Source: Synergistetes bacterium HGW-Synergistetes-1
GTDB lineage: Bacteria; Synergistota; Synergistia; Synergistales; Synergistaceae
Direction: 5' to 3'
Length of the DNA: 64,000 nt
NCBI GenBank assembly: GCA_002839185.1
Contig: PGXO01000002.1
Coordinates: forward strand, 124,001-188,000
Position 1 is the stretch's first letter. Each line of letters opens with the position of its first letter. Below are positions 1 to 64,000 of the stretch, in pieces. The translations under genes and the position numbers were made by a program. The notes under the pieces are model-generated. The model was not told the origin of the DNA. It made no database searches and was given only the letters and a program-made list of their open reading frames with translations.

Positions 1-196
1 CGGAGATATTGCCCGGGCGGCGGGAAGCCCAAGAGGTTTCAGAGCTGTAGGGATGGCAAACAACAGAAATCCGATCGCCATAATCATCCCCTGTCACCGA
101 ATAATAGGATCAAACGGTAAACTTGTCGGATACGGCGGAGGTCTGGACATAAAGGAATTTTTGCTGGAATTGGAAAGAAAAAATGCCCGTTCTTGA
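1..196 (+). CDS. ogt: methylated-DNA--protein-cysteine methyltransferase, C-terminal part (partial)
   Basis: The reading frame is open from the window edge and stops with TGA at 194-196; the start lies outside. The visible 64 residues hold the PCHR motif whose cysteine accepts the alkyl group from O6-alkylguanine, followed by a GKLVGYGGG stretch and a short C-terminal helix, as in Ogt/MGMT proteins. This is a suicide repair protein that acts directly on DNA in the cytoplasm. Its last codons overlap the start of the next gene, an AlkA-like glycosylase, by 14 bases, so the two probably form a translationally coupled alkylation-repair unit. The N-terminal half cannot be judged. Confidence 0.88.
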   Translation, partial: GDIARAAGSPRGFRAVGMANNRNPIAIIIPCHRIIGSNGKLVGYGGGLDIKEFLLELERKNARS

Positions 197-791
197 ATAC
201 GGAGAAAGAGAACTTTTCTTCCTCTCCAGGAAAGACAAAAAACTTGGGAAGCTGATCGAAAACACGGGATATCTGAAATGTGAAGTGAGTGAAGATCTCT
301 TTGACTCATTGGTGGGCTATATTGCAACGCAGCAGATATCCAACAGGGCTGCGGAAACTGTGAGGATGAGGATAACTCAAAAATTTGGGATAGTTACCCC
401 GGAAAAGACAGCATTCCTTCCCGATGAAGAGATCAAGTCCGTAGGTATATCAATGAAAAAGGCGCAGTATATAAAGGGACTGAGTGAAGCTGTCCTTTCC
501 GGCGCACTTGACATCGAGGGGCTTGCTGATCTGCCGGACAAAGATGTGGCCTCGCGCCTTACCTCAATAAAGGGCATAGGGGACTGGACTGCCGAGATGT
601 TCCTTATCTTTTCACTTGGCAGGATGAACATATTAAGCTACAAAGATTTTGCCATCAGAAAAGGGATGATGTCGCTTTACGGTCTGAAGGACATCGAGAG
701 GGGAACTTTCGAAAAATACAGGAAAAGATATTCCCCATACGGAACTATCGCTTCGTTATACCTTTGGCATCTCTCTGAGAATGTGCATTGA
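183..791 (+). CDS. DNA-3-methyladenine glycosylase (AlkA/HhH-GPD type)
   Basis: A 202-residue base-excision glycosylase that would cut alkylated purines from DNA. Residues about 126-140 form a helix-hairpin-helix (SIKGIGDWTAEM), and Asp155 in YKDFAIRKG sits where AlkA/Mag1 proteins carry the catalytic aspartate. The QQIS segment near residue 50 is typical of the family. It is shorter than E. coli AlkA (about 282 residues) because the extra N-terminal domain is absent, which resembles yeast Mag1 and many bacterial short forms. The ATG at 183 lies inside the end of the upstream methyltransferase gene. No terminator was seen directly after it. Confidence 0.88.
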   Translation: MPVLEYGERELFFLSRKDKKLGKLIENTGYLKCEVSEDLFDSLVGYIATQQISNRAAETVRMRITQKFGIVTPEKTAFLPDEEIKSVGISMKKAQYIKGLSEAVLSGALDIEGLADLPDKDVASRLTSIKGIGDWTAEMFLIFSLGRMNILSYKDFAIRKGMMSLYGLKDIERGTFEKYRKRYSPYGTIASLYLWHLSENVH

Positions 792-1447
792 AGATGTGAA
801 AAGAGTAGGTCGTAGGATTTTTACGGATGATTGACCGACATTGATACATTAAGAATCATGAGGTAAATCTCATCTCTTTGTCTTGATCTGTCTCAGCTTT
901 TATCTACGCGAAAAATGACATATCTGAGCAATTGTACCAAATCTACATAAAATTGCTTGCATCATTTCGATTTATATGATAAAAAGCGACTAGTGATAGC
1001 GGTAATAAGGAGGGTAGGGTATTTAAGTCTATCATCACAAACCGAGTCAAGCATTTTTAAAATCTGACCTAACTGGATTACAGTTATACGAATGGCCATA
1101 CGGACAGCCGGGTCAAATGCCGAACTAGCGATTGTGATATCGTGTTGATGAGCCAGAGCTCAAATTTTGTTGCGGAGACCTCCGCGAAATTGTGTTCATA
1201 AGTTTAGAGTACTTGTGAATGGTCGACATGAGCAGTAAAAGTATATATTACTGTATAGGCTCAAATAAACTACCAATATTTGTATAATACATCAATCAAA
1301 TAAAGTAGGGATCATCTATCAAGTACAACTATCCTGTCTTTTCCCCTGAGGAAGGCGGGTGGTTGTTTTTTATTTTAAGGGGTGTAAAGCAAGCACCCCG
1401 AGTGGATGAACACTCATGCGGAGGCCATTTTCAGAAAGGAGCCTGAG
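792..1447. other. gene-free stretch with the speD leader
   Basis: About 650 bases without a credible gene. The first 470 bases are AT-rich and show no frame longer than a few dozen codons with a ribosome site; they may be a decayed gene or insertion-element scrap, but no family is recognisable in either strand. A TATAAT box lies at 1283-1288 without a clear -35 partner. The hairpin at 1325-1375 and the speD ribosome site (AAAGGA, 1436-1441) complete the stretch. Confidence 0.5.
1325..1375 (+). terminator. terminator-like hairpin in the speD leader
   Basis: ACAACTATCC (1325-1334) pairs fully, with G-U pairs allowed, with GGGTGGTTGT (1357-1366), and is followed by a T-rich run to 1375. It lies about 70 bases before the speD start and more than 500 bases after the previous gene, so it may act on speD expression (attenuation) rather than end an upstream transcript. 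Confidence 0.55.
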
Positions 1448-2254
1448 ATGGCCGAGAAAATTAAACTGTATGGCTTTAACAACCTTACAAAAACGCTTAG
1501 CTTCAATATTTATGATGTGTGTTACGCAAAGACAGAAAGAGAAAAGAACGAGTATCTGGCATACATCGATGAACAGTACAACGCAGAGCGTCTCACCAAT
1601 ATCCTCTGCGATGTTACTGATATGATTGGTGCCCATGTCCTGAACATTTCCAAGCAGAACTACGACCCGCAGGGGGCAAGCGTCACCATCCTGATCGCTG
1701 AGATGCCCATTCCTCCGGAGACCCTTGACGATTCATGCAACTGCGGGCTTGAGATACTCTCGAAACGCGAAACTGTATGCGGCCATTTGGACAAGAGCCA
1801 CCTTACGGTCCATACCTACCCTGAGTTCCACCCAAACCAGTCTATATCCACTTTTCGTGTGGACATAGATGTATCGACATGCGGCAAGATCTCTCCGTTG
1901 AATGCCCTTGATTATCTGATTGGCAGCTTTGATTCGGATATCATTGCGATAGACTACCGTGTCCGGGGCTTCACCCGTGAGATGGACGGCCGTAAATGCT
2001 ATATCGACCACAAAATAGCCTCGATACAGGATTTCATAGATTCCAGGACCCTGCAGGAATATGACGCCCAGGACATTAACGTTTATCAGGCCAATATTTT
2101 TCACACTAAGATGCTGATAAAGGAACTGCACCTTCAGAATTATCTCTTCAACAATGATGTGCTTGAATTTACCCCCAAAGAGAGGCTTGAGATAACCAAC
2201 AGGCTTCGCAGGGAAATGATAGAGATCTATACGGGAATGAATATCTATGAATAG
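1448..2254 (+). CDS. speD: S-adenosylmethionine decarboxylase proenzyme, E. coli type
   Basis: Makes decarboxylated SAM, the aminopropyl donor for spermidine. The 268 residues align over their length with E. coli SpeD: the start MAEKIKLYGFNNLTK, Ser117 in HLDKSH as the self-cleavage site that becomes the pyruvoyl group, Cys145 in DVSTCG, and a C-terminal end near the E. coli length. ATG 1448 was chosen because GAAAGGAG stands just upstream and the E. coli protein starts at the same point; an in-frame ATG at 1406 lacks a good site. The gene overlaps speA by 8 bases and heads speD-speA-speE-speB. Many Gram-positive bacteria use a short SpeH form instead, so the long class is informative. Confidence 0.96.
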   Translation: MAEKIKLYGFNNLTKTLSFNIYDVCYAKTEREKNEYLAYIDEQYNAERLTNILCDVTDMIGAHVLNISKQNYDPQGASVTILIAEMPIPPETLDDSCNCGLEILSKRETVCGHLDKSHLTVHTYPEFHPNQSISTFRVDIDVSTCGKISPLNALDYLIGSFDSDIIAIDYRVRGFTREMDGRKCYIDHKIASIQDFIDSRTLQEYDAQDINVYQANIFHTKMLIKELHLQNYLFNNDVLEFTPKERLEITNRLRREMIEIYTGMNIYE

Positions 2255-3692
2255 GCAGAATGAGACTCCGATCTACGATGCGCTCCAGGAATATATACAA
2301 AACAGGATAGTCTCCTTTGATGTCCCCGGTCACAAACAGGGCAAGGGACATAAGGCTCTTGTTGATGCTTTTGGCCAGAAGTGCATCTCGATGGATCTCA
2401 ACTCAAGCAAACCTCTTGACAACCTGACCCATCCTACCGGAGTCATCAGGGAGGCAGAGATCCTGGCAGCAGAGGCTTTCAGAGCGAACCAGGCATTCCT
2501 TATAACAAACGGTACGACTGCAGCAGTACAGAATATGATCTTTTCATGCTGCAGGCAGAACGACAAGATCATCATGCCGAGAAACGTCCATAAGAGCGTA
2601 ATAAACGCAATGGTGATCTGCGGAGCTGCACCTGTCTACGTGAACCCCGGGATCGAACCGGAACTTGGGATAAGCCTGGGCATGTCAGTCAGCGATGTAA
2701 AAATGGCAGTATCGGAACATCCGGACGCAAAGGCTATATTTGTTAACAATCCAACCTATTACGGGGTCTGCAGTGACCTGAGAGAGATAGTCAAAATAGC
2801 CCATGAGGCAGGCATGCTCGCCCTTATCGACGAGGCACACGGAACACACCTCTACTTCGGTGAGGACCTCCCCCTTTCAGCGATGGACGCTGGAGCGGAT
2901 ATGTCAGCAGTCAGCATACACAAAACAGGGGGCTCCCTTACTCAGAGCTCTATGCTTTTGCTGGGCCCGGGAGTCGATGCCGAAACTGTAAGGCAGATAA
3001 TAAACCTGACACAGACAACTAGCGGAAGCTATCTGCTCATGGCATCCCTCGACATTGCCAGAAAAAACCTCTTCCTCCACGGTAAAGAGATATTCGAAAG
3101 GGTATGTTCGCTCAGCGAATATGCGAGGAGAGAGGTAAACAAAATCCCCGGCCTCAGGGCCTTCGGAAAAGAGATAATCAACGGAGAGACAGTTTTTGAT
3201 TTTGACAGGACCAAACTAAGCATACATACCCGTGAGATGGGTCTTGCAGGAATAGAAGTTTATGACATCCTAAGGGATGAATTCGGTATACAGATAGAAT
3301 TTGGGGACATCGGCAACGTCCTGGCCATTATTTCAGTGGGTGACAGAGAACTTGAAATTGAGAGGCTCCTTGGAGCTCTGGCAGAGATACAGCGCCGCTT
3401 CAGCCGCGACCCGATGAACATGCTTGACCACGAGTATATTGATCCGCAGGTGGCGATGACTCCACAGCAGGCTTTCCACGCAAAGAAAAAAAGTGTTCCC
3501 ATAAAGGAAAGCCTTGGAATGATCAGTGCGGAACTTGTAATGGCATACCCCCCGGGCATCCCGATACTTGCGCCCGGTGAGAGGCTGACAGCCGAGATAA
3601 TCGGCTACATCAGCTACGCCAAGGAAAAGGGATGCGTCATGACCGGTACCAAGGACATGGAAATGAACAATATCGAGACAGTGGAGGAATAA
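2247..3692 (+). CDS. speA: arginine decarboxylase, Orn/Lys/Arg decarboxylase family, fold type I
   Basis: PLP-dependent decarboxylase of 481 residues, the length of the Bacillus SpeA/YaaO type. Lys226 in SIHKTGGSLTQSS is the Schiff-base lysine, DEAH 195-198 holds the aspartate that contacts the pyridine nitrogen, and GTT 89-91 is in the phosphate pocket. The family covers arginine, lysine and ornithine; arginine is the best choice because agmatinase (speB) lies in the same operon, which makes the route arginine to agmatine to putrescine. It overlaps speD by 8 bases and is followed 3 bases later by speE. The ribosome site is weak, in keeping with translational coupling to speD. Confidence 0.9.
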   Translation: MNRQNETPIYDALQEYIQNRIVSFDVPGHKQGKGHKALVDAFGQKCISMDLNSSKPLDNLTHPTGVIREAEILAAEAFRANQAFLITNGTTAAVQNMIFSCCRQNDKIIMPRNVHKSVINAMVICGAAPVYVNPGIEPELGISLGMSVSDVKMAVSEHPDAKAIFVNNPTYYGVCSDLREIVKIAHEAGMLALIDEAHGTHLYFGEDLPLSAMDAGADMSAVSIHKTGGSLTQSSMLLLGPGVDAETVRQIINLTQTTSGSYLLMASLDIARKNLFLHGKEIFERVCSLSEYARREVNKIPGLRAFGKEIINGETVFDFDRTKLSIHTREMGLAGIEVYDILRDEFGIQIEFGDIGNVLAIISVGDRELEIERLLGALAEIQRRFSRDPMNMLDHEYIDPQVAMTPQQAFHAKKKSVPIKESLGMISAELVMAYPPGIPILAPGERLTAEIIGYISYAKEKGCVMTGTKDMEMNNIETVEE

Positions 3693-3695
3693 AAA

Positions 3696-4553
3696 ATGGA
3701 ATACTGGTATACGGAAGAACATAGTGAAAACGTAAGGTTTTCCATCAGGGTAGATAAACAGCTCTATTCGGCGAAGAGCACATTCCAGAGAATTGACGTC
3801 TTTGAAGCCGAAGAGTTTGGCCGTTTCCTGACACTTGACGGGCTCATGATGCTTACGGAGAAGGACGAGTTCATATATCACGACATGATCGTCCATGTTC
3901 CGATGGCGTCGAACCCCGACATAAAGAAGGTCCTTGTTATAGGCGCCGGTGACGGTGGAACTGTCCGCGAGCTCACCAGATACAGTACGATCGAGAAAAT
4001 AGACATGGTCGAGATAGATAAGATGGTCGTCGAGGCATGCCTTGAGTACATGCCCCAGACCTCATCCAAGCTCTCTGACCCAAGGGTCACCATATACTAT
4101 GAGGACGGGCTGAAATTCGTTCGCGACAAGGTCAACATCTATGACCTGATAATAGTCGACAGCACAGACCCGTTCGGCCCGGGAGAAGGGCTCTTCACAA
4201 AAGAGTTTTACGGCAACTGCTTCAAGGCGCTGACAGAAGAGGGTATCCTCGTCAACCAGCACGAGTGCCCCTACTATGAGAGTTACGCAATGTCGATGAA
4301 GAGGGCCCACAAAAGGATCAGGGAATTCTTTCCTGTCACAAGGGTCTATCAGGCCCACATTCCCACATATCCGTCAGGCCATTGGCTTTTCGGCTTCGCA
4401 TCCAAGAAAAAGGATCCGATTAAGGATCTTGATACGAACAGATGGAACAGCCTCGGCATAAAGACGAAGTATTACAACACGGACCTCCATAAGGGCTGCT
4501 TCGCGATACCGACCTACGTTAAGGAACTCCTTGATGACGCGGATAAAGAATAA
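3696..4553 (+). CDS. speE: spermidine synthase (polyamine aminopropyltransferase)
   Basis: Transfers the aminopropyl group of decarboxylated SAM to putrescine. The 285-residue protein has the N-terminal beta-strand domain (WYTEEH start, DGLMMLTEKDEF) and a Rossmann domain with GAGDGG at 83-88 for nucleotide binding and the catalytic DSTDP at 155-159. A clear GGAGG lies before ATG 3696. The last 20 bases overlap speB. Together with speD, speA and speB it completes spermidine synthesis from arginine and SAM in one transcript. Confidence 0.96.
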   Translation: MEYWYTEEHSENVRFSIRVDKQLYSAKSTFQRIDVFEAEEFGRFLTLDGLMMLTEKDEFIYHDMIVHVPMASNPDIKKVLVIGAGDGGTVRELTRYSTIEKIDMVEIDKMVVEACLEYMPQTSSKLSDPRVTIYYEDGLKFVRDKVNIYDLIIVDSTDPFGPGEGLFTKEFYGNCFKALTEEGILVNQHECPYYESYAMSMKRAHKRIREFFPVTRVYQAHIPTYPSGHWLFGFASKKKDPIKDLDTNRWNSLGIKTKYYNTDLHKGCFAIPTYVKELLDDADKE

Positions 4554-5388
4554 CGACCCGATGGTCTTCATAGGGTGCGAAGGCGGTTATGACGAGGCGG
4601 ATCTTGTCATATTCGGCGCCCCCTTTGACGGCACGTGCAGCTACAGGCCCGGCTCGAGATTTGCCGGGTCTGCTATCCGCAACGAATCATACGGCATAGA
4701 GACCTACTCTCCCTATCTTGAAAGAGATCTTACAGATCTCTCTGTCTTTGATGCGGGAGAACTGGACCTTCCCTTCGGCAACACCTGCGAAGCGCTTGAA
4801 AGGATCGAAGAGGCGGCATCAGAAATAGTCTCTGATGGGAAGATACCACTGATGATAGGCGGAGAGCATCTTGTCACCCTTGGAGCTGTCAGGGCCATTG
4901 TAAAAAAGCATCCAGACCTCAATATAGTACATTTTGATGCACACGCAGATCTCCGTGACGATTACATGGGAGAGAAACTTTCTCACGCGACAGTCATAAG
5001 GCGCTGCCATGAACTCATTAAAGGAAAAATATATCAGTTTGGCATCCGTTCGATGACAAGGGAAGAGGACCTCTGGGCCAGGGAGAACACCGTTCAAAGG
5101 AAGTACGATTTCGGGACCCTGGATGAAGTCTTTGATGAACTTATGGGAAAACCTGTCTACATCACGATAGATCTTGATGTACTTGACCCATCCATATTCC
5201 CTGGAACGGGGACTCCTGAGCCGGGCGGCGTATCTTTCACAGATCTGATATCAGCTGTCCATAGCTTGAAAGGACTTGATGTAGTCGGATGCGATGTGAA
5301 CGAACTTGCCCCGCACTATGACAACAGCGGAGTCTCGACAACAGTTGCATGCAAAGTGATCAGGGAGCTTATCCTTTCGATAGTTTAA
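4534..5388 (+). CDS. speB: agmatinase
   Basis: Hydrolyses agmatine to putrescine and urea, the middle step of the operon's pathway. All Mn-binding motifs of the ureohydrolase family are present: GGEH 109-112, FDAHAD 134-139 (Asp135, His137, Asp139) and DLDVLDP (Asp213, Asp215). ATG 4534 follows AAGGAA at a distance of 7; a TTG one codon earlier is in frame but less likely. It overlaps speE by 20 bases. Agmatinase, arginase, guanidinobutyrase and formiminoglutamase share this fold, and context rather than motif picks agmatinase. It is the last gene of the operon; no strong hairpin follows before the next promoter. Confidence 0.93.
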   Translation: MTRIKNNDPMVFIGCEGGYDEADLVIFGAPFDGTCSYRPGSRFAGSAIRNESYGIETYSPYLERDLTDLSVFDAGELDLPFGNTCEALERIEEAASEIVSDGKIPLMIGGEHLVTLGAVRAIVKKHPDLNIVHFDAHADLRDDYMGEKLSHATVIRRCHELIKGKIYQFGIRSMTREEDLWARENTVQRKYDFGTLDEVFDELMGKPVYITIDLDVLDPSIFPGTGTPEPGGVSFTDLISAVHSLKGLDVVGCDVNELAPHYDNSGVSTTVACKVIRELILSIV

Positions 5389-5456
5389 CTTTTTGCAGAC
5401 AGCACATTGTCTTGATCAAAGCTTCAAAAATCATTATTATGTGCAAATCTCTCTTA

Positions 5457-5485
5457 TTGATGTAATTCGTCGCTGCGCTTATACT
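5457..5485 (+). promoter_or_regulatory. sigma-70-like promoter of the pilin-like operon
   Basis: TTGATG (5457-5462) and TATACT (5480-5485) are separated by 17 bases and lie 21 bases before the ATG at 5506. This separates the pilin-like genes from the polyamine operon. Confidence 0.65.
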
Positions 5486-5505
5486 TTCTAAATGGGGGAG
5501 TCTTT

Positions 5506-5955
5506 ATGAAAGTTGATCGTGCAATGACAAAAAAACGTCCCGGAGCAGCCCTCTTAGCGATAGTGCTTATAGGGTTCCTTGTGCTTTCCCTGATCAGTTC
5601 TGTCGTTGTGACGATAGCCAGGAATACCCTCCGTGTGGGGGCCTGGCAAACAGAACAGATCGAAAAAACAAGGCTCGATTATCTTGCAAGGACTACGGCC
5701 CAGGCAGTGACGGAACAGTTGACAGCGGATCCTGAAGCTTTCGGTATATTGAACAGGACAGGGATAGTTTCAGAAACAAAACAAATTACAGACGGAAACT
5801 TCTCAGCTTCCATAGATATAACTATAAAAGGCGATGATCAGAGAGCATCAGTCGTTGCAAAAGCATCCTCTGAAAAAGGCGGATCAGCTATTGTCAGAAC
5901 TACCATAAATCTGACAGTAACGCCAAGGACTTTTACATGGAGCGCAGGAAATTGA
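5506..5955 (+). CDS. PilX-like pilus-assembly membrane protein
   Basis: 149 residues: a short basic N-terminus, RPGAALLAIVLIGFLVLSLI as a single hydrophobic helix, then a polar periplasmic part rich in Thr and Val. The PGAALLAIV start resembles PilX/minor-pilin proteins, which keep the hydrophobic helix but lack the canonical GFTLIE site. It probably sits in the inner membrane with the rest outside and helps to prime type IV pilus or type II secretion pseudopilus fibres. GGGGGAG lies 5 bases before the ATG. It overlaps the next gene by 19 bases and is first of three such genes. No pilus motor or peptidase gene is in the window. Confidence 0.6.
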   Translation: MKVDRAMTKKRPGAALLAIVLIGFLVLSLISSVVVTIARNTLRVGAWQTEQIEKTRLDYLARTTAQAVTEQLTADPEAFGILNRTGIVSETKQITDGNFSASIDITIKGDDQRASVVAKASSEKGGSAIVRTTINLTVTPRTFTWSAGN

Positions 5956-6287
5956 AGAGGACCGGCGCAATCTTTGTGGAGGTAATCGTCTCCATACTGC
6001 TTTTCACTGTTGGAATCCTTGCCCTCACAGGAACGCTTTTCTATGGTGTAAAGATGGTGACCGAGTCCAGACAAGAGACCATAAAAGAGCAGGAGTACAA
6101 GAACTCTGTAGAAAATGAGATCCTGGGAATAATCCAGGGATCTGACCCATCCCCCGCAGGGGCCTCTATTGGTTCTGACCAGATAATAATAAACAGCAGG
6201 CAATTGCCCTTCACCCTTTACAGGTATAAGCAGGAAGGTAAAGAGGGAACAGAGATGTATCTGATCAAAAGGGGGAACACACCATGA
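5937..6287 (+). CDS. prepilin-like protein (PilV-like minor pilin)
   Basis: 116 residues with a type III-like leader: a basic stretch (MERRKLKRTG) followed by AIFVEVIVSILLFTVGILAL. The FVEV stretch places a Glu five residues after the presumed cleavage glycine, as prepilins have. The mature part is short and unlike a major pilin, so a minor pilin or pseudopilin is likely. It overlaps the genes on both sides, by 19 and 4 bases, so the three are probably translated together. Confidence 0.65.
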   Translation: MERRKLKRTGAIFVEVIVSILLFTVGILALTGTLFYGVKMVTESRQETIKEQEYKNSVENEILGIIQGSDPSPAGASIGSDQIIINSRQLPFTLYRYKQEGKEGTEMYLIKRGNTP

Positions 6288-8830
6288 AAAGCTTTGCCAG
6301 AGCGGGATTTACACTTGTTGAGCTCCTGGTAGGCGTGGTCATGATGTCAATCGTGATCGCCGGCATAGCTTTTACAGTCAGCTCGGGCTTTGACCTCTTC
6401 ACCAAGGCAGAGTCCAACGCCGTTGTGATCAGCGGCGTGCGCTTCACTGCGGATTCCTTCGAGAGGACCGTTGCCCCCATGCTCAACGTAACCGATCAGA
6501 TAGAGCTGCTTTCAGCAGATGCGGCAACCATCCCGGCCCCCGCGTCGCTCTCCGAAGACATCCACTACGTATTCCTCTTAAACGGTTCGGTCGTGCACAG
6601 GGACTCGAAGGGAGACCATGTGCTTGAGGGTTCCGAATATATTGATAGTCTCGAGTTTATGATACCGGTTTCTTCGGAAGATACCCAGGAAAACTATATC
6701 TTTAAAATGGACATACATGGAAAAAACAGCGATCAGCCGAAGGCTAAACTTGACCTTGAGGTTGAGAGCGCGCTGTACAACCGGCCCGAGAAGAAGGGTA
6801 CCCCGGTTTCAGGCATCCTGAGGGGAACAATACTTAAAATCAGGGCAAGCCTCTATCTGGACAGGCTTGACCTTTACGACAATGATACAAAGATCAAGAT
6901 CAACGGACTGACAATGCACAAGGGCACAAAAATAGAGGCTGTATATGACCTGATCAATCAGACGGGGACATCACAGCCGATGTCGGATGAATCGGTCGTA
7001 GAATGGTTCATAAGCGGAAGTGTTTCCGCCGATCTTACCGTGACGGAGGCCGGCCCGACAGATTTAAACAGAAACAGTTATTACTGGCAGCTTGTCTCAG
7101 GAGGAAATCCGGTTACGGGAAAAGTGCTTGACACAACAGGAGCTTTTCATCTTGACACAGGGGCAACAGAGACAGAATGGGCGACCGGTGTGATAAGATG
7201 CCGCGTGACACCGGTAGTCAAGTCATCCGGAGGCAGCCTTGTTGCTTCAGGTGTTCCAAGGTGGAGCGATTATGTCGTCATTAAGGCAGTTGAGGCGCCA
7301 AGTGAGGAGTTTGAAGAAATCCTAGATGTCCTTGATCCTGACAGCCAAACTCCCAACGGCACCGGAGATGTTTTTCTTACGGATGTTGCCACACAGCACA
7401 ATGAAAACGTTTTCGATGTTAATTCGGGACAAATTCTAATGACGATAGACTCTCCGAGCAAACCGGGATACGGTGCTTCTTTTGTAATGCAGCTGAAGCA
7501 TGATAAATTTGACAACGACAGAATATACGGGGCGTGGGTGGCTGGAAGGGAATCAGCATCCGATATACCTTCATATATCACTGTTACTAACTACTCCATA
7601 GTGTTTGATTCGAAAATAAAAAATGAAATAACGGGATCAGCGCTTTTTTTAAGCACCAGGTCAAACAACAGTAATTTTGGGAAAGTGGTCAATGGTGAGC
7701 TTGACAATAATTTTAGAGATGTTGGATACGCTGTCCAGTATTCACCGTACCGTTATCCCTATGGTTTCTTCGTTTCCAAGTTCAGAGACGGTGAAGAGAT
7801 CGTTAGGAACAATAAAAACGACCCTAACCCTCTTGGAATTTATAATGAGTCAATGAATAACAGAGAATTCGATTTTTATCACCCCAGATACTTGACAAAC
7901 AGCAATTTTACATTTGGTCAATGGCCTGACCGTTACCGAGTAATGTATACAGTGATTGAATATTATGATGAAACCCAAGGGAAGGGATATCCCCGCAATA
8001 TTTTAAGAGTAAGGTTTCTCAAAAGGACAGACAACTGGGATGCACTCAACCCTGGGGACCCGCTGTCAGAAATAAAAAAGAGAGATCCCTGGTGCATAGG
8101 TCCCAAATTTTACGCATCTGAACCAATGTGGTTCGGAGATTTTGTGGGAAATCCAAACACTACCCGTACTACATCTACAACTACCGTAAAAGTGAAGAAT
8201 TATTATTACACCACATCTCAGACGGCAACCTTGAACAGACAGATTAACATCGCTGCAAAAATATTCTATGCTCTCAAAAACGCTTCAAATTCCACCGTTT
8301 TGAGGAAAAGAGCTATGAACGCGAGGGCGTCGGAATTGAATATTGATGGAAGTGCCATATCTGACACGGGAATATCAGATATCTTGGGAGGGGCTGTACT
8401 TTCAAACCCTGAAAGATCGAGATATGTAGGTGTAAAAGGAGTTATTGAGAACAGTCGGGATCCGGAAGATTCGATAATTGTCTATGGTCTGGATTTTGCC
8501 CCCGGGTTCAGTATCAACGAGATCCGCTCAATAATGCCTGCAAACGGAAAGCTGTACAGCCTTGAAGAGACGATATCGGCTTCAGAGCTTTTAAAGATAC
8601 AAGATAAAGACTGGTATAAATCCTATAAGAATATCATAGCCTCATCGGAGAACGACATAAACAAAAAGGTTTTCGGTACCGCGGCAAAATCAGCCGGTAC
8701 CGGAGATAATGGCAGCTGGTATTATCAAAACGCAGGAAGCGACGGCGGGATCTATGACCTGCAGCATATAAAAAACAACTGCAATTGCCCTCTTCATAAT
8801 GAGCTCTTCAAATGGCTTAGCGGGCAATAA
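6284..8830 (+). CDS. very large prepilin-like protein (PilW-like N-terminus)
   Basis: The start ARAGFTLVELLVGVVMMSIV is a textbook prepilin leader with cleavage after the glycine and Glu at position +5. The rest is 848 residues, several times the usual 200-350 of PilW-like minor pilins. Residues about 35-190 look like a normal minor pilin; the long C-terminal part is rich in Asn, Tyr and Ser, with no motif recognised. DNA from about 7420 to 8300 is visibly more AT-rich than the first kilobase, so the tip may be an added, variable segment. It could be a tip-located adhesin. The ATG overlaps the end of the previous gene by 4 bases, and a perfect hairpin follows the stop. Confidence 0.7.
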   Translation: MKSFARAGFTLVELLVGVVMMSIVIAGIAFTVSSGFDLFTKAESNAVVISGVRFTADSFERTVAPMLNVTDQIELLSADAATIPAPASLSEDIHYVFLLNGSVVHRDSKGDHVLEGSEYIDSLEFMIPVSSEDTQENYIFKMDIHGKNSDQPKAKLDLEVESALYNRPEKKGTPVSGILRGTILKIRASLYLDRLDLYDNDTKIKINGLTMHKGTKIEAVYDLINQTGTSQPMSDESVVEWFISGSVSADLTVTEAGPTDLNRNSYYWQLVSGGNPVTGKVLDTTGAFHLDTGATETEWATGVIRCRVTPVVKSSGGSLVASGVPRWSDYVVIKAVEAPSEEFEEILDVLDPDSQTPNGTGDVFLTDVATQHNENVFDVNSGQILMTIDSPSKPGYGASFVMQLKHDKFDNDRIYGAWVAGRESASDIPSYITVTNYSIVFDSKIKNEITGSALFLSTRSNNSNFGKVVNGELDNNFRDVGYAVQYSPYRYPYGFFVSKFRDGEEIVRNNKNDPNPLGIYNESMNNREFDFYHPRYLTNSNFTFGQWPDRYRVMYTVIEYYDETQGKGYPRNILRVRFLKRTDNWDALNPGDPLSEIKKRDPWCIGPKFYASEPMWFGDFVGNPNTTRTTSTTTVKVKNYYYTTSQTATLNRQINIAAKIFYALKNASNSTVLRKRAMNARASELNIDGSAISDTGISDILGGAVLSNPERSRYVGVKGVIENSRDPEDSIIVYGLDFAPGFSINEIRSIMPANGKLYSLEETISASELLKIQDKDWYKSYKNIIASSENDINKKVFGTAAKSAGTGDNGSWYYQNAGSDGGIYDLQHIKNNCNCPLHNELFKWLSGQ

Positions 8831-8847
8831 AGGTATATGATAATTGA

Positions 8848-8889
8848 CACAGAGAGAGGCGGATGCCCGGGCACCCGCCTCTCTCTGTG
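8848..8889. terminator. perfect inverted repeat between convergent genes
   Basis: CACAGAGAGAGGCGG (8848-8862) pairs without mismatch with CCGCCTCTCTCTGTG (8875-8889). The loop itself contains the palindrome TGCCCGGGCA. It lies between the pilin-like gene and the oppositely oriented cyclase gene and probably ends both transcripts, although neither side has a long T run. Confidence 0.7.
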
Positions 8890-8894
8890 ATAAA

Positions 8895-9536
8895 CTATTT
8901 ATCCAGAACTGCCATTACCCTTACGGGGCCTCCGTCCTGATCTTCCAGCGAAATGGGAAGGGAGGCCATACAGAATGGCCTGTATCCCACCTTATCCAGA
9001 TTTCTCAGGTTTTCCATGATAACGAGCCCGCTTGACAGAAGTATCCTGTGGATGTCGTTTGCGGCTGAATCCACAGGATCGGCTGAGAGGGCGTCAAATC
9101 CTACACCCTTGAGTTTTTTCTCTGAAAGCCATTCTGCGGATAGAGGAGAAAGGACCGGAAAGCCGGTCATGTATTCTTCCGTATTCCATTTTTCAGACCA
9201 TCCGGTGCGGAAGAGAAGATAGTCAGCGCCCGAGATCTCAGAGGAAGTCACCTTTATGTCGGCAAGCTCTATCCTTCTTCCGGCGCACCCTCTTACGTCC
9301 ACGACCAGGCCAAAGCCAAAGAAGGTCTCGTTAGGCAGTTGGTCCAGGTTTTTCCCGTCCGGTACCATATGTGAGGGCGCGTCCATGTGGGTCCCTGTGT
9401 GTGAGCTGAAAGAGACCAGGGTCGTCCTCCAGCCGTTTTCTTCCATCGTGGCGCCCTTTTTGACAGTGGGCGGCACGTCGCCCGGAAAGACCATCATGCC
9501 GTCTGTAATAGGCCAGCTGAGGTCGATAACTCTCAT
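8895..9536 (-). CDS. cyclase-family metal-dependent hydrolase (kynurenine formamidase-like)
   Basis: 213 residues with the family signature HTGTHMDAPSH (His46, His50, Asp52, His56), the metal-binding core of the KynB/cyclase fold. Members hydrolyse N-formylkynurenine, isatin or cyclic amides; nothing here fixes the substrate. It starts 3 bases after the stop of the upstream PLP enzyme, so it is the last gene of a three-gene operon with two PLP enzymes. It may open or release a product made by them. No kynureninase or tryptophan dioxygenase lies nearby, so a kynurenine role is not supported by context. Confidence 0.8.
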   Translation of the reverse strand: MRVIDLSWPITDGMMVFPGDVPPTVKKGATMEENGWRTTLVSFSSHTGTHMDAPSHMVPDGKNLDQLPNETFFGFGLVVDVRGCAGRRIELADIKVTSSEISGADYLLFRTGWSEKWNTEEYMTGFPVLSPLSAEWLSEKKLKGVGFDALSADPVDSAANDIHRILLSSGLVIMENLRNLDKVGYRPFCMASLPISLEDQDGGPVRVMAVLDK

Positions 9537-9539
9537 CCG

Positions 9540-11006
9540 CTATTCTCCCAGTCCGGTCATTTTGTTGAACTCATCGATCTTTTCATCGATAAGGTCAGCC
9601 ATACGGTGGACGCTCTTCCAGTAGTCCGGGTCGTACCACTGGGCGTTGAGTTCTTCGCTCGTCTTGCCCTGCTGCTCCACCCATGTGTAGTACTTCAGGT
9701 TGTGTATCCTCTTGCGGTCGTAGTAGTTCAGCTCCATCATCCCGTCGATGCCCATCCCCAGTACGAATCTCTGATGGTCGACAGCGGCTCGAAGCGGCGA
9801 GTATGCTCCAAGCTCAGCGCGCATCTCTTCGAGCCTCGAAGTGTACATCTCCATCGAGTCGGTCAGGACTGTTAGTATTACGTCGTTCTCCGTGAGTTCG
9901 TAGTACTTTGCCATCTTTATCGCCATTGCGACGTTTGCCGCGCCGGAGATGCCCATCAGAGGCAGCTGTGATATGAACTCATCTGAAAGTCCCATGCTTC
10001 TGAGATATTCCTGCCCTTCCGGTTCGTTGCAGAGGCGTATCATCGCCATGCAGTTGTTGTCATCTATCGCGAAGACGAGGTCTGTATTCTTTACGTTGTG
10101 GACCCAGGGGATGTGCTTGTCGCCTATGCCCTCTATGCGGTGCTCACCGAAGCCGTTGAGGTAAAGGGTCGGACACTGGAGAGCCTCTCCCACTCCGACT
10201 TTGCTATCGGGGAATATCTCCTTGAGGTAATCCCCGCATGCCGTCGTGCCTGCGGATCCCGATGTAACAACCACACCGGCGTACCTATCTTTTGGTCCCA
10301 TTATTTTTTTCAAAGCCTCTTCCATGGCGCTTCCCGTTACATAGTAATGCCAGAGGTGGTTGCCCATCTCGTCGAACTGGTTGAAGATGACTGCCTCGGG
10401 GCGTGACGCCCGTATTCTTGCGACCTCGTCATAGATCTCCTTGACGTTGCTCTCTGTGCCCGGGGTGGCAATTATCTCGCCTGCGACGGTGCGGAGCCAT
10501 TCGAAACGCTCCTTGCTCATGCCCTCAGGCAGTATCGCTATCGACTCGCACCCTAAAAGCTGGGCGTTGTAAGCTCCGCCGCGGCAGTAGTTGCCTGTAG
10601 AGGGCCATACGGCCTTCTGGCATGTCGGGTCGAACTGTCCGGTTACGAGACGGGGGACAAGGCAGCCGAAACTTGCTCCGACCTTATGGGCTCCTGTGGG
10701 GAACCACTTGCCGCATAGCGCGATGATGCGTGCCTTAACTCCCGTGAACTCACTGGGGAATTCCAGAGTGTTGACCTCACCGAAAAGTCCCCCTGTTTTT
10801 TTCGGCTCATTCTTCCATGTGATCCGGAAGAGGTTTGCAGGGTCGACGTCCCAAAGGCCGGTCGTTTTAAGTTGTTCTTTTATCCTTGCAGGCGTATATT
10901 TTTCTGGATCCCTCATCTGTTTGAAGGTAGGGATAAGGACGTTCCTTTTTTTAGCTACCTCTACTGCATTTTTAAGTTTCTCTTTGTGGACTGTAAGGTC
11001 GATCAC
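9540..11006 (-). CDS. PLP-dependent enzyme, fold type II (tryptophan synthase beta superfamily), substrate unknown
   Basis: 488 residues. Lys108 in PTGAHKVGASFG is the likely PLP lysine; STGNY near 136-140 is the substrate loop found in serine/threonine-type eliminases; GSAGTTACGDY is the phosphate-binding glycine loop. Fold type II enzymes catalyse beta- or gamma-eliminations and replacements. The protein is longer than threonine synthase-like or cysteine synthase proteins, with an about 90-residue N-terminal extension and a C-terminal tail rich in Tyr and Trp. The start is a GTG after GAAGGGGGA. It lies 34 bases downstream of a threonine-synthase-like gene and 3 bases before the cyclase gene. 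It might act in amino-acid breakdown; diaminopropionate ammonia-lyase-like activity is a possible alternative. Confidence 0.75.
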   Translation of the reverse strand: MIDLTVHKEKLKNAVEVAKKRNVLIPTFKQMRDPEKYTPARIKEQLKTTGLWDVDPANLFRITWKNEPKKTGGLFGEVNTLEFPSEFTGVKARIIALCGKWFPTGAHKVGASFGCLVPRLVTGQFDPTCQKAVWPSTGNYCRGGAYNAQLLGCESIAILPEGMSKERFEWLRTVAGEIIATPGTESNVKEIYDEVARIRASRPEAVIFNQFDEMGNHLWHYYVTGSAMEEALKKIMGPKDRYAGVVVTSGSAGTTACGDYLKEIFPDSKVGVGEALQCPTLYLNGFGEHRIEGIGDKHIPWVHNVKNTDLVFAIDDNNCMAMIRLCNEPEGQEYLRSMGLSDEFISQLPLMGISGAANVAMAIKMAKYYELTENDVILTVLTDSMEMYTSRLEEMRAELGAYSPLRAAVDHQRFVLGMGIDGMMELNYYDRKRIHNLKYYTWVEQQGKTSEELNAQWYDPDYWKSVHRMADLIDEKIDEFNKMTGLGE

Positions 11007-11040
11007 TGAATATTTCCCCCTTCAGAATATTATTATAAGT

Positions 11041-12279
11041 TCATCGTAAAGCGATAAGTCTTGAAAATTCCTCTAAGTCCGGAGCGCATGAGAACGCCTG
11101 TCCTACGGATCTCTTCGCGCTCTCGATATCCTTGAGTCCGTTTCCGGTAACCACTACGGCGATCGTTTCATCCGGGCCTGTCTCTCCTGCCATGGCCATC
11201 TTGCGGAATCCTGCAAAGCCTGTTACGCCTGCGGGTTCTCCGAAGACCCCGGAGGATCGGGCAAGTTCCGGTATTGCGGAGAGTATCTCCGAATCACTTA
11301 CCGTCACGGCGGTCCCCCCGGACTTCCTTATGGCCCTGAGCGCTTTTGCCCAGTTTCTCGGAGCGCCTACCGAGATGCTGTCCGCTATCGTATCTGCAGG
11401 ACTGAAGGTCACCCTTTCCGAATTCTCGATTATTGCTCTGTAAATAGGGCTGGAACCCTCTGCCTGAACTCCTGTTATTTTCGGCATCCTGCCTGTCAGC
11501 CCCAGGTCGAGCAGGTCCCTGAATCCTTTATATAGTCCGCCTATGCAGCATCCGTCCCCGACCGAGATAAATACCCTGTCCGGGACCTCCCAGTTCAGCT
11601 GTTCGGCGATCTCCATAGCGCAGGTCTTTTTGCCCTCTACAAGGTAAGGATTGATCGCGCAGTTTCTGTTATACCAGCCGAATTTTTCTATAGCTGCCGT
11701 TGCAAGGTCAAAGGCTTTCGCATAATCTCCTTTGACAAGGACAACGTTCGCCCCGTAGACGAGAAGCTGAGTTACCTTTGCCGCAGGTGCTTTTTCAGGT
11801 ACGAAGATGTAGCTTTCGAGCCCTGATACGGCGGCAAAACCAGAAAGCGAGCTGGCGGCGTTTCCCGTTGATGCGCATGCGACGACTTTCTGCCCAAAAT
11901 CCATGGCTTTTGCAACGCCCACCGCGCTTGCCCTGTCCTTGAGGGATGCTGTGGGGTTTCGTCCGTCGTCCTTGATATATAGTTTATTAACTCCGTATTT
12001 CGATGCCATTCTTTTGTTCTCATAAAGAGGGGTCCATCCGACTGCCAGATCAGGCATATTTGCGTCGTTCAGTACCGGCAATATATCTCTGTATCTCCAC
12101 ATGGACATATCCATGTTTACGGACATAGCCTCTTTGGTAATTTTTTTCTTTACATTGCTGATATCGTAGAGCACGTCAAGTGTACCGTCGAGTCCGCAGC
12201 TGTCACAGACGTACCTTTCCGGATCAGGGCTGTACTCCCTTCCGCATAGTACACATTTAAGGATCTCCGGTCTTGCCAT
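11041..12279 (-). CDS. threonine synthase-like PLP enzyme with N-terminal zinc ribbon
   Basis: 412 residues. Cys9, Cys12, Cys25 and Cys28 form a small rubredoxin-like ribbon as in many archaeal and bacterial threonine synthases. Lys114 in NPTASLKDRAS is the Schiff-base lysine and CASTGNAASS the substrate loop. Threonine synthase turns O-phosphohomoserine into threonine. Doubt about that role comes from the context: no homoserine kinase or dehydrogenase is near, and the gene heads an operon with another fold-type II enzyme and a cyclase-family hydrolase, which looks catabolic. GAGGTGG precedes ATG 12279. Paralogues annotated as threonine synthase often prove to be something else. Confidence 0.72.
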   Translation of the reverse strand: MARPEILKCVLCGREYSPDPERYVCDSCGLDGTLDVLYDISNVKKKITKEAMSVNMDMSMWRYRDILPVLNDANMPDLAVGWTPLYENKRMASKYGVNKLYIKDDGRNPTASLKDRASAVGVAKAMDFGQKVVACASTGNAASSLSGFAAVSGLESYIFVPEKAPAAKVTQLLVYGANVVLVKGDYAKAFDLATAAIEKFGWYNRNCAINPYLVEGKKTCAMEIAEQLNWEVPDRVFISVGDGCCIGGLYKGFRDLLDLGLTGRMPKITGVQAEGSSPIYRAIIENSERVTFSPADTIADSISVGAPRNWAKALRAIRKSGGTAVTVSDSEILSAIPELARSSGVFGEPAGVTGFAGFRKMAMAGETGPDETIAVVVTGNGLKDIESAKRSVGQAFSCAPDLEEFSRLIALR

Positions 12280-12389
12280 TTTCCCACCTCTTTGTCAGTC
12301 GTTGGCAATGACCATTATACGTTGTATAGACTTTTCAGGCTATTCTCTGAGGTCATCAGCTGGACCCAAAATATTGTAAAAGTTTTTTA

Positions 12390-12419
12390 TTGCTTCTTTG
12401 TTTTAAACTGTTATATAAT
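12390..12419 (+). promoter_or_regulatory. sigma-70-like promoter of the protease gene
   Basis: TTGCTT (12390-12395) and TATAAT (12414-12419) with 18 bases between them, 38 bases before the chosen TTG start. Confidence 0.6.
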
Positions 12420-12457
12420 AAACCTAGTTACACTTTAAAAAGAAAGAGGTGCTTCGC

Positions 12458-14137
12458 TTGTTATCCTTTTCCTCCTTATTTAAAAAAGTCAACACCCTGA
12501 TCATCGCATCTATCCTCTTATCGGCAGGGGGTTTTGCCTCATACGCTTCGGCATCTGAGATCGTTGCCGCCCCCCTTAACCCGCATTTTGTCGAATGGCA
12601 GAAAAGAATTGACGAAGCAAAAACATCCGCACCGGAAAAAGGAAGCACCGATCCTCTGGGCGTAGATGCGTCCCATGGTTATGCCCCCTCTCCGGTCAAC
12701 TGGTCACACCTTGAAAATGAGGTGTACAGCGTAATTAAGACCACCAACAGGCTGGGAACGATCCCGACCAGTTATGACCTGAGACCTGAAATGCCCGCTG
12801 TAAGGAATCAGGGCGGCTATGGGACCTGCTGGACCTTTTCTGCGATGGCAGCGGCAGAATCCAACCTTATCCACGAAAAAACCATACTGACCAAGGACAA
12901 CGCAGACCTTTCAGAGTGGTACCTGGCTTATTACGGCTTTAACGATGAGTCGGAAGGTCTGCCCTCGTTCACATTTGATTCCGCAAAAAAATACTATGAT
13001 GTCGGTGGAAACGACTGGATGTCTGCGGCCATACTGGCCAGAGGGACCGGCTTCCTTGATGAATCCTCTGCTGCATACCCAGACCCACAGACTGAAGCTA
13101 ATGCTTACAAACCTGATGTGCAGGCAAGAAAGTATAAGCTGAAAAACGCTCTCTATCTGGGAAATCTGGGAGTAAAAGAGGTAAGGCTTAAGGACGCCCG
13201 TATCAATACCATCAAGGAAGCGATAAGAACTTACGGAGCTGTCAGTATAGGTATAACGCAGGGAGATAGTGATCTATATCTTAACCCAACGACGGCGGCA
13301 TACTTCATAAAATCTGAAGATTCGGGTACTAATCATGCTGTAACAATTGTCGGCTGGGATGATGATTATGCCACATCAAATTTCAACGCATCACCCAGAC
13401 CAACGAATAAAGGAGCCTGGATCGTCAGGAACAGCTGGGGAAGTTCATTTGGAGATTCCGGTTATTACTATGTTTCCTATGAAGAAGGTTCCTTGAACGA
13501 CGGTGTTGCATATGACACAGTGGCTGCCCCGGACAAAGAAAAGATCTACCAGTATGACCCGCTCGGACTATGCTCCTTCATGGGTTACACTTCAGTCAAG
13601 CCTGCCTACTTTGCCAATATCTTTACAGCTGCAAGAAACGAAAAGATAAACTCTGTCTCATTTTATACCAGCCGCCCCGACAGCCAGTGTACTATTGAGA
13701 TCTATAAGAATTGCGGAAACTCCCCCAAAGGAGGGACCCGTGTAGCTGTAAAGAGCGTTACTGTTACGGCCCCCGGATATAACACTGTAGATCTTGACTC
13801 AGTTGTAGAGATATCAAAATATGTTAAATTTTCTGTTGTCGTAAGTATTTTGCAGCCGGATACCTTGGATTATGCAATACCTGTTGAATATCCGATAACC
13901 GGCTACTCGGAGAAGGCGACTGCTTCGGCAGGCCAGAGCTTCATCTCATCAGACGGAACCACATGGGAAGACCTGACGGGAATCTCTGGGTATGAAAAGG
14001 CCAACGTATGCCTGAAGGCGTTTGGCACCTCGGATGATACAGGCTCAGGCAGCAGCGGATGTTCGACAGGACCGGGGATGATCCTCCTCTTCAGTCTTGC
14101 AGTCATGCCCTTTATGTTCAGAGGGAAGAAGGACTGA
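12458..14137 (+). CDS. secreted C1-family cysteine protease with Synerg-CTERM tail
   Basis: A papain-like protease carried to the cell surface. A signal peptide (residues about 1-33, ending ASYASA) is followed by the catalytic domain: Gln118 and Cys124 in VRNQGGYGTCWTFS, His in TNHAVTIVGWDDD and Asn in IVRNSWGSSFGD. The next 180 residues look like the lectin-like domain often joined to such proteases. The end reads SSGCSTGPG, a hydrophobic stretch, then RGKKD: the Synerg-CTERM sorting signal known from Synergistota. TTG 12458 was chosen because AGAGG lies 9 bases upstream; the GTG at 12449 abuts that site. The gene stands alone with its own promoter and terminator. Confidence 0.9.
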   Translation: MLSFSSLFKKVNTLIIASILLSAGGFASYASASEIVAAPLNPHFVEWQKRIDEAKTSAPEKGSTDPLGVDASHGYAPSPVNWSHLENEVYSVIKTTNRLGTIPTSYDLRPEMPAVRNQGGYGTCWTFSAMAAAESNLIHEKTILTKDNADLSEWYLAYYGFNDESEGLPSFTFDSAKKYYDVGGNDWMSAAILARGTGFLDESSAAYPDPQTEANAYKPDVQARKYKLKNALYLGNLGVKEVRLKDARINTIKEAIRTYGAVSIGITQGDSDLYLNPTTAAYFIKSEDSGTNHAVTIVGWDDDYATSNFNASPRPTNKGAWIVRNSWGSSFGDSGYYYVSYEEGSLNDGVAYDTVAAPDKEKIYQYDPLGLCSFMGYTSVKPAYFANIFTAARNEKINSVSFYTSRPDSQCTIEIYKNCGNSPKGGTRVAVKSVTVTAPGYNTVDLDSVVEISKYVKFSVVVSILQPDTLDYAIPVEYPITGYSEKATASAGQSFISSDGTTWEDLTGISGYEKANVCLKAFGTSDDTGSGSSGCSTGPGMILLFSLAVMPFMFRGKKD

Positions 14138-14199
14138 CAGCAAATAAGCAGACCGTCTGAAGAGACAGATATCCATCATACTGATAATATATAATATCC

Positions 14200-14235
14200 A
14201 AAGAGGGCTGTGTCTACATCACAAGCCCTCTTTTT
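14200..14235 (+). terminator. intrinsic terminator after the protease gene
   Basis: AAAGAGGGCT (14200-14209) pairs with AGCCCTCTTT (14224-14233), followed by T residues to 14235. Confidence 0.88.
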
Positions 14236-14266
14236 CAAGTGATATTAACGAGAGGAACTCAGACTA

Positions 14267-15274
14267 ATGATTTTTTTTGTGAGAAGCGGCCCCGAAACGA
14301 TAGTTTTCACTTTCGCCAAGAATTTCGACAATGCTGAACAGATACTGCTCAGCTGGGGTGAATATGCCGGCAGCAACATTGAAGAGGCCTTTTCCATTTC
14401 AGGCGAGTTCAGCCGGATAGCAGTGGCCCGCGTCAAAAGCGAAGCAGTGGGGAAAGAGGAGCTCAGGGTCTATATCTCAGAGACCTCCATACAACGTCTC
14501 CTCTGTATGATGCTCAACGCGAGGCTTGGTGAAGGTATCACCGAAAGCAGGATGCAGCCCGGCTATATACTTATGAGATTATTGGGCGACATTGATAAGG
14601 GCATAGAAAAGATAAGGGAGGACTTTGGCGGAAAGCTCATATCGAACGATCCATACTTCAGCGAACCCCTTCCGGAAGATTCCTCAGTCATCTACTTCAC
14701 GGCTGAACCGCTCAACCACCAGATACCGCACTCACGTATGCACAGTGAGGCCCTTTACGTTGCCGAACATTCAAAGGAAAAACTGATCGCAACACTGAGG
14801 ATGAGGCAGAACGAATACCTTGGCGACTCGATGGGGACACCTGACTGGAACGGTATGGAGATCCGCATCGGGGACAAGGAGGGACGCTTCGGAACGCACA
14901 GGAAGAGGATCTGGACCGCGGTCCAGGGGCTTCAGATCGGAACGATACTGGAAGAAGGCTGGGAGAGTGAGTACACCCTGATGGGCAGGGTGGCGAAAGT
15001 ATACCTCCTGAAACTTTTTACCCCTCTTGACGAGGAATCGGTAAAAGGATTCCTCTCAGGACTGGAATATGATGACTCAGGTGAACGTGTGGCTGACCTG
15101 GACCTTTACTTCAAAGGCAAAAAGATCAGCTGGAAGGATAGAGGAAAAGAGGGCGGGCTTTCAAAGACAGAACTCGGAGTGGCCGCCAGAAAGAGCATGC
15201 TCGAAAAACTTGACAAGTATTCACTCTTAAAAATGAACAGGCTTGATGAACAGCTGAAATCTTCAAAGAGATAA
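14267..15274 (+). CDS. hypothetical protein, 335 residues
   Basis: Not recognised. A soluble protein without signal peptide or membrane segment. It has a beta-rich N-terminus (MIFFVRSGPETIVFTF) and a charged C-terminal 40 residues with a likely coiled helix ending QLKSSKR. AGAGGA stands 9 bases before the ATG and codon use matches the neighbours, so it is a real gene. It is flanked by terminators on both sides and therefore is probably transcribed alone. It is perhaps restricted to Synergistota, but that is a guess from not recognising it. Confidence 0.65.
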   Translation: MIFFVRSGPETIVFTFAKNFDNAEQILLSWGEYAGSNIEEAFSISGEFSRIAVARVKSEAVGKEELRVYISETSIQRLLCMMLNARLGEGITESRMQPGYILMRLLGDIDKGIEKIREDFGGKLISNDPYFSEPLPEDSSVIYFTAEPLNHQIPHSRMHSEALYVAEHSKEKLIATLRMRQNEYLGDSMGTPDWNGMEIRIGDKEGRFGTHRKRIWTAVQGLQIGTILEEGWESEYTLMGRVAKVYLLKLFTPLDEESVKGFLSGLEYDDSGERVADLDLYFKGKKISWKDRGKEGGLSKTELGVAARKSMLEKLDKYSLLKMNRLDEQLKSSKR

Positions 15275-15296
15275 TTTTTATGTTTATAAATACTTA

Positions 15297-15322
15297 AGGG
15301 GCCTTTCGAAAAAAAGGCCCCT
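15297..15322. terminator. hairpin between convergent genes
   Basis: AGGGGCCTTT (15297-15306) pairs with AAAGGCCCCT (15313-15322) over 10 bases. It is placed between the hypothetical gene and the end of the glycyl radical enzyme gene and likely ends both. Confidence 0.7.
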
Positions 15323-15358
15323 GCTGTTTATATGACTTATTTGTTGATTCGGGTTCCC

Positions 15359-17719
15359 TTAGAAACCTTCCTGAGCGTTCCTTGCGATTATCTCTTCCTG
15401 CTGGTAAGTGTCGAGGTCTACGAAGTAATCGCTGTAGCCTGCGACTCTGACAAGGAGTCCGCGGTAGTTATCAGGATGTTCCTGAGCGTCACGGAGAGTA
15501 TCTTCGTCCACAACGTTGAACTGGATATGGTGCCCGCCGAGTTTGAAGTAGGAGCGGATAAGGTTCTTGACTCCCTCTATTCCTTCTTCTCCCGCAAGTA
15601 CTGATGGGAGGAAACGCTGGTTGAGCAGTGTTCCGCCTGATTTTACCTGATCCATTTTTGCCAGTGACTTAACGACTGCCGTAGGTCCGTTGATGTCAGC
15701 GCCATGGCTCGGTGACGTGCCGTCTGATTCAGGCATGCCTGAGAAACGTCCGTTTGGAGAAGCGGCAAGCTTCTGGCCGAAGTAGTTGTGGCATGTAGTA
15801 CTGAGCATGTTAAGGTGATATGTCGGCCCAAGAATGCTGTGTCTGCCGTCTATCGTCCTGAAGAGGCTGTCATAGACTCTCTTCATAATGTCATCAGCAT
15901 AGTCGTCGTCGTTGCCGAAGAAGGGGGTCTTGTTGCGAAGGGTAAGGCGCATCTCCTCTTCGCCTTCCCAGTTCTTTTCCATCGCAGCAACAAGCTGTTT
16001 TAGGGTATACTTCTTATCGTCGAAAACATGCTTCTTTATTGCGGAAAGGCTGTCTGTGACTGTACCTATGCCGGTGCACTGGATGTAGTCAGAGTTATAG
16101 CGTGGTCCTCCGTTGTAATAGTCTTTGCCTTTCTGTATGCAGTCCCGTATAACCACAGAAAGGAAAGTAGCTGCCATCTTAGTTGCGTACTGGTAGCGCA
16201 GGTAGTTGTCTACTTTGATCTTTGTCTCTACTGTGTAATTGAGCTGTTTATCAAATGCAGCATAGAGATCTTCAAAGGTTCTGAACTCACTGATGTCGCC
16301 TGTTTGGATGCTGACCTGCTTGCCTGTCAGCATGTCGACTCCGTTTGTAAGTACGTACTCAAGAAGCTTGGGAATATTGAGGTATCCATGGAGCAGATAT
16401 GCCTCTTTGCCAGCCGCTCCTGTCTCGATGCATCCGCTTGTGCCGCCTTCGCGTGCATCTTCAAGTGTCTTGCCTACACGCATCTGTTCCTGGATGACCA
16501 TGTCGGCGTTGAAGACCGAAGGATAACCCATGCCGTTGCGGAAGACCCTTGCTGCAGCACGGATAACGCTGTCAGGCGTGCGCTCGCTTACCTGGATGTT
16601 GCCCTGGGGTTGCAGGAGGCGAAGTTCGTCAAAGATCTCGAGGCAGATGTATGTCACTTCGCTCGATCCGTCAGTGCCGTCAGCCTTAAGTCCGGCCAGG
16701 TTGATGTTCGTGAAGTCGTTGTAGGTCCCGCTTTCGGCTGCAGTTACACCGACCTTGGGAGGTGCGGGGGTGTTGTTGACCTTGATCCAGAGGCAGGAGA
16801 GGAGTTCTTTCGCCGCTTCTCTGTCAAGTGTTCCGGTTTTTACACCCTTCTCATAGAACGGGGCGAGGTGCTGGTCAAGATGACCGGGGCTCATAGCGTC
16901 CCAGCCGTTGAGTTCCGTTATTGTGCCAAGGTGCACGAACCAATACATCTGGACCGCTTCCCAGAAGTCTCTCGGCGCGTTTGCGGGTACCCATCTGCAG
17001 ACATCGGCTATCTTGAGAAGTTCTGCCTTGCGTTTGGGATCGCTCTCACCGGCCGCCATCTTTTCGGCAAGCTCGGCATGTCTTTCAGCGAAGATGATGA
17101 CTGCATCGCAGGAGATATCCATACCCTGGAGCTGTTCGTCTTTTGCTGTGGCTTCGGGATCTTTCAGGTAGTCCAGCTTTGCACGTGCTTCGGCTATCTG
17201 TTTTTTTAGGTCTAGCATGCCGTTTTTGTAGATAAGTCCGTCAAGGGCAGTGTGTCCAAGGGCTCTCTGTTCGCCGAATTCAGTGAAAGTTCCGGCTTCG
17301 TAGAGCTTGGTCCAGTCCTCAGGCATGCGCTCAAAAAGCTTGTCTCGCATGCAGCGGCCGCGCCAGAAGGGAATTACTTTCTCTTCGTAGATATTGATAT
17401 CTTCAGGATCTACTGTATAGTTCTGCTGTTTTCTGATGTTGAGTATCTCAAGGTCTTCCCTGGAATGGCAGGTCAGTTCAGGGAATGTCGATACAGACTT
17501 TGGTTTCGAGCCTCTCTCCCCTACGATCAGCTCTTCTTTTCCGATGAAGATATTTTTATTCTGGCAGATATACCTGAAGTTCATGGCGCGCATAACGGGC
17601 ATAGGATACTTGTTGTCGTTCTCTTTGTAGAACTCAGTCTCAAGAACGGCTCTTTCAATGCAGATTGAGGGATGTGCTTCAAAGCTTTCGTCGCGGAGAC
17701 GTTTGATGCGCTCATTCAT
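15359..17719 (-). CDS. hypD: glycyl radical enzyme, probable trans-4-hydroxy-L-proline dehydratase
   Basis: 786 residues. The radical glycine is Gly761 in RVAGYSDYF and the thiyl cysteine is Cys430 in GTSGCIETG. Against Clostridioides difficile HypD as remembered, a constant offset of 4 places every active-site residue I recall at an identical residue: Phe148, His156, Asp274, Ser330, Asp335, Cys430, Glu432, Tyr446 and Thr641. HypD removes water from hydroxyproline to give pyrroline-5-carboxylate. No proC lies beside it, unlike in many clostridia. ATG 17719 follows GGGAGG at 8 bases. It is the last gene after a GntR regulator and an activase. Isethionate or diol lyases of the same superfamily are less likely given the residue set. 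Confidence 0.82.
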   Translation of the reverse strand: MNERIKRLRDESFEAHPSICIERAVLETEFYKENDNKYPMPVMRAMNFRYICQNKNIFIGKEELIVGERGSKPKSVSTFPELTCHSREDLEILNIRKQQNYTVDPEDINIYEEKVIPFWRGRCMRDKLFERMPEDWTKLYEAGTFTEFGEQRALGHTALDGLIYKNGMLDLKKQIAEARAKLDYLKDPEATAKDEQLQGMDISCDAVIIFAERHAELAEKMAAGESDPKRKAELLKIADVCRWVPANAPRDFWEAVQMYWFVHLGTITELNGWDAMSPGHLDQHLAPFYEKGVKTGTLDREAAKELLSCLWIKVNNTPAPPKVGVTAAESGTYNDFTNINLAGLKADGTDGSSEVTYICLEIFDELRLLQPQGNIQVSERTPDSVIRAAARVFRNGMGYPSVFNADMVIQEQMRVGKTLEDAREGGTSGCIETGAAGKEAYLLHGYLNIPKLLEYVLTNGVDMLTGKQVSIQTGDISEFRTFEDLYAAFDKQLNYTVETKIKVDNYLRYQYATKMAATFLSVVIRDCIQKGKDYYNGGPRYNSDYIQCTGIGTVTDSLSAIKKHVFDDKKYTLKQLVAAMEKNWEGEEEMRLTLRNKTPFFGNDDDYADDIMKRVYDSLFRTIDGRHSILGPTYHLNMLSTTCHNYFGQKLAASPNGRFSGMPESDGTSPSHGADINGPTAVVKSLAKMDQVKSGGTLLNQRFLPSVLAGEEGIEGVKNLIRSYFKLGGHHIQFNVVDEDTLRDAQEHPDNYRGLLVRVAGYSDYFVDLDTYQQEEIIARNAQEGF

Positions 17720-17860
17720 GTTTCTTACCTCCCTGGGTGTTGTCATCTGATATTTATGTTATGTTTTAAGTATTTCCCGACCTTTGCAGCTATGCGCTCA
17801 GGTCTGCCACTTTTATAATAATGCGCACTAAGCGCAATATCTTCCGGAATAGGGGTGTTC

Positions 17861-18766
17861 TTATCCGCCTATGTGTGTGTTCAAGCCAAAACTTTCCAGT
17901 ATTCCAGCGGCCCTCCGTGTCTGGTTTTCAGTAGGAGGCAGGAGGTCCGGAAGCTTGTAATCCATGTTCCACCGCTTATGCTTTCCCCTGGCCACTGTGT
18001 GGTAGGGAAGTATGTTCACTCCGGTTATCCCTTTGAGCTTTGAGATGAACTCACCGGTTGCCCTTACATTCTCGTCATCTGAGTTGAGGCCCGGCATAAA
18101 CGGGAACCTGATATTGATCTTTGATCCGAATTCAGAAAGGGCTACAAGATTTTCAAGAATTATCGAGTTGTCCACTCCGGTGTATTCCCTGTGTTTTTTC
18201 GGATCCATATGTTTCAGATCATACAGAAAAAGGTCTGTCTCCTTTGCAGCTTCGATGATCACCTTTTTGTCTACGAATCCGCAGGTATCTATCGCTCTGT
18301 GAAAACCTTCATGTCCGCAGGCTTTGAGTGCCTCTATGACGAATCCGGGCTGCATGAGGGGTTCTCCTCCCGAGAAAGTTACCCCGCCGCCGTCCCTGAA
18401 AAAGATCTCGTCTTTCCGGAGATGTTCCATAAGCTGCTCAACCGTGTATTTTCTGCCGCAAAGCTCCCGCGCACCGGAAGGGCATACATCTTCGCATATT
18501 CCGCATCCGTCACAGAGTCCTAGGTCTGTTGTCAAAGTACCTTCTGTTGCTGATATTGCTTTGTTGGGACATGATCTGACACATGCTCCGCACCCGATGC
18601 ACTTTTCACTGCGGAAGAGGATCATAGGGGTCATCGACTGGCTTTCCGGGTTGTGGCACCACCAGCAGGAGAGTGGGCATCCTTTCATATGTACCGTTGT
18701 GCGTGTTCCCGGGCCGTCGTGTATGGAGTATTTCTTTATGTCAAAAATGATCCCAGTTGTACTCAA
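17861..18766 (-). CDS. glycyl radical enzyme activase (radical SAM), HypE-like
   Basis: 301 residues. Cys30, Cys34 and Cys37 (CPLSCWWC) bind the radical SAM cluster that cleaves SAM to make the glycyl radical. An inserted ferredoxin-like domain carries two more CxxCxxCxxxC sets starting at Cys56 and Cys85, as in all activases except the short PFL type. It acts on the glycyl radical enzyme encoded 141 bases downstream. The start is a TTG 10 bases after GAGGAGG, which itself overlaps the end of the regulator gene, so the activase is co-translated with the regulator. A 15-base hairpin, TGCGCACTAAGCGCA at 17822-17836, lies between activase and enzyme and may separate their mRNA levels. Confidence 0.92.
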   Translation of the reverse strand: MSTTGIIFDIKKYSIHDGPGTRTTVHMKGCPLSCWWCHNPESQSMTPMILFRSEKCIGCGACVRSCPNKAISATEGTLTTDLGLCDGCGICEDVCPSGARELCGRKYTVEQLMEHLRKDEIFFRDGGGVTFSGGEPLMQPGFVIEALKACGHEGFHRAIDTCGFVDKKVIIEAAKETDLFLYDLKHMDPKKHREYTGVDNSIILENLVALSEFGSKINIRFPFMPGLNSDDENVRATGEFISKLKGITGVNILPYHTVARGKHKRWNMDYKLPDLLPPTENQTRRAAGILESFGLNTHIGG

Positions 18767-18771
18767 TCCGG

Positions 18772-19479
18772 TTATGCCTCCTCAGATACGTCCAGTTCAG
18801 AATGTTTAGCGAAATAATATTTTCTGATAAATCTTTCCTGGACCTGGAACGACCAGTGTACGTCCCTTATATATTCTGCCGCTCCGTTGAAGTCACCTTT
18901 GCGAAGCAGCTCTATGAGAGCCTTGTGTTCCTCCAGGGAGTGCAGTTCCCACTCCTTGACGTAGGTCTTGTTTCTTGGAAAATCGTAAAGCCTTTCCTTG
19001 TGTATCTTTATGTATTGCAGTATTTCTAAATTGTCAGACATGTTCAGATAAACATTGTGGAACTTCAGATTTTCTTCATAAAACATTGAATAGTTGTTCT
19101 GGTCGAGAGCCTTCCTCATCTGAGAGTTGCATTTTTCCATGATCTCAGCGTCACTTTCACGAAAGCGGAGCGCTATGTGGACCATCACCGAGGATTCTAG
19201 TCCCCCGAGGATCTCATATATGTTTCGGATCTTTTCCAGAGTCAGCGTATTTACTATAACTCCACGTCTTGGGTAGATGGTCACAAATCCTTCTGTTTCC
19301 AGCTGGAATAGGGCATCTCTTAGCGGAGTCCTGCTCATTCCCAGTTCCATGCTTATCTCGTTCAGGTTAAGGAAGGATCCGGGACGGATCTTTCCATCGT
19401 TCATCTGAAAACGAAGGTAGTCGTAAACCTGCTCCCTGAGAGATTTGATAGTAAAAAAAGAATCGTTGCTGCTGCTCAT
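18772..19479 (-). CDS. GntR-family regulator (FadR/FCD type)
   Basis: 235 residues: an N-terminal winged helix (residues about 10-75, ELGMSRTPLRDALFQLETEG as recognition region) and an all-helical FCD ligand-binding domain. It lies 5 bases upstream of the activase and shares its transcript with the glycyl radical enzyme, so it most likely senses hydroxyproline or a product and controls this operon. The promoter at 19499-19526 is directly in front of it. It is divergent from the aminotransferase gene, with 380 bases between. Confidence 0.87.
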   Translation of the reverse strand: MSSSNDSFFTIKSLREQVYDYLRFQMNDGKIRPGSFLNLNEISMELGMSRTPLRDALFQLETEGFVTIYPRRGVIVNTLTLEKIRNIYEILGGLESSVMVHIALRFRESDAEIMEKCNSQMRKALDQNNYSMFYEENLKFHNVYLNMSDNLEILQYIKIHKERLYDFPRNKTYVKEWELHSLEEHKALIELLRKGDFNGAAEYIRDVHWSFQVQERFIRKYYFAKHSELDVSEEA

Positions 19480-19498
19480 GACATTACCCCTCTCTACA

Positions 19499-19526
19499 AT
19501 TGTATCACAGATATATCAGGTTGCAA
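19499..19526 (-). promoter_or_regulatory. sigma-70-like promoter of the gntR-activase-hypD operon
   Basis: On the minus strand TTGCAA (19526-19521) and TACAAT (19504-19499) are 16 bases apart and end 19 bases before the regulator ATG. Confidence 0.6.
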
Positions 19527-19776
19527 TACTTGAAAGAAAAAATGTATAATTCAGTCTGTCTTATGTTTTTATAAAAACCTGTCTGGCAGACGATGTGTGG
19601 ATTTAGTTTCTCGTTGCTAACGTGATATATTTGTTTGCGTTTCATTTATTTTAAAATTATCAGGCATTAAATGATCACGTACATTTTATTATATAGCTTT
19701 AATTGATGGACCGAAAGTAAAGATAAGCTTTTTTATTTTTGTCATAAAATTAATAAGAGCAATATTGCAGTAATGA

Positions 19777-19804
19777 TTACAACTTTTCTGAAAAAGGTTA
19801 TACT
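19777..19804 (+). promoter_or_regulatory. sigma-70-like promoter of the aminotransferase gene
   Basis: TTACAA (19777-19782) and TATACT (19799-19804) with a 16-base spacer, 55 bases before ATG 19860. Confidence 0.55.
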
Positions 19805-19859
19805 TTATCAGTGATATGATGAAGCTTATTCGGATAAAAAACCTAAGAGGGGGAGCTTT

Positions 19860-20987
19860 ATGAAAATTAAAGAATTTAAACTGGAGAGACTTTTTGCCAG
19901 GTACTCTTCAAAAGCTAAATTCAGATTGAGCCAGTCAGCGTGCGAGTACTGCACGATGCAGGAAATACTTGACATGGCAGACGAAGAATGCAAAAAAATG
20001 TGGGATGATCTCGTTCTGGGTTATACGGAACAGAACGGTTTTGCACCTTTACGGGAGGCTGTAGCAAAAAGATTTACCACGATCCGTCCCTCTGATATTC
20101 TGGAACTTACACCTGAAGAGGGTATCTTCATATTTATGAATTCTCTTCTGGATCCCGGAGACGAGGTAATTGTAATGCAGCCCTGTCTCCCATCGCTTTA
20201 TGAGATACCAAGGGCACTTGGATGCAAGATAATCAAGTGGCCGCTTCAGGAGACGACTTGGGGGTGGAATCTCGATTTCAATTTCCTTGCAGAAAATATT
20301 TCCCCCAATACAAAGCTTCTTGTCCTGAACATACCAAACAATCCCACCGGGTTTATACCTGTAAAGACTGAGATGGACAGGATCCTGAACATAGCTGACA
20401 GGATGGGGACCTGGGTATTCTGTGAAGAGACATATCGCGGGATGGAACATGACCCCGCAGCTGCGCTGCCCTCTCTTTCCGATATGTATCCCAGGGCAAC
20501 GACGATCGGAGGACTTAATAAATTCGGGCTTCCGGGGACCAGGATCGGATGGCTGGTTACAAAGAACAAAAATATCCTTGAAAACTGCGCAGCATACAAG
20601 GACTATACAACTTTGTGCAATAACGCTCCGGGGGAGATCCTTGCCACTATAGCCATGCGCAACGCAACAGACCTGCTCCAGCGCAACCATACGATCGTAC
20701 TGGACAATCTTAATCTCGCAGAGAAGTTCTTCAAAAAACATAAGCAGCTTCTGCACTGGATACAGCCAAACGGCGGGAGCACAGCTTTCCCGCAGTTGAT
20801 GAGACCCTTCGATGTGACAGAGATGTGCGAAAAGGCAATGAATGAAAAGGAACTTCTGATCATTGGCGAACGCGCGTTTGGGCTCAACACGAATAATTTC
20901 CGCCTTGGTCTGGGACGCAGAGACTTCCAAGAGGCGCTTGATGTCTTTTCTGAAATTATTGAAGAGATGGAAAAGAGCATCTCATAA
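19860..20987 (+). CDS. class I/II aminotransferase
   Basis: 375 residues, fold type I. Lys221 in GGLNKFGLPGTRIGW binds PLP, with Arg228 in the phosphate loop; NNPTG at 160-164 is the standard substrate-side motif; the C-terminal Arg in FRLGLGRRD would bind the substrate carboxylate. The usual Asp of the D-x-Y motif appears as CEETYRG, a Glu. AGGGGGAG lies before the ATG. The donor amino acid cannot be read from the sequence. It is divergent from the hydroxyproline operon and has its own promoter and terminator, so co-regulation is possible but not shown. Confidence 0.85.
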   Translation: MKIKEFKLERLFARYSSKAKFRLSQSACEYCTMQEILDMADEECKKMWDDLVLGYTEQNGFAPLREAVAKRFTTIRPSDILELTPEEGIFIFMNSLLDPGDEVIVMQPCLPSLYEIPRALGCKIIKWPLQETTWGWNLDFNFLAENISPNTKLLVLNIPNNPTGFIPVKTEMDRILNIADRMGTWVFCEETYRGMEHDPAAALPSLSDMYPRATTIGGLNKFGLPGTRIGWLVTKNKNILENCAAYKDYTTLCNNAPGEILATIAMRNATDLLQRNHTIVLDNLNLAEKFFKKHKQLLHWIQPNGGSTAFPQLMRPFDVTEMCEKAMNEKELLIIGERAFGLNTNNFRLGLGRRDFQEALDVFSEIIEEMEKSIS

Positions 20988-21002
20988 ATTAGGTTTTGTT
21001 AT

Positions 21003-21045
21003 AAAAACTAAGGACTTCGGGTCTTTCCAAAGTCCTTAGTTTTTA
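21003..21045. terminator. bidirectional terminator overlapping a stop codon
   Basis: AAAAACTAAGGACTT (21003-21017) pairs with AAGTCCTTAGTTTTT (21030-21044), giving a T run on both strands. The TAA stop of the minus-strand ComB-like gene (21043-21045) lies inside the right arm. Confidence 0.9.
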
Positions 21046-21783
21046 TCTGACTGAAATAGATCCGTACTTCCCGTCTTTCCTGTAACAAGGCACCGATGCA
21101 GAAGAATCACTTTCTCCGCAGAAGAATATGTCCTCGGTAAAGCCAAGTTCCTGCAGTATCTTTCCATGCTCGGATTCCATGCAGACTGAAACCAGGTCAG
21201 GGCCGAAATGATGCCAGAGCGCCATCGATGTTATGGCTCCGTCAGTAAGCTCCATCTCTGTTCCGCCGTTTGATGGCGCCAACGCGAGCATTTTTTCAAT
21301 GATCATTCCTGCACATACAGTGTCCTCTATTGAGAATTTCCCATTTCGGCCCGAAGCAACCACACATATATGTCTTCCGCTGCAGATCGCATCCCATGCA
21401 GCTGCTTCGGCGTTCCTTGCGCATGCCACCCTTACCTCGGGACAGTCCTCTGCTGCAGCTAAAAGAGACTTAGTTCCGTTTGAAGTGGTTATAAGTGCGT
21501 TTTTCGGAGCGCCACGCCTTGTAATCTCAACGGGTGAATTTCCAAAATCGAAGCCTGGTATCATGATGCCATCGATCTCACCCATCAGCATCCAATCAGG
21601 TCCCATCTCCCCTTTTATTTCGAGTGCCTCTTCTTTTCCGGTGCATGGTATCAGCGAGCTTCCGCCGCAGTCGAAAAAAGTCGTTATCTGGGTAGAGGCT
21701 CTGAGCAGGTCCACCACTAGCCTGCAGTCATGTCTGTTCATTATCTCTGATGGGACCAACACTGCATCAAATAAATACTTCAC
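21043..21783 (-). CDS. comB: 2-phosphosulfolactate phosphatase-like protein (ComB family)
   Basis: 246 residues. The fold signature is visible in VVDLLRASTQITTFF near the start, ITTSNGTKSL in the middle and VVASGRNGKFSIEDTVCAG later. ComB removes phosphate from 2-phosphosulfolactate to give sulfolactate, a step in coenzyme M synthesis in archaea and in sulfolactate formation in some bacteria. None of the partner genes (comA, comC, comDE) is in the window, so the real substrate may differ. GTG 21783 was chosen because AGGAGGA lies 9 bases before it; the open frame extends further upstream without a start signal. It is divergent from the first uspA gene. Confidence 0.8.
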   Translation of the reverse strand: MKYLFDAVLVPSEIMNRHDCRLVVDLLRASTQITTFFDCGGSSLIPCTGKEEALEIKGEMGPDWMLMGEIDGIMIPGFDFGNSPVEITRRGAPKNALITTSNGTKSLLAAAEDCPEVRVACARNAEAAAWDAICSGRHICVVASGRNGKFSIEDTVCAGMIIEKMLALAPSNGGTEMELTDGAITSMALWHHFGPDLVSVCMESEHGKILQELGFTEDIFFCGESDSSASVPCYRKDGKYGSISVR

Positions 21784-21881
21784 AATAATATCCTCCTGAA
21801 TTGATTTACCCATAGACGCTGCAACAGGTATAATTATAGTTCCATAATTATCACAATGACCGACAGGAGGTAATGATAACA

Positions 21882-22346
21882 ATGAAAATTCTTGTAGCTG
21901 TTGACTTTAGCCCGGTAGGAAGGGAAGTTGCGCACGCCGGTTATCGGCTGGCGAAGAAGATAGGCAGCGAAATAACCTTTTTTCACTGCGCCCCACAGAC
22001 GGCACGTTTTCTCCAAGGATATGACATAAAAGCCTTCATCTCTTCAACCGGAAAAGATGAGCAGAAAAAGATAGGGGAAATGGCAAAACAAAAGCTCCAT
22101 AAAATAATGGAGGACGTCTTTGCTGAGAACGGCGTTGCCGGTTCTTTGGAGATAGAGGAAGAAGTGGTATTTGGTGAACCCGGCGACGAGCTTTTAAGGT
22201 TTGCTAAAGAAAAGAAGATAGACCTTATCATAGTTGGCTACAAAAGTTATAGTGCGATAGAACATCTCCTGGTGGGCAGCACGGCGTCAAAGGTAGCCAG
22301 ATATGCCCCCTGCTCTGTCATGATCTACCGACCTGACAAAGACTGA
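21882..22346 (+). CDS. universal stress protein (UspA family), copy 1
   Basis: 154 residues of the Usp fold: the MKILVAVDFSPVG start with the Asp of the nucleotide pocket and a C-terminal LLVGSTASKVARYAPCSVMI. The ATP-binding pattern G-x2-G-x9-G(S/T) is imperfect, since GYKS replaces the first glycine pair, so nucleotide binding is uncertain. ATG 21882 was preferred to ATG 21873 because AGGAGG is then 11 bases away, exactly the spacing used by its neighbour copy. It forms a tandem pair with the gene at 22561. Confidence 0.88.
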   Translation: MKILVAVDFSPVGREVAHAGYRLAKKIGSEITFFHCAPQTARFLQGYDIKAFISSTGKDEQKKIGEMAKQKLHKIMEDVFAENGVAGSLEIEEEVVFGEPGDELLRFAKEKKIDLIIVGYKSYSAIEHLLVGSTASKVARYAPCSVMIYRPDKD

Positions 22347-22560
22347 TCATTTCAGGCTGAAAATATTGCAAAGGAAAAACGGGGTTTCGCATGGCTTGCC
22401 ATGGAGCTTGCCCTGCATGGTGTGTATAGATTTTGCTCTTTATAAAAATAAATAGGTATTTATCCCGACTGACCTTCTGTATTTATTTATAGAATGAATG
22501 TTAGAATATCAACAACAATATAAATAAAGTAATAATAAATCACAGGAGGTCTGCATAATA

Positions 22561-23040
22561 ATGAAAATACTTTTGGCAGTCGATTTTAGCCCCGTGGGGC
22601 GGCGTACTACAGGTGCAGGTTACAGGTTGGCCCAGAAGATAGCTTCAGAGATAACTTTCTTTCACTGCGCGCCTCAGACTTCACACTTCCTGCAGGGATA
22701 CGATATCAAAGCTTTTGTATCCTCGACCGGTAAGGAAGACCAGAAGAAGATCGAAGATGCGGCAAAGCTGAAACTCCACAAAGTGATGGAGGACGTGATC
22801 GCAGAAAACGGAATGACAGAGGGTCTCGCGATAGAAGAAATGATAGTTTCCGGAGAGCCGGCCGATGAGATCCTACGTTATGCAGAAGAAAATAAGTTTG
22901 ACCTGATCTTCCTGGGGTACAAAAGCTTCAACCTGATAGAGCAGATATTGGTCGGAAGCACCGCTGACAAGGTCATTCGCTATGCTACCTGCTCTGTACT
23001 TATCTACAGGCCGGACAGGGCGGAACATATAGACATCTGA
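22561..23040 (+). CDS. universal stress protein (UspA family), copy 2
   Basis: 159 residues, closely similar to the preceding copy over the whole length: same start, same FHCAPQT and FLQGYDIKAF stretches and same VGSTA end. It arose by tandem duplication. AGGAGG lies 11 bases before the ATG, as in copy 1. The 214-base gap between the copies is AT-rich and may hold a separate promoter. As in copy 1 the glycine-rich ATP motif is incomplete. A strong terminator follows. Confidence 0.88.
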   Translation: MKILLAVDFSPVGRRTTGAGYRLAQKIASEITFFHCAPQTSHFLQGYDIKAFVSSTGKEDQKKIEDAAKLKLHKVMEDVIAENGMTEGLAIEEMIVSGEPADEILRYAEENKFDLIFLGYKSFNLIEQILVGSTADKVIRYATCSVLIYRPDRAEHIDI

Positions 23041-23061
23041 TCTCACCCATGTTTTGGTTAT

Positions 23062-23098
23062 AAAGATAATGCCCGCAGATCAGCGGGCATTATCTTTT
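23062..23098 (+). terminator. intrinsic terminator after the uspA pair
   Basis: AAAGATAATGCCCGC (23062-23076) pairs with GCGGGCATTATCTTT (23083-23097). The T-rich right arm makes it usable on both strands, and the minus-strand gene ends nearby. Confidence 0.88.
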
Positions 23099-23134
23099 GC
23101 TATGAATGGTGTTTATCCTGGGCTAACAGCGAGC

Positions 23135-23569
23135 CTAGACTATCAGTTTACCTTTGGCACCTGCCATGTTGTCGAGCTGGTTGAGTACATTTGCTCCTGC
23201 AACTTCGATCTTGGGTTTTTTTGCAGCCTCTTCGCGGGCATATTCCTGGAGCTTTTTCTCATATTCCGCCATAGACCTTTTGATCCCTTCGACATCGCCC
23301 TTTATCCACTGAAGGATGCCGTCAGTTATTGTCGTGTACATTTCTTCTTTCGGTTCGGTTTGGATGACTCCGAGTTCTTTGAGCATCTTGTATTCCTCTT
23401 TTACAGAATCCATGATATCTTCTTCTGTGATAAGCCCTTTTTTGTAGAGGGCGCGGTAGATTATATTTGATTTTGTTTTGCTGTTTTCATCATTTGCTGA
23501 AAGCGATTCTACCCTTGATAGAAGCATAGTAATGATTTCTTCAAGACTTATCTGCATCGGTGCGGCCAT
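23135..23569 (-). CDS. hypothetical helical protein, 144 residues
   Basis: Not recognised. The sequence is almost wholly helical and charged, without signal peptide or membrane segment. A central region KKGLITEEDIMDSVKEEYKM resembles helix-turn-helix packing but matches no family I know. AGGAGG stands before ATG 23569. It is convergent with the uspA pair and divergent from the YitT gene, so it is a single-gene unit. Confidence 0.6.
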   Translation of the reverse strand: MAAPMQISLEEIITMLLSRVESLSANDENSKTKSNIIYRALYKKGLITEEDIMDSVKEEYKMLKELGVIQTEPKEEMYTTITDGILQWIKGDVEGIKRSMAEYEKKLQEYAREEAAKKPKIEVAGANVLNQLDNMAGAKGKLIV

Positions 23570-23733
23570 TTATTTATTCCTCCTATAAGATAATTCTGTT
23601 GCATATTTTATCACAGCAGCAAATTTGCAAATACAGAGAATATCACATATAAGCTAATGAGTAAAATACGCATTGATTTAATCCGTCTTTGGGACTATTG
23701 TAATCCGCGATTCTCCGGAGAGAGGTAATAAGA

Positions 23734-24627
23734 GTGAAGGTAAAACACAGGCTGAAGCATCTTACTGTAAAAATGGAATTATTTGTCCTTAGCGAATGGT
23801 CGACATTTGTAATATCGACCATTGGCTCCCTGTTGTATACCATCGGTGTGATAGGCTTCACATTGCCTTACCGATTCCCGGATGCCGGCGTGATGGGTAT
23901 AGCAATAATCCTTAAATATGCGATTGGACTCGCGCCCTCAATAACTTCACTCGTGGCAAATGTCTTCCTTCTTCTCTGGGGAGGACGTGAGCTTTCTAAA
24001 CGTTTTGTAGCCTGGACAATATATAATGTCCTCCTTATTTCATTTTTGCTTGAAGCCCTCAGTTTCGTCCAGTTTCCTATTGTGAACGACATGTTCCTTG
24101 TTGCAATAGCAGGAGGAATTATCAAAGGTGTCGGGGGAGGCATGGTATTCAGAACGGGTGTAAGCATGGGTGGAATGGACATAGTAATTGCGGTGTTGAG
24201 GAAAAGATATGGCATTGAGGTCGGCCGTTACAGTTTTTATATAAACATGGTAATATTGGGGGTCTCTATGGGAATAGTTGGACTTGAGAAGATGCTGTAT
24301 GGGTTTGTAGCGAGCTATGTCTCCGGGCAGACCACGGACAGCGTTCTTTCTTCATTCGATAAACGTCGTCTTGTGCTGATAATGGCAAAGGATACCAAAC
24401 CTGTCGTGAAGTACATATCTGACGAACTTCACAGAGGATCGACGGTTCTCTACGGAGAAGGAGGTTTTTCAGGCGAAGCTCGCCCGACTATCATGTGTCT
24501 GCTTACTCCGAGGCAGACCATGGTTCTTAAGCGTTATCTGGCGAAAAGCCATCCGAAATCATTCATGGTTGTTACAGAAGCATCAGAAGTAATGGGCAAG
24601 GGGTTCAAACACTGGAAAAACATTTGA
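23734..24627 (+). CDS. YitT-family membrane protein with DUF2179 domain
   Basis: 297 residues with five to six hydrophobic helices in the first 200 residues (for example LLYTIGVIGFTLPY, LVANVFLLLWG and IVAIAGGIIKGVGGGMVF-like glycine-rich stretches), then a soluble C-terminal domain starting at KRRLVLIMAKDTK with the GSTVLYGEGGFSG motif of DUF2179. The family sits in the inner membrane and its transport role is unsettled. The GTG start at 23734 is supported by AGAGAGG 7 bases upstream. Confidence 0.88.
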   Translation: MKVKHRLKHLTVKMELFVLSEWSTFVISTIGSLLYTIGVIGFTLPYRFPDAGVMGIAIILKYAIGLAPSITSLVANVFLLLWGGRELSKRFVAWTIYNVLLISFLLEALSFVQFPIVNDMFLVAIAGGIIKGVGGGMVFRTGVSMGGMDIVIAVLRKRYGIEVGRYSFYINMVILGVSMGIVGLEKMLYGFVASYVSGQTTDSVLSSFDKRRLVLIMAKDTKPVVKYISDELHRGSTVLYGEGGFSGEARPTIMCLLTPRQTMVLKRYLAKSHPKSFMVVTEASEVMGKGFKHWKNI

Positions 24628-24682
24628 CCCCTGCCCTGAAAACATATCCTTATTTAGCCGTCTTGATCGAATCAGTGATCTA

Positions 24683-26869
24683 TTAAGGAAGAGGGCCGTT
24701 CCACCACATAGGTATGCCTATAGAGTAACCAAATGTTAACTCTCCGCTCTGGTCATAAATCAACATTACTCGTGAGCTGAAATTAGTCATAGGAGCCGAT
24801 AATGCTATCCCGGCTTCCCACCAGCTGTTTTCATTGCTCCATTCCCTCATTACCTGTCCGAAGTTTCCGAATATCTCCAGGTTTATTCCGCCCCACCATG
24901 ACTTTGTTATAGTCTTTGCTGCCCCCAGGTGAAGCCAGTATGCCTGATCTCCCATCAACGGATGGGCCGCCAGGCTGAAAAGCTCTTCGTTTGTCCCCAG
25001 AGTTGCCGCGTATGCAGGATTGTCTACATCTCCTGTCTTGAGTCCCCCGGAAAGTACGACATTCCATGTCGGCCAAATGGGAAGGTAGGTATGGAACCGC
25101 GTGTGTGTTATGGTTGTCTCCCCGTTCGGGAACCATATGTCCGAATTGATGGAAAATCCCTTGGTGGGAAGAACGGGGTCATCGAGGTTGTTGAATGTGA
25201 AGCTTATGTAAGGCCCGTCAATCGTTCCGTTGTCGAGTAATTCGACCCTCTCGATCGCGTAGCCCAGTCCTATCCGGGAGTTTCTGCTGATATCCTTGTA
25301 CCATGCGATCCTTGCCGTGTAGCGTTCAAGCTCGAATGCAGCAGCATTTGCCGGCACAAGGCCTTCTTCTCGGGCAGAAATTACAAAACCGAACTGTGTG
25401 TCACGTTCTGTCTTCGGGGTGAAGTACCTGAGCATTCCTCCCCACTTTGATCCGAACCTGTATTCCGCAGATCCTACGTCTCCCTCGGAGAAGATGTCAC
25501 GCATCTGCGCACTCAGCGACAGCCAGTTATCAGGGTAAATGTTGCTCGCATATCCACTGAGTCCGAATTCATATTTGGATGGTCGCTCGATAGAAAAAAC
25601 TACGGCGGCAGTATTTTCTGTAAGGGTCTGGGCACGCCCCTCGACCGAAACGAAATCATCTCCTGTAGAAAGAATTTTAACGGCATCGGCTACTTTTTCC
25701 ATATCAAGAGGCTCGCCTATCCATTCATCATATTTCCCGTGAAGGATCTTTGCCATCCTCTCCGGGATACCTTCAAATCTTATTTCGGTTACAGTCGGTT
25801 TCACTGTGGAAGGCGGGTCTACATGGCTGAACTCACAGTACGTTTTATCCGGTTCGCATGAGATGTTTTGAAGCTGTTCGACCATTGGTTCCGCAGCTAC
25901 GATGCCTCGTGCGATGATCTCATCGTACCCATCTGATTGCAGTACTCCGAAATCTTTCACCTTAGGAGCTATGACAAGGTCTGCAGCCGCTGCGTTTGCC
26001 CTGACCTGATGTATCATGAGTATCTCAATTGTCTGAGCCATAACTTCCACCATTGAACGCAGATTTTCTCGTTTTTTTCTGATCTTTTCCGGAGAAAGGT
26101 TGACAGCTACGATAGGGTGGCCAGGAAACAATTTTTTTGCTTCCAGTACAGGCAGATTGGCTCTCAGCCCACCGTCAACCAGAAGTCTGCCGTTCATCTC
26201 CCATGGTTCGAATATGCCGGGGATAGAAACTGAAGCGCGCAGCGCAGATGCCAGGTTTCCATCTCTGAGGACAACTGTTTCACCTGTTTCAAGGTCTGTT
26301 GCTATCGCCGCGAATGGTATAGACAGCAGGTTGAAGTCAGTTACTGTGACCCGAGCCGTCATTTCATTCAGGAAAGCGTACAGCCCCTTTGCGCGGAGCA
26401 TACCCCTGCTGCTTCTGGGTTTTTTTTGCCCGTCCATGTAGACGTTGAAGATCGAGGAACCGCTGGAAGGAGGTTTGTTGTAATTGACGTCTTTCACTTC
26501 TGCCGATGATCTGTTGGAGATTATTTCCATTAGATCAAGTCCGGAAATTATCTCCCTCATCTCCTCAGCGTTATATCCTGAAGCATAAAGACCTCCTATT
26601 ACAGCTCCCATACTGGTGCCCACTATGGCGGCAATCGGGATGTTTTCACGTTCGAGGACTTCGAGCACGCCAATGTGAGCCAGACCTTTGGTTCCGCCCC
26701 CCGAAAGCACCAGTACTATTCCCTCCTTGTGAGGGAACCCCCACTCATCAAAGTGCTTTTGTGCTTCCTGAATGGCCTCGGAGGGTGAGGCCAGTGCAAG
26801 AGCAGACATAGGGTGGACAATAAAAAATAAAGATAATATGAAAGCAAGCAACTTGAGGTGTTTCCTCAT
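24683..26869 (-). CDS. patatin-like phospholipase with POTRA and beta-barrel (type Vd autotransporter-like)
   Basis: 728 residues. A signal peptide (about 1-27) leads into a patatin domain with the oxyanion loop GGGTKG at 57-62, nucleophile Ser86 in GTSMG and the catalytic Asp in VDGGLRANLP. A POTRA-like segment (TVTEIRFEGIPERMAK) and a long C-terminal part with alternating strands follow, as in BamA/PlpD barrels. It is likely an outer-membrane protein that exposes or releases a lipase. Its presence supports a diderm cell. ATG 26869 was chosen because GGAGG is 8 bases away; an ATG five codons earlier overlaps that site. The gene is single and ends convergent to the YitT gene. Confidence 0.88.
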   Translation of the reverse strand: MRKHLKLLAFILSLFFIVHPMSALALASPSEAIQEAQKHFDEWGFPHKEGIVLVLSGGGTKGLAHIGVLEVLERENIPIAAIVGTSMGAVIGGLYASGYNAEEMREIISGLDLMEIISNRSSAEVKDVNYNKPPSSGSSIFNVYMDGQKKPRSSRGMLRAKGLYAFLNEMTARVTVTDFNLLSIPFAAIATDLETGETVVLRDGNLASALRASVSIPGIFEPWEMNGRLLVDGGLRANLPVLEAKKLFPGHPIVAVNLSPEKIRKKRENLRSMVEVMAQTIEILMIHQVRANAAAADLVIAPKVKDFGVLQSDGYDEIIARGIVAAEPMVEQLQNISCEPDKTYCEFSHVDPPSTVKPTVTEIRFEGIPERMAKILHGKYDEWIGEPLDMEKVADAVKILSTGDDFVSVEGRAQTLTENTAAVVFSIERPSKYEFGLSGYASNIYPDNWLSLSAQMRDIFSEGDVGSAEYRFGSKWGGMLRYFTPKTERDTQFGFVISAREEGLVPANAAAFELERYTARIAWYKDISRNSRIGLGYAIERVELLDNGTIDGPYISFTFNNLDDPVLPTKGFSINSDIWFPNGETTITHTRFHTYLPIWPTWNVVLSGGLKTGDVDNPAYAATLGTNEELFSLAAHPLMGDQAYWLHLGAAKTITKSWWGGINLEIFGNFGQVMREWSNENSWWEAGIALSAPMTNFSSRVMLIYDQSGELTFGYSIGIPMWWNGPLP

Positions 26870-27117
26870 TGTATTTTCCTCCATCTCTGCTTAAGAATAT
26901 TTTATCCTCTCAAACAGGATATGCATCTTGCACAACATTAGCGTCGTTGTATCGGCCTTGTTTGTGCTCACGCAATGATGACATCTTACGTTACATTATA
27001 TAGGATAAGAAGAGACCGTTCTGATGGCAGTCTTAACAAGAATATTATAATGTTGTTTTGCCATATTAAACAACAAATTTTAAAAAGAGCTCTCTTTTTA
27101 TTATCAGGAGGCAAAAT

Positions 27118-28977
27118 ATGAGTGATAAGGGCGGTCCGAGATACAACATCGGAATAGATGTAGGAGGGACTAATACAGACGGTGTCCTATATGACTGCAT
27201 CGAAAAAAAAATAGCAGCTTCAGTGAAAATACCCACAGTACACTCCTCGTATGCTAAAGCAATAGAGAGCTCTCTCAAAGCGCTTATAGGCGACTGCGGT
27301 AATAAAAGCAGCGAGGTGGCCTCTTTAAACATTTCAACTACGGTATCTACAAATGCGCTGCTCGAAGGCAAAGGGGAGCCTTCTAACCTTATTCTGATAG
27401 GTTTTGAGAGGTACCCGCACATAGTATCAGATGTTGAAATGACTATAAAGCCCTTATCATTATTGAAAGTAAGGGGCGGACACACCGGATGGGGAAAAGA
27501 AAGGGACTCTTTTGACCGTGAAGCTGTTGAAAGTTTTGTAAAAAAAAGGACAGGAGAACTTTTTACGGTATCATCCCTTTACTCCCCCAGAAACCCGGAG
27601 CACGAAACAGCTGCCCGAAGGGTACTGCTTTCAAATGGTTCAGGCCATGTGACCTGCAGCCATGAACTCTCATATTCAAAACTGAATTCAGTTAAAAGGA
27701 CAGTGACCGCATATCTCAATACGTCCCTTATACCTGTGGCGAACAGGCTGCTTGATGACATAAATACAGTCGTAAAAAAACATAAATTATCCTGTCCTGT
27801 AATGTTTTTAAGGAGCGACAGCACCTTGGTCCCCTCAGAGTGGTGCAGGAAATTTCCGATAGAAATGATCTACTCCGGCCCGGCTGCGAGTCTCAGGGGA
27901 GCGTCTTTCATTGCAGGAGAGGACAGACAGAGCAGTTTTATCGTTGCAGATATAGGGGGTACCTCTACGGACATAGGTAGGATCGAAAACGGCAGAGCGG
28001 TGTTCAGTGAAGAAGGAGCAAGGATAGGATCTTACAAGACAATGATCCCCTCGCTTGATATTATGAGCGTCGCGCTCGGAGGAGACAGCAAAATAAAATT
28101 TTCTGAAGCAGAAGAGATCACGGTGGGACCGGAAAGGGCTGTGCCTCTCTGCAGGGTTTCTGAGGAGACGGGTATTACTGCCTGTGATGTCATTGGTCGC
28201 CTGATGAAAAGTTTCGCTAATGAAAATGATACGACCGGATTTTTGATAAATGATGGCTGGGATGATCCATCAGGCGATATCGGAGATTTCCCGGGCAATG
28301 CAAAGCCATTGCCATTTATTGCTGAAGATCTCTATCGAGCCGGCCTGGAAAAATGGCTGACAAAAGAATTTTCATACACGCCCACAGATGCATTCAACAC
28401 AATGGGTTTATCTAATGTTGGAGATCTGGAGATATCTAAAACTGCTTCCTATGTGATCGCGAAAAAACACAGGATGGCAAGCTTCGATTTTGCCCGACAA
28501 ATATCTGTGAAAACAAATTCCGTGCTCGAATATTCGATAAAAGATTACGCATGCAGGTGTCAACCTCTGCCAAGGATATACGTTGGAACACCTGCAAAAG
28601 TATTTGTAAAACTAGGGGAAAAGGATGGAATTGATATCACTGTACCTGAAAATTTTGACGTTGCAGGAGCTGCAGGAGCCGCGGTGAGTTCTATGGAATT
28701 TAGCTGCAGTGTGTTCATAATGCACAGCTTTAGTGACGACAGCTTCACTGCGTTCCTTCCCGAAACTACAGTATCCTCTTGTAATTTTCAGGAGCTTTTG
28801 AATGAGGCAGAGGAGGCCGGAAAGAGATATCTCAGCAAACTTGCAGAGAAAATGGGGTATCCTGAAACCAGGATCATCATCGATAAGAACTTCAATTATG
28901 TCGGACCAACTGAAAATATAGTCTCTCTGCTCTCCCTGTCGATGGATTTCCGCGCTCTTGTGGACACTGCACAATAG
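27118..28977 (+). CDS. HyuA-like ASKHA protein (hydantoinase/oxoprolinase family)
   Basis: 619 residues. The hydantoinase-A N-terminal ATPase motifs are present: GIDVGGTNTDGVLYD near 12-26, ISTTVSTNALLEGKG near 72-86, GPAASLRGA and ADIGGTSTDIG in the middle. The usual partner HyuB is absent. It is instead followed by a cobalamin-binding protein and a TRAP-type binding protein. HyuA-like proteins use ATP to open lactam rings, but related ASKHA proteins reactivate B12 enzymes, so either role is open. AGGAGG lies before the ATG; the gap to the next gene is 212 bases, with a weak TCCCGG/CCGGGA hairpin at 28984-29003. Confidence 0.82.
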   Translation: MSDKGGPRYNIGIDVGGTNTDGVLYDCIEKKIAASVKIPTVHSSYAKAIESSLKALIGDCGNKSSEVASLNISTTVSTNALLEGKGEPSNLILIGFERYPHIVSDVEMTIKPLSLLKVRGGHTGWGKERDSFDREAVESFVKKRTGELFTVSSLYSPRNPEHETAARRVLLSNGSGHVTCSHELSYSKLNSVKRTVTAYLNTSLIPVANRLLDDINTVVKKHKLSCPVMFLRSDSTLVPSEWCRKFPIEMIYSGPAASLRGASFIAGEDRQSSFIVADIGGTSTDIGRIENGRAVFSEEGARIGSYKTMIPSLDIMSVALGGDSKIKFSEAEEITVGPERAVPLCRVSEETGITACDVIGRLMKSFANENDTTGFLINDGWDDPSGDIGDFPGNAKPLPFIAEDLYRAGLEKWLTKEFSYTPTDAFNTMGLSNVGDLEISKTASYVIAKKHRMASFDFARQISVKTNSVLEYSIKDYACRCQPLPRIYVGTPAKVFVKLGEKDGIDITVPENFDVAGAAGAAVSSMEFSCSVFIMHSFSDDSFTAFLPETTVSSCNFQELLNEAEEAGKRYLSKLAEKMGYPETRIIIDKNFNYVGPTENIVSLLSLSMDFRALVDTAQ

Positions 28978-29189
28978 TTTGACCTCCCGGTTGTTTCTCC
29001 GGGATAAATGTAATTTACTTTGTGCTGAATGCATAAAAAAATAGCTTGTTCAAGTTGATCTTTTATGTAGAGGATACAATGACTATATTTAATCATTGAG
29101 CTAATATCTCTTTAAGATATGAATATTACGGATTAATGAAGATACTAATAACCATATTAATTTAAGTTTGATGGATGGAGATAATCATA

Positions 29190-30962
29190 ATGATCGGACA
29201 GAGAAAAAAGATAAAAGAGCTATTATATTCGGCTAAACTTCCAAAGATGGAGACAGTGCTTTGCGAATCGAAAGAGATCGCTTCCTCTATCAAGATCGGC
29301 CGCTCTTCGTTCATGGAAAAATATGGAGTCTCTTCCGAGCTTGAATATAAACGCAGAAGCATTAAAGACGGACATATCATGTTTCATGCGCACATCGGCA
29401 TGAATACATGGCATGAGACAGCTTACAGCCTTAAAGCCGCCTATGATTTTGCTGAAACCAACGGTTTCATTATTGACAGGGCGGGAATTTGCCTTGACAG
29501 AAGAATGTCCCTTCCTAAAGATCTGAGAAAATCCGCTCCTCAGGAAAGCGGTCCATATCTTGAGACTCAGGAAGACTGGATGCAGGTGGGACAGGCTGCC
29601 CCTATCCAGGCACATATGGGAGATTTCATAATAGGTTTTCCTGCCTCGACAGAAAACACAGTCTCTGCTTTGCAGGCAGGTGTAACGACGATAGGAAACC
29701 TGTCCCAGTTTTTTGCCCATGAGGCTCCTATGTGGAGGCGCAAAGATCTGACTACGATCGAGACAGTCAAGGCCATTGGCATAATGGGTTTCCTTCGCGA
29801 CAAAGGGACACTTATGCATTCGTATCTGGACGATGGTTTTGGGGCGCTATTTCTTGATTGCAGCACAAGCGCCGCATGGGCCTACCTTGAAAAGTACATT
29901 GTCGAAGATCTCCTTGGTGCAAAACTTGCACATTGCGTTGGAGGCCTTGTTTCTGACCCGATCAAGCGTTCGGGGTGGATCTTTGCACTGGATGAAATAC
30001 ATGATCACGATTGTATCGGGTCGATGTTTTACGGAGATACGATATCGTCACACAGCGATCCTGAAAAAAACCGTGCTCTGACGGCAGAGTACCTTCTTTG
30101 GGACATTATGACACAGATCGAATGTCCGACAGGACACGCAGTTTTGCCCGTTCCTTTCACTGAAGCTCAGAGAGCGCCATCGCTCGAAGAGATCTGCGAG
30201 GTACAGCTGTGGGGAAGAGAAATCGAAAAAATTGCGGTAAAAATGCACCCGCACTTTGATTTCAGCGAACCCAAGAAGTTTGCTGCATCAATATGCAAGA
30301 AAGGCAGAAGGATATTTAACGACGCTCTTTCTTATCTTGAAGAATGCGGTGTCGATACGAAAAACGCGGTCGAAATGCTTTATGTGCTCAAGTCCCTTGG
30401 ACCGAGAGTCTTTGAAGATACGCTCAATCCATCTGCAAAAAATGGTAGTGCTCCTGCAGGAGAGTCATTGGCTATACCAAATGATATTTTTACGAAGACT
30501 CTCGAGCAGGTCGATATATGGACTCCATATTTTAGAAGCAGCGAAGTTAAGGAGAAGCTCACTGGACGCAGGGTGCTTCTTGCATCGACCGATGTGCACG
30601 AACATGGCCTTTTGCTGATCGATAAACTGCTGCAGCAGGCAGGGTGCTTGATCGTTAACATCGGCGCGGAAAGGAATCCGGACGAGGTTGTTCTTGCCGG
30701 AGTCCAGTCAGATGCGGAAATTATTTTTATCAGCACACACAACGGCATGGCACTAGAATATGCAAGGAACGTGCTGGATGAGATGGAGGAGCAGAACGTC
30801 TCCATTCCGATATGCATGGGAGGGGTTTTAAACCAGAATACGGAAGAGGGCACTCTCCCTATTGATGTTTCCTCAGATCTTGAGAGATTGGGAATAGGGA
30901 CGGTTAGTGATCTCACGCTCTTGCCAGAGTGTGCAGTTTCCCTTCTGAACTTCAGGCAATAA
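29190..30962 (+). CDS. cobalamin-dependent enzyme of unknown reaction (B12-binding C-terminal domain)
   Basis: 590 residues in two parts. The last 130 residues are a B12-binding domain: GRRVLLASTDVHEHG contains D468-x-H470-x-x-G473, the base-off/His-on signature seen in mutases and methionine synthase. Residues about 60-430 are a large region with many His (HAHIG, IQAHMGDF, HDHD and KMHPHFDF) that may form a barrel similar to glutamate mutase epsilon or aminomutase subunits; I could not match it safely. ATG 29190 was chosen because GGAG lies 9 bases before it. The gene sits between an ASKHA protein and a TRAP binding protein 48 bases downstream, so it probably works on the imported compound. 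Confidence 0.75.
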   Translation: MIGQRKKIKELLYSAKLPKMETVLCESKEIASSIKIGRSSFMEKYGVSSELEYKRRSIKDGHIMFHAHIGMNTWHETAYSLKAAYDFAETNGFIIDRAGICLDRRMSLPKDLRKSAPQESGPYLETQEDWMQVGQAAPIQAHMGDFIIGFPASTENTVSALQAGVTTIGNLSQFFAHEAPMWRRKDLTTIETVKAIGIMGFLRDKGTLMHSYLDDGFGALFLDCSTSAAWAYLEKYIVEDLLGAKLAHCVGGLVSDPIKRSGWIFALDEIHDHDCIGSMFYGDTISSHSDPEKNRALTAEYLLWDIMTQIECPTGHAVLPVPFTEAQRAPSLEEICEVQLWGREIEKIAVKMHPHFDFSEPKKFAASICKKGRRIFNDALSYLEECGVDTKNAVEMLYVLKSLGPRVFEDTLNPSAKNGSAPAGESLAIPNDIFTKTLEQVDIWTPYFRSSEVKEKLTGRRVLLASTDVHEHGLLLIDKLLQQAGCLIVNIGAERNPDEVVLAGVQSDAEIIFISTHNGMALEYARNVLDEMEEQNVSIPICMGGVLNQNTEEGTLPIDVSSDLERLGIGTVSDLTLLPECAVSLLNFRQ

Positions 30963-31010
30963 TATGGTTTTTGCAGCAAGATGAAATCAAAAAAATTGGG
31001 AGTGGTAGGG

Positions 31011-32048
31011 ATGACAATGACAAAACGTTTAATTATGTTTTCTTTAGTATCTGTTTTTTGTGCGGTCTCTTTAATTAGTATGGTACAGTCTGCGGCAGCA
31101 GCGCCGTTAGTCCTTAAATTTGCGGGACAGAACCCCCCGGAACATTTTGCGACAACTTCGATGAACGACATAGCAAAAGAAGTTGCTCAGAAGACCAACA
31201 ACAGGGTACAGATCAAGGTTTTCCCTGCCAACCAACTGGGTGATTACTCACTGGTTTATGAGGAACTTATAAGAGGAACGGTCGAAATGGCAATGATATC
31301 TTTCCCGAGCCAGTTCGACAACAGGATGGACCTGATATATGTTCAGGGATACACAAGCAGCTATGAGCAGGTCGCTAAAGTTTACGACCCCAACGGATGG
31401 TTCTTCAAAAAAATGGATGAATTCAATTCCAACCTGGGAGTTAAGCTCTTGGGGATGTATCTTGAAGGCATGGTGGGCATAGGGACTGTCAAGCCAATGA
31501 GGGATCCTTTGAATCCGAAGGTAGACAAAGGAGTGCTTCTTCGTATCCCAAACATGGATGTATTCAAGACAGCGCTCGAAGGTGCTAAATTCCGCACGAT
31601 CTCGATACCCTTCGCAGATGTTTATCAGGCAATGCAGACAGGCGTTTGCGACGGTGATACGGGATATTCGATCGTTGCAGCCTACACGACCTTCGGTGAT
31701 GTTATAAAACATTGGTACAACTTCAACAAAAACACTGAGTGCCTTGGCGTAATGGTCAGCGACAAAGTATGGAAGAAGCTCTCCCCTGAAGACCGTAAAG
31801 TCCTTCAGCAGGCTGTGAATAAACAGGCTGCACTGAGCATCACGAACGCAAAGGCTAACGACCAGAAGTACCTTGAACTCATGAAAAAGAAAGGGGTACA
31901 GGTACACATGTATACCCCTAAAGAACTGAAACCTATGATGGATGCCTTCGCGGCCACATGGAGCCAGCTTAACCAGAGCAAGGGCAAGGACCTTATGGAT
32001 GAATTTAAGAAAGAAATGAAGAAGATCTCGGACGAAATAGCTAAGTAA
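31011..32048 (+). CDS. TRAP-type solute-binding protein (DctP family), orphan
   Basis: 345 residues. A signal peptide (about 1-28, ending SAAAA) is followed by the DctP fold: LKFAGQNPPEHFATTSM, VFPANQLGDY, and the LRIPNMDVFKTALEGAKF region that carries the arginine binding the substrate carboxylate. It would capture an organic or amino acid outside the cell membrane. The membrane partners DctQ and DctM are not adjacent. ATG 31011 was chosen because GGGAG lies 8 bases upstream; an earlier ATG at 30981 has no site. It ends a probable operon with the HyuA-like and B12 genes. Confidence 0.9.
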   Translation: MTMTKRLIMFSLVSVFCAVSLISMVQSAAAAPLVLKFAGQNPPEHFATTSMNDIAKEVAQKTNNRVQIKVFPANQLGDYSLVYEELIRGTVEMAMISFPSQFDNRMDLIYVQGYTSSYEQVAKVYDPNGWFFKKMDEFNSNLGVKLLGMYLEGMVGIGTVKPMRDPLNPKVDKGVLLRIPNMDVFKTALEGAKFRTISIPFADVYQAMQTGVCDGDTGYSIVAAYTTFGDVIKHWYNFNKNTECLGVMVSDKVWKKLSPEDRKVLQQAVNKQAALSITNAKANDQKYLELMKKKGVQVHMYTPKELKPMMDAFAATWSQLNQSKGKDLMDEFKKEMKKISDEIAK

Positions 32049-32088
32049 ACAGCCTCCCAACGGCTTTTTTACACCACATATCCGGGAC

Positions 32089-32129
32089 AGGAAGAGCCTC
32101 TGCAGCTAAACAATGCGGAGGCTCTTCCT
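32089..32129. terminator. hairpin between convergent genes
   Basis: AGGAAGAGCCTC (32089-32100) pairs with GAGGCTCTTCCT (32118-32129). It lies between the TRAP binding-protein gene and the end of the PucR/CdaR-type regulator gene. A smaller AGCC/GGCT hairpin with a T6 run stands at about 32051-32070. Confidence 0.7.
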
Positions 32130-32162
32130 CTATTGCGTCTTAAGAGCTCATTTAACGCAAGA

Positions 32163-33413
32163 TCATTGTTCCTGTTTTTTCCCTCCGGAGACGCCCAGTT
32201 TTTTCATAAGAAGGACAAGGTAAAATGAAATGACTTCTTCAAAGTTTTCGATAGATATGTTGAATTTTTCTTCTACTTTGGCAAGCCTGTAAGCAAGAGT
32301 GTTTCTATGGAGGTGGAGTTTTTCCGCAGCCCTCTGTTTGCTGAAGAAGCATTCGCAGTATGTGGAGAATGTTTCGAGAAGATCTGTCGTGTCGTTTTCT
32401 TCATGGTATTCTGCCATTTTTTTTTCAAGATATTTTAAGGAATAATGAGGATTTACTGATAGCAGAAGGTGCTCAAGCAGCATTTCATTAAAGGAATAGA
32501 CTCCCGGAGGCATAGCTAATTTTTCTGCTACTGAGACCACTTCCCACGCGTTGCTGTAAGCAAAGGGCATTTCATAAAGATTTTGTGCAGGATGTCCGAT
32601 CCCGATGATCGTCTCAATGGAAGCGTCCTTAAGTTTATCCCAAATTTCCTTCGAAAGTTCTTTCGCTCGGTCGAGTTCAGCCAAAAGCAGTTCTTCCTCA
32701 ATGCTTTCCAGCTTCCAGAATATTACGAATCTGTCCCTCGATACCGAAGCGATAATATTTTGAGGATCCGGAAAGATTTCCCTCAGTATCTCTATTACCC
32801 TGGAATGTGTAGCGCCATAATCTATTTCATCAGAAATGGGGTCGGAGTTGCTTTTGTATGATAGTCGGACAGGGTTCTTTTTAAAGCCAAGCCCCCTGAA
32901 ATTTGAGAAGAAAATTGCGATTGCTCCCCTGGGGACATCTAGCTGGATACCAAGCCTATCTGCCCTTTCCGGGAGTTTCGAAAGATCATCCCTTCTGGGA
33001 TCGAAGGAGCTTATGTCATTGACCAGCTCGTCGATCTTACTCTGTGATGATCGAAGCGATGGTGAGTATATCTTTTCCCGTAGCATGCTTTCGATCTGGT
33101 TTTTCAGCAGTGTGGAAAACTGAAGGACTATTTCAGGTTCACCGGCGATCGCCGCCGTTCCTATCACCTGGCCATTGAAGAAAATAGGAAATGTAGATCC
33201 CGGGTACCATACCCCAAGCTTTCGCGCTGCGTCTTCATCGTCGAAACTCATTTTTTTATATTTTATGCATGGCAAAGAGGGCGGATGAAATTCACCCAGT
33301 CTTTCCTTTGCCGGGGCACCGATAATTATTCCGTTGATATCAGTAATTATAATGCTCCTGCCCATCAATCCGCTGAGGTATTCAGAAATTTCCTGGGCGT
33401 ATTTTTCCAGCAT
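32163..33413 (-). CDS. CdaR/PucR-type transcription regulator
   Basis: 416 residues. The N-terminal part (residues 1-130, AQEISEYLSGLMGRSIIITD and GVWYPGSTFPIFFNGQVIGTA) is the sugar-diacid recognition domain, the middle is a GGDEF-like degenerate region, and the C-terminal 60 residues hold the PucR-type helix-turn-helix (AAEKLHLHRNTLAYRLAKVE). Such regulators sense hydroxy acids, glycerate or purine-derived compounds. ATG 33413 follows AGGAGG at 8 bases. It lies downstream of two nucleoside-type permease genes on the same strand and faces the end of the HyuA-B12-TRAP operon, so it could control either. Confidence 0.87.
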   Translation of the reverse strand: MLEKYAQEISEYLSGLMGRSIIITDINGIIIGAPAKERLGEFHPPSLPCIKYKKMSFDDEDAARKLGVWYPGSTFPIFFNGQVIGTAAIAGEPEIVLQFSTLLKNQIESMLREKIYSPSLRSSQSKIDELVNDISSFDPRRDDLSKLPERADRLGIQLDVPRGAIAIFFSNFRGLGFKKNPVRLSYKSNSDPISDEIDYGATHSRVIEILREIFPDPQNIIASVSRDRFVIFWKLESIEEELLLAELDRAKELSKEIWDKLKDASIETIIGIGHPAQNLYEMPFAYSNAWEVVSVAEKLAMPPGVYSFNEMLLEHLLLSVNPHYSLKYLEKKMAEYHEENDTTDLLETFSTYCECFFSKQRAAEKLHLHRNTLAYRLAKVEEKFNISIENFEEVISFYLVLLMKKLGVSGGKKQEQ

Positions 33414-33520
33414 GACCCACACCTCCTCTGGCCGTACTCGAATCCCGGATTATAAAATAAAAAGACTGAAAATCATTTTTCAGTGATAAGCCGCTAAATT
33501 CAGTTATAAAATTTGCAGGG

Positions 33521-34450
33521 TCAATCCCTATCTTCTCGCCTGAACGGAATGCTGAGGGCTGCAGGTGCGCCGAGCAGTATCCCCTTTCCGGCTCTGATGG
33601 AAACTAGAGTCAGGACAATAATAGTCATCAGGTATGGCAGAGTAAGCAGAAGTGATGCTGAGATACTTGACCCCATTGCCTGCATCCGAAGCTGCAGTGC
33701 TTCAACTCCTCCGAAAAGATAAGCGCCCAAGGCCGCACGTGCAGGATTCCACAGGCCGAATATAACAAGAGCTACCGCTATCCACCCTCGTCCGGCTGTC
33801 ATTCCTTCGATCCACATCTGAGCGTATACCACAGAAAGATAGCCTCCTCCGATGCCGGCAAGACCGCCGCCGAACATGCAGTAGAAGTAACGTATATATG
33901 TGACAGGGATCCCCATGGCATCTGCCGCCCTCGGGTTCTCTCCTACCGCTCTCAGGTTAAGTCCGGCGCGTGTCCTGAAGAGAAACCAGCAAAGCGCGGC
34001 AATAAGCAGGTATGAGACGTAGACCATAGCGTTGTGCTGGAAGAAGATCGGTCCGATGAAGGGGAGGTCGCCCAAAAAGGGCATTTTGAGCGGTGCCATT
34101 CCGGAGATAGTCTCTCCGATGACACCTCTGCCGAGAAGTGCGCTAAGTCCGTAGCCTGTGAGAACCATAGCAAGTCCGCTTACTACCTGATTGCACATAA
34201 GGGTTATGCACAAAAATGCATGGATCAGCGTTATCGCGGCACCAGCGAAAAATGAGGCCATGATCCCAAGCCATGGATCACCCGTTGATCTTGTGACTGC
34301 GAACCCGGTGTAAGCACCGACGAGCATTACTCCCTCAAGGCCAAGGTTCATCACCCCCGCTCTCTCAGAAACCACTTCTCCGAGTGTCGCATAAAGCACC
34401 GGGGTCCCGCTTCTGATCGCGGAAGCCAGGATAGCTACCAGGAAATCCAT
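33521..34450 (-). CDS. ABC transporter permease, BMP/nucleoside type (NupQ/YufQ-like)
   Basis: 309 residues with about eight to ten membrane helices. MNLGLEGVMLVGAYTGF and a glycine-rich PVTYIRYFYCMFGGGLAGIGGGYLS are typical of the BPD_transp_2 branch that moves nucleosides or purines. The gene begins directly after the stop of the other permease, so they form a heterodimer channel. No ATPase or BMP-type lipoprotein gene is adjacent on either side. The gene for the PucR/CdaR regulator follows 107 bases downstream. Confidence 0.88.
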   Translation of the reverse strand: MDFLVAILASAIRSGTPVLYATLGEVVSERAGVMNLGLEGVMLVGAYTGFAVTRSTGDPWLGIMASFFAGAAITLIHAFLCITLMCNQVVSGLAMVLTGYGLSALLGRGVIGETISGMAPLKMPFLGDLPFIGPIFFQHNAMVYVSYLLIAALCWFLFRTRAGLNLRAVGENPRAADAMGIPVTYIRYFYCMFGGGLAGIGGGYLSVVYAQMWIEGMTAGRGWIAVALVIFGLWNPARAALGAYLFGGVEALQLRMQAMGSSISASLLLTLPYLMTIIVLTLVSIRAGKGILLGAPAALSIPFRREDRD

Positions 34451-35539
34451 CTATTTTGCCTCCTCTGCAGGACCTGCAGAAACTCTTACTATCTTTATCC
34501 TGAATCTTGAAAGCGTCTCAGCCGCAAGGACTGAAAAAAGGATGAGTCCCTGAAGTATCTGGATGCTTGCCATTGGAAGGCCCATTACAACCTGAAGGGT
34601 GTCCCCTCCTACGAGTAAAACTCCCAAAAGGAATGAGACAAGAGGGACATATATCGGGGAAAGCCTGGAAAGCCATGCCACGGTTATGCCTGTGTAGCCG
34701 TACCCCATTGTGAAGCCGCGGCTCATCCTTCCATGCAGCCCTGCTATCTCTCCCATGCCTGCCAGTCCTGCTATAGCCCCTCCGATAAATGTTACCAGAA
34801 TGATGTTCTTCGCTATGTCCATACCGCCGTAACGTGCGGCGCGCGGGTTTTCGCCTATTACTCTAATTTCATATCCCCATTTGCTCCTTTTCAGGACTAC
34901 CTGCAGTATCACTGCTACTGCAAGCGCAATAAAAATTCCGGCGTGTATCCTCGTGCTTCCCCAGACCCAAAGCCTTGCTGCATCGGGGAAATTTGCTGTG
35001 AAGGGAAACCCCCAGCTCATAGGGTCTTTCCAGGGGCCGTAGATAAAATACTCTGATATGTTTATGGCTACATAATTGAGCATCAGCGTTGTTATCGTCT
35101 CGTTTACGTTCCATTTTGCCTTGAGGAAGCCGGCGATCCCTCCCCAAATTCCACCGGCTATTGCGGCAGCTATAAACATTATGACGAACATGGCTGCCCA
35201 ATTGTCCACAAACATAAACCTTACGGCAGCCACTGTGGCTATTGCGCCCATACAGAGCTGTCCCTCGGCTCCTATGTTCCATATCAGCATTTTGTAGCAG
35301 ATAAGCCCGGCAAGAGCAGTAAGCATTATCGGGATAGATTTGGTCACTATCTCGCTCAGTCCGTAGATGCTTCCAAACGCCCCGTTCAGCACAGCCCAGT
35401 ATGCCTCGAAAGGATTTACGCCAAGTATGGAAAAGAGCAGACCTCCTGCGAAGAGGCCGAATACAACAGCTGCTACAGGAATAAGAACATTGACCCATGC
35501 AGGGTTGTCAAGACGAGGTTCAAATTTTAAACGGATCAT
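34451..35539 (-). CDS. ABC transporter permease, BMP/nucleoside type (NupP/YufP-like)
   Basis: 362 residues, about nine membrane helices; WNIGAEGQLCMGAI and NVNETITTLMLNY are hallmark stretches of the YufP branch. It pairs with the permease encoded directly downstream (no base between). ATG 35539 was chosen because GGAGAG lies 6 bases before it; the frame is open for another 33 codons upstream without a ribosome site. The pair lacks its usual SBP and ATPase here, which must be encoded elsewhere if the transporter works. Confidence 0.88.
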   Translation of the reverse strand: MIRLKFEPRLDNPAWVNVLIPVAAVVFGLFAGGLLFSILGVNPFEAYWAVLNGAFGSIYGLSEIVTKSIPIMLTALAGLICYKMLIWNIGAEGQLCMGAIATVAAVRFMFVDNWAAMFVIMFIAAAIAGGIWGGIAGFLKAKWNVNETITTLMLNYVAINISEYFIYGPWKDPMSWGFPFTANFPDAARLWVWGSTRIHAGIFIALAVAVILQVVLKRSKWGYEIRVIGENPRAARYGGMDIAKNIILVTFIGGAIAGLAGMGEIAGLHGRMSRGFTMGYGYTGITVAWLSRLSPIYVPLVSFLLGVLLVGGDTLQVVMGLPMASIQILQGLILFSVLAAETLSRFRIKIVRVSAGPAEEAK

Positions 35540-35625
35540 AGAGAGCTCTCCAGTCCTTGCAAAGTTGCAGTTACAACTATAAATTATATCAGATATAATA
35601 GATTGCTGAAGGGCGTGAGAGGCTA

Positions 35626-37212
35626 ATGTGGAAGACAACTAAAATTGTTTTGTTTATGGTATTGGCGGCCTTTATTGCAGGACTCATGCCTACGATAATA
35701 GATTTAGCAGACAGGACTGTAATTTATTCAGTCAAGGAAGGCCTCTCTCTTCACCCTCAGTTTACGGCTTATTTGTCATCCTTCCTCCATACAGCGAAAA
35801 ATTATACTTGGCACATCATTATCGCGTATGCTTTTATCATTGGAATAATTATATTTATGGAGGGACAGAATCCTGACAGGACGATACTCTGGCTCTTGAC
35901 ACTGCTGCTTGTTCCAGTGATGGGAGTCATCGTCTATATGATCATTGGACCCGACCTCAAAAACATGAAGAGCAGAAAGCTGTTCAAACCCTCAAAAGGC
36001 CTCCCGACAGACAAGACTCCATTTACAGAGGACAGAAGGTTCCTGACAGGCAGAGCTATACACACCACAAGCGGAGCAGATCTGACGATCAGGAACAGTG
36101 TCGATATACTGATCAATGGGGAGGAGACCTTTGACTCCATCAAAAGCGAACTCAGAAAGGCGAAGAAATTCATTCACCTGCAGTACTATATAATCAAAGA
36201 TGATGAAATCGGCAGGGAGATACGCGACATACTGACAGAGGCAGCATCAATGGGAGTAAAGGTACGGATCCTCTATGATGCCGTGGGAAGCTGGAAACTA
36301 AGGCGCGAATACGTAAAGATTCTTAAAAAAGCCGGAGTAGACTGCCATTCATTTATGCCGGTCTCTTTCCCGATGTTCCGAAGAAAGATGAATTTCCGCA
36401 ACCATAGGAAAATAATCGTTATTGACGGGGTCGTCGCCTTCACAGGAGGGCTTAACATTGGAGATGAATACCTTGGAAAGGGTCACCTGGGACACTGGCG
36501 CGACACACATGTTCGCCTGGAAGGAGAATCCGTTGGCGAACTCCACAAGATATTCCTTTACGACTGGTGCATGAGGTCAGGAGAAGATCCCAAAAAAATA
36601 TGTGAGAATGTTTCATGTGATGACTGCGGCGGTGCTTCAGATCAGGATCTTTCAGAACTCCATGTCCTTCCTCTTCAGGTCGTTGCAAGCGGCATTGATA
36701 ACGCATGGCATTCGATATCGATGGGATACTTCAGCATGATCTCGAGAGCAAGGGAAAGGGTATGGATTACAAGTCCTTATATTGTCCCCGGTCCTATCCT
36801 AGTGAACGCCATGATGACTGCTGCCCTTGCCGGTGTGGACGTTAGAGTGATGATGCCTGCCCAAAAAGACCATTTCCTTGTTTTCTGGGGAAGCCGGGGG
36901 AACGTAGAGCAGCTGCTGAGGGCTGGTGTCAGGGTCTACCAGTATAAAAAAGGATTTATACACACCAAAACTATTCTTGCAGATGACGACATATCCTCAG
37001 TAGGTACATGCAATATGGATGTAAGGAGCCTTGAGATCAATTTTGAAGTCCAGCTCTTCATATATGACAAAGAACTCAATTCTAAATTTGCTGAACAGTT
37101 CATTTCAGACACAGAAGACTCTGTTGAACTGACTCTTTATGAATGGGAAAAAAGGCCGATCTGGCAGAAGATCCTTGAGTCATTCGGCAGATTGTACTCG
37201 GCACAGATATAG
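35626..37212 (+). CDS. cls: cardiolipin synthase
   Basis: 528 residues. Two or three N-terminal membrane helices are followed by two phospholipase D motifs: HRKIIVID (HxKx4D) with GGLNIGDEYLG, and IHTKTILADDD with GTCNMDVRS. It condenses two phosphatidylglycerols into cardiolipin at the inner membrane. The ATG is close to AGAGG. The metallophosphoesterase gene begins at the base after the stop codon, so the two are coupled; together with the following gene they form a three-gene operon. Confidence 0.93.
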   Translation: MWKTTKIVLFMVLAAFIAGLMPTIIDLADRTVIYSVKEGLSLHPQFTAYLSSFLHTAKNYTWHIIIAYAFIIGIIIFMEGQNPDRTILWLLTLLLVPVMGVIVYMIIGPDLKNMKSRKLFKPSKGLPTDKTPFTEDRRFLTGRAIHTTSGADLTIRNSVDILINGEETFDSIKSELRKAKKFIHLQYYIIKDDEIGREIRDILTEAASMGVKVRILYDAVGSWKLRREYVKILKKAGVDCHSFMPVSFPMFRRKMNFRNHRKIIVIDGVVAFTGGLNIGDEYLGKGHLGHWRDTHVRLEGESVGELHKIFLYDWCMRSGEDPKKICENVSCDDCGGASDQDLSELHVLPLQVVASGIDNAWHSISMGYFSMISRARERVWITSPYIVPGPILVNAMMTAALAGVDVRVMMPAQKDHFLVFWGSRGNVEQLLRAGVRVYQYKKGFIHTKTILADDDISSVGTCNMDVRSLEINFEVQLFIYDKELNSKFAEQFISDTEDSVELTLYEWEKRPIWQKILESFGRLYSAQI

Positions 37213-38364
37213 ATGAACGACAAAGCATACGAAAAAAGGTTCTCAGATCATCCGTTAATTTGGGTCATTTTCGGTTCGGCGGTCCTCTTTATCCACATTT
37301 TTATTTTTTTTAAAATTGCCGAAGCCGCAGTTGATGGACTGCTTAGTTTTGTCTGGCTTGCGCTGAGCACATTCATGATGTTCCTTCTCTTCGTATCGAG
37401 AAGAACAAAAAGGATCAGTTCCGCTGCCGGAAGAAAATGGACGGACAGGGTCAGCGGGGTTTGGATGCTTTTTGTACTCTTCACATTTTTCTTCCTTCTT
37501 CTCATCGGCTTTGTAAAAAAAATGACCGACCTGCCGCTTTCATCAGGGGCCGTACTTTCCGTCTCCTTTTTTCTCAGCCTTCTTTTGCTCGGAATGGGAA
37601 TAAAGCAGGCCAATACGGTTCAAACAACCGTGATAAAAGTTCCCACCTCCAAGCTTCCCCAAGGCTGCGAAAGACTGAGGATAGTACAGCTTACGGACCT
37701 GCACCTGGGACCCTTTGTCGGACTGCCCCTCCTTGCCCAGATACTCCGCAAAGTGAGGGATGTCGATCCCGACATAGTTGTGGTCACGGGAGACCTGGCT
37801 GACGGGAGGCTGACAGGGCGCAAGCGTGAAATAGGGATGCTGAGGCGGATCAGGCCTCGTTACGGTATGTACGCAGTTCCAGGAAACCATGACTATTACG
37901 ACGATATCGATGAGGCAGTCTTCTTCATGGAGTCAGGAGGGATGAAAGTCCTGAGGACAGAGGCTGTAGAAGCAGGCGGGATAATCATCGCCGGTGCTGA
38001 CGACAAGGATCATCTTATAAAACAGCAATGGAACCTATCTCGTTCGGAGACGATGGTGCTTTCACATGAAAAGGAGCAGAGAGAGAAATTCCTTCTGCTG
38101 CTGAGACACCGCCCAATAGTTGAAAAGGGCACGGAGGGACACTTTGACCTTCAGCTCTCAGGGCATACCCACGGCGGCCAGCTGTTTCCACTCTTATCAT
38201 CAAGGCACAGGATCCCCGGATATGCCAGGGGACTGAAAAAACTTAAATGCGGAGGATTCCTTTACGTAAGCAACGGCGCGGGATTTGTCGGTCCTCCCGT
38301 GAGGCTGCTTGCACCTCCCGAAATAGCAGTGATAGATCTGGTGAGAGAAAATGAAAGACAATAA
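37213..38364 (+). CDS. membrane-anchored metallophosphoesterase (YkuE/YaeI-like)
   Basis: 383 residues. Three or four N-terminal hydrophobic stretches precede a calcineurin-like domain with DLHLGPF, GDLADGR, GNHDYYDD and GHTHGGQLF, the full metal-binding set. Proteins of this layout cleave phospholipid or UDP-type phosphoesters at the membrane, but the substrate is not fixed. It follows cls without a gap, a lipid-related context. It overlaps the next gene by 14 bases. Confidence 0.9.
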   Translation: MNDKAYEKRFSDHPLIWVIFGSAVLFIHIFIFFKIAEAAVDGLLSFVWLALSTFMMFLLFVSRRTKRISSAAGRKWTDRVSGVWMLFVLFTFFFLLLIGFVKKMTDLPLSSGAVLSVSFFLSLLLLGMGIKQANTVQTTVIKVPTSKLPQGCERLRIVQLTDLHLGPFVGLPLLAQILRKVRDVDPDIVVVTGDLADGRLTGRKREIGMLRRIRPRYGMYAVPGNHDYYDDIDEAVFFMESGGMKVLRTEAVEAGGIIIAGADDKDHLIKQQWNLSRSETMVLSHEKEQREKFLLLLRHRPIVEKGTEGHFDLQLSGHTHGGQLFPLLSSRHRIPGYARGLKKLKCGGFLYVSNGAGFVGPPVRLLAPPEIAVIDLVRENERQ

Positions 38365-39568
38365 AGGCCGTGATCAGGAATTATTCGGCAGGCTGAACGA
38401 TTTTCTGCCTGACAACTATTCCGGTCCTGTCTCTCCTCTTGGGTCGCACCTAACCAATGAAATAGATATTTCCGGACTTCCCGAAGGAGAATGGGTGGCC
38501 AGGGGAGTATACAGGATGGAGCGTGATATCCCATACGGCAGACAGTACGGGCACAGGGCTCTCCACAATCCATCTTCCTCGGGCGAACTCCTGTCTTTCT
38601 GGGGAGGGATGCGCAGATCCGTATACCTCGATCTGGAAACTACGGGCCTTTCGGGAACAAAGGGAGCATACGCCTTTCTGATAGGACTGGGCTTCAATAC
38701 AGAGAGCTCATTCAAGGTCGTGCAGCTATTTATGGCGGGGCCCGCCTGGGAGAAGAACTGGCTCTGGTCTCTGGAATCCGAACTTCCGGAGGATGATTAC
38801 GGACTTGTCACATATAACGGCAGGGCTTTTGACCTGCCGCTGCTGAGGATAAGATACAGGCTTGCAAAGTCTGCTCCCGGCTGGGACGGATGTCCGCACA
38901 TGGATCTGCTGATGCTTGCAAGACATTTCTACAGGGGCAGGCTTCCGTCATGCTCCCTTTCATCCATAGAACAAAGTATCCTTGGTGTCCACAGAAGCGG
39001 AGAGGATGTGCCGGGGAGGGAGATACCCGGGATTTATACACGTTACCTTTCGACCTCCGATGCCTCTCCGTTGCGAGGTGTTTTTTACCATAACACACTT
39101 GACGTTATCTCCATGGCAGCCCTGCAGACACATGTTGGCGGCCTAGCGGAGATGAAAGGGACAACAGGAAAAGATATACTCAGATGCGGTGATCTTTGGG
39201 AGCAGGCGAAAATGAGTGAAAAAGCAAAGGCTGCCTGGTCAAGAGCACTTGACTTCAGAGGAGCCGAAAGTGAGGCCAACGCAAAGCTGGCAGAATATGC
39301 AAAGGCCGAAGGTAATTTGAGAAAGGCCAGAGAATTCTATCTTGAGGCGCTGAAAAACGACCCGTTTTCTTTCAGGATATTCGAAAACCTTTCAATACTT
39401 GAAGAGAAAGAGGCTAAAGATCCCAGATCAGCTCTCAACTACGCTGAAAAAGCCCTCGAAATTCTGGGATCCATGGGTCATGCAGATGATCTCAGCCTTG
39501 GACAGCAAAGGTATGAACTGAACAACAGGATATCGAGGCTCAGAAAGAAATGCGGGAAAGATGCGTAA
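38351..39568 (+). CDS. RNase H-like exonuclease domain protein with TPR tail (YprB-like)
   Basis: 405 residues. The first 260 hold a YprB-type RNase H-like fold: the acidic motifs VYLDLETTGLSG, VTYNGRAFDLPLLR and YHNTLDVISM give a DEDD-like set. The last 130 residues (KAKAAWSRALDFRGAESEAN and repeats) are tetratricopeptide-like helices. It may be a 3'-5' exonuclease with a protein-binding tail. Its start lies within the end of the metallophosphoesterase gene. Confidence 0.82.
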   Translation: MKDNKGRDQELFGRLNDFLPDNYSGPVSPLGSHLTNEIDISGLPEGEWVARGVYRMERDIPYGRQYGHRALHNPSSSGELLSFWGGMRRSVYLDLETTGLSGTKGAYAFLIGLGFNTESSFKVVQLFMAGPAWEKNWLWSLESELPEDDYGLVTYNGRAFDLPLLRIRYRLAKSAPGWDGCPHMDLLMLARHFYRGRLPSCSLSSIEQSILGVHRSGEDVPGREIPGIYTRYLSTSDASPLRGVFYHNTLDVISMAALQTHVGGLAEMKGTTGKDILRCGDLWEQAKMSEKAKAAWSRALDFRGAESEANAKLAEYAKAEGNLRKAREFYLEALKNDPFSFRIFENLSILEEKEAKDPRSALNYAEKALEILGSMGHADDLSLGQQRYELNNRISRLRKKCGKDA

Positions 39569-39689
39569 GAGCAGATCCCTGACATGGGCATCAAGCCGGA
39601 ATGTTCTTTGATGTGCTGTTATAATAGTTCGCACTTACAGGTTAACTTATTTTTATAATGATGCTACTTATGACAAAAGGCGGGGATAG

Positions 39690-41108
39690 ATGATGTGGAA
39701 AGGCCGTTTTTCTCAGGATACCGATGAAGCAGTTCAAAAATTTACCCAGTCACTCGATATGGACTGGAGGATGGCTCTTGCGGATATAAGAGGCAGCATT
39801 GCGCACGTACGAATGCTTGGACATACCGGACTTCTTTCAGAAGAAGAGGCCTCCGTGATAGAGAAAAACCTTTGTCTGATCGCTGATGAGGTCAGAAATG
39901 GGATACTGATCCCCAAGGTCTCTCTTGAGGATGTCCACATGAACATAGAATCCAGACTTATAGAGCTTTGCGGACCGACAGGCGCTAAGCTGCACATGGG
40001 ACGAAGCCGCAATGACCAGGCCAACACTACGGTCAGGCTCTGGATACGCAAAGAGCTTCTGGATATTTGGGATGGCCTGAACGATCTTATCTCCTCCCTT
40101 ATTAAAAAGGCAGAGGAGCATGCAGAAACAGTCGTTCCAGGTTATACCCACCTGCAGCAGGCACAGCCCATCTCCATGGGCCAGTTTTGGATGGCCCACG
40201 CCCATGCCTTCCTGCGAGACGCCAAGCGTCTGTTTGATGCGTACGATGCTGTCGATGAGTCGCCCCTGGGGTGTGGAGCTCTGGCGGGATCGACACTTCC
40301 GCTTGACAGGGAGTTCACATGCAATGATCTTGGATTTTCTTCCGTAACAGGGAACAGCATGGATACAGTTGCCCATCGCGACCACTTTATGGATGTGCTC
40401 TATTTTGCAGCTGTCTTCGGCGGACATGTCAGCAGGCTTTCAGAAGATCTCATTATTTATTTTTCCACTGAATTCGGATGGGTCAAACTGCCGGATTCCT
40501 TCTGTACCGGATCAAGCATAATGCCCCAGAAAAAAAATCCGGACGTCCTTGAAATTTTGAGGGGAAAGTCAGGACAGCTTAACGGCGCCCTGATGGATCT
40601 CCTTACAATGACAAAGGGCATACCGCTCACATACAACCGTGACCTGCAGGACGACAAGCGTTCCCTGCTCAGGACTATAGACTGCCTGCACGGAATATTC
40701 TCTGTTCTCCCGGCTCTGATCATGGAGGTCAAGGTGGATGAAGATGCTGCGAACAGAGGATTCAGGGACGGACTGATCCTGGCTACCGATGTTGCTGAAT
40801 ATCTTGTCCTTCAAGGTGTGCCCTTCAGGAACGCCCATGAGAAAGTGGGCCGCATAGTCAGATATTGCATCGATAACGACAAACCCCTCACATCCCTGAC
40901 TCTTCAGGAGTGGCAGGAGAGCATCCCGGAGGTAAAGGGCGATCTCATTCCCCTCCTTTCACCGAAAAGATCGATGGAACGGAGGAACACCCTCGGGGGG
41001 ACATCCCCGTCACAGGTAAGAGCTCAGATAGAAAACACCTCGGTCCGGCTCATGATGTTTGATAAAGAGGCAAAAGAGTTCAGAGAGAGGATCCCTGAGG
41101 GGTACTGA
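39690..41108 (+). CDS. argH: argininosuccinate lyase
   Basis: 472 residues. The signature loop GSSIMPQKKNPD with the catalytic serine, plus HMGRSRNDQ and GYTHLQQAQP, identify argininosuccinate lyase, which yields arginine and fumarate. ATG 39690 and the next in-frame ATG 39693 are equally placed after AAGGCGGGGA; the family usually starts MWKGRF. No other arginine-biosynthesis gene is near, and argG is absent from the window. The arginine produced could feed the speA route at the start of the window. A strong terminator follows. Confidence 0.96.
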   Translation: MMWKGRFSQDTDEAVQKFTQSLDMDWRMALADIRGSIAHVRMLGHTGLLSEEEASVIEKNLCLIADEVRNGILIPKVSLEDVHMNIESRLIELCGPTGAKLHMGRSRNDQANTTVRLWIRKELLDIWDGLNDLISSLIKKAEEHAETVVPGYTHLQQAQPISMGQFWMAHAHAFLRDAKRLFDAYDAVDESPLGCGALAGSTLPLDREFTCNDLGFSSVTGNSMDTVAHRDHFMDVLYFAAVFGGHVSRLSEDLIIYFSTEFGWVKLPDSFCTGSSIMPQKKNPDVLEILRGKSGQLNGALMDLLTMTKGIPLTYNRDLQDDKRSLLRTIDCLHGIFSVLPALIMEVKVDEDAANRGFRDGLILATDVAEYLVLQGVPFRNAHEKVGRIVRYCIDNDKPLTSLTLQEWQESIPEVKGDLIPLLSPKRSMERRNTLGGTSPSQVRAQIENTSVRLMMFDKEAKEFRERIPEGY

Positions 41109-41122
41109 TCAAAAGAAATAAT

Positions 41123-41160
41123 AAGAGGCCGCCGGATCCCCGGCGGCCTCTTTATCTTTT
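41123..41160 (+). terminator. intrinsic terminator after argH
   Basis: AAGAGGCCGCCGG (41123-41135) pairs with CCGGCGGCCTCTT (41140-41152), followed by TATCTTTT. The next gene is convergent, so it may serve both. Confidence 0.88.
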
Positions 41161-41174
41161 GGGTCACTGCAGGA

Positions 41175-42242
41175 CTAAACTACAGGTACTGTCCAGCCGA
41201 AAGGATCGGGCCTCTTGCCCCACTGGATGCCGGTAAGCTCATCGAAGAGTTTCTTTGTGAGAGTTCCGGTCTTGAAGTCGTTGATAGTGTATTTTTTGTT
41301 GTCGTAGGCAAGTTCGCCGATCGGAGAGATAACGGCTGCAGTACCGCAGCACCAGCACTCCTCGAGGCGTCCGGTATTTATCGCATCGAGAAGCTCGTCC
41401 AGGCTGATCAGGCGCTCTTCGACGGGGATGTTCCAGGACTTGAGTATCTCTATCAGAGACTTCCTTGTTATACCTGCCAACACTGATCCCAGAAGGGCGG
41501 GTGTGACTACCTTTCCGTCGATCTTAAACATTACGTTCATCCCGCCGGCTTCCTCGATATATTTCCTCTCCACTCCGTCAAGCCACAGAACCTGGGAATA
41601 TCCCTGAGCCGCGGCCCTCTCTCCGGCGCGCAGGGAGGCAGCGTAGTTCCCGCCGCATTTGGCGTAGCCTGTACCGCCCTTTACAGCTCTTACGTCATCC
41701 TTTTCTATCGCTATGCGGACAGGGTTGATGCCCTCACGGAAGTATGAGCCGACTGGACATGTGATTATCGAGAAAATGCAGTGGTGGGGTGTATGGATTC
41801 CCAGCTGCTCGTCTGTTCCGAACATGAACGGCCGGATGTAGAGTGAAGTGTCAGGTTCGTTCGGGACCCACTCCTGATCTACCTTCACAATTTCCTTAAG
41901 AGCCTCCATCATCATCTCTTCTTCGATCTGCGGGAGACACATGCGTTCTGCCGAAACGTTCATCCTTTTCACGTTCTCAATAGGCCTGAAGAGCTGTATC
42001 TTTCCCTCAGGAGTACGGTAGGCTTTCATCCCCTCAAAGATCTCCGGAGCATAGTGGAGCACTGTCGCAGCAGGAGATATCTGGAAAGGACCAAAGGGAA
42101 CGATCCTAGGATCAAACCACCCTTTTCCCTTTTCGTAGTCCATGATAAACATATGGTCCGAGAAAACGGTTCCGAATCCTGTCTTGCTTACGTCACATTT
42201 TGGTTTTTGGGTCGTTGTTCTTTCGATCCTTATCTTATCCAT
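41175..42242 (-). CDS. ilvE: branched-chain amino-acid aminotransferase
   Basis: 355 residues, fold type IV PLP enzyme. The Schiff-base lysine lies in GGTGYAKCGGNYAASL and the substrate-side IEEAGGMNVMF and SVLAGITRKSLIE stretches follow. It exchanges amino groups between Leu, Ile, Val and 2-oxoglutarate, for synthesis or, in an amino-acid fermenter, for degradation. The length and PFGPFQISPAATVLHY start put it in the longer BCAT class also seen in eukaryotes. AGAGATGATGAC precedes ATG 42242. It is divergent from the phosphohexomutase gene. Confidence 0.94.
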   Translation of the reverse strand: MDKIRIERTTTQKPKCDVSKTGFGTVFSDHMFIMDYEKGKGWFDPRIVPFGPFQISPAATVLHYAPEIFEGMKAYRTPEGKIQLFRPIENVKRMNVSAERMCLPQIEEEMMMEALKEIVKVDQEWVPNEPDTSLYIRPFMFGTDEQLGIHTPHHCIFSIITCPVGSYFREGINPVRIAIEKDDVRAVKGGTGYAKCGGNYAASLRAGERAAAQGYSQVLWLDGVERKYIEEAGGMNVMFKIDGKVVTPALLGSVLAGITRKSLIEILKSWNIPVEERLISLDELLDAINTGRLEECWCCGTAAVISPIGELAYDNKKYTINDFKTGTLTKKLFDELTGIQWGKRPDPFGWTVPVV

Positions 42243-42418
42243 GTCATCATCTCTTTGTAGAAAGATTTTTTAAAACTAATAAAAAGGCCAAAGGTAAAAA
42301 TCACCTCATGAAAATATTATATAAGAAGTTTGTCATCAAGTCCATTGAGACGGGTGCTGGAGTAAAAGATATCATTAGTCTATAATTGTCGTCAGGTCAC
42401 TTTAATGGGGGTGTTCAA

Positions 42419-43807
42419 ATGGCTTTTATGCCCGAACACATTTTTAGGGAGTATGACATAAGAGGTATTGCAGAAACTGAACTTACAGACGAATTTGTGA
42501 GGTATATCGGTCATGCGTACGGTACCTGGCTGATGGACAGAGGCATAAAGAAAGCCACTCTTGGCGGAGACGCCCGTCTTTCAACAAAAAGGATCAAGGC
42601 AGCAGCTGCAGCAGGAATGATGAAGGCCGGGATCAACGTAACAGATATAGGTTTTGTATCAACCCCGACATTTTACTGGAGCATGTATCGCTTCGACACA
42701 GACGGAGGCATAATGGTCACAGGAAGCCACAACCCCAAGGAGTTTAACGGCCTTAAGGTGGCCTATGACAAAGCTACCCTGTGGGGAGACGACATCCAGG
42801 AGATCCTCAGGATAATTAAGGAAGAGAGGATGCTTACTGCCGAAGTTCCTGGAACACTTCGCTTCGCAGGTATAAACGAGGAGTATCTGGACATGCTTGT
42901 CTCAAAGATAAAACTTGGATCCCGCAAACCTAAGATAGTATGTGACTCAGGCAACGGGACAGCGGGGATATACGCTCCGGAATTCCTAAGAAGGATAGGC
43001 TGTGAAGTTACCGAACTCTACAGCGAGCCGGACGGTACATTTCCCAACCACCATCCTGACCCTACAAAGAGAGAGAACCTTCCAAAACTGATAGAGACTG
43101 TTCTGTCTGAAGGCGCCGATCTTGGTGTTGGTTTTGACGGAGACTCTGATCGTATCGGTGTAGTAGACGACAAAGGCGAGATAATATGGGGAGACCGGCT
43201 GATGGCGTTGTATTGGCAGGAAATACTCCCGAAAAACCCTGGCGCTGTAGCCATTTGCGAGGTCAAGAGCTCAATGGCGCTTCCCGAAGAAGTGATCAGA
43301 CTTGGCGGAAGGCCGATCTGGTGGAATTCCGGGCACTCTCTTGTAAAGGCAAAGATGAGGGAAGAAAATGCCCTTTTCTCGGGGGAAGTATCCGGTCATA
43401 TGTTCTTTGCGGACGAATATTACGGATATGACGATGGTTTCTATGCGGCAGGACGTATCTGCAGAATCCTTTCAAACAGTGATAAAAAACTGTCCGAACT
43501 TATGTCAGTGATCCCGATATATCCATCAACTATAGAAACAAGATATGACTGCCCGGATGACCTGAAATTCGAAGTGGTCGACAGGGTGAAGCAAAAGGCT
43601 CTTTCAGAGGGTCTTGACACTATCACGGTCGATGGGGTGAGGATCGTTTACGAGAACGGCTGGGGCCTGGTCAGGGTTTCGAACACACAGCCGGTGCTCG
43701 TTGCAAGATGCGAGGGGCGTACAGAAGAGGCATTGGAAAAAATTTGTTCCGACATGAAGAGTAGGCTGATCAAGGCGGGCAGTCCGGCTTTTGAATGGGA
43801 GTACTGA
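42419..43807 (+). CDS. phosphomannomutase/phosphoglucomutase
   Basis: 462 residues of the alpha-D-phosphohexomutase family. The phosphoserine lies in VTGSHNPKEFNG, Mg binding in GFDGDSDRIG, sugar recognition in SGEVSGHMFF and phosphate binding in RVSNTQPVL. Interconverts hexose-6- and hexose-1-phosphates for envelope sugars. ATG 42419 was chosen because GGGGGTG lies just before it and the family starts with a short PEHIFREYDIRG stretch. It lies 60 bases ahead of the NifU-like gene. Confidence 0.93.
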   Translation: MAFMPEHIFREYDIRGIAETELTDEFVRYIGHAYGTWLMDRGIKKATLGGDARLSTKRIKAAAAAGMMKAGINVTDIGFVSTPTFYWSMYRFDTDGGIMVTGSHNPKEFNGLKVAYDKATLWGDDIQEILRIIKEERMLTAEVPGTLRFAGINEEYLDMLVSKIKLGSRKPKIVCDSGNGTAGIYAPEFLRRIGCEVTELYSEPDGTFPNHHPDPTKRENLPKLIETVLSEGADLGVGFDGDSDRIGVVDDKGEIIWGDRLMALYWQEILPKNPGAVAICEVKSSMALPEEVIRLGGRPIWWNSGHSLVKAKMREENALFSGEVSGHMFFADEYYGYDDGFYAAGRICRILSNSDKKLSELMSVIPIYPSTIETRYDCPDDLKFEVVDRVKQKALSEGLDTITVDGVRIVYENGWGLVRVSNTQPVLVARCEGRTEEALEKICSDMKSRLIKAGSPAFEWEY

Positions 43808-43867
43808 GATTTTAAAATGCCGGATCAAAATAGATATCAAGAAAATCGATATGGAGGATGAGTCATA

Positions 43868-44560
43868 ATGCAATGTTCAAGAGAAATTGAAGAGATGGTA
43901 TGCGTTGCAAAGGGACCTAAACACGGACCTGCTCCGATCCCCGAAGAAGGAAAATGGGTTGAGTCGAAGCAGATATCAGACATTTCCGGTTTTACTCATG
44001 GTGTTGGTTGGTGCGCACCGCAGCAGGGGGCATGCAAGCTTACATTGAATGTTAAAGAAGGGATCATCCAGGAGGCCCTCGTTGAGACTCTTGGCTGCTC
44101 AGGAATGACTCACTCAGCCGCTATGGCAGCTGAAATACTTCCCGGCAAGACCCTGCTTGAAGCCCTTAACACCGACCTGGTCTGCGATGCGATAAACGTT
44201 GCGATGAGAGAACTCTTCCTTCAGATAGCATACGGAAGGAGTCAGAGTGCGTTCTCTGAGGGCGGGCTTTCCTTAGGCGCAGGACTTGAAGATCTTGGCA
44301 AGGGCCTTCGATCCCAGATCGGGACTATGTACGGTACTCTCCCCAAAGGCGTCAGATATCTTGAAATGGCAGAGGGCTACATTATGGAACTCGGATTGGA
44401 TGAAAACAACGAGGTAATAGGGTATAAATATGTCCAGCTTGGCAAGATGATGGAAGCCATACGCAAGGGTGTCGATCCAAAAGAAGCTTTGGAAAAGCAC
44501 ACCGGTACTTATGGACGTTTTGCTGAGGCGGTAACTGTGATAGATCCGCGTAAAGAGTAA
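43868..44560 (+). CDS. NifU/IscU-like iron-sulfur scaffold-type protein
   Basis: 230 residues. The stretch TLGCSGMTHSAAMAAEILPGKTLLEAL closely mirrors the second-cysteine helix of NifU/IscU; Cys in GWCAPQQGAC and in LVCDAINV supply further ligands. The C-terminal 100 residues are an addition not found in IscU. It may bind a metal or Fe-S cluster. The next gene is the GGGtGRT protein, 16 bases downstream, and the pairing is recurrent in anaerobes as far as I know. GAGGATG precedes the ATG. Confidence 0.8.
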   Translation: MQCSREIEEMVCVAKGPKHGPAPIPEEGKWVESKQISDISGFTHGVGWCAPQQGACKLTLNVKEGIIQEALVETLGCSGMTHSAAMAAEILPGKTLLEALNTDLVCDAINVAMRELFLQIAYGRSQSAFSEGGLSLGAGLEDLGKGLRSQIGTMYGTLPKGVRYLEMAEGYIMELGLDENNEVIGYKYVQLGKMMEAIRKGVDPKEALEKHTGTYGRFAEAVTVIDPRKE

Positions 44561-44576
44561 AGAGGGGGAGAAAATT

Positions 44577-45578
44577 ATGGTCACATTTGAAGGCTGCGCA
44601 AGGAGAATGGGGCAGATCGAACCTTTTCTTGAGAAGATCGGGCTGACTGATCTTGAGGAAGCAAGAGCTCTCTGCCTTTCCAAAGGAATAGATGTTGAGC
44701 ATATAGTAAAGGGAGTTCAGGCTATTGCTTTTGAAAATGCTGTTTGGGCCTACACTCTCGGTGCTGCTGCCGCACTGAAGGCAGAAGTCAGAACAGCTGC
44801 AGAAGCTGCGGAAAAGATCGGAGAGGGACTCCAGGCGTTCTGTATTCCCGGATCAGTCGCCGACCAGAGAAAAGTTGGTCTTGGGCACGGCAACCTTGGG
44901 GCCATGCTTTTGCGAGAGGAGACTAAATGTTTCTGTTTCCTGGCCGGACACGAGTCATTTGCCGCGGCAGAGGGCGCGATAGGCATAGCCAAAACCGCCA
45001 ACAAGGTTAGAAAAGAACCGCTCAGGGTAATTCTCAACGGACTTGGAAAAGATGCCGCATACATAATTTCCCGCATCAACGGCTTTACTCTGGTAGAGAC
45101 AAAATATGACTATTACAAGGGCGAGCTTAAGATCGTAGAGGAGCGTCCGTTTTCAACGGGAGAAAAGTCTAAAGTTCGCTGCTTCGGAGCTGACGATGTC
45201 AGCGAAGGTGTAGCCATAATGATTCATGAAGGAGTGGACGTATCGATCACGGGCAACTCGACCAACCCGACCAGGTTCCAGCATCCGGTAGCAGGAACAT
45301 ACAAAAAATGGACCGTAGAGAATGGAAAGAGATACTTCTCTGTGGCTTCCGGAGGAGGTACGGGAAGAACACTCCACCCCGACAACATGGCAGCGGGACC
45401 CGCGAGCTACGGTATGACGGATACAATGGGACGCATGCACAGCGATGCCCAGTTTGCCGGCTCATCATCGGTTCCGGCGCATGTTGAGATGATGGGACTG
45501 ATAGGCATGGGCAACAACCCCATGGTCGGAGCAACTGTTGCCGTTGCGGTAGCGGTAGAGGAATCTGTATCGAAGTAA
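44577..45578 (+). CDS. GGGtGRT protein, function unknown
   Basis: 333 residues. The name-giving motif is visible in ASGGGTGRTLHPDNMA, with a second glycine-rich HVEMMGLIGMGNNPM at the end. I know this family only as a conserved partner of the NifU-like protein, encoded here 16 bases upstream; the pair presumably forms one complex. No signal peptide or membrane helix. A cysteine in TKCFCFLAGHESF might reach a cluster from the partner. A terminator follows at 45608-45648. Confidence 0.85.
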   Translation: MVTFEGCARRMGQIEPFLEKIGLTDLEEARALCLSKGIDVEHIVKGVQAIAFENAVWAYTLGAAAALKAEVRTAAEAAEKIGEGLQAFCIPGSVADQRKVGLGHGNLGAMLLREETKCFCFLAGHESFAAAEGAIGIAKTANKVRKEPLRVILNGLGKDAAYIISRINGFTLVETKYDYYKGELKIVEERPFSTGEKSKVRCFGADDVSEGVAIMIHEGVDVSITGNSTNPTRFQHPVAGTYKKWTVENGKRYFSVASGGGTGRTLHPDNMAAGPASYGMTDTMGRMHSDAQFAGSSSVPAHVEMMGLIGMGNNPMVGATVAVAVAVEESVSK

Positions 45579-45607
45579 AAATTATCTGCATATTTGACAC
45601 ATCAATG

Positions 45608-45648
45608 TTATCGGGGGTCGGAAGTATTTGCCGTTCCCCGATAATTTT
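45608..45648 (+). terminator. intrinsic terminator, abutting the next ribosome site
   Basis: TTATCGGGG (45608-45616) pairs with CCCCGATAA (45636-45644), then TTTT. The AGGAG of the next gene begins at 45650, two bases after the T run, so the hairpin is placed to affect that gene too. Confidence 0.8.
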
Positions 45649-45657
45649 CAGGAGTTG

Positions 45658-46587
45658 ATGTCTTTGACTAAAAAATTGATTTTTATGCTGGTCCTTTTAC
45701 TCACTCTTCCTACGGCCGCGGAAGCGAGTGGCAGGAAGATGAGGATCGCGCTTTGGAAACTCCCGCTCAATCTGCCTGCTATAGCAGCAATAGAAAACAG
45801 TACGTATGAAAAGGCGTTTGAGGGTGAATATAAAGTTGAATACATCAATTTGCCTTCAGGACCGAAACAAGTACAGGCGATGGCTGCCGGTGAGCTTGAC
45901 ATTGCTGAGGGGCTTGGAGCCGCGGCTGTGATCGTGGGAATAGCGAACGGGGTAGACATCACGATAATCGGTGCTAACAGCAGGTCTCCTGAAGCATTCG
46001 CTGTGGTTGTTAAAAATTCAAAAGTAAAAGAGATCTCCGATCTGAGAGGCAAAAAGATAGCTGGATTAAGAGGATCCGTAGTTCATCAGCTTTTTGTTGA
46101 ACTCCTGTATAAAGAAAGGTTAACAGAAAAAGATGTTGAATTTTTCCCTATGCCCCTTAGTGCGGCGGCATCAGCGCTGATAGCGGAAAGAGTGGATGTG
46201 GCGCTGCTTGCCGGCATAGAGATAGTAAGGGCTGAAAAGGGAGGATGCAGAGTCCTCTGGGACGGCAAAGGCATAGTTGAAGGTCTAAGCCTAATAGCGG
46301 CGAGACGTGAATTTGCTGAAAAAAACCGGGCCGCGATAAAAAAATATCTGGAAGCAAGGGAGAGGATCCGTATTGACGCGGTCAATTCTCCGCGTAAAAT
46401 TATCCCGCTGCTGAAAAAAGAGACAGGATTGACGGAAAAAGAAATAATTAAGATCCTGCCAAAATTTAATTACGATGCCGAGATTTCAGAAAATGACATT
46501 CTTGAACTTAAAAAAACAGCAGAATATTTAAAAAGAGAAAATATTATTAAATCCATACCTGACATTAATAACATGTTGTGGAAATAA
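45658..46587 (+). CDS. NMT1/SsuA-type solute-binding protein, orphan
   Basis: 309 residues. A signal peptide (about 1-23, ending AAEASG) precedes a NitT/TauT-type binding protein: LWKLPLNLPAIAAIENSTYEK, then AAGELDIAEGLGAAAV and IADLRGKKIAGLRGS-like stretches. It would bind an organosulfonate, nitrate-like or pyrimidine-like compound; the ligand is not readable. No ABC permease or ATPase gene is beside it. Start choice: ATG 45658 is only 3 bases from AGGAG, while TTG 45664 is 9 bases away and gives a cleaner signal peptide (MTKKLIFML); either is possible. Confidence 0.82.
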   Translation: MSLTKKLIFMLVLLLTLPTAAEASGRKMRIALWKLPLNLPAIAAIENSTYEKAFEGEYKVEYINLPSGPKQVQAMAAGELDIAEGLGAAAVIVGIANGVDITIIGANSRSPEAFAVVVKNSKVKEISDLRGKKIAGLRGSVVHQLFVELLYKERLTEKDVEFFPMPLSAAASALIAERVDVALLAGIEIVRAEKGGCRVLWDGKGIVEGLSLIAARREFAEKNRAAIKKYLEARERIRIDAVNSPRKIIPLLKKETGLTEKEIIKILPKFNYDAEISENDILELKKTAEYLKRENIIKSIPDINNMLWK

Positions 46588-46636
46588 CAACACTTTTAAT
46601 TAAGTGTCAATTTATCTTTATGTAATTTAATTTCTC

Positions 46637-46665
46637 TTTACAAGTGAAAACATTTTAGTTATACT
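46637..46665 (+). promoter_or_regulatory. sigma-70-like promoter of the small basic protein gene
   Basis: TTTACA (46637-46642) and TATACT (46660-46665) with exactly 17 bases between, 70 bases before ATG 46736. Confidence 0.6.
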
Positions 46666-46735
46666 CTGAGAAATATATTTTGCTGGATTCAAACTGTTGA
46701 TAAAGTTATCTAAATATGAAAGGATTGATCATTTT

Positions 46736-47005
46736 ATGGTAAAACCCAAAAAAGAAAGCTCTTCAAAGAGAGTAAGAAGAAGTCCCGAGGTCCTTATGAA
46801 GGAACTCGATGGAAAGATGAAGAAACTTGAAAGCAGGATATATAAAAAGAACAAAGATGCAGTACATCATATAGGAACAGCGATACTTAAAAGGGCAAAA
46901 TTTGATTTTTCTAATTTTTCAGATGCAGATCTTGAAGATATAGTAAACATGACACCAAAAGGAACAGAAATAATAAAAGATATCATTACAAAAGCTTCTG
47001 AATAA
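46736..47005 (+). CDS. small basic hypothetical protein, 89 residues
   Basis: Not recognised. The N-terminal 25 residues are very rich in Lys, Arg and Ser (KPKKESSSKRVRRSPE), then a coiled helix (LDGKMKKLESRIYKK) and an acidic end. It may bind nucleic acid, with some resemblance in layout to small mobilisation or nucleoid proteins, but this is not a match. ATG 46736 has GAAAGGA 11 bases upstream; a TTG at 46697 gives a longer reading without a site. It has its own promoter and terminator. Confidence 0.6.
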   Translation: MVKPKKESSSKRVRRSPEVLMKELDGKMKKLESRIYKKNKDAVHHIGTAILKRAKFDFSNFSDADLEDIVNMTPKGTEIIKDIITKASE

Positions 47006-47017
47006 AGATATCAGGCG

Positions 47018-47058
47018 CAAAAAGAGAGCAGCTCTGTTAAAGAACCGCTCTCTTTTTG
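47018..47058. terminator. bidirectional terminator
   Basis: AAAAAGAGAGC (about 47019-47029) pairs with GCTCTCTTTTT (47047-47057); each strand ends in a T run. It lies between the small basic protein gene and the convergent EAL gene. Confidence 0.85.
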
Positions 47059-47068
47059 TTGGGATCTT

Positions 47069-49267
47069 TTATCGGTTTAGATATTTTTCTTCGAATTCGC
47101 TTAACGGCAGCGGTTTTGAATAATAATAGCCCTGAACTATCCTGCACCCGAGACTCTTAACGAAATTGACCTGTTCTTCCGTCTCTATTCCTTCAAATAT
47201 GACCTGGATCGAATTATTCTTAAAAGTGTTTACCAGACTGCTTACCAGATCATGCGCCAGTTTTCCCTCAAGACCTCTCTGGACGAATGTCTTGTCGAGC
47301 TTTAGGACATCTATCTTGAGGATCTGCAGCAGCGACAGGGAAGAATACCCGGCTCCGAAATCATCGATCGACAGCCTGAACCCATATGCCGACAGTTCTC
47401 TGCCGCACGAGTTTACTACTTCGATATGCTGTGCCGCTACTGACTCAGTCAGTTCAAGCTCAAGCAGTTCCGGTGGAACCTTATGCCTTTGGGACATTAT
47501 TTTCAAATATTTCGTAAAGTTGCTTCCCATAATGTCAAGATATGAAAAATTGCAGGAGATCGGGAAAACCTCTTTACCCTCATCCATCCATTTTCTCAGT
47601 ATTCGGCAAGCTTCACCGAACATGTACATGTCAATCTTCGTAATAAAGCCGCTTTTTTCGAAGTAAGGGATGAAAAGATCTGGGAAAATGACCTCTCCGT
47701 CAGGCTTTACCCACCTAACCAGGGCCTCGGCCCCCACAGCCCGGCCGGTATAGCAGTCGATCTTAGGCTGGAGGTAAGGGACGAATTCTCCCTTTTTTAA
47801 TGCATCCCTCATTGACGATTCAACGATCTTTTCCTTGTTTATCATGTCCAGTGTCTTTTTGTCATAGTATGCGTAGGCTGTCTTATGTTTTTGCCTGATA
47901 GTATTCTTTGCGAATCCTGCGTTATCTACGGCGGTTTGTAAAGGCATGTCGCGGTTTTCGATAAGATATACTCCTCCGTTGAATATCAAATTGTAGTTTT
48001 GGTTCCATTTGGATGAAAGGTTATCAAGTTCGCCGAAAAGAATTTTGATCCTGATATCTATCGATTTGAACTTTTCGTAGCTTAAGAGGACGATGAAATG
48101 ATCTGCAGTTATCCTGGAATAGGTCTCTTTGGATTTCTCAATGCTGTTCTCCAGTATCTCAGCTACCTTTTTAAGGACTTTATCTCCCTCTTCATAGCCG
48201 AAGGAACCATTGATAAATTTGAACTCCACTATGTCGATAAAGACAACGGCAAAATTAGCTTCCGGGTGTTTTTTTATGATCACAGGCGCATCCTCCATGA
48301 AGCTATTGTAGTTCTTGTGTCCTGTGAGCGAGTCGTAATAGAGGAGTTTTTTCAGGTTCTTTTTGTCTATCGATTTAGAAGCGGTAACTATCGTCATCCC
48401 AATTACAAGCAGGACCAAAAAGATAGTAATGGCCTTTGCCAGTTCTACATGGTGCTCGTATAACATGTCGATGAATGATACCTTTCCCTTGCTGTAGCTG
48501 TGCGCGATTATAATTCCGTTTATCGTTTCTTCCGGGATCGAATTGAGAGCTTTGTTTATTATCGATACCAGTATCGGGTCGCATCTTTTTGAAATGCCGA
48601 AAGCCACCTGTTCACTTAGTCCGCCGTAATTGATCGTGTATAAATTACGGTAGCTGGGTAAGCTTATAAGATAGTTGGCAACGTATGAATTGGCAAAAGT
48701 CGCCGAGACTTTACTATGGGCAAGGGCGTGAAAACAATCTTCCTGTGACTTTAGGTATACGATATCGTCAAATTTATGGAAAGATTCAACTACTTCAGAG
48801 ATGAAATAATTTTTTGGCAGTGCGACTCTTTCCCCTGTGTAGACGTTCCCTCTATTCATTACCATTACGATCGGGGCGATTAGGAAAGGCCGGGTCACTC
48901 TGAAATTGTTTTTTGCCCCCCAAACGAAGCTCCTGTTGACTCCCGTAAGTATGTCTACCTCTCCTTCACGGATTCTTCTCAGGGCTTCCTCCCAGGTGGG
49001 TGAATGGCTTATCTCCATCTTTAACCCGGTGTATTCTTTAACGAGCTTAAGTATTTCAGCGTTGATCCCCGCCATTTGTTTTTTTTCTTTGTCATAATAT
49101 TCAAAGGGGCGCCATATAGGGTCATAGGATACTACAAGCGCAGGGGATCTTTCGATAAATTCTTTTTCCTTCATTGTCAAAAGGGATTCCCAGGCGAGGT
49201 TAGTGCCATAGTGTTTTTTGAAAAGCTCGTTTTTGAAGGTGGGGGCCAGCAGGAGTATATTCTGCAT
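47069..49267 (-). pseudogene. EAL phosphodiesterase with degenerate GGDEF and SBP-type sensor (3' part of a frameshifted gene)
   Basis: 732 codons from the first ATG, but the frame stays open further upstream and continues the sensor protein encoded at 49177-49980 after a one-base slip near 49307-49313. It holds a second periplasmic binding domain, one membrane helix (AITIFLVLLVIGMTIV), a GGDEF domain whose signature reads TADHF and is therefore probably inactive, and an EAL domain with EAL, ELTES, IDDFGAGYSS, the catalytic Lys of LKLDKTFV and EGIETEEQ all intact. The intended protein would break down cyclic di-GMP in response to an external ligand. Without the 5' part it lacks a signal peptide. 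Confidence 0.75.
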
Positions 49268-49980
49268 TGCGTTGTCGATCTTTGAGAGGAGTTCTTTGTT
49301 TCCCTTGGCACTGCGAAATAGAAGGGCTCTTCCGGGAATACCTTTATTATTTTAAAAACAGGAGGGATATTGTTTCCGGAAACAAGGGCCCCGTCTACAG
49401 AACCCTTCATCAATGCCTCAATGAGCAACTCATTCTTGTCAAAGTCAATATATGTCGCCTTTATTCCGTCGTCGCTTATTGATCTTTCCAGCATCTGGAT
49501 ATGTTTTTGGGGGGCAAATCTTCCGATTCGTTTACCGTTGAAGGATCTGAGGTCGTCCGTGGCAAGGCCCTGATTTTTATTAAGGATGTAGAGGCCAACC
49601 CGGCATACCCCTGCTTCCTTTGTTGAATAGTCAACTAATCTTTCAATGTCTTCATTGCAGTGGACATGGCTCAGCAAATCTACCCGGCTGTTCCGCAGGG
49701 ATTCTATAGAATTTTTTACTGTTACCGGAACGAACTCCAGTTCCCAGTTGTAATATTGCGCTATCTCATGTAGGTAATCGTAACTGTAGCCATGTTCGCC
49801 GTTTTTCTGGGCTACATGTGAAGATATTTCATGAGTGAGGTATCCTACCCTGATCAACTCAGGCGGAGCAGTATTGGCGAGGACAGGTAAAGGCGCGCAA
49901 AATAACATGGCCTGAAAGGCAATTGCTCCAAGCACTGTCAGGATAAAACTATTTATATGGCGTTTAGGTTTTACAGGCAT
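49177..49980 (-). pseudogene. N-terminal sensor fragment of the frameshifted SBP-GGDEF-EAL gene
   Basis: 267 codons: a signal peptide (to about residue 37, PLPVLANTA) and a family-3 solute-binding domain (ELIRVGYLTHEISSHVAQ, SVDGALVSGNNIPPVF). After FYFAVPR the frame changes: the adjoining frame reads AKGNKELLSKIDNAMQN, which is the expected continuation of such a domain. One missing G in the GTG-CC stretch on the minus strand near 49310 explains both readings. It is either a real mutation or a base-calling error. The remaining 30 residues of this frame (STTQCRIYSC onward) are out of frame and meaningless. Confidence 0.75.
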
Positions 49981-50146
49981 ATCGGCACCTTCCCTTATCC
50001 AGGATATAATGGAAAGGCAAAACTGCTGCTTTCTGCATACTGCTATCGATTTGCTAAAATATGTCCTAGATTATAAGGGTTTTCAACGGATAATCAAAGC
50101 AGGAATATATAGTAATAATTAGTTTAAAAATGGAAATGACGGATGG

Positions 50147-51403
50147 CTAAAGGTTCTCTCCGAGGGCGATCACAAGATCATTTACGTTCGTACCGGTCGG
50201 GCCTGTTTTAAATAATGACCCTGATATACTTAAGGCGTTGTACGAGTCATTGTCCTCAAGCATCTCCATCGGTTCGCGGCCGGCAGCGCTGATCTTTTTC
50301 CAGGTAAGGCCGTCCACTATACCTCCGGCAGCATCGGTCGGGCCGTCTGTGCCATCAGACCCTGCTGACAGGATGACAATGTTTTTAGATCCCGATAACT
50401 TCTCTGCCGCGGCAAGCGCAAGCTCCTGGCTCCTTCCGCCATTACCGCTTCCCTTTACCTTTACGGTTGTCTCTCCTCCCCAGATGAGGCATCTTTTAGC
50501 CTTGCCTGAGCCGGGGCTGTTCATTTCTCCCTTAGAGTGTTCTGCTACCGCAGCTCCTGTAAGTCTTGCTTCTCCTTCCAGGCTCTCTGTCACGATCTTT
50601 GAGATATAGCCTCTCTTTTCTGCCGCCTTTTTCGCTGCCCGGCATAACCCCGCAATGTTACCGGCGATCTCGAATGAGACATTGTCCAGAGATTTGGGAG
50701 TTTCTGACCTGATAGCAGACTCAAGGTTCGTGGAGAGAGGGATTCCATACTTCATGAGAATCGACAGCGCCTCCTGTGAGGAAGAAGGATCAGGTGCGGC
50801 AGGTCCGGATGCTATCATGTCAAGTTTATCCCCCAGGACATCGGAGAGTGTGATCTGGAATATTTCAGCCGGCATGCAGTGGTTCGCGAACCTTCCGCCC
50901 TTTATTGAAGAAAGATGTTTCCTGACCGTATTAAGTTCACAGATATCAGCTCCACCGAGGAGGAGCCTGGATGTTACATCTGAGAGGGATCTTAGTGAGA
51001 GTCCCGGTGCGGGTTTTTCAAAAAGAGCCGAGCCTCCTCCCGAAACAAGAAAAAGAATGGTTTGGTACCTTCCTGCTTTTCGTGTGATCTCAAGTATCCT
51101 CTCGGTCGCTTTCAATGTGTTGCTGTCAGGGAGCGGGTGTCCTGCTTCAAATATCTCTATCCCGGAAAGGGGGCCTCCTGAATGTCTGTATTTTGTAACG
51201 ATGGCCCCGCAGACTATCCTTTCTTTCAGCTCTTCAGAGGCTGCTTTTGCCATTGTCCAGGAAGCCTTGCCTATCCCTATCAGGATAATATTATCCCTGA
51301 GGCGGGCGTTGGCGAGGGATCTTTTCACTGCCCTGCCGGGAAGCATCTCAAACAATGCCTCCCTGAATATTTCAGCTGCGTCCCTTCGCATCCGCCCAAG
51401 CAT
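50147..51403 (-). CDS. glycerate 2-kinase (MOFRL family)
   Basis: 418 residues. The N-terminal domain carries IGIGKASWTMAKAA and VSGGGSALFEKP, the C-terminal MOFRL domain GSGNGGRSQELALAAA and SAGSDGTDGPTDAAGG, together the class II glycerate kinase set. It phosphorylates D-glycerate at position 2, feeding serine or glyoxylate breakdown into glycolysis. ATG 51403 is used; a TTG one codon earlier is less likely. No glyoxylate carboligase was confirmed nearby: the ThDP enzyme two genes upstream keeps its catalytic Glu. Confidence 0.92.
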   Translation of the reverse strand: MLGRMRRDAAEIFREALFEMLPGRAVKRSLANARLRDNIILIGIGKASWTMAKAASEELKERIVCGAIVTKYRHSGGPLSGIEIFEAGHPLPDSNTLKATERILEITRKAGRYQTILFLVSGGGSALFEKPAPGLSLRSLSDVTSRLLLGGADICELNTVRKHLSSIKGGRFANHCMPAEIFQITLSDVLGDKLDMIASGPAAPDPSSSQEALSILMKYGIPLSTNLESAIRSETPKSLDNVSFEIAGNIAGLCRAAKKAAEKRGYISKIVTESLEGEARLTGAAVAEHSKGEMNSPGSGKAKRCLIWGGETTVKVKGSGNGGRSQELALAAAEKLSGSKNIVILSAGSDGTDGPTDAAGGIVDGLTWKKISAAGREPMEMLEDNDSYNALSISGSLFKTGPTGTNVNDLVIALGENL

Positions 51404-51427
51404 CAAATTTTCACAAGGTACCTTTTG

Positions 51428-51868
51428 TTAGAGCTTCACGTCAATAATAGCTGTGACTCCCACTCCCTGGACCCGTTTGAACTGCTTGAGGGGATTTTCG
51501 GAGTCGATCGGTATCAGCGCCTGGGCCCTGATCCTGTTAAATTCGCCTTCCAGCTGACCAACAGCTTTTACCCTGTCAACTGCAGCCTTTGTAACTCCGC
51601 CGACCTGTGCCGCCCCGATCCTTGTCCCGTTTCCTATGGATACTATTGGGACCACTTTCGTATACCCGTTAAACTTTACTCCCTTGTTGAAGGTGAGCGT
51701 GTTAATGAAATCATTCAGCTGGGGGCCTATAGCTTTCACAAGGGCTCCACCGCCAAATATGAGCGCCCCTTCTTTCAGTATGTCTCCAATGCTCGCATAA
51801 GCCAGTGGGGCTGCGAAAAACATTGAGCAAACGATAAGCATTGCTGCAACAGTCTTTTTGATCTTCAA
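51428..51868 (-). CDS. secreted hypothetical protein, 146 residues
   Basis: A signal peptide (KIKKTVAAMLIVCSMFFAAP, cleavage after AYA) is followed by a glycine-rich and otherwise unrecognised small domain with VVPIVSIGNGTRIGAAQVGG. It is likely periplasmic or surface-bound. TTG 51868 was chosen because GGAAGG lies 8 bases upstream; GTG 51877 abuts it. The stop is 24 bases ahead of the glycerate kinase gene, so both may share a transcript. Confidence 0.6.
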   Translation of the reverse strand: MKIKKTVAAMLIVCSMFFAAPLAYASIGDILKEGALIFGGGALVKAIGPQLNDFINTLTFNKGVKFNGYTKVVPIVSIGNGTRIGAAQVGGVTKAAVDRVKAVGQLEGEFNRIRAQALIPIDSENPLKQFKRVQGVGVTAIIDVKL

Positions 51869-51986
51869 AAGAAGCACCTTCCTTTCATGATGAGCAAATA
51901 TTAAGTGTTTGACGGGAGTTCTGCATCAGCCTTTTAAAGGATTAGGGCATGATAACAGGGATCGATGTGTCAGACTTTCAGAGAGA

Positions 51987-53702
51987 TCAATAACAGCATG
52001 GGATGTCATTTTTCTTTGCGCTCTCTGTCCATCTGGGGACAGGAGGTACGATCTCTGTTTCATCAGGAACGGGTACTTCTATGAGTACCGGTCCATTGTA
52101 GTTTATGGCTTCGCTCAATACTGAAGTTATATCATTCGGATCGTCTATCTTATATGACTTAACTCCGAAAGCCGTCGCCACTCCTGCGTAGTCGACCGAT
52201 CCAAAGTTTGTCGCGAAGAAATCTGAATGATATACGTGCTGAGTTTCTCCCTTGATCCAGCCGAATACGTTATTACGGAATACTATCATCTTTATGTTCA
52301 GGCCAAGCCTTGAGTATGTTTCCAGCTCACCGCAGCTGAAGTGAAAACTGCCGTCTCCTCCCATGGCAAATACCGTACTGTCCGGATGTGCCGCAGCGAC
52401 CCCGACTGCCGCCGGCAGAGAATATCCAAGCGCTCCGTTGGAATAGTTTGATATAAACATGCGTCCCTGCCGTTTCTGGACAAGGAATGCGGCAGAGAAG
52501 ATACTTGCCATTGACGGTTCAACGACCACAAAACTTTTTTCGGGCAGCAGCGCTTCGAGTTCCTTCACGAAACGTATAGGATGGACAGGCGTGTCAGGAC
52601 ATGTACATGGTTCTTTTGTTGATCTGTCCAGCTCAGCCATGGCGGCCCTGATCTCAGATGCATTTTCTGAGCTGCTTTTAATGCCGTACTCTCTTATTTT
52701 TTCTGCCATGTATCCCAGGGTCGCCTTCGCATCACCGACAAGGACTGCCTCTGTCGGGTAATTGTTTGCAGCATCTACCCCGTCTATGTTAAGGCTGATT
52801 ATCTTTGGTCCTCCGACATTTGGGGGAAGCTTCCATCCATCAGTTCCTGCTGAATCGGTATTGGAGCCAATAAAGAAAACCAGGTCAGCTGTCTGGAGGA
52901 ATCTGTTTGACCAGCTTGTGCCTCCCCTTGCTCCTATCAGCCGGATGGAGAGAGGATGGATTTCGGAAACGGTACCCTTGCCGGTCATAGTACAGCCTAC
53001 CGGAATATTGAACTCTTCTGCCAGGGCAATAACTTCATCGCCAGCATCAGACGCAAGGGCGCCCTGCCCGCATACTATGACAGGCCGTTTCGCAGCAGCC
53101 AGCATGGCGATGGCTTTGTCTGTCTCCCTGAAATCGGCGACAGGCCGCTGATATGGCCATCTTGCCATGCAGGGATCCGGATAGAGATCGTTTACCTCTG
53201 CCTCTTCTTCGTATACATCCATTGGGATCCTCATGTGCACGGCTCCCGGCCTTCCGCTTACAGCAACTCTGAAAGCCCTTCGTATCAGGAATGGCAGATC
53301 CTTTGCCTTTGTCGCAAGGATGCTTTCTTTTGTTATTGCGCTGTAAAGTCTGTTCTGGTCAAACCCTGAGAGCATGTTTCTTTTATCGCTGTTGTAAGGC
53401 ACGTCGGAAGTAAAACAAACAGTTGGAACAGATCCGGTAAATGATTCGATCACTCCCGGAACAGGATGCCCTCCACCCGGACTTGGAGCCTCGCTTACTC
53501 CCACCTTGCCTGTTACTTTTGCGTAAGCTTCTGCCATGAAGGCTGCTGACCGTTCATCATGAGTCAGTATGTGGGTAATATCCGGACATTTGAGCCATTC
53601 TTTGTAAAAACGAAGTGTAGTCTCTCCAGGAAGACCAAAAACGTGTTTGATCTCGTGGAGTCTGAGCATTTGAAGAACTATCCGGGCTCCTGTCATTTTC
53701 AT
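51987..53702 (-). CDS. ThDP-dependent enzyme, acetolactate synthase-like
   Basis: 571 residues with the three domains of the acetohydroxyacid synthase superfamily. The cofactor-activating Glu50 is in THDERSAAFMAEAY and the diphosphate motif GDGSFHFSCGELETYS ends with an Asn in FRNNVFGW. The presence of Glu50 excludes glyoxylate carboligase, where it is Val. The family includes acetolactate synthase, sulfoacetaldehyde acetyltransferase and cyclohexanedione hydrolases, and the residues I can read do not decide. No small regulatory AHAS subunit is near. A regulator gene lies just upstream on the same strand, 21 bases away. Confidence 0.78.
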   Translation of the reverse strand: MKMTGARIVLQMLRLHEIKHVFGLPGETTLRFYKEWLKCPDITHILTHDERSAAFMAEAYAKVTGKVGVSEAPSPGGGHPVPGVIESFTGSVPTVCFTSDVPYNSDKRNMLSGFDQNRLYSAITKESILATKAKDLPFLIRRAFRVAVSGRPGAVHMRIPMDVYEEEAEVNDLYPDPCMARWPYQRPVADFRETDKAIAMLAAAKRPVIVCGQGALASDAGDEVIALAEEFNIPVGCTMTGKGTVSEIHPLSIRLIGARGGTSWSNRFLQTADLVFFIGSNTDSAGTDGWKLPPNVGGPKIISLNIDGVDAANNYPTEAVLVGDAKATLGYMAEKIREYGIKSSSENASEIRAAMAELDRSTKEPCTCPDTPVHPIRFVKELEALLPEKSFVVVEPSMASIFSAAFLVQKRQGRMFISNYSNGALGYSLPAAVGVAAAHPDSTVFAMGGDGSFHFSCGELETYSRLGLNIKMIVFRNNVFGWIKGETQHVYHSDFFATNFGSVDYAGVATAFGVKSYKIDDPNDITSVLSEAINYNGPVLIEVPVPDETEIVPPVPRWTESAKKNDIPCCY

Positions 53703-53723
53703 ATTGATCCCTTCCTTCCTATC

Positions 53724-54452
53724 TTATTTCTTATATAAAGCCGAAAAGTTTCCGGCACTCTCGATGACGTCTGTAAGGTGGGCCTCCATCAGGTCTGCGG
53801 CCTGTTTTGGATCTCTTTCCTTAATAGCTGTCAGGATTTTTTCATGAGGTACATTGAGCGGAGTATCGGAGATCCTGAATGTCTCTATGAAGAAATTCTG
53901 CCATTCGACCGAAAGCCCGATAAATTCATACATAATTTTCAGCAGGGGCACACGGGCTATCTTTATGATCTCCTGATGGAATTCAGCAGATATGTCCGCG
54001 TAATAGCTCTTTCTTTTCATTTCTCTGTATTGCTGCTCAATTATCTTTTCCAACCTCGTAATATCCCCTGGGGTAGCTTTTCGGGCTGCATGTAATGCTG
54101 CCTCGCGTTCGATGGCCTTTCTGACCGTAAGGATATCCGTCACCGAATGTCCTGTTAAGTTTCCCGAGTTTTTCAGGAGTATCTCCAAGGTCTCTGCTGT
54201 ATGTCTGGCATTCCTCAATGCGGACAGTTTCTTTGTCCCCTCATTGGTAGTAACGTGGCCTTGAAAGCCCACTTTTGTCAGTAAGCCTCTCTCCCGCAAA
54301 GACCTTAATACTCTTCCTGCCCCTGCCTCGCTGATGCATATTCCCTTTTCTCTCAGCATTACAGAGATGGAACCGGCTCCAACAGGAACATTTGTGGCCC
54401 GTGCAGCTTCAAGGACCATCATGTTGATCAGATCCTCATCATGTGAACGCAC
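53724..54452 (-). CDS. transcription regulator: RNase R/NrpR-type winged helix with FCD domain
   Basis: 243 residues. The first 65 (NVPVGAGSISVMLREKGICI, then RVLRSLRERGLLT) read like the winged helix found in NrpR and at the RNase R N-terminus rather than a standard GntR helix. From about residue 85 a helical FCD domain with IEREAALHAARKAT and EFHQEIIKIA follows. GTG 54452 was chosen because GGAGGTG is 8 bases upstream. It most likely controls the ThDP enzyme gene 21 bases downstream. Confidence 0.78.
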   Translation of the reverse strand: MRSHDEDLINMMVLEAARATNVPVGAGSISVMLREKGICISEAGAGRVLRSLRERGLLTKVGFQGHVTTNEGTKKLSALRNARHTAETLEILLKNSGNLTGHSVTDILTVRKAIEREAALHAARKATPGDITRLEKIIEQQYREMKRKSYYADISAEFHQEIIKIARVPLLKIMYEFIGLSVEWQNFFIETFRISDTPLNVPHEKILTAIKERDPKQAADLMEAHLTDVIESAGNFSALYKK

Positions 54453-54630
54453 TTTATAGACACCTCCGAAAACATAGAACATAATTTTGTTGCTGAGCTG
54501 CTCATCAACTCTGAGCAGCTGCCGGATGGATTATATAGAATTTTCACGGAGAATGCAATTATTAGTTGCGAGGCGATCGGCATCTTCCACCCCTTTGATG
54601 TCCTTTTTCCCTGTTGATATTCTTACAAAG

Positions 54631-54669
54631 ATAAAGGGAAGGAGATGCCCTCGCATTCCTTCCCTTTAT
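54631..54669 (-). terminator. hairpin after rubrerythrin
   Basis: AAAGGGAAGGA (54633-54643) pairs with TCCTTCCCTTT (54657-54667); on the minus strand it is followed by a T-rich stretch, ending the rubrerythrin transcript. Confidence 0.7.
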
Positions 54670-54710
54670 TGACTCTTATTTTCGGGAAGAGTCCGTCAGT
54701 ATTTTTTATA

Positions 54711-55244
54711 TTACCAGTTTTTGGCCTGGATCTCAAAATGTGCCTGCTGGTGATCGCAGACAGGGCATTTTTGGGGAGCTTCTTTGCATTCGAATATCGC
54801 TCCGCAGTTGCGGCACTTCCAGAAGACTTTTCCGTCCTTCAGGAATACGTGCCCTTCTTCAATGTTCTTCGCAAAATCCTTATAACGTTTTTCATGTTCT
54901 GCTTCGACTTTTGCTATATTCCTGAACATCTCAGCAAGTTCCCTGAAGCCCTCTTCTTCTGCTTCCTTTGCCATTCGAGGATACATGTCGTTCCACTCGT
55001 AGTTTTCACCTTCAGCTGCCGCCTTGAGGTTATCTGAGGTCGATCCTATTCCTGAAAGTGCCTTGAAGTGGAGCTTAGCGTGTTCTTTCTCGTTGTCGGC
55101 TGTCTCGAGGAAGATGGCTGCTATTTGTTCATATCCTTCCTTTTTCGCAACTGATGCAAAATAGGTGTATTTGTTGCGTGCCATCGACTCTCCTGCAAAA
55201 GCTTCCCACAGGTTTTTTTCCGTTTTGCTTCCTTTAAGTTCCAT
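54711..55244 (-). CDS. rbr: rubrerythrin
   Basis: 177 residues. A four-helix ferritin-like domain with the di-iron glutamates in [27 protein letters not shown] and VEAEHEKRY is followed by a rubredoxin-like end with CRNCGAIF and KCPVCDH. It reduces hydrogen peroxide in strict anaerobes. ATG 55244 is preferred to an ATG five codons upstream, which leaves room for a GGGGGCG site. A -35/-10 pair lies at 55286-55313. Confidence 0.95.
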
Positions 55245-55285
55245 ATGTGACGCCCCCATGCCTTATAATTTTTATTGCCATAGAT

Positions 55286-55313
55286 ATTTTATAACTATTA
55301 TATTTAATGTCAA
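55286..55313 (-). promoter_or_regulatory. sigma-70-like promoter of rubrerythrin
   Basis: On the minus strand a perfect TTGACA (55313-55308) and TAAAAT (55291-55286) are separated by 16 bases. Confidence 0.65.
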
Positions 55314-55343
55314 AATATGTAAGCTATTTTGCCGATAAGTCAC

Positions 55344-55372
55344 TTGAAGACTGAAAGTTATGAATGTATACT
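55344..55372 (+). promoter_or_regulatory. sigma-70-like promoter of korAB
   Basis: TTGAAG (55344-55349) and TATACT (55367-55372) with a 17-base spacer; the leader to ATG 55482 is about 100 bases and AT-rich. Confidence 0.6.
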
Positions 55373-55481
55373 CTTAAAACCGTTCAAAAAATTACCTAAT
55401 TTAAAAGCGAAAATGCAGACCAATTTTAGAAAACATTGATGTTTTTGTATGATTTAAAGTATCAGCCAAGGAGGGAACAAT

Positions 55482-57209
55482 ATGGACAATATCCATTCGT
55501 CTGAGTCTGAGGTGACAATTTCTTTTTGCGCTGCTGCAGGACTGGGTCTTCAGACAGCTGAAGACCTGGCGAGGCAGATGCTCTCAAAAGCCGGTTATTA
55601 TGTATTCTCCACCCGGGAATACATGTCAAGGGTAAGAGGTGGGAATAATTCTACACAGATAAGAGTTTCCACCAAACCGGTAAGAGCTTATGTAGACAAT
55701 ATCGACTGGCTTTTCGCGCTTTCTCCGGAGCTAAGGTCCAACATAACAGAAAAAATTTCTGAAAAAACAAAAATACTGGGTGACGCGTCTGCAATGGAAG
55801 GTGAGATATCTTCCCTTGGAAGAAAAATGATAGACCTCGACCTTGCGAAAAGGGCTGCCGATCTCGGGAGCCCGAAATTCTCCTCGATGATAGTTGCCGG
55901 GTTCATAGCAGGCATCTTTATGCTGGAAGAGAATGCCGCAGATGAACTGATCGAAAAGCGTTTCTCCGACGCAGATCTCTCAGAGAAAAATAAAATGGCA
56001 TTCAGGACCGGACATCAGCTTGGAAAGGACAACGTCGGAGGCAAAGCTGTACTGACGGCACCGGATAAACCGGCCGGAGATGAAATATTCCTTGACGGAA
56101 ACAGTGCTGTTGCCCTTGGATCGGCTTCTGCCGGCTGCAATTACATAACGGCATACCCGATGTCTCCCGGAACAGGTGTCTTTTCATATTTTGCGAAAAA
56201 CGCAAAACTGCTGGGGAGCGTAGTCGAGCAGGTCGAGGATGAGATATCTGCTATAAATATGGTCGTAGGGGCTGCCTATGCGGGAGCAAGGTCAATGACC
56301 ACAACTTCAGGGGGCGGATTTGTGCTTATGTGCGAGGGGATCAGCCTGGCCGGAATAACCGAGACGCCTGTAGTGGTCCACCTTGCCCAGAGACCGGGTC
56401 CTGCCACGGGACTTGCTACGAGGACGGAGCAGGCAGACCTTGAACTTGCTCTTCATGCGGGGCATGGAGAGTTTCCAAAAGCACTTTACGCGCCTGTGAA
56501 CGTTGAAAGCGCATTCAGGCTCGCAGGCCGGGCCTTCCATACGGCACACAAATATCAGGTGCAGTCCATCATACTGACTGACCAGTACCTCCTTGACAGC
56601 GGGTACGACGTTATCAGGCCCGACCCGTCATCCATACCTGCACCTCTGCATCCGGCCAAAACAGAGAATGGTTACAAAAGATACGCTTTTCCGAAGAAGG
56701 GTGAATATGTTTCCCCCTTCGGGGTCCCGGGATACGGAGAAGGATTTGTTTCCTTCGACAGCCATGAGCATACCGAAGATGCCCATATAACAGAGGACAG
56801 GTCTCTCAGGAAAGCAATGGTGGAAAAGAGACTGAAAAAACTTGAAGCATTGACCGAAGAAGCTATTCCGCCAATCGTTATAGGTCCCGAAAAGTATGAC
56901 ACCGCGGTCATCTGCTGGGGATCTGTATTCGAGCCTCTGAAAGAAGCCATGGAGATGCTTGGCTGCAAAAACGCGGCGCTTATAGCTTGTGAGCAGGTCT
57001 ATCCGCTTTCGGAGGAATTCCGGAAGATCATTTCATCGCCCTGCAGGAAGATATTTGTTGAGGGAAACGCCACAGGACAGTTCTCAAGGGTGGTGCGCTC
57101 CCTTACGGGAACAGGCGCGGATGAAACGATACTTAAATACAACGGTTTCCAGTTCACCGTTGAAGAGCTGGCCGAGGAACTTGACAAGCTCCTGAGCGTA
57201 AGATCATAG
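55482..57209 (+). CDS. korA: 2-oxoacid:ferredoxin oxidoreductase, fused gamma-alpha subunit
   Basis: 575 residues. The first 185 form the gamma domain (SFCAAAGLGLQTAEDLARQM, YMSRVRGGNNSTQ). From about 200 the alpha domain has ASAGCNYITAYPMSPGTGV and SGGGFVLMCEGISLAG. With KorB it oxidatively decarboxylates a 2-oxoacid to an acyl-CoA and reduces ferredoxin, the key step when an anaerobe ferments glutamate or other amino acids. The 2-oxoglutarate type is inferred from the two-subunit layout; branched-chain or indolepyruvate forms are possible. AAGGAGGG is 6 bases before the ATG. No ferredoxin-like delta gene is adjacent. Confidence 0.9.
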   Translation: MDNIHSSESEVTISFCAAAGLGLQTAEDLARQMLSKAGYYVFSTREYMSRVRGGNNSTQIRVSTKPVRAYVDNIDWLFALSPELRSNITEKISEKTKILGDASAMEGEISSLGRKMIDLDLAKRAADLGSPKFSSMIVAGFIAGIFMLEENAADELIEKRFSDADLSEKNKMAFRTGHQLGKDNVGGKAVLTAPDKPAGDEIFLDGNSAVALGSASAGCNYITAYPMSPGTGVFSYFAKNAKLLGSVVEQVEDEISAINMVVGAAYAGARSMTTTSGGGFVLMCEGISLAGITETPVVVHLAQRPGPATGLATRTEQADLELALHAGHGEFPKALYAPVNVESAFRLAGRAFHTAHKYQVQSIILTDQYLLDSGYDVIRPDPSSIPAPLHPAKTENGYKRYAFPKKGEYVSPFGVPGYGEGFVSFDSHEHTEDAHITEDRSLRKAMVEKRLKKLEALTEEAIPPIVIGPEKYDTAVICWGSVFEPLKEAMEMLGCKNAALIACEQVYPLSEEFRKIISSPCRKIFVEGNATGQFSRVVRSLTGTGADETILKYNGFQFTVEELAEELDKLLSVRS

Positions 57210-57228
57210 GGAAAGGGGACTGCTGACA

Positions 57229-58080
57229 ATGATCAAGACAGCATTCGATTACACAGGCGAGATATCCTGGTGCCCGGGATGCGGGGATTATAAGATTCTT
57301 GAGTCCCTGAAGATGGCGCTCAGCGAGCTGGGGCTGGACCCCGCAGAGGTAGTGATAGCGTCCGGCATAGGGCAGGCTGCCAAGATGCCTCATTATTTGA
57401 AATGCCACTGCGTCAACGGTCTCCACGGCAGGTCTCTCCCCCTTGCTGCGGGCATAAAGGCCTCTAACAGGAGCCTTACTGTTATAGCTGTTGGCGGGGA
57501 CGGCGACATGTATGGAGAGGGCGGGAACCACTTCATGCATGCCATAAGGAGAAACCCTGACATCACCAATATCGTGTGCAACAACATGATATACGGGCTT
57601 ACAAAGGGACAGGGATCGCCGACGACCGCGATAGGAATGAAGACCTCGACCCAGCCCTTCGGGGTTACTAGCAAGCCGCTGAATCCGTTGCTTCTCGCTC
57701 TCTCGTGCGGGGCGACATTCGTGGCCCGTGCTTCGGCCGCTGATGCAGAGAAAACAAAGGATATCATTGTAAAGGCGATACAGCACAAGGGCTATGCTCT
57801 GGTAGACATATTCCAGCCATGTGTCTCGTTCAACAAGGTCAACACCTGGCAGTGGCTCTCTAAGAGTACAAAGTGGCTTGACGAAGAGAGGGATGCGTCA
57901 GACAAGCTTGAGGCGATGAGACTTTCAATGGAGACAGACCCATATCCGCTGGGCATTATTTACAAGAGTGAAACCGAAAAGACCTTCGAGGAAAATCAGG
58001 CTCCCTATGAAGCAGGGGACGATACTCCGTTATACGCGAGGACGCCTGCCCTTGAAAACATAAGGAAGCTTCTGGCCTGA
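57229..58080 (+). CDS. korB: 2-oxoacid:ferredoxin oxidoreductase, beta (ThDP) subunit
   Basis: 283 residues. WCPGCGDYKILESLK at the start carries cysteines for a 4Fe-4S cluster, with a further Cys in KCHCVNGLHGR; the ThDP motif is GGDGDMYGEGGNHFMHA ending in CNNMIYGLTKGQ. It is the catalytic partner of the subunit encoded 19 bases upstream. AAGGGGA precedes the ATG. A terminator follows at 58112-58142. Confidence 0.93.
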   Translation: MIKTAFDYTGEISWCPGCGDYKILESLKMALSELGLDPAEVVIASGIGQAAKMPHYLKCHCVNGLHGRSLPLAAGIKASNRSLTVIAVGGDGDMYGEGGNHFMHAIRRNPDITNIVCNNMIYGLTKGQGSPTTAIGMKTSTQPFGVTSKPLNPLLLALSCGATFVARASAADAEKTKDIIVKAIQHKGYALVDIFQPCVSFNKVNTWQWLSKSTKWLDEERDASDKLEAMRLSMETDPYPLGIIYKSETEKTFEENQAPYEAGDDTPLYARTPALENIRKLLA

Positions 58081-58111
58081 TCTCAGGGATGAAGGCAGCA
58101 AATGAACAAAG

Positions 58112-58142
58112 GCCGGGCTATAGCAGCCCGGCTTGATTTTTC
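58112..58142 (+). terminator. intrinsic terminator after korB
   Basis: GCCGGGCT (58112-58119) pairs with AGCCCGGC (58125-58132), followed by TTGATTTTT. Confidence 0.85.
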
Positions 58143-58152
58143 TAACGATTTT

Positions 58153-58728
58153 TTACTGCATCATCGAAAGGAAGTAGTAATGGACTGTCAGATCATCGGT
58201 GATCTCGGGATGGAAAGAGGTAACAAGCATGTTTGCCTCCCTGGCGGCAGTTATCACTCCATTGTCAGAGGAAAGTATCATGACATCTTTTCCCACTGAC
58301 GAAATGTAGGGGGCCCTGATGAAATACATCGGGATCTTCCCCATGCCTCCAAAATCGCCCGTTGTCATGAAACTCCCCAGCTGTCTTCCGTAGGCATTCC
58401 GTTTTACGGTGATATCCATGACTGCAAAATGTTTTCTGTCGTCGTTCTCTATTCTTTTAGCCAGAAGCACCATTCCGGCGCATGTACCATAAACAGGGAG
58501 CCCTCCCTTTATCATCGGCAGGATCATATCGAAAAGCCCCGATTCCCGAAGCAGTTTTCCCTGAGCAGTGCTCTCTCCTCCGGGGAAAATCAGCCCATCG
58601 ATATTAGGGGAAAGATCTGAGGGAGACCGTATCTCCTTTACGGATACCCCAAGCTTACCAAGAGCTGAACAGTGTTCCTCAAAAGCTCCCTGGACAGCCA
58701 CGACCCCTACGGTGAAGATCCTGTTCAT
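58153..58728 (-). CDS. pdxT: pyridoxal 5'-phosphate synthase glutaminase subunit
   Basis: 191 residues of class I glutaminase fold. The nucleophile Cys is in GTCAGMVLLAK and the His-Glu pair in SFHPEITDD; GGESTAQG holds the oxyanion side. It frees ammonia from glutamine and hands it to PdxS. It begins 2 bases after the pdxS stop and the two are surely coupled. Confidence 0.95.
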   Translation of the reverse strand: MNRIFTVGVVAVQGAFEEHCSALGKLGVSVKEIRSPSDLSPNIDGLIFPGGESTAQGKLLRESGLFDMILPMIKGGLPVYGTCAGMVLLAKRIENDDRKHFAVMDITVKRNAYGRQLGSFMTTGDFGGMGKIPMYFIRAPYISSVGKDVMILSSDNGVITAAREANMLVTSFHPEITDDLTVHYYFLSMMQ

Positions 58729-58730
58729 CC

Positions 58731-59609
58731 TTATTTTCCGCGTTCTGCCATCAGTACGGCGATCTCACTTTCGTTGATGCCGACCATCGCCTCGCCAAGA
58801 TCCTCTGAGACATCTGCAAGGACTTTGGGATCCATGTAGTTTGTGACTGCCTTGACTATAGCAGCCGCGCGCCTTTTCGGATCACCTGATTTGAATATCC
58901 CGCTCCCGACGAAAACGCCCTCAGCCCCAAGCTGCATCATAAGCGATGCATCCGCGGGAGTCGCTACTCCGCCCGCCGCGAAGTTTACGACAGGGAGCCT
59001 GCCCTCTTCATGAACGGAGAGGAGGAGTTCATAGGGGACCTGCAATTCTTTGGCAGCCTCAAAGATCTCATCTTTCCTCATTGACCTGACTCTTGATATC
59101 TCTGCATTCATAGCTCTAAGGTGGCGTACTGCCTGGATAACATCACCGGTGCCGGGTTCGCCCTTGGTCCTTATCATGGTCGCTCCTTCGGCTATGCGGC
59201 GGAGAGCTTCTCCCAGGTTTCTCGCTCCGCAGACGAACGGAACTTTGAACATCGTCTTGTCGATGTGGTAAATGTCATCTGCTGGGCTTAGGACTTCGCT
59301 CTCGTCGATGTAATCTATCTCGATGGCTTCGAGGATCTGGGCTTCGACGAAGTGGCCGATGCGGCACTTGGCCATTACAGGTATAGATACGGCGGCCTGG
59401 ATGTTCTTTATCATTTTGGGGTCGCTCATTCTCGATATTCCTCCCGCCTGCCTGATATCGGCAGGTATCCTTTCAAGGGCCATAACAGCGCAGGCTCCGG
59501 CCTCCTCAGCTATGCGCGCCTGTTCCGGTGTGGTCACGTCCATTATTACTCCGCCCTTGAGCATTTTTGCGAGATCTCTATTAAGTTTCACCTGTTCACT
59601 GATGATCAT
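58731..59609 (-). CDS. pdxS: pyridoxal 5'-phosphate synthase lyase subunit
   Basis: 292 residues, the usual PdxS length. The catalytic lysines lie in GGVIMDV (early) and [15 protein letters not shown], and GEPGTGD is the phosphate loop. It joins ribose 5-phosphate, glyceraldehyde 3-phosphate and ammonia to PLP. ATG 59609 was chosen because AGGAGG is 10 bases upstream; the frame stays open far beyond. It lies divergent to a MocR-type regulator with direct repeats between them. Confidence 0.95.
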
Positions 59610-59682
59610 TATGATCATTCCTCCTTGTAGTTTATTAAAAAGCGTATTATATTTATAAGTGTCAATTGTCATTTCCACAATG

Positions 59683-59714
59683 GACAGATTTTGGCATTTT
59701 AAACATGACAGATT
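59683..59714. promoter_or_regulatory. direct repeats in the pdxS-pdxR intergenic region
   Basis: GACAGATT occurs at 59683-59690 and again at 59707-59714, 24 bases apart. A related GTCAATTGTC lies at 59661-59670. Direct repeats of this sort are the usual binding sites of PdxR-type MocR regulators; assignment is by position and pattern only. Confidence 0.45.
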
Positions 59715-59726
59715 GGAGCGCATAAA

Positions 59727-61097
59727 GTGATATATGATTTCATCGTAATTGACCCTGATTCTCATGTCCCTCTATGGATGCAGATCTACCATGGAATGAC
59801 TGAAGCGCTTGAGAGGCAGATGATAGAGCCTTCAGACAGGCTTCCTTCTATCCGTGACTTGTCGGAAGGTCTGGGAATAAGCCGTTCCCCTGTGGAAAAC
59901 GCATATGTTCACCTGCAGCTGGATGGCTTCATAGAAAGCAGGCCCAAAAGCGGATATTTTGCACTCAAAAGGCCCAAGGAGCCGAAGGGCGAGCCGAGCC
60001 TTAAGCCGGAATTATCGAAGTATTCAGTCCTTTACGACCTGACCAGCACCGGAATAGATTCAAAGACGGCCGATATCCCGGTATGGAGAAAACACCTGCG
60101 TGCTGCCCTGAACATGCAGGACAAGATAATCTCCGGAGGAGACCCCCAGGGTGAGTCCGAGCTGAGGGATGCCCTGGTCAGATACTGCTTTGAGGCACGC
60201 AAAGTAAAAGCATCCGCAGACCGTATAGTTATATCGTCAGGAACGCAGCAGCTGCTTACAGAACTGTGCAGGATGATGGGAAAGGTCGGGACGGTGGCTA
60301 TAGAGCGCCCGGGATATGCTCAGGGGGAGCGTATTTTTCGTGATTTTGGCTGGAAGGTCGAGTACGTTGGCAACGCGGGTGAATTGCCCGGCAAAGAACT
60401 GAGCGGGCAAAAGTACGCTCTCTTTGCTGACATTACATCCAACAGACCGCAGATGTCTCTATCAAAAATATCAAAAAGACGAAAAGACCTGATCGATTGG
60501 GCCGAGGAGAATGATTCTTATATACTGGAGGATGACTATAACGGCGAGCTTCGCTATCTTTCAAGATCAGTACCCTCACTCCAGGGTGCCTGCCCTGAGA
60601 GGGTGATATACATTGGCAGCTTCTCCAGGCTTCTTCTTCCTTCCGTTCGAATAGCCTACATGGTAGTTCCCCATGATCTTGCGGAGACTGCGAGGATAAA
60701 AAGCTCGCTTTATGATCAGACATCCAGCAAGATAGAGCAGCTTGCCCTTGCAGAGTACATCAGGGATGGGCATCTGGAACGCCATATCAGGAGGAGCAGA
60801 AAGACATATCAGGTAAAAAGCAAAGAAATGCTCAGGGCACTTAACGAGGTTTTTAAGGATAAGGCTGAGTGCAGGCTTCTGGAAACGTCACTCTGTGCAG
60901 CTGTGACTATCAAAACAAATACAGACGAAAGGGCCCTTTTCGGATCAGCCTCATCAGGAGGGATAATGGTAGACCAGCTCTTTTGCTCGTCCGAAGGGCG
61001 TTACACCGCTAATCTGTCTTTTGCCGGGATACCCCTGGAAAAGATCAGCCCGGCGATCACGGCACTCGGCTCAGCCTGGCATCAATATATCAGGTGA
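59727..61097 (+). CDS. pdxR: MocR-type regulator of PLP synthesis (PdxR-like), with altered PLP site
   Basis: 456 residues: a GntR winged helix (residues about 10-80, [20 protein letters not shown]) joined to an aminotransferase-like domain. [10 protein letters not shown] (268-277) and [11 protein letters not shown] are kept, but the stretch that normally reads TFSK reads [11 protein letters not shown], so the Schiff-base lysine position is Arg301. It lies divergent to pdxST, which supports a PdxR role. The GTG start at 59727 follows GGAG at 8 bases. The last 8 bases overlap the convergent EamA gene. If PLP is sensed here it must bind without a Schiff base. Confidence 0.85.
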
Positions 61098-62001
61098 GCT
61101 GCTTGCCCTTGGCCTCGATATTATCGTATCTTTTTCTTATAGCCGGGACAGCCTCTACAGTAATTACACCGGCGAGTATCATGGCTGAGGCCATAAATAT
61201 CCTGAAGGTCATGGGTTCGCCGATGAATATCACCCCGGCGACAGAGCCGAAGACTCCTGAAGTGGAGAGGAGTATGGCCACATGTGTGGCATTCGTATAT
61301 TTTTGAGCGACAGTTTGTATGACAAGAGTCAGTGCGAAACCTATGGTGCCCGTATGTATCAGAGCGAGCCATGCCTTGGGAGGGATATTTGCGGGAAAGG
61401 GCTCGAATATCGCTGCGGCAGCGACAGCGAGAAGCATTCCCCCGAAAGCCTGCCAGCACGTCAGCGCGTACGGGTCAGCTCCTTTGACGTACTTCTGGAC
61501 AAGGAGTATGTATATTGTAACAAAAACGCATGAAGCAAAGCTGAGCAGGTCCCCAAGATTGACCGAAAGATTCACGTCAAGCATAAGGCCGACCATACCG
61601 GCCGTACATAAGAGTACCGACAGCACTACATGCCAGCCGGGGAATTTTTTTGTAATGATCCAAACAGAGAGCGGGACAAGCACAACAGACATTGAAATTA
61701 TGAAGGACTGGTTGCCTGCCGTTGTGTATAGGAGGCCAATGGCGCCGCACAGGTAGGCGCATATGAAAACCATCCCTACGAGCGTACTCTTAAGGCGTGT
61801 ATCTTTTGGAAGGAGGAAGGCCTTTTTCCCGAAAAAGATCATGACCGTTGCCCAGGCAATTGCGAAACGGAGCCCGCAGAACCAAAGAGGGGTGATTCCG
61901 TCAAGGGCATCTCTTATCACAACGTTTGTTGTTCCCCAAATTAAGGCGACGAATAGTATGCCCAGATCGCCGAGCAGCATATAAAACCGGTTCCTGTCCA
62001 C
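61090..62001 (-). CDS. EamA-family (DMT) transporter
   Basis: 303 residues with ten hydrophobic helices in two repeats of five (LLGDLGILFVALIWGTTNVV opens the first). The family exports amino acids, nucleotide precursors or other metabolites through the inner membrane. GTG 62001 was chosen because AGGAGG lies 6 bases before it. Its 3' end overlaps the end of the pdxR-like gene by 8 bases. Confidence 0.88.
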   Translation of the reverse strand: MDRNRFYMLLGDLGILFVALIWGTTNVVIRDALDGITPLWFCGLRFAIAWATVMIFFGKKAFLLPKDTRLKSTLVGMVFICAYLCGAIGLLYTTAGNQSFIISMSVVLVPLSVWIITKKFPGWHVVLSVLLCTAGMVGLMLDVNLSVNLGDLLSFASCVFVTIYILLVQKYVKGADPYALTCWQAFGGMLLAVAAAAIFEPFPANIPPKAWLALIHTGTIGFALTLVIQTVAQKYTNATHVAILLSTSGVFGSVAGVIFIGEPMTFRIFMASAMILAGVITVEAVPAIRKRYDNIEAKGKQLT

Positions 62002-62087
62002 GAAATGCCTCCTAACCGATACACACGGCACCTATTCTAAACCTATATTGGAAAAAAGCCATAGGATAAAAATCCGATCGGGCGAGT

Positions 62088-62972
62088 TTAAGACCTGCTT
62101 TTTAATGAGAGTGTCCCTTCGCTGAAAGAACAGAGAATCTCACCTGAATCGATAAGAGGTGAGAGCAGTGCTGCAACAGTGCTCTGTATAAGGACATACT
62201 GAGACAGATTCATGTCAAGTCCATGCCTTTGAGCGAGCTTCCCGACTATTCCATCTCTTGTAGAAGGCTCTGAACATATTTCAAGTATCTCATCCCTAAG
62301 GGCGTTCAGGCATCTTCTGTTGGCGTCTGTGACAGGAACGATGTCTTCACATATGTCTCCGTGTGAAGGGACAAAATAGTCCGCTTTGAAGCTATCGAGC
62401 ATGTCAAATGTTTCCATGGCACTGCAGTAGTCCGCGGTGAAGGGGATGCCGTACTTGTTGAGTATCCTTTCGGATATGACCGAATCTGCAGTAAAGAGGA
62501 CATCGTCAGGAGTCAAAACCCCGATCTGCCCGTGCGCATGCCCCGGAAGATTTACTATCACAAGCCCCCATCCCTCGATGGCGGTATCGGGCCTCAGCAG
62601 AAGGGTCACATTCGAGGGTTCAGCCTGAAGGAATTTATTGGATATTGCCTTTGGAGCTCTCCCTGACCACAGTATCTGTGGTTCCATCTCCGGCATATCG
62701 ATGAAGGGGGCTTCCTTGGCAGAAGCTGCGATCCCGCATTCCGTCCTCTTTTGTATAAAGGCATTGCCGCCAACATGGTCAGCGTGAAAATGGGTGTTTA
62801 TTATAAGTTTTATCTTCCAGTTTTTTTCTTCTGCAAGCCTGAGGATCTTCCTGCCCGACGAAGAGTCGTTCCCGCTGTCAATGAGCACGGCCTCTCCGTT
62901 GATCACGTATGCTCCGATGTTGACGGGGCCGCAGGCAACCCATGTGTTCCCTTTTATATTGGTAAATTCCAT
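62088..62972 (-). CDS. MBL-fold metallohydrolase
   Basis: 294 residues. HFHADHVGGN gives the HxHxDH metal site, with further His in NLPGHAHGQIG and VPSHGDI. The C-terminal 80 residues resemble a winged-helix tail (LAQRHGLDMNLSQYVLIQST). Substrate unknown; glyoxalase II-like or lactamase-like hydrolases share this set. GAGGTGA precedes ATG 62972. Confidence 0.88.
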   Translation of the reverse strand: MEFTNIKGNTWVACGPVNIGAYVINGEAVLIDSGNDSSSGRKILRLAEEKNWKIKLIINTHFHADHVGGNAFIQKRTECGIAASAKEAPFIDMPEMEPQILWSGRAPKAISNKFLQAEPSNVTLLLRPDTAIEGWGLVIVNLPGHAHGQIGVLTPDDVLFTADSVISERILNKYGIPFTADYCSAMETFDMLDSFKADYFVPSHGDICEDIVPVTDANRRCLNALRDEILEICSEPSTRDGIVGKLAQRHGLDMNLSQYVLIQSTVAALLSPLIDSGEILCSFSEGTLSLKSRS

Positions 62973-63037
62973 GATCGCTCACCTCAGCTTTAATTATAGA
63001 ACATTGACAAGGCTGATTTATATATAATTTGAGGACA

Positions 63038-63073
63038 GAATAAATAAAAAGGACGGGTCAAACGACCCGCCCT
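63038..63073 (-). terminator. terminator of the FAD oxidoreductase gene
   Basis: On the minus strand GGCGGGTC and GACCCGTCC (between 63071 and 63051) form a hairpin with a four-base loop, followed by TTTTTATTTATTC. Confidence 0.82.
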
Positions 63074-63096
63074 GATAAGACTTTTTTTGATCCTTC

Positions 63097-64000
63097 TTAG
63101 ACTACGTTCGGTTCTACTATGCGTTCTCCGCGTTCGAATCTGCGGTAATCCATTATCGTTGGGTCGATCGGCGGTTTGTCGCCGTTGAGAAGAGCTGTCA
63201 TTATCTGGCCGGCCACAGGGCCAAGCATGAAACCGTGTCCCGAGAAGCCTGTCGCATGCCAGAAACCTTTGACGTCGGTCTCTCCAAGGATAGGAGCCGC
63301 GTCGGGGGTCATGTCGTAATATCCCGCCCACTGGCGTACTACACGGATGTCCTTCGCTCTGGGAAGCAACTTGATCAGAGTCTTTGCGATGCTTGCAACT
63401 GAGTGAGCCGTTGAGGTGTATCCGAGCAGGGGTTCATGTGCGGGGCTTTCGCCTGCAATGATCGATCCGTGGGGACGCTGCTGGATGTAATAGTTGCCGC
63501 TGAAGCTCATCAGCATTGGAGGGCACACGCCGGGATCTACGGGCTCTGTGATGAGGATCTCGTGACGCTCTGCCCAGTTGGGGAGCTTGATGCCCGCCAT
63601 CTTGGCGATGTCCTGTGCCCATGAGCCTGCACAGTTGATGACCTGTCCGCATTCGATGGTGCCGCGGCTCGTCTCTACTGCTTTGATATTTCCGGATTCG
63701 ACTTTAAGGCCCTTAACTTCAGTAAATTTGTAAAATTTTGCTCCGTGGCGCTTTGCCGCTTCCTGAAAGGCGAATGTGGTCAGGAACGGGTCTGCATGTC
63801 CGTCTCTCTGATAGAAGGTGAATCCCAGTGCGTCGTCTACCGCTACGCCGGGACAAATCTCCTGTGCTCTTTTAACATCAGTGAATATTTCAGTTTTGAT
63901 CCCGAGGCTGTGCTGAAGCTCCACGTTCTTCTTGAACTGTGCCCATTCTTTATCTTTGTATGCGACAAGAAGGTATCCGCCCTGGTTGAGGCCTGTGGGC
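63097..64000 (-). CDS. FAD-dependent amine/amino-acid oxidoreductase (DadA/glycine oxidase-like), 3' part
   Basis: The frame runs from the window edge for 300 codons to the stop at 63097; the N-terminal FAD-binding GxGxxG part lies outside. The visible part shows VINCAGSWAQDIAKMAG, the DPGVCPPMLMSFSGNYYIQQRP strand region of the DAO fold and HATGFSGHGFMLGPVAG, which closes on the flavin. The family oxidises sarcosine, glycine, D-amino acids or, with a partner, proline-type substrates. An ATG-like start inside (63924, GTG) is not the real start, because coding sequence continues upstream of it. Confidence 0.88.
   Translation of the reverse strand, partial: PTGLNQGGYLLVAYKDKEWAQFKKNVELQHSLGIKTEIFTDVKRAQEICPGVAVDDALGFTFYQRDGHADPFLTTFAFQEAAKRHGAKFYKFTEVKGLKVESGNIKAVETSRGTIECGQVINCAGSWAQDIAKMAGIKLPNWAERHEILITEPVDPGVCPPMLMSFSGNYYIQQRPHGSIIAGESPAHEPLLGYTSTAHSVASIAKTLIKLLPRAKDIRVVRQWAGYYDMTPDAAPILGETDVKGFWHATGFSGHGFMLGPVAGQIMTALLNGDKPPIDPTIMDYRRFERGERIVEPNVV

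What the first reader, a model, noticed from the sequence alone, without database searches (positions are those of the whole stretch)
27118..32048. Uncharacterised trio: HyuA-like ASKHA protein, B12 enzyme, TRAP binding protein
Three genes in one direction join an ATP-using HyuA-like protein, a protein with its own DxHxxG cobalamin domain and a secreted DctP-type receptor. I know no named pathway with this set. It looks like capture of a carboxylated compound, followed by a radical or methyl-transfer step on B12 with ATP-dependent activation or repair. The B12 protein has a large His-rich region that I could not match.
Basis: partly seen in the sequence, partly recalled or inferred. Interest (0 to 1): 0.72.

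Follow-up and report, generated by a model that had tools for sequence, protein, structure and literature searches.

The report
B12 mutase with a hydantoinase-like partner
Three neighbouring genes in an amino-acid-fermenting bacterium appear to encode an uncharacterised vitamin B12 radical mutase, a binding protein that probably captures its substrate, and an ATP-binding 'hydantoinase' lookalike that goes with B12 proteins and probably keeps the mutase working; this could explain why such lookalikes turn up in B12 operons.

Summary
The trio is real: HyuA-like ASKHA gene, B12 gene and TRAP binding-protein gene, same strand, in a Synergistaceae genome. The B12 gene and the HyuA-like gene are the core: adjacent in 18 of 18 genomes, 10 genera, 2 families. 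The DctP gene follows only in one Synergistaceae clade. The B12 protein's unmatched region is a predicted TIM barrel closest to glutamate mutase E (Z 28, 12% identity). With the fused DxHxxG domain this makes a single-chain adenosylcobalamin mutase, unmatched by Pfam outside the B12 domain and lacking the PLP lysine of aminomutases. The HyuA-like protein is not a hydantoinase subunit: no HyuB is beside it (17 of 18 genomes have none), the adenosine motif GxxPGP is gone, and it carries LGGDS/GPxR. The nearest relatives sit in corrinoid-methyltransferase operons; HyuB-linked HyuAs are a separate clade. A paralogous mutase has the reactivase-type MutL in the same slot. Most likely the HyuA-like protein is an ATP-driven B12-enzyme maintenance partner, not a substrate enzyme. 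The substrate is unknown; ProC-like, proline-racemase and OCD neighbours suggest an amino or imino acid. Reaction, substrate and reactivase role are untested. New variant of a known kind.

The parts
27118..28977 (+). HyuA-like ASKHA protein, 619 aa, LGGDS/GPxR subfamily; proposed ATP-driven partner of the B12 mutase
   Evidence: PF05378/PF01968; motifs; tree; adjacent to the B12 gene in 18/18 genomes; model resembles acetone carboxylase beta Z 19.5 (mean pLDDT only 67.8)
27157..27180 (+). phosphate-1 motif DVGGTNTD of the ASKHA fold (residues 14-21)
   Evidence: motif definition from PMC8453981
27949..27972 (+). phosphate-2 motif DIGGTSTD (residues 278-285)
28075..28089 (+). LGGDS signature (residues 320-324), where the HyuB-linked protein has GAGGGS; GPER follows where canonical proteins have GPxSxGxxPGP
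29190..30539 (+). B12 protein, N-terminal predicted TIM barrel (residues 1-450), glutamate-mutase-E-like fold, no Pfam family
   Evidence: AF2 model mean pLDDT 84.6; 6h9e_B Z 28.2, 368 aligned, rmsd 3.5
30564..30962 (+). B12 protein, C-terminal Rossmann cobalamin domain
   Evidence: PF02310; 2yxb Z 15.7 and glutamate mutase S chain 1i9c Z 15.6
30591..30608 (+). DxHxxG motif D468-x-H470-x-x-G473, expected lower axial His ligand
   Evidence: D and H invariant, G nearly, in 15 homologs; D and H invariant across Synergistota and rhizobial homologs, last motif residue G or A
30981..32048 (+). TRAP solute-binding protein DctP, 18 bp downstream of the B12 gene; substrate capture (inferred)
   Evidence: PF03480, NF037995 above cut-off; third in order in the Synergistaceae clade only
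32163..33422 (-). convergent CdaR/PucR-type regulator, probable local regulator
   Evidence: PF05651, PF13556; conserved beside the trio in g1, g8, g15, g20 and beside the pair in G025

Best explanation
The locus encodes a single-chain adenosylcobalamin (AdoCbl) radical mutase with its own ATP-dependent maintenance protein. SHOWN: the B12 protein has a cobalamin domain with the axial-His motif and a predicted glutamate-mutase-E-like barrel; it is always next to a HyuA-like ASKHA gene that has no HyuB, lacks the adenosine motif and belongs to a subgroup otherwise found in corrinoid-methyltransferase operons. INFERRED: (1) the substrate, probably an amino or imino acid, is bound outside the cell by DctP or taken up by another importer; (2) AdoCbl homolyses above the barrel and the 5'-deoxyadenosyl radical drives a 1,2-rearrangement; (3) when the cofactor is inactivated, the HyuA-like ATPase binds the mutase and exchanges or releases the damaged cobamide, as MutL/GlmL and diol-dehydratase reactivases are thought to do; (4) the product goes on to a ProC-like dehydrogenase where one is linked. 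Rough likelihoods: radical mutase 0.85; HyuA-like protein as B12 partner/reactivase 0.6; amino/imino-acid substrate 0.4.
For: Fold: glutamate mutase E Z 28, lysine 5,6-aminomutase Z 25.9, well above unrelated barrels at Z 14-16.5. AdoCbl supply: an ATP:cobalamin adenosyltransferase (PF01923, 1.4e-39) is in the genome. Core pair: 18/18 genomes. HyuA role: HyuB absent from 17 of 18 mutase genomes; of 47 HyuA loci in 188 Synergistota genomes, 16 adjoin the mutase, 9 adjoin corrinoid methyltransferase/RACE genes, 8 have HyuB, and none has both a B12 partner and HyuB; LGGDS and no GxxPGP in 24/24 B12-linked proteins, GxxPGP in 7/7 HyuB-linked ones examined; the two groups split at 100/100 support. 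A paralogous mutase has MutL directly downstream (PF13941 1e-136 in the one scanned), and five genomes carry both pairs. No MutL in this genome. 'HydA, hydantoinase' is drawn in glycine-betaine methyltransferase loci (PMC9768040); [quoted passage not shown] Substrate hint: ProC-like genes linked in G021, G027, G166, G187 and in rhizobial plasmid homologs; proline racemase or OCD family genes in G166 and G025.
Against: No activity is shown for any member. Rhizobial mutase homologs (35%) have no ASKHA gene nearby. Methyltransferase operons already have RACE, so HyuA would be a second ATPase there. In Proteobacteria, 8 of 8 stand-alone LGGDS proteins examined lack HyuB, but only 2 lie near a B12-related gene. 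Ten HyuA loci in one other Synergistota genus have neither a B12 gene nor HyuB nearby in those examined. The barrel has no sequence-profile match to glutamate mutase E. The HyuA-like model is of modest quality.
Confidence: 0.5

Rival explanations
1. The HyuA-like protein is a substrate enzyme: it phosphorylates an enol, lactim or carboxylate of the imported compound, as HyuA-type subunits do, and the mutase acts before or after that step.
For: Phosphate motifs are intact; HyuA-type subunits of caprolactamase and acetone carboxylase are held to phosphorylate substrate (PMC8453981); the fold match is to those enzymes.
Against: No HyuB or other lactam-opening partner; GxxPGP lost; the same subgroup accompanies methyltransferases of a different reaction type; MutL takes the same position in the paralogous mutase operons.
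Confidence: 0.2
2. The B12 protein is a PLP- and B12-dependent aminomutase like lysine 5,6- or ornithine 4,5-aminomutase.
For: Second-best fold match, Z 25.9; amino-acid neighbours; ornithine operons also have a GlmL-type protein (NF040744).
Against: The PLP lysine (Lys144/Lys629: PMC3958899; its spacing of 11 residues after the axial His is from memory) is Leu481 here, and no lysine is invariant in the cobalamin domain.
Confidence: 0.07
3. The B12 protein is a corrinoid methyltransferase, the barrel demethylating a substrate onto cobamide.
For: HyuA relatives accompany MttB-type methyltransferases; methionine synthase also pairs a barrel with a B12 domain (Z 14.5).
Against: No helical-bundle cap PF02607 (the methyltransferase corrinoid proteins have it); no RACE gene seen beside the trio; barrel closest to mutases by a wide margin.
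Confidence: 0.08
4. Neighbours by inheritance only: HyuA and mutase are unrelated functions kept together by descent.
For: All examples of the mutase-HyuA pair found here are in one phylum.
Against: Gene order flips (HyuA upstream in one clade, downstream in G025, G166, G183, G187) and surrounding genes differ, yet adjacency is kept in 18/18.
Confidence: 0.05

Closest known systems
Glutamate mutase (GlmE + GlmS) with GlmL/MutL
   Same: Barrel fold (Z 28), DxHxxG cobalamin domain, ASKHA protein next door, genes in amino-acid-fermenting anaerobes
   Different: Single chain, no PF06368 match, 12% structural identity, partner is HyuA-like rather than MutL, arginine substrate contacts could not be mapped
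2-methyleneglutarate mutase of Eubacterium barkeri (from memory)
   Same: Single-chain B12 mutase of about 600 aa with C-terminal cobalamin domain
   Different: Sequence not available here, so kinship is untested; no nicotinate-pathway genes were recognised in the loci examined
Lysine 5,6- and ornithine 4,5-aminomutases
   Same: Barrel plus B12 domain; amino-acid fermentation; a GlmL-type protein in ornithine operons
   Different: No PLP lysine; single chain of 590 aa
HyuA subunit of hydantoinases, 5-oxoprolinase, caprolactamase, acetone carboxylase
   Same: N-terminal domain and both phosphate motifs
   Different: No HyuB, GxxPGP lost, LGGDS/GPxR signature, diverged C-terminal half
'HydA' genes of glycine-betaine methyltransferase loci (PMC9768040)
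   Same: HyuA-type gene beside corrinoid protein, methyltransferase and RACE genes
   Different: No function proposed in the passage read; those go with methyl transfer, this one with a radical mutase; the motif was not checked there
RACE/RamA and EutA/diol-dehydratase reactivases
   Same: ASKHA ATPases that maintain B12 enzymes
   Different: Different families: no RACo or EutA domain in the HyuA-like protein

Membership tests
Glutamate mutase | GlmE-type TIM barrel fold | tested here: met
   Z 28.2 over 368 residues, rmsd 3.5; predicted model
Glutamate mutase | Sequence family PF06368 (Met_asp_mut_E) | tested here: not met
   No PF06368 match in 15 homologs; profile-profile alignment finds nothing convincing in the barrel; no PF06368 in this genome
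Glutamate mutase | Arginine trio R66/R100/R149 for the dicarboxylate | tested here: inconclusive
   No reliable residue alignment; a hand alignment suggests His at R66 and R149
AdoCbl mutases with axial His | DxHxxG motif in a Rossmann cobalamin domain | tested here: met
   D468, H470, G473
PLP-dependent aminomutases (LAM/OAM) | Schiff-base lysine 11 residues after the axial His | tested here: not met
   Leu481 at that place; no invariant lysine in the domain; lysines from PMC3958899, spacing from memory
2-methyleneglutarate mutase | Sequence homology to the E. barkeri enzyme | not testable with these tools
   No sequence held; paper not held
Hydantoinase/oxoprolinase HyuA | Hydant_A_N and Hydantoinase_A domains | tested here: met
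   Both above cut-off, the second only over 147 of 291 positions
Hydantoinase/oxoprolinase HyuA | Partner subunit HyuB | tested here: not met
   No PF02538 in the genome
Hydantoinase/oxoprolinase HyuA | Adenosine motif GxxPGP | tested here: not met
   Absent; LGGDS and GPER instead
MutL/GlmL | PF13941 above cut-off | tested here: not met
   16.6 bits against a cut-off of 27
RACE/RamA reductive activator | RACo ASKHA domain PF14574 | tested here: not met
   Not reported for this protein at E up to 1
B12-enzyme reactivase (functional class) | ATP-dependent exchange or release of damaged cobamide | not testable with these tools
   Needs biochemistry
TRAP solute-binding protein DctP | PF03480 / TRAP_S1 | tested here: met
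   147 bits; NF037995 131.8 bits against a cut-off of 50

The most novel reading that the evidence does not exclude
The LGGDS-type HyuA-like proteins are an unrecognised class of ATP-driven B12-protein maintenance factors, shared by radical mutases and corrinoid methyltransferases; and the mutase here catalyses a rearrangement not yet described, on an amino or imino acid.
Probability: 0.35. Interest if true: 0.78.

Novelty: new variant of a known kind. Interest (0 to 1): 0.6.

Why it matters
Genes called 'hydantoinase/oxoprolinase family protein' occur in B12 operons without explanation. A motif (LGGDS/GPxR in place of GAGGGS/GxxPGP) that separates stand-alone, often B12-linked members from true HyuB partners would let many annotations be corrected and gives a direct test of a possible new reactivase class. 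The mutase family, present in Synergistota and on rhizobial plasmids and named only 'cobalamin-dependent protein' or 'hypothetical protein' in most plasmid records seen here, is a candidate for a new radical rearrangement in amino-acid metabolism.

Tried and rejected
Profile-profile alignment of the barrel with glutamate mutase E: only the cobalamin domain aligned, so active-site residues could not be mapped. FIST-domain match to the barrel: weak (E 0.06, best 5e-4 in a homolog) and rejected. The first HyuA tree held a wrong ORF (L108, 1308 aa) and was rebuilt; the rebuilt tree leaves out the 'neither' genus, one further unpaired HyuA and some near copies; in the first tree those unpaired proteins fell on the HyuB side. 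One long-branch row (L113, beside an Eut operon that already has EutA) is of uncertain place. Cobalamin riboswitch near the trio: none in Rfam. The 708-aa B12 hits in relatives look like methylmalonyl-CoA mutase by their sequence, not members of this family. Literature searches for a hydantoinase-B12 mutase link found none.

Full report
WHAT IS THERE. The window lies at 124001-188000 of contig 2 of a 2.17 Mb genome, 99.93% complete, whose close relatives are titled Synergistaceae bacterium. Three genes on the + strand encode a HyuA-like ASKHA protein (27118-28977), a B12 protein (29190-30962; the ORF opens at 29175, but a GGAG box precedes the ATG at 29190) and a TRAP solute-binding protein DctP (30981-32048). 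A convergent CdaR/PucR-type regulator follows (32163-33422, minus strand). No cobalamin riboswitch was found in the window. An ATP:cobalamin adenosyltransferase is encoded elsewhere in the genome.

CONSERVATION. Relatives at 55% identity or more occur in 18 Synergistota genomes of 10 genera and 2 families, and the HyuA-like gene is the next gene in every one. It is upstream in one large Synergistaceae clade; in G025, G166, G183 and G187 it is downstream, close to or overlapping the mutase gene. DctP follows only in the clade that includes the window. Elsewhere transport is different: TRAP DctPQM upstream in G021 and apparently in G027, LIV-type ABC in G166. HyuA diverges faster (52% mean identity in the clade) than the B12 protein (74%) or DctP (77%), and HyuA and B12 distances correlate at r 0.93.

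THE B12 PROTEIN. Only the last 130 residues or so match Pfam. An AlphaFold2 model from 15 homologs (mean pLDDT 84.6, pTM 0.87) matches glutamate mutase E best (6h9e_B Z 28.2, rmsd 3.5, 368 aligned, 12% identity), then lysine 5,6-aminomutase alpha (25.9), ornithine aminomutase and methylmalonyl-CoA mutase; unrelated barrels score 14-16.5. The C-terminal domain matches mutase cobalamin domains. So the protein looks like glutamate mutase E and S fused into one chain, but it is not in the glutamate mutase sequence family: no PF06368 match, and profiles of the barrels do not align. Conserved His and Asp at or near strand ends (H66, H68, H142, H210, D214, D215, H316) and Arg97, 113, 260 and 328 persist across three clades at about 35% identity. 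The PLP lysine of the aminomutases is Leu here, so a PLP enzyme is unlikely. A radical mutase on AdoCbl is the best reading; no reaction is shown.

A SECOND CLADE AND RHIZOBIA. A paralog at 36% identity in G014, G021, G026, G035 and G178 has MutL directly downstream (PF13941 E 1e-136 in the G026 copy; NCBIfam places it in the GlmL family; the others by similarity). These five genomes hold both pairs, so each mutase has its own ASKHA partner. Nine plasmid records of Rhizobiaceae and Phyllobacteriaceae hold homologs (eight nearly full length, 33-36%); the four read in detail have no ASKHA gene nearby but have ProC-like and amino-acid transport genes.

THE HYUA-LIKE PROTEIN. A hydantoinase or oxoprolinase normally needs HyuB. 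Of 18 mutase-bearing genomes, 17 have no Hydantoinase_B at all, including this one; the other (G032) has one beside a different HyuA. Across 188 Synergistota genomes there are 47 HyuA N-terminal domains. Their neighbours sort as: mutase 16; corrinoid methyltransferase, corrinoid protein or RACE genes 9; HyuB 8; one more HyuA next to such a HyuA/HyuB pair; neither, in one genus, 10 (nine fetched); beside Eut or Pdu-type B12 operons 2; undetermined on a short contig 1. B12 and HyuB neighbours never coincide. The methyltransferase genes were confirmed in examples (MTTB, corrinoid protein, RACo ASKHA). All 24 B12-linked proteins examined carry LGGDS (and nearly all GPxR) and lack the GxxPGP adenosine motif; all 7 HyuB-linked ones examined carry GxxPGP (motif from PMC8453981). 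A tree separates B12-linked from HyuB-linked proteins at 100/100 (an earlier tree with a wrong ORF was discarded). In Proteobacteria, 8 stand-alone LGGDS proteins have no HyuB beside them, but only 2 lie near an MttB-type gene, so adjacency to B12 genes is not universal. The association has been drawn before for glycine-betaine methyltransferase loci, labelled 'HydA, hydantoinase' (PMC9768040).

HOW IT PROBABLY WORKS. The common factor among these partners is the cobamide, not the substrate. [quoted passage not shown] I therefore infer that the HyuA-like protein is an ATP-driven ASKHA factor that restores or loads the cofactor of the mutase. This is inference: no ATPase, binding or reactivation data were found. 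The main rival is that it phosphorylates the substrate, as HyuA subunits do.

SUBSTRATE. ProC-like genes lie beside or within a few kilobases of the mutase in G021, G027, G166, G187 and near the homologs on four rhizobial plasmids; G166 also has a proline racemase family gene, G025 an OCD family gene and a proline-racemase-like gene. This genome has a ProC-like gene elsewhere (55% identity to the G021 one), and the window also holds a HypD hydroxyproline dehydratase and activase about 10 kb upstream. In the G187 family the locus adjoins a crotonyl-CoA-type pathway. An amino or imino acid is likely; which one is not known.

VERDICT. Real and conserved; a new variant of a known kind (single-chain AdoCbl mutase plus ASKHA partner, with a HyuA-type protein as the partner). 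The strongest open claim is that LGGDS HyuA-like proteins are B12 maintenance factors.

Noticed in passing
window 15359-18766 (minus): trans-4-hydroxy-L-proline dehydratase HypD (1154.8 bits, above the 1100 cut-off) with a radical-SAM activase, and a GntR-like regulator just beyond, about 10 kb from the trio: hydroxyproline metabolism in the same region.
   Followed up: partly
L074 1018-2979 (G177): A glutamate-mutase-like protein with E and S parts fused in one 653-aa chain (TIGR01503 below cut-off, TIGR01501 above it), next to a TRAP DctM-like gene.
   Followed up: no
L032, L035, L036, L037, L070: Second mutase clade with MutL downstream, in several genomes near clpC-type and mechanosensitive-channel-like genes, an odd place for a catabolic pair.
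   Followed up: partly
L068, L086, L089 (G187, G183): Mutase, HyuA and ProC-like genes adjoin an HpaB-family (4-hydroxybutyryl-CoA-dehydratase-like), enoyl-CoA hydratase, 3-hydroxybutyryl-CoA dehydrogenase, thiolase and 2-oxoacid oxidoreductase set: a possible route for the product.
   Followed up: partly
L112, L113 (G061, G062): A HyuA-like gene (LGGDS in G062) stands beside ethanolamine or diol B12-enzyme operons, one with its own EutA reactivase.
   Followed up: partly
L127, L131 (Mesorhizobium plasmids): Stand-alone LGGDS HyuA next to truncated hemoglobin, ferredoxin and folE genes, without B12 genes.
   Followed up: no
window 1065-1123 (plus): Rfam SpF59 sRNA match, 53.7 bits against a cut-off of 37.2, far from the Streptococcus group it is named for.
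   Followed up: no
L092 2564-4044, L093 8726-9439, L095 11359-12072, L096 2056-2781: A 237-249 aa protein without a Pfam match recurs beside HyuA and RACE genes of the methyltransferase operons.
   Followed up: no
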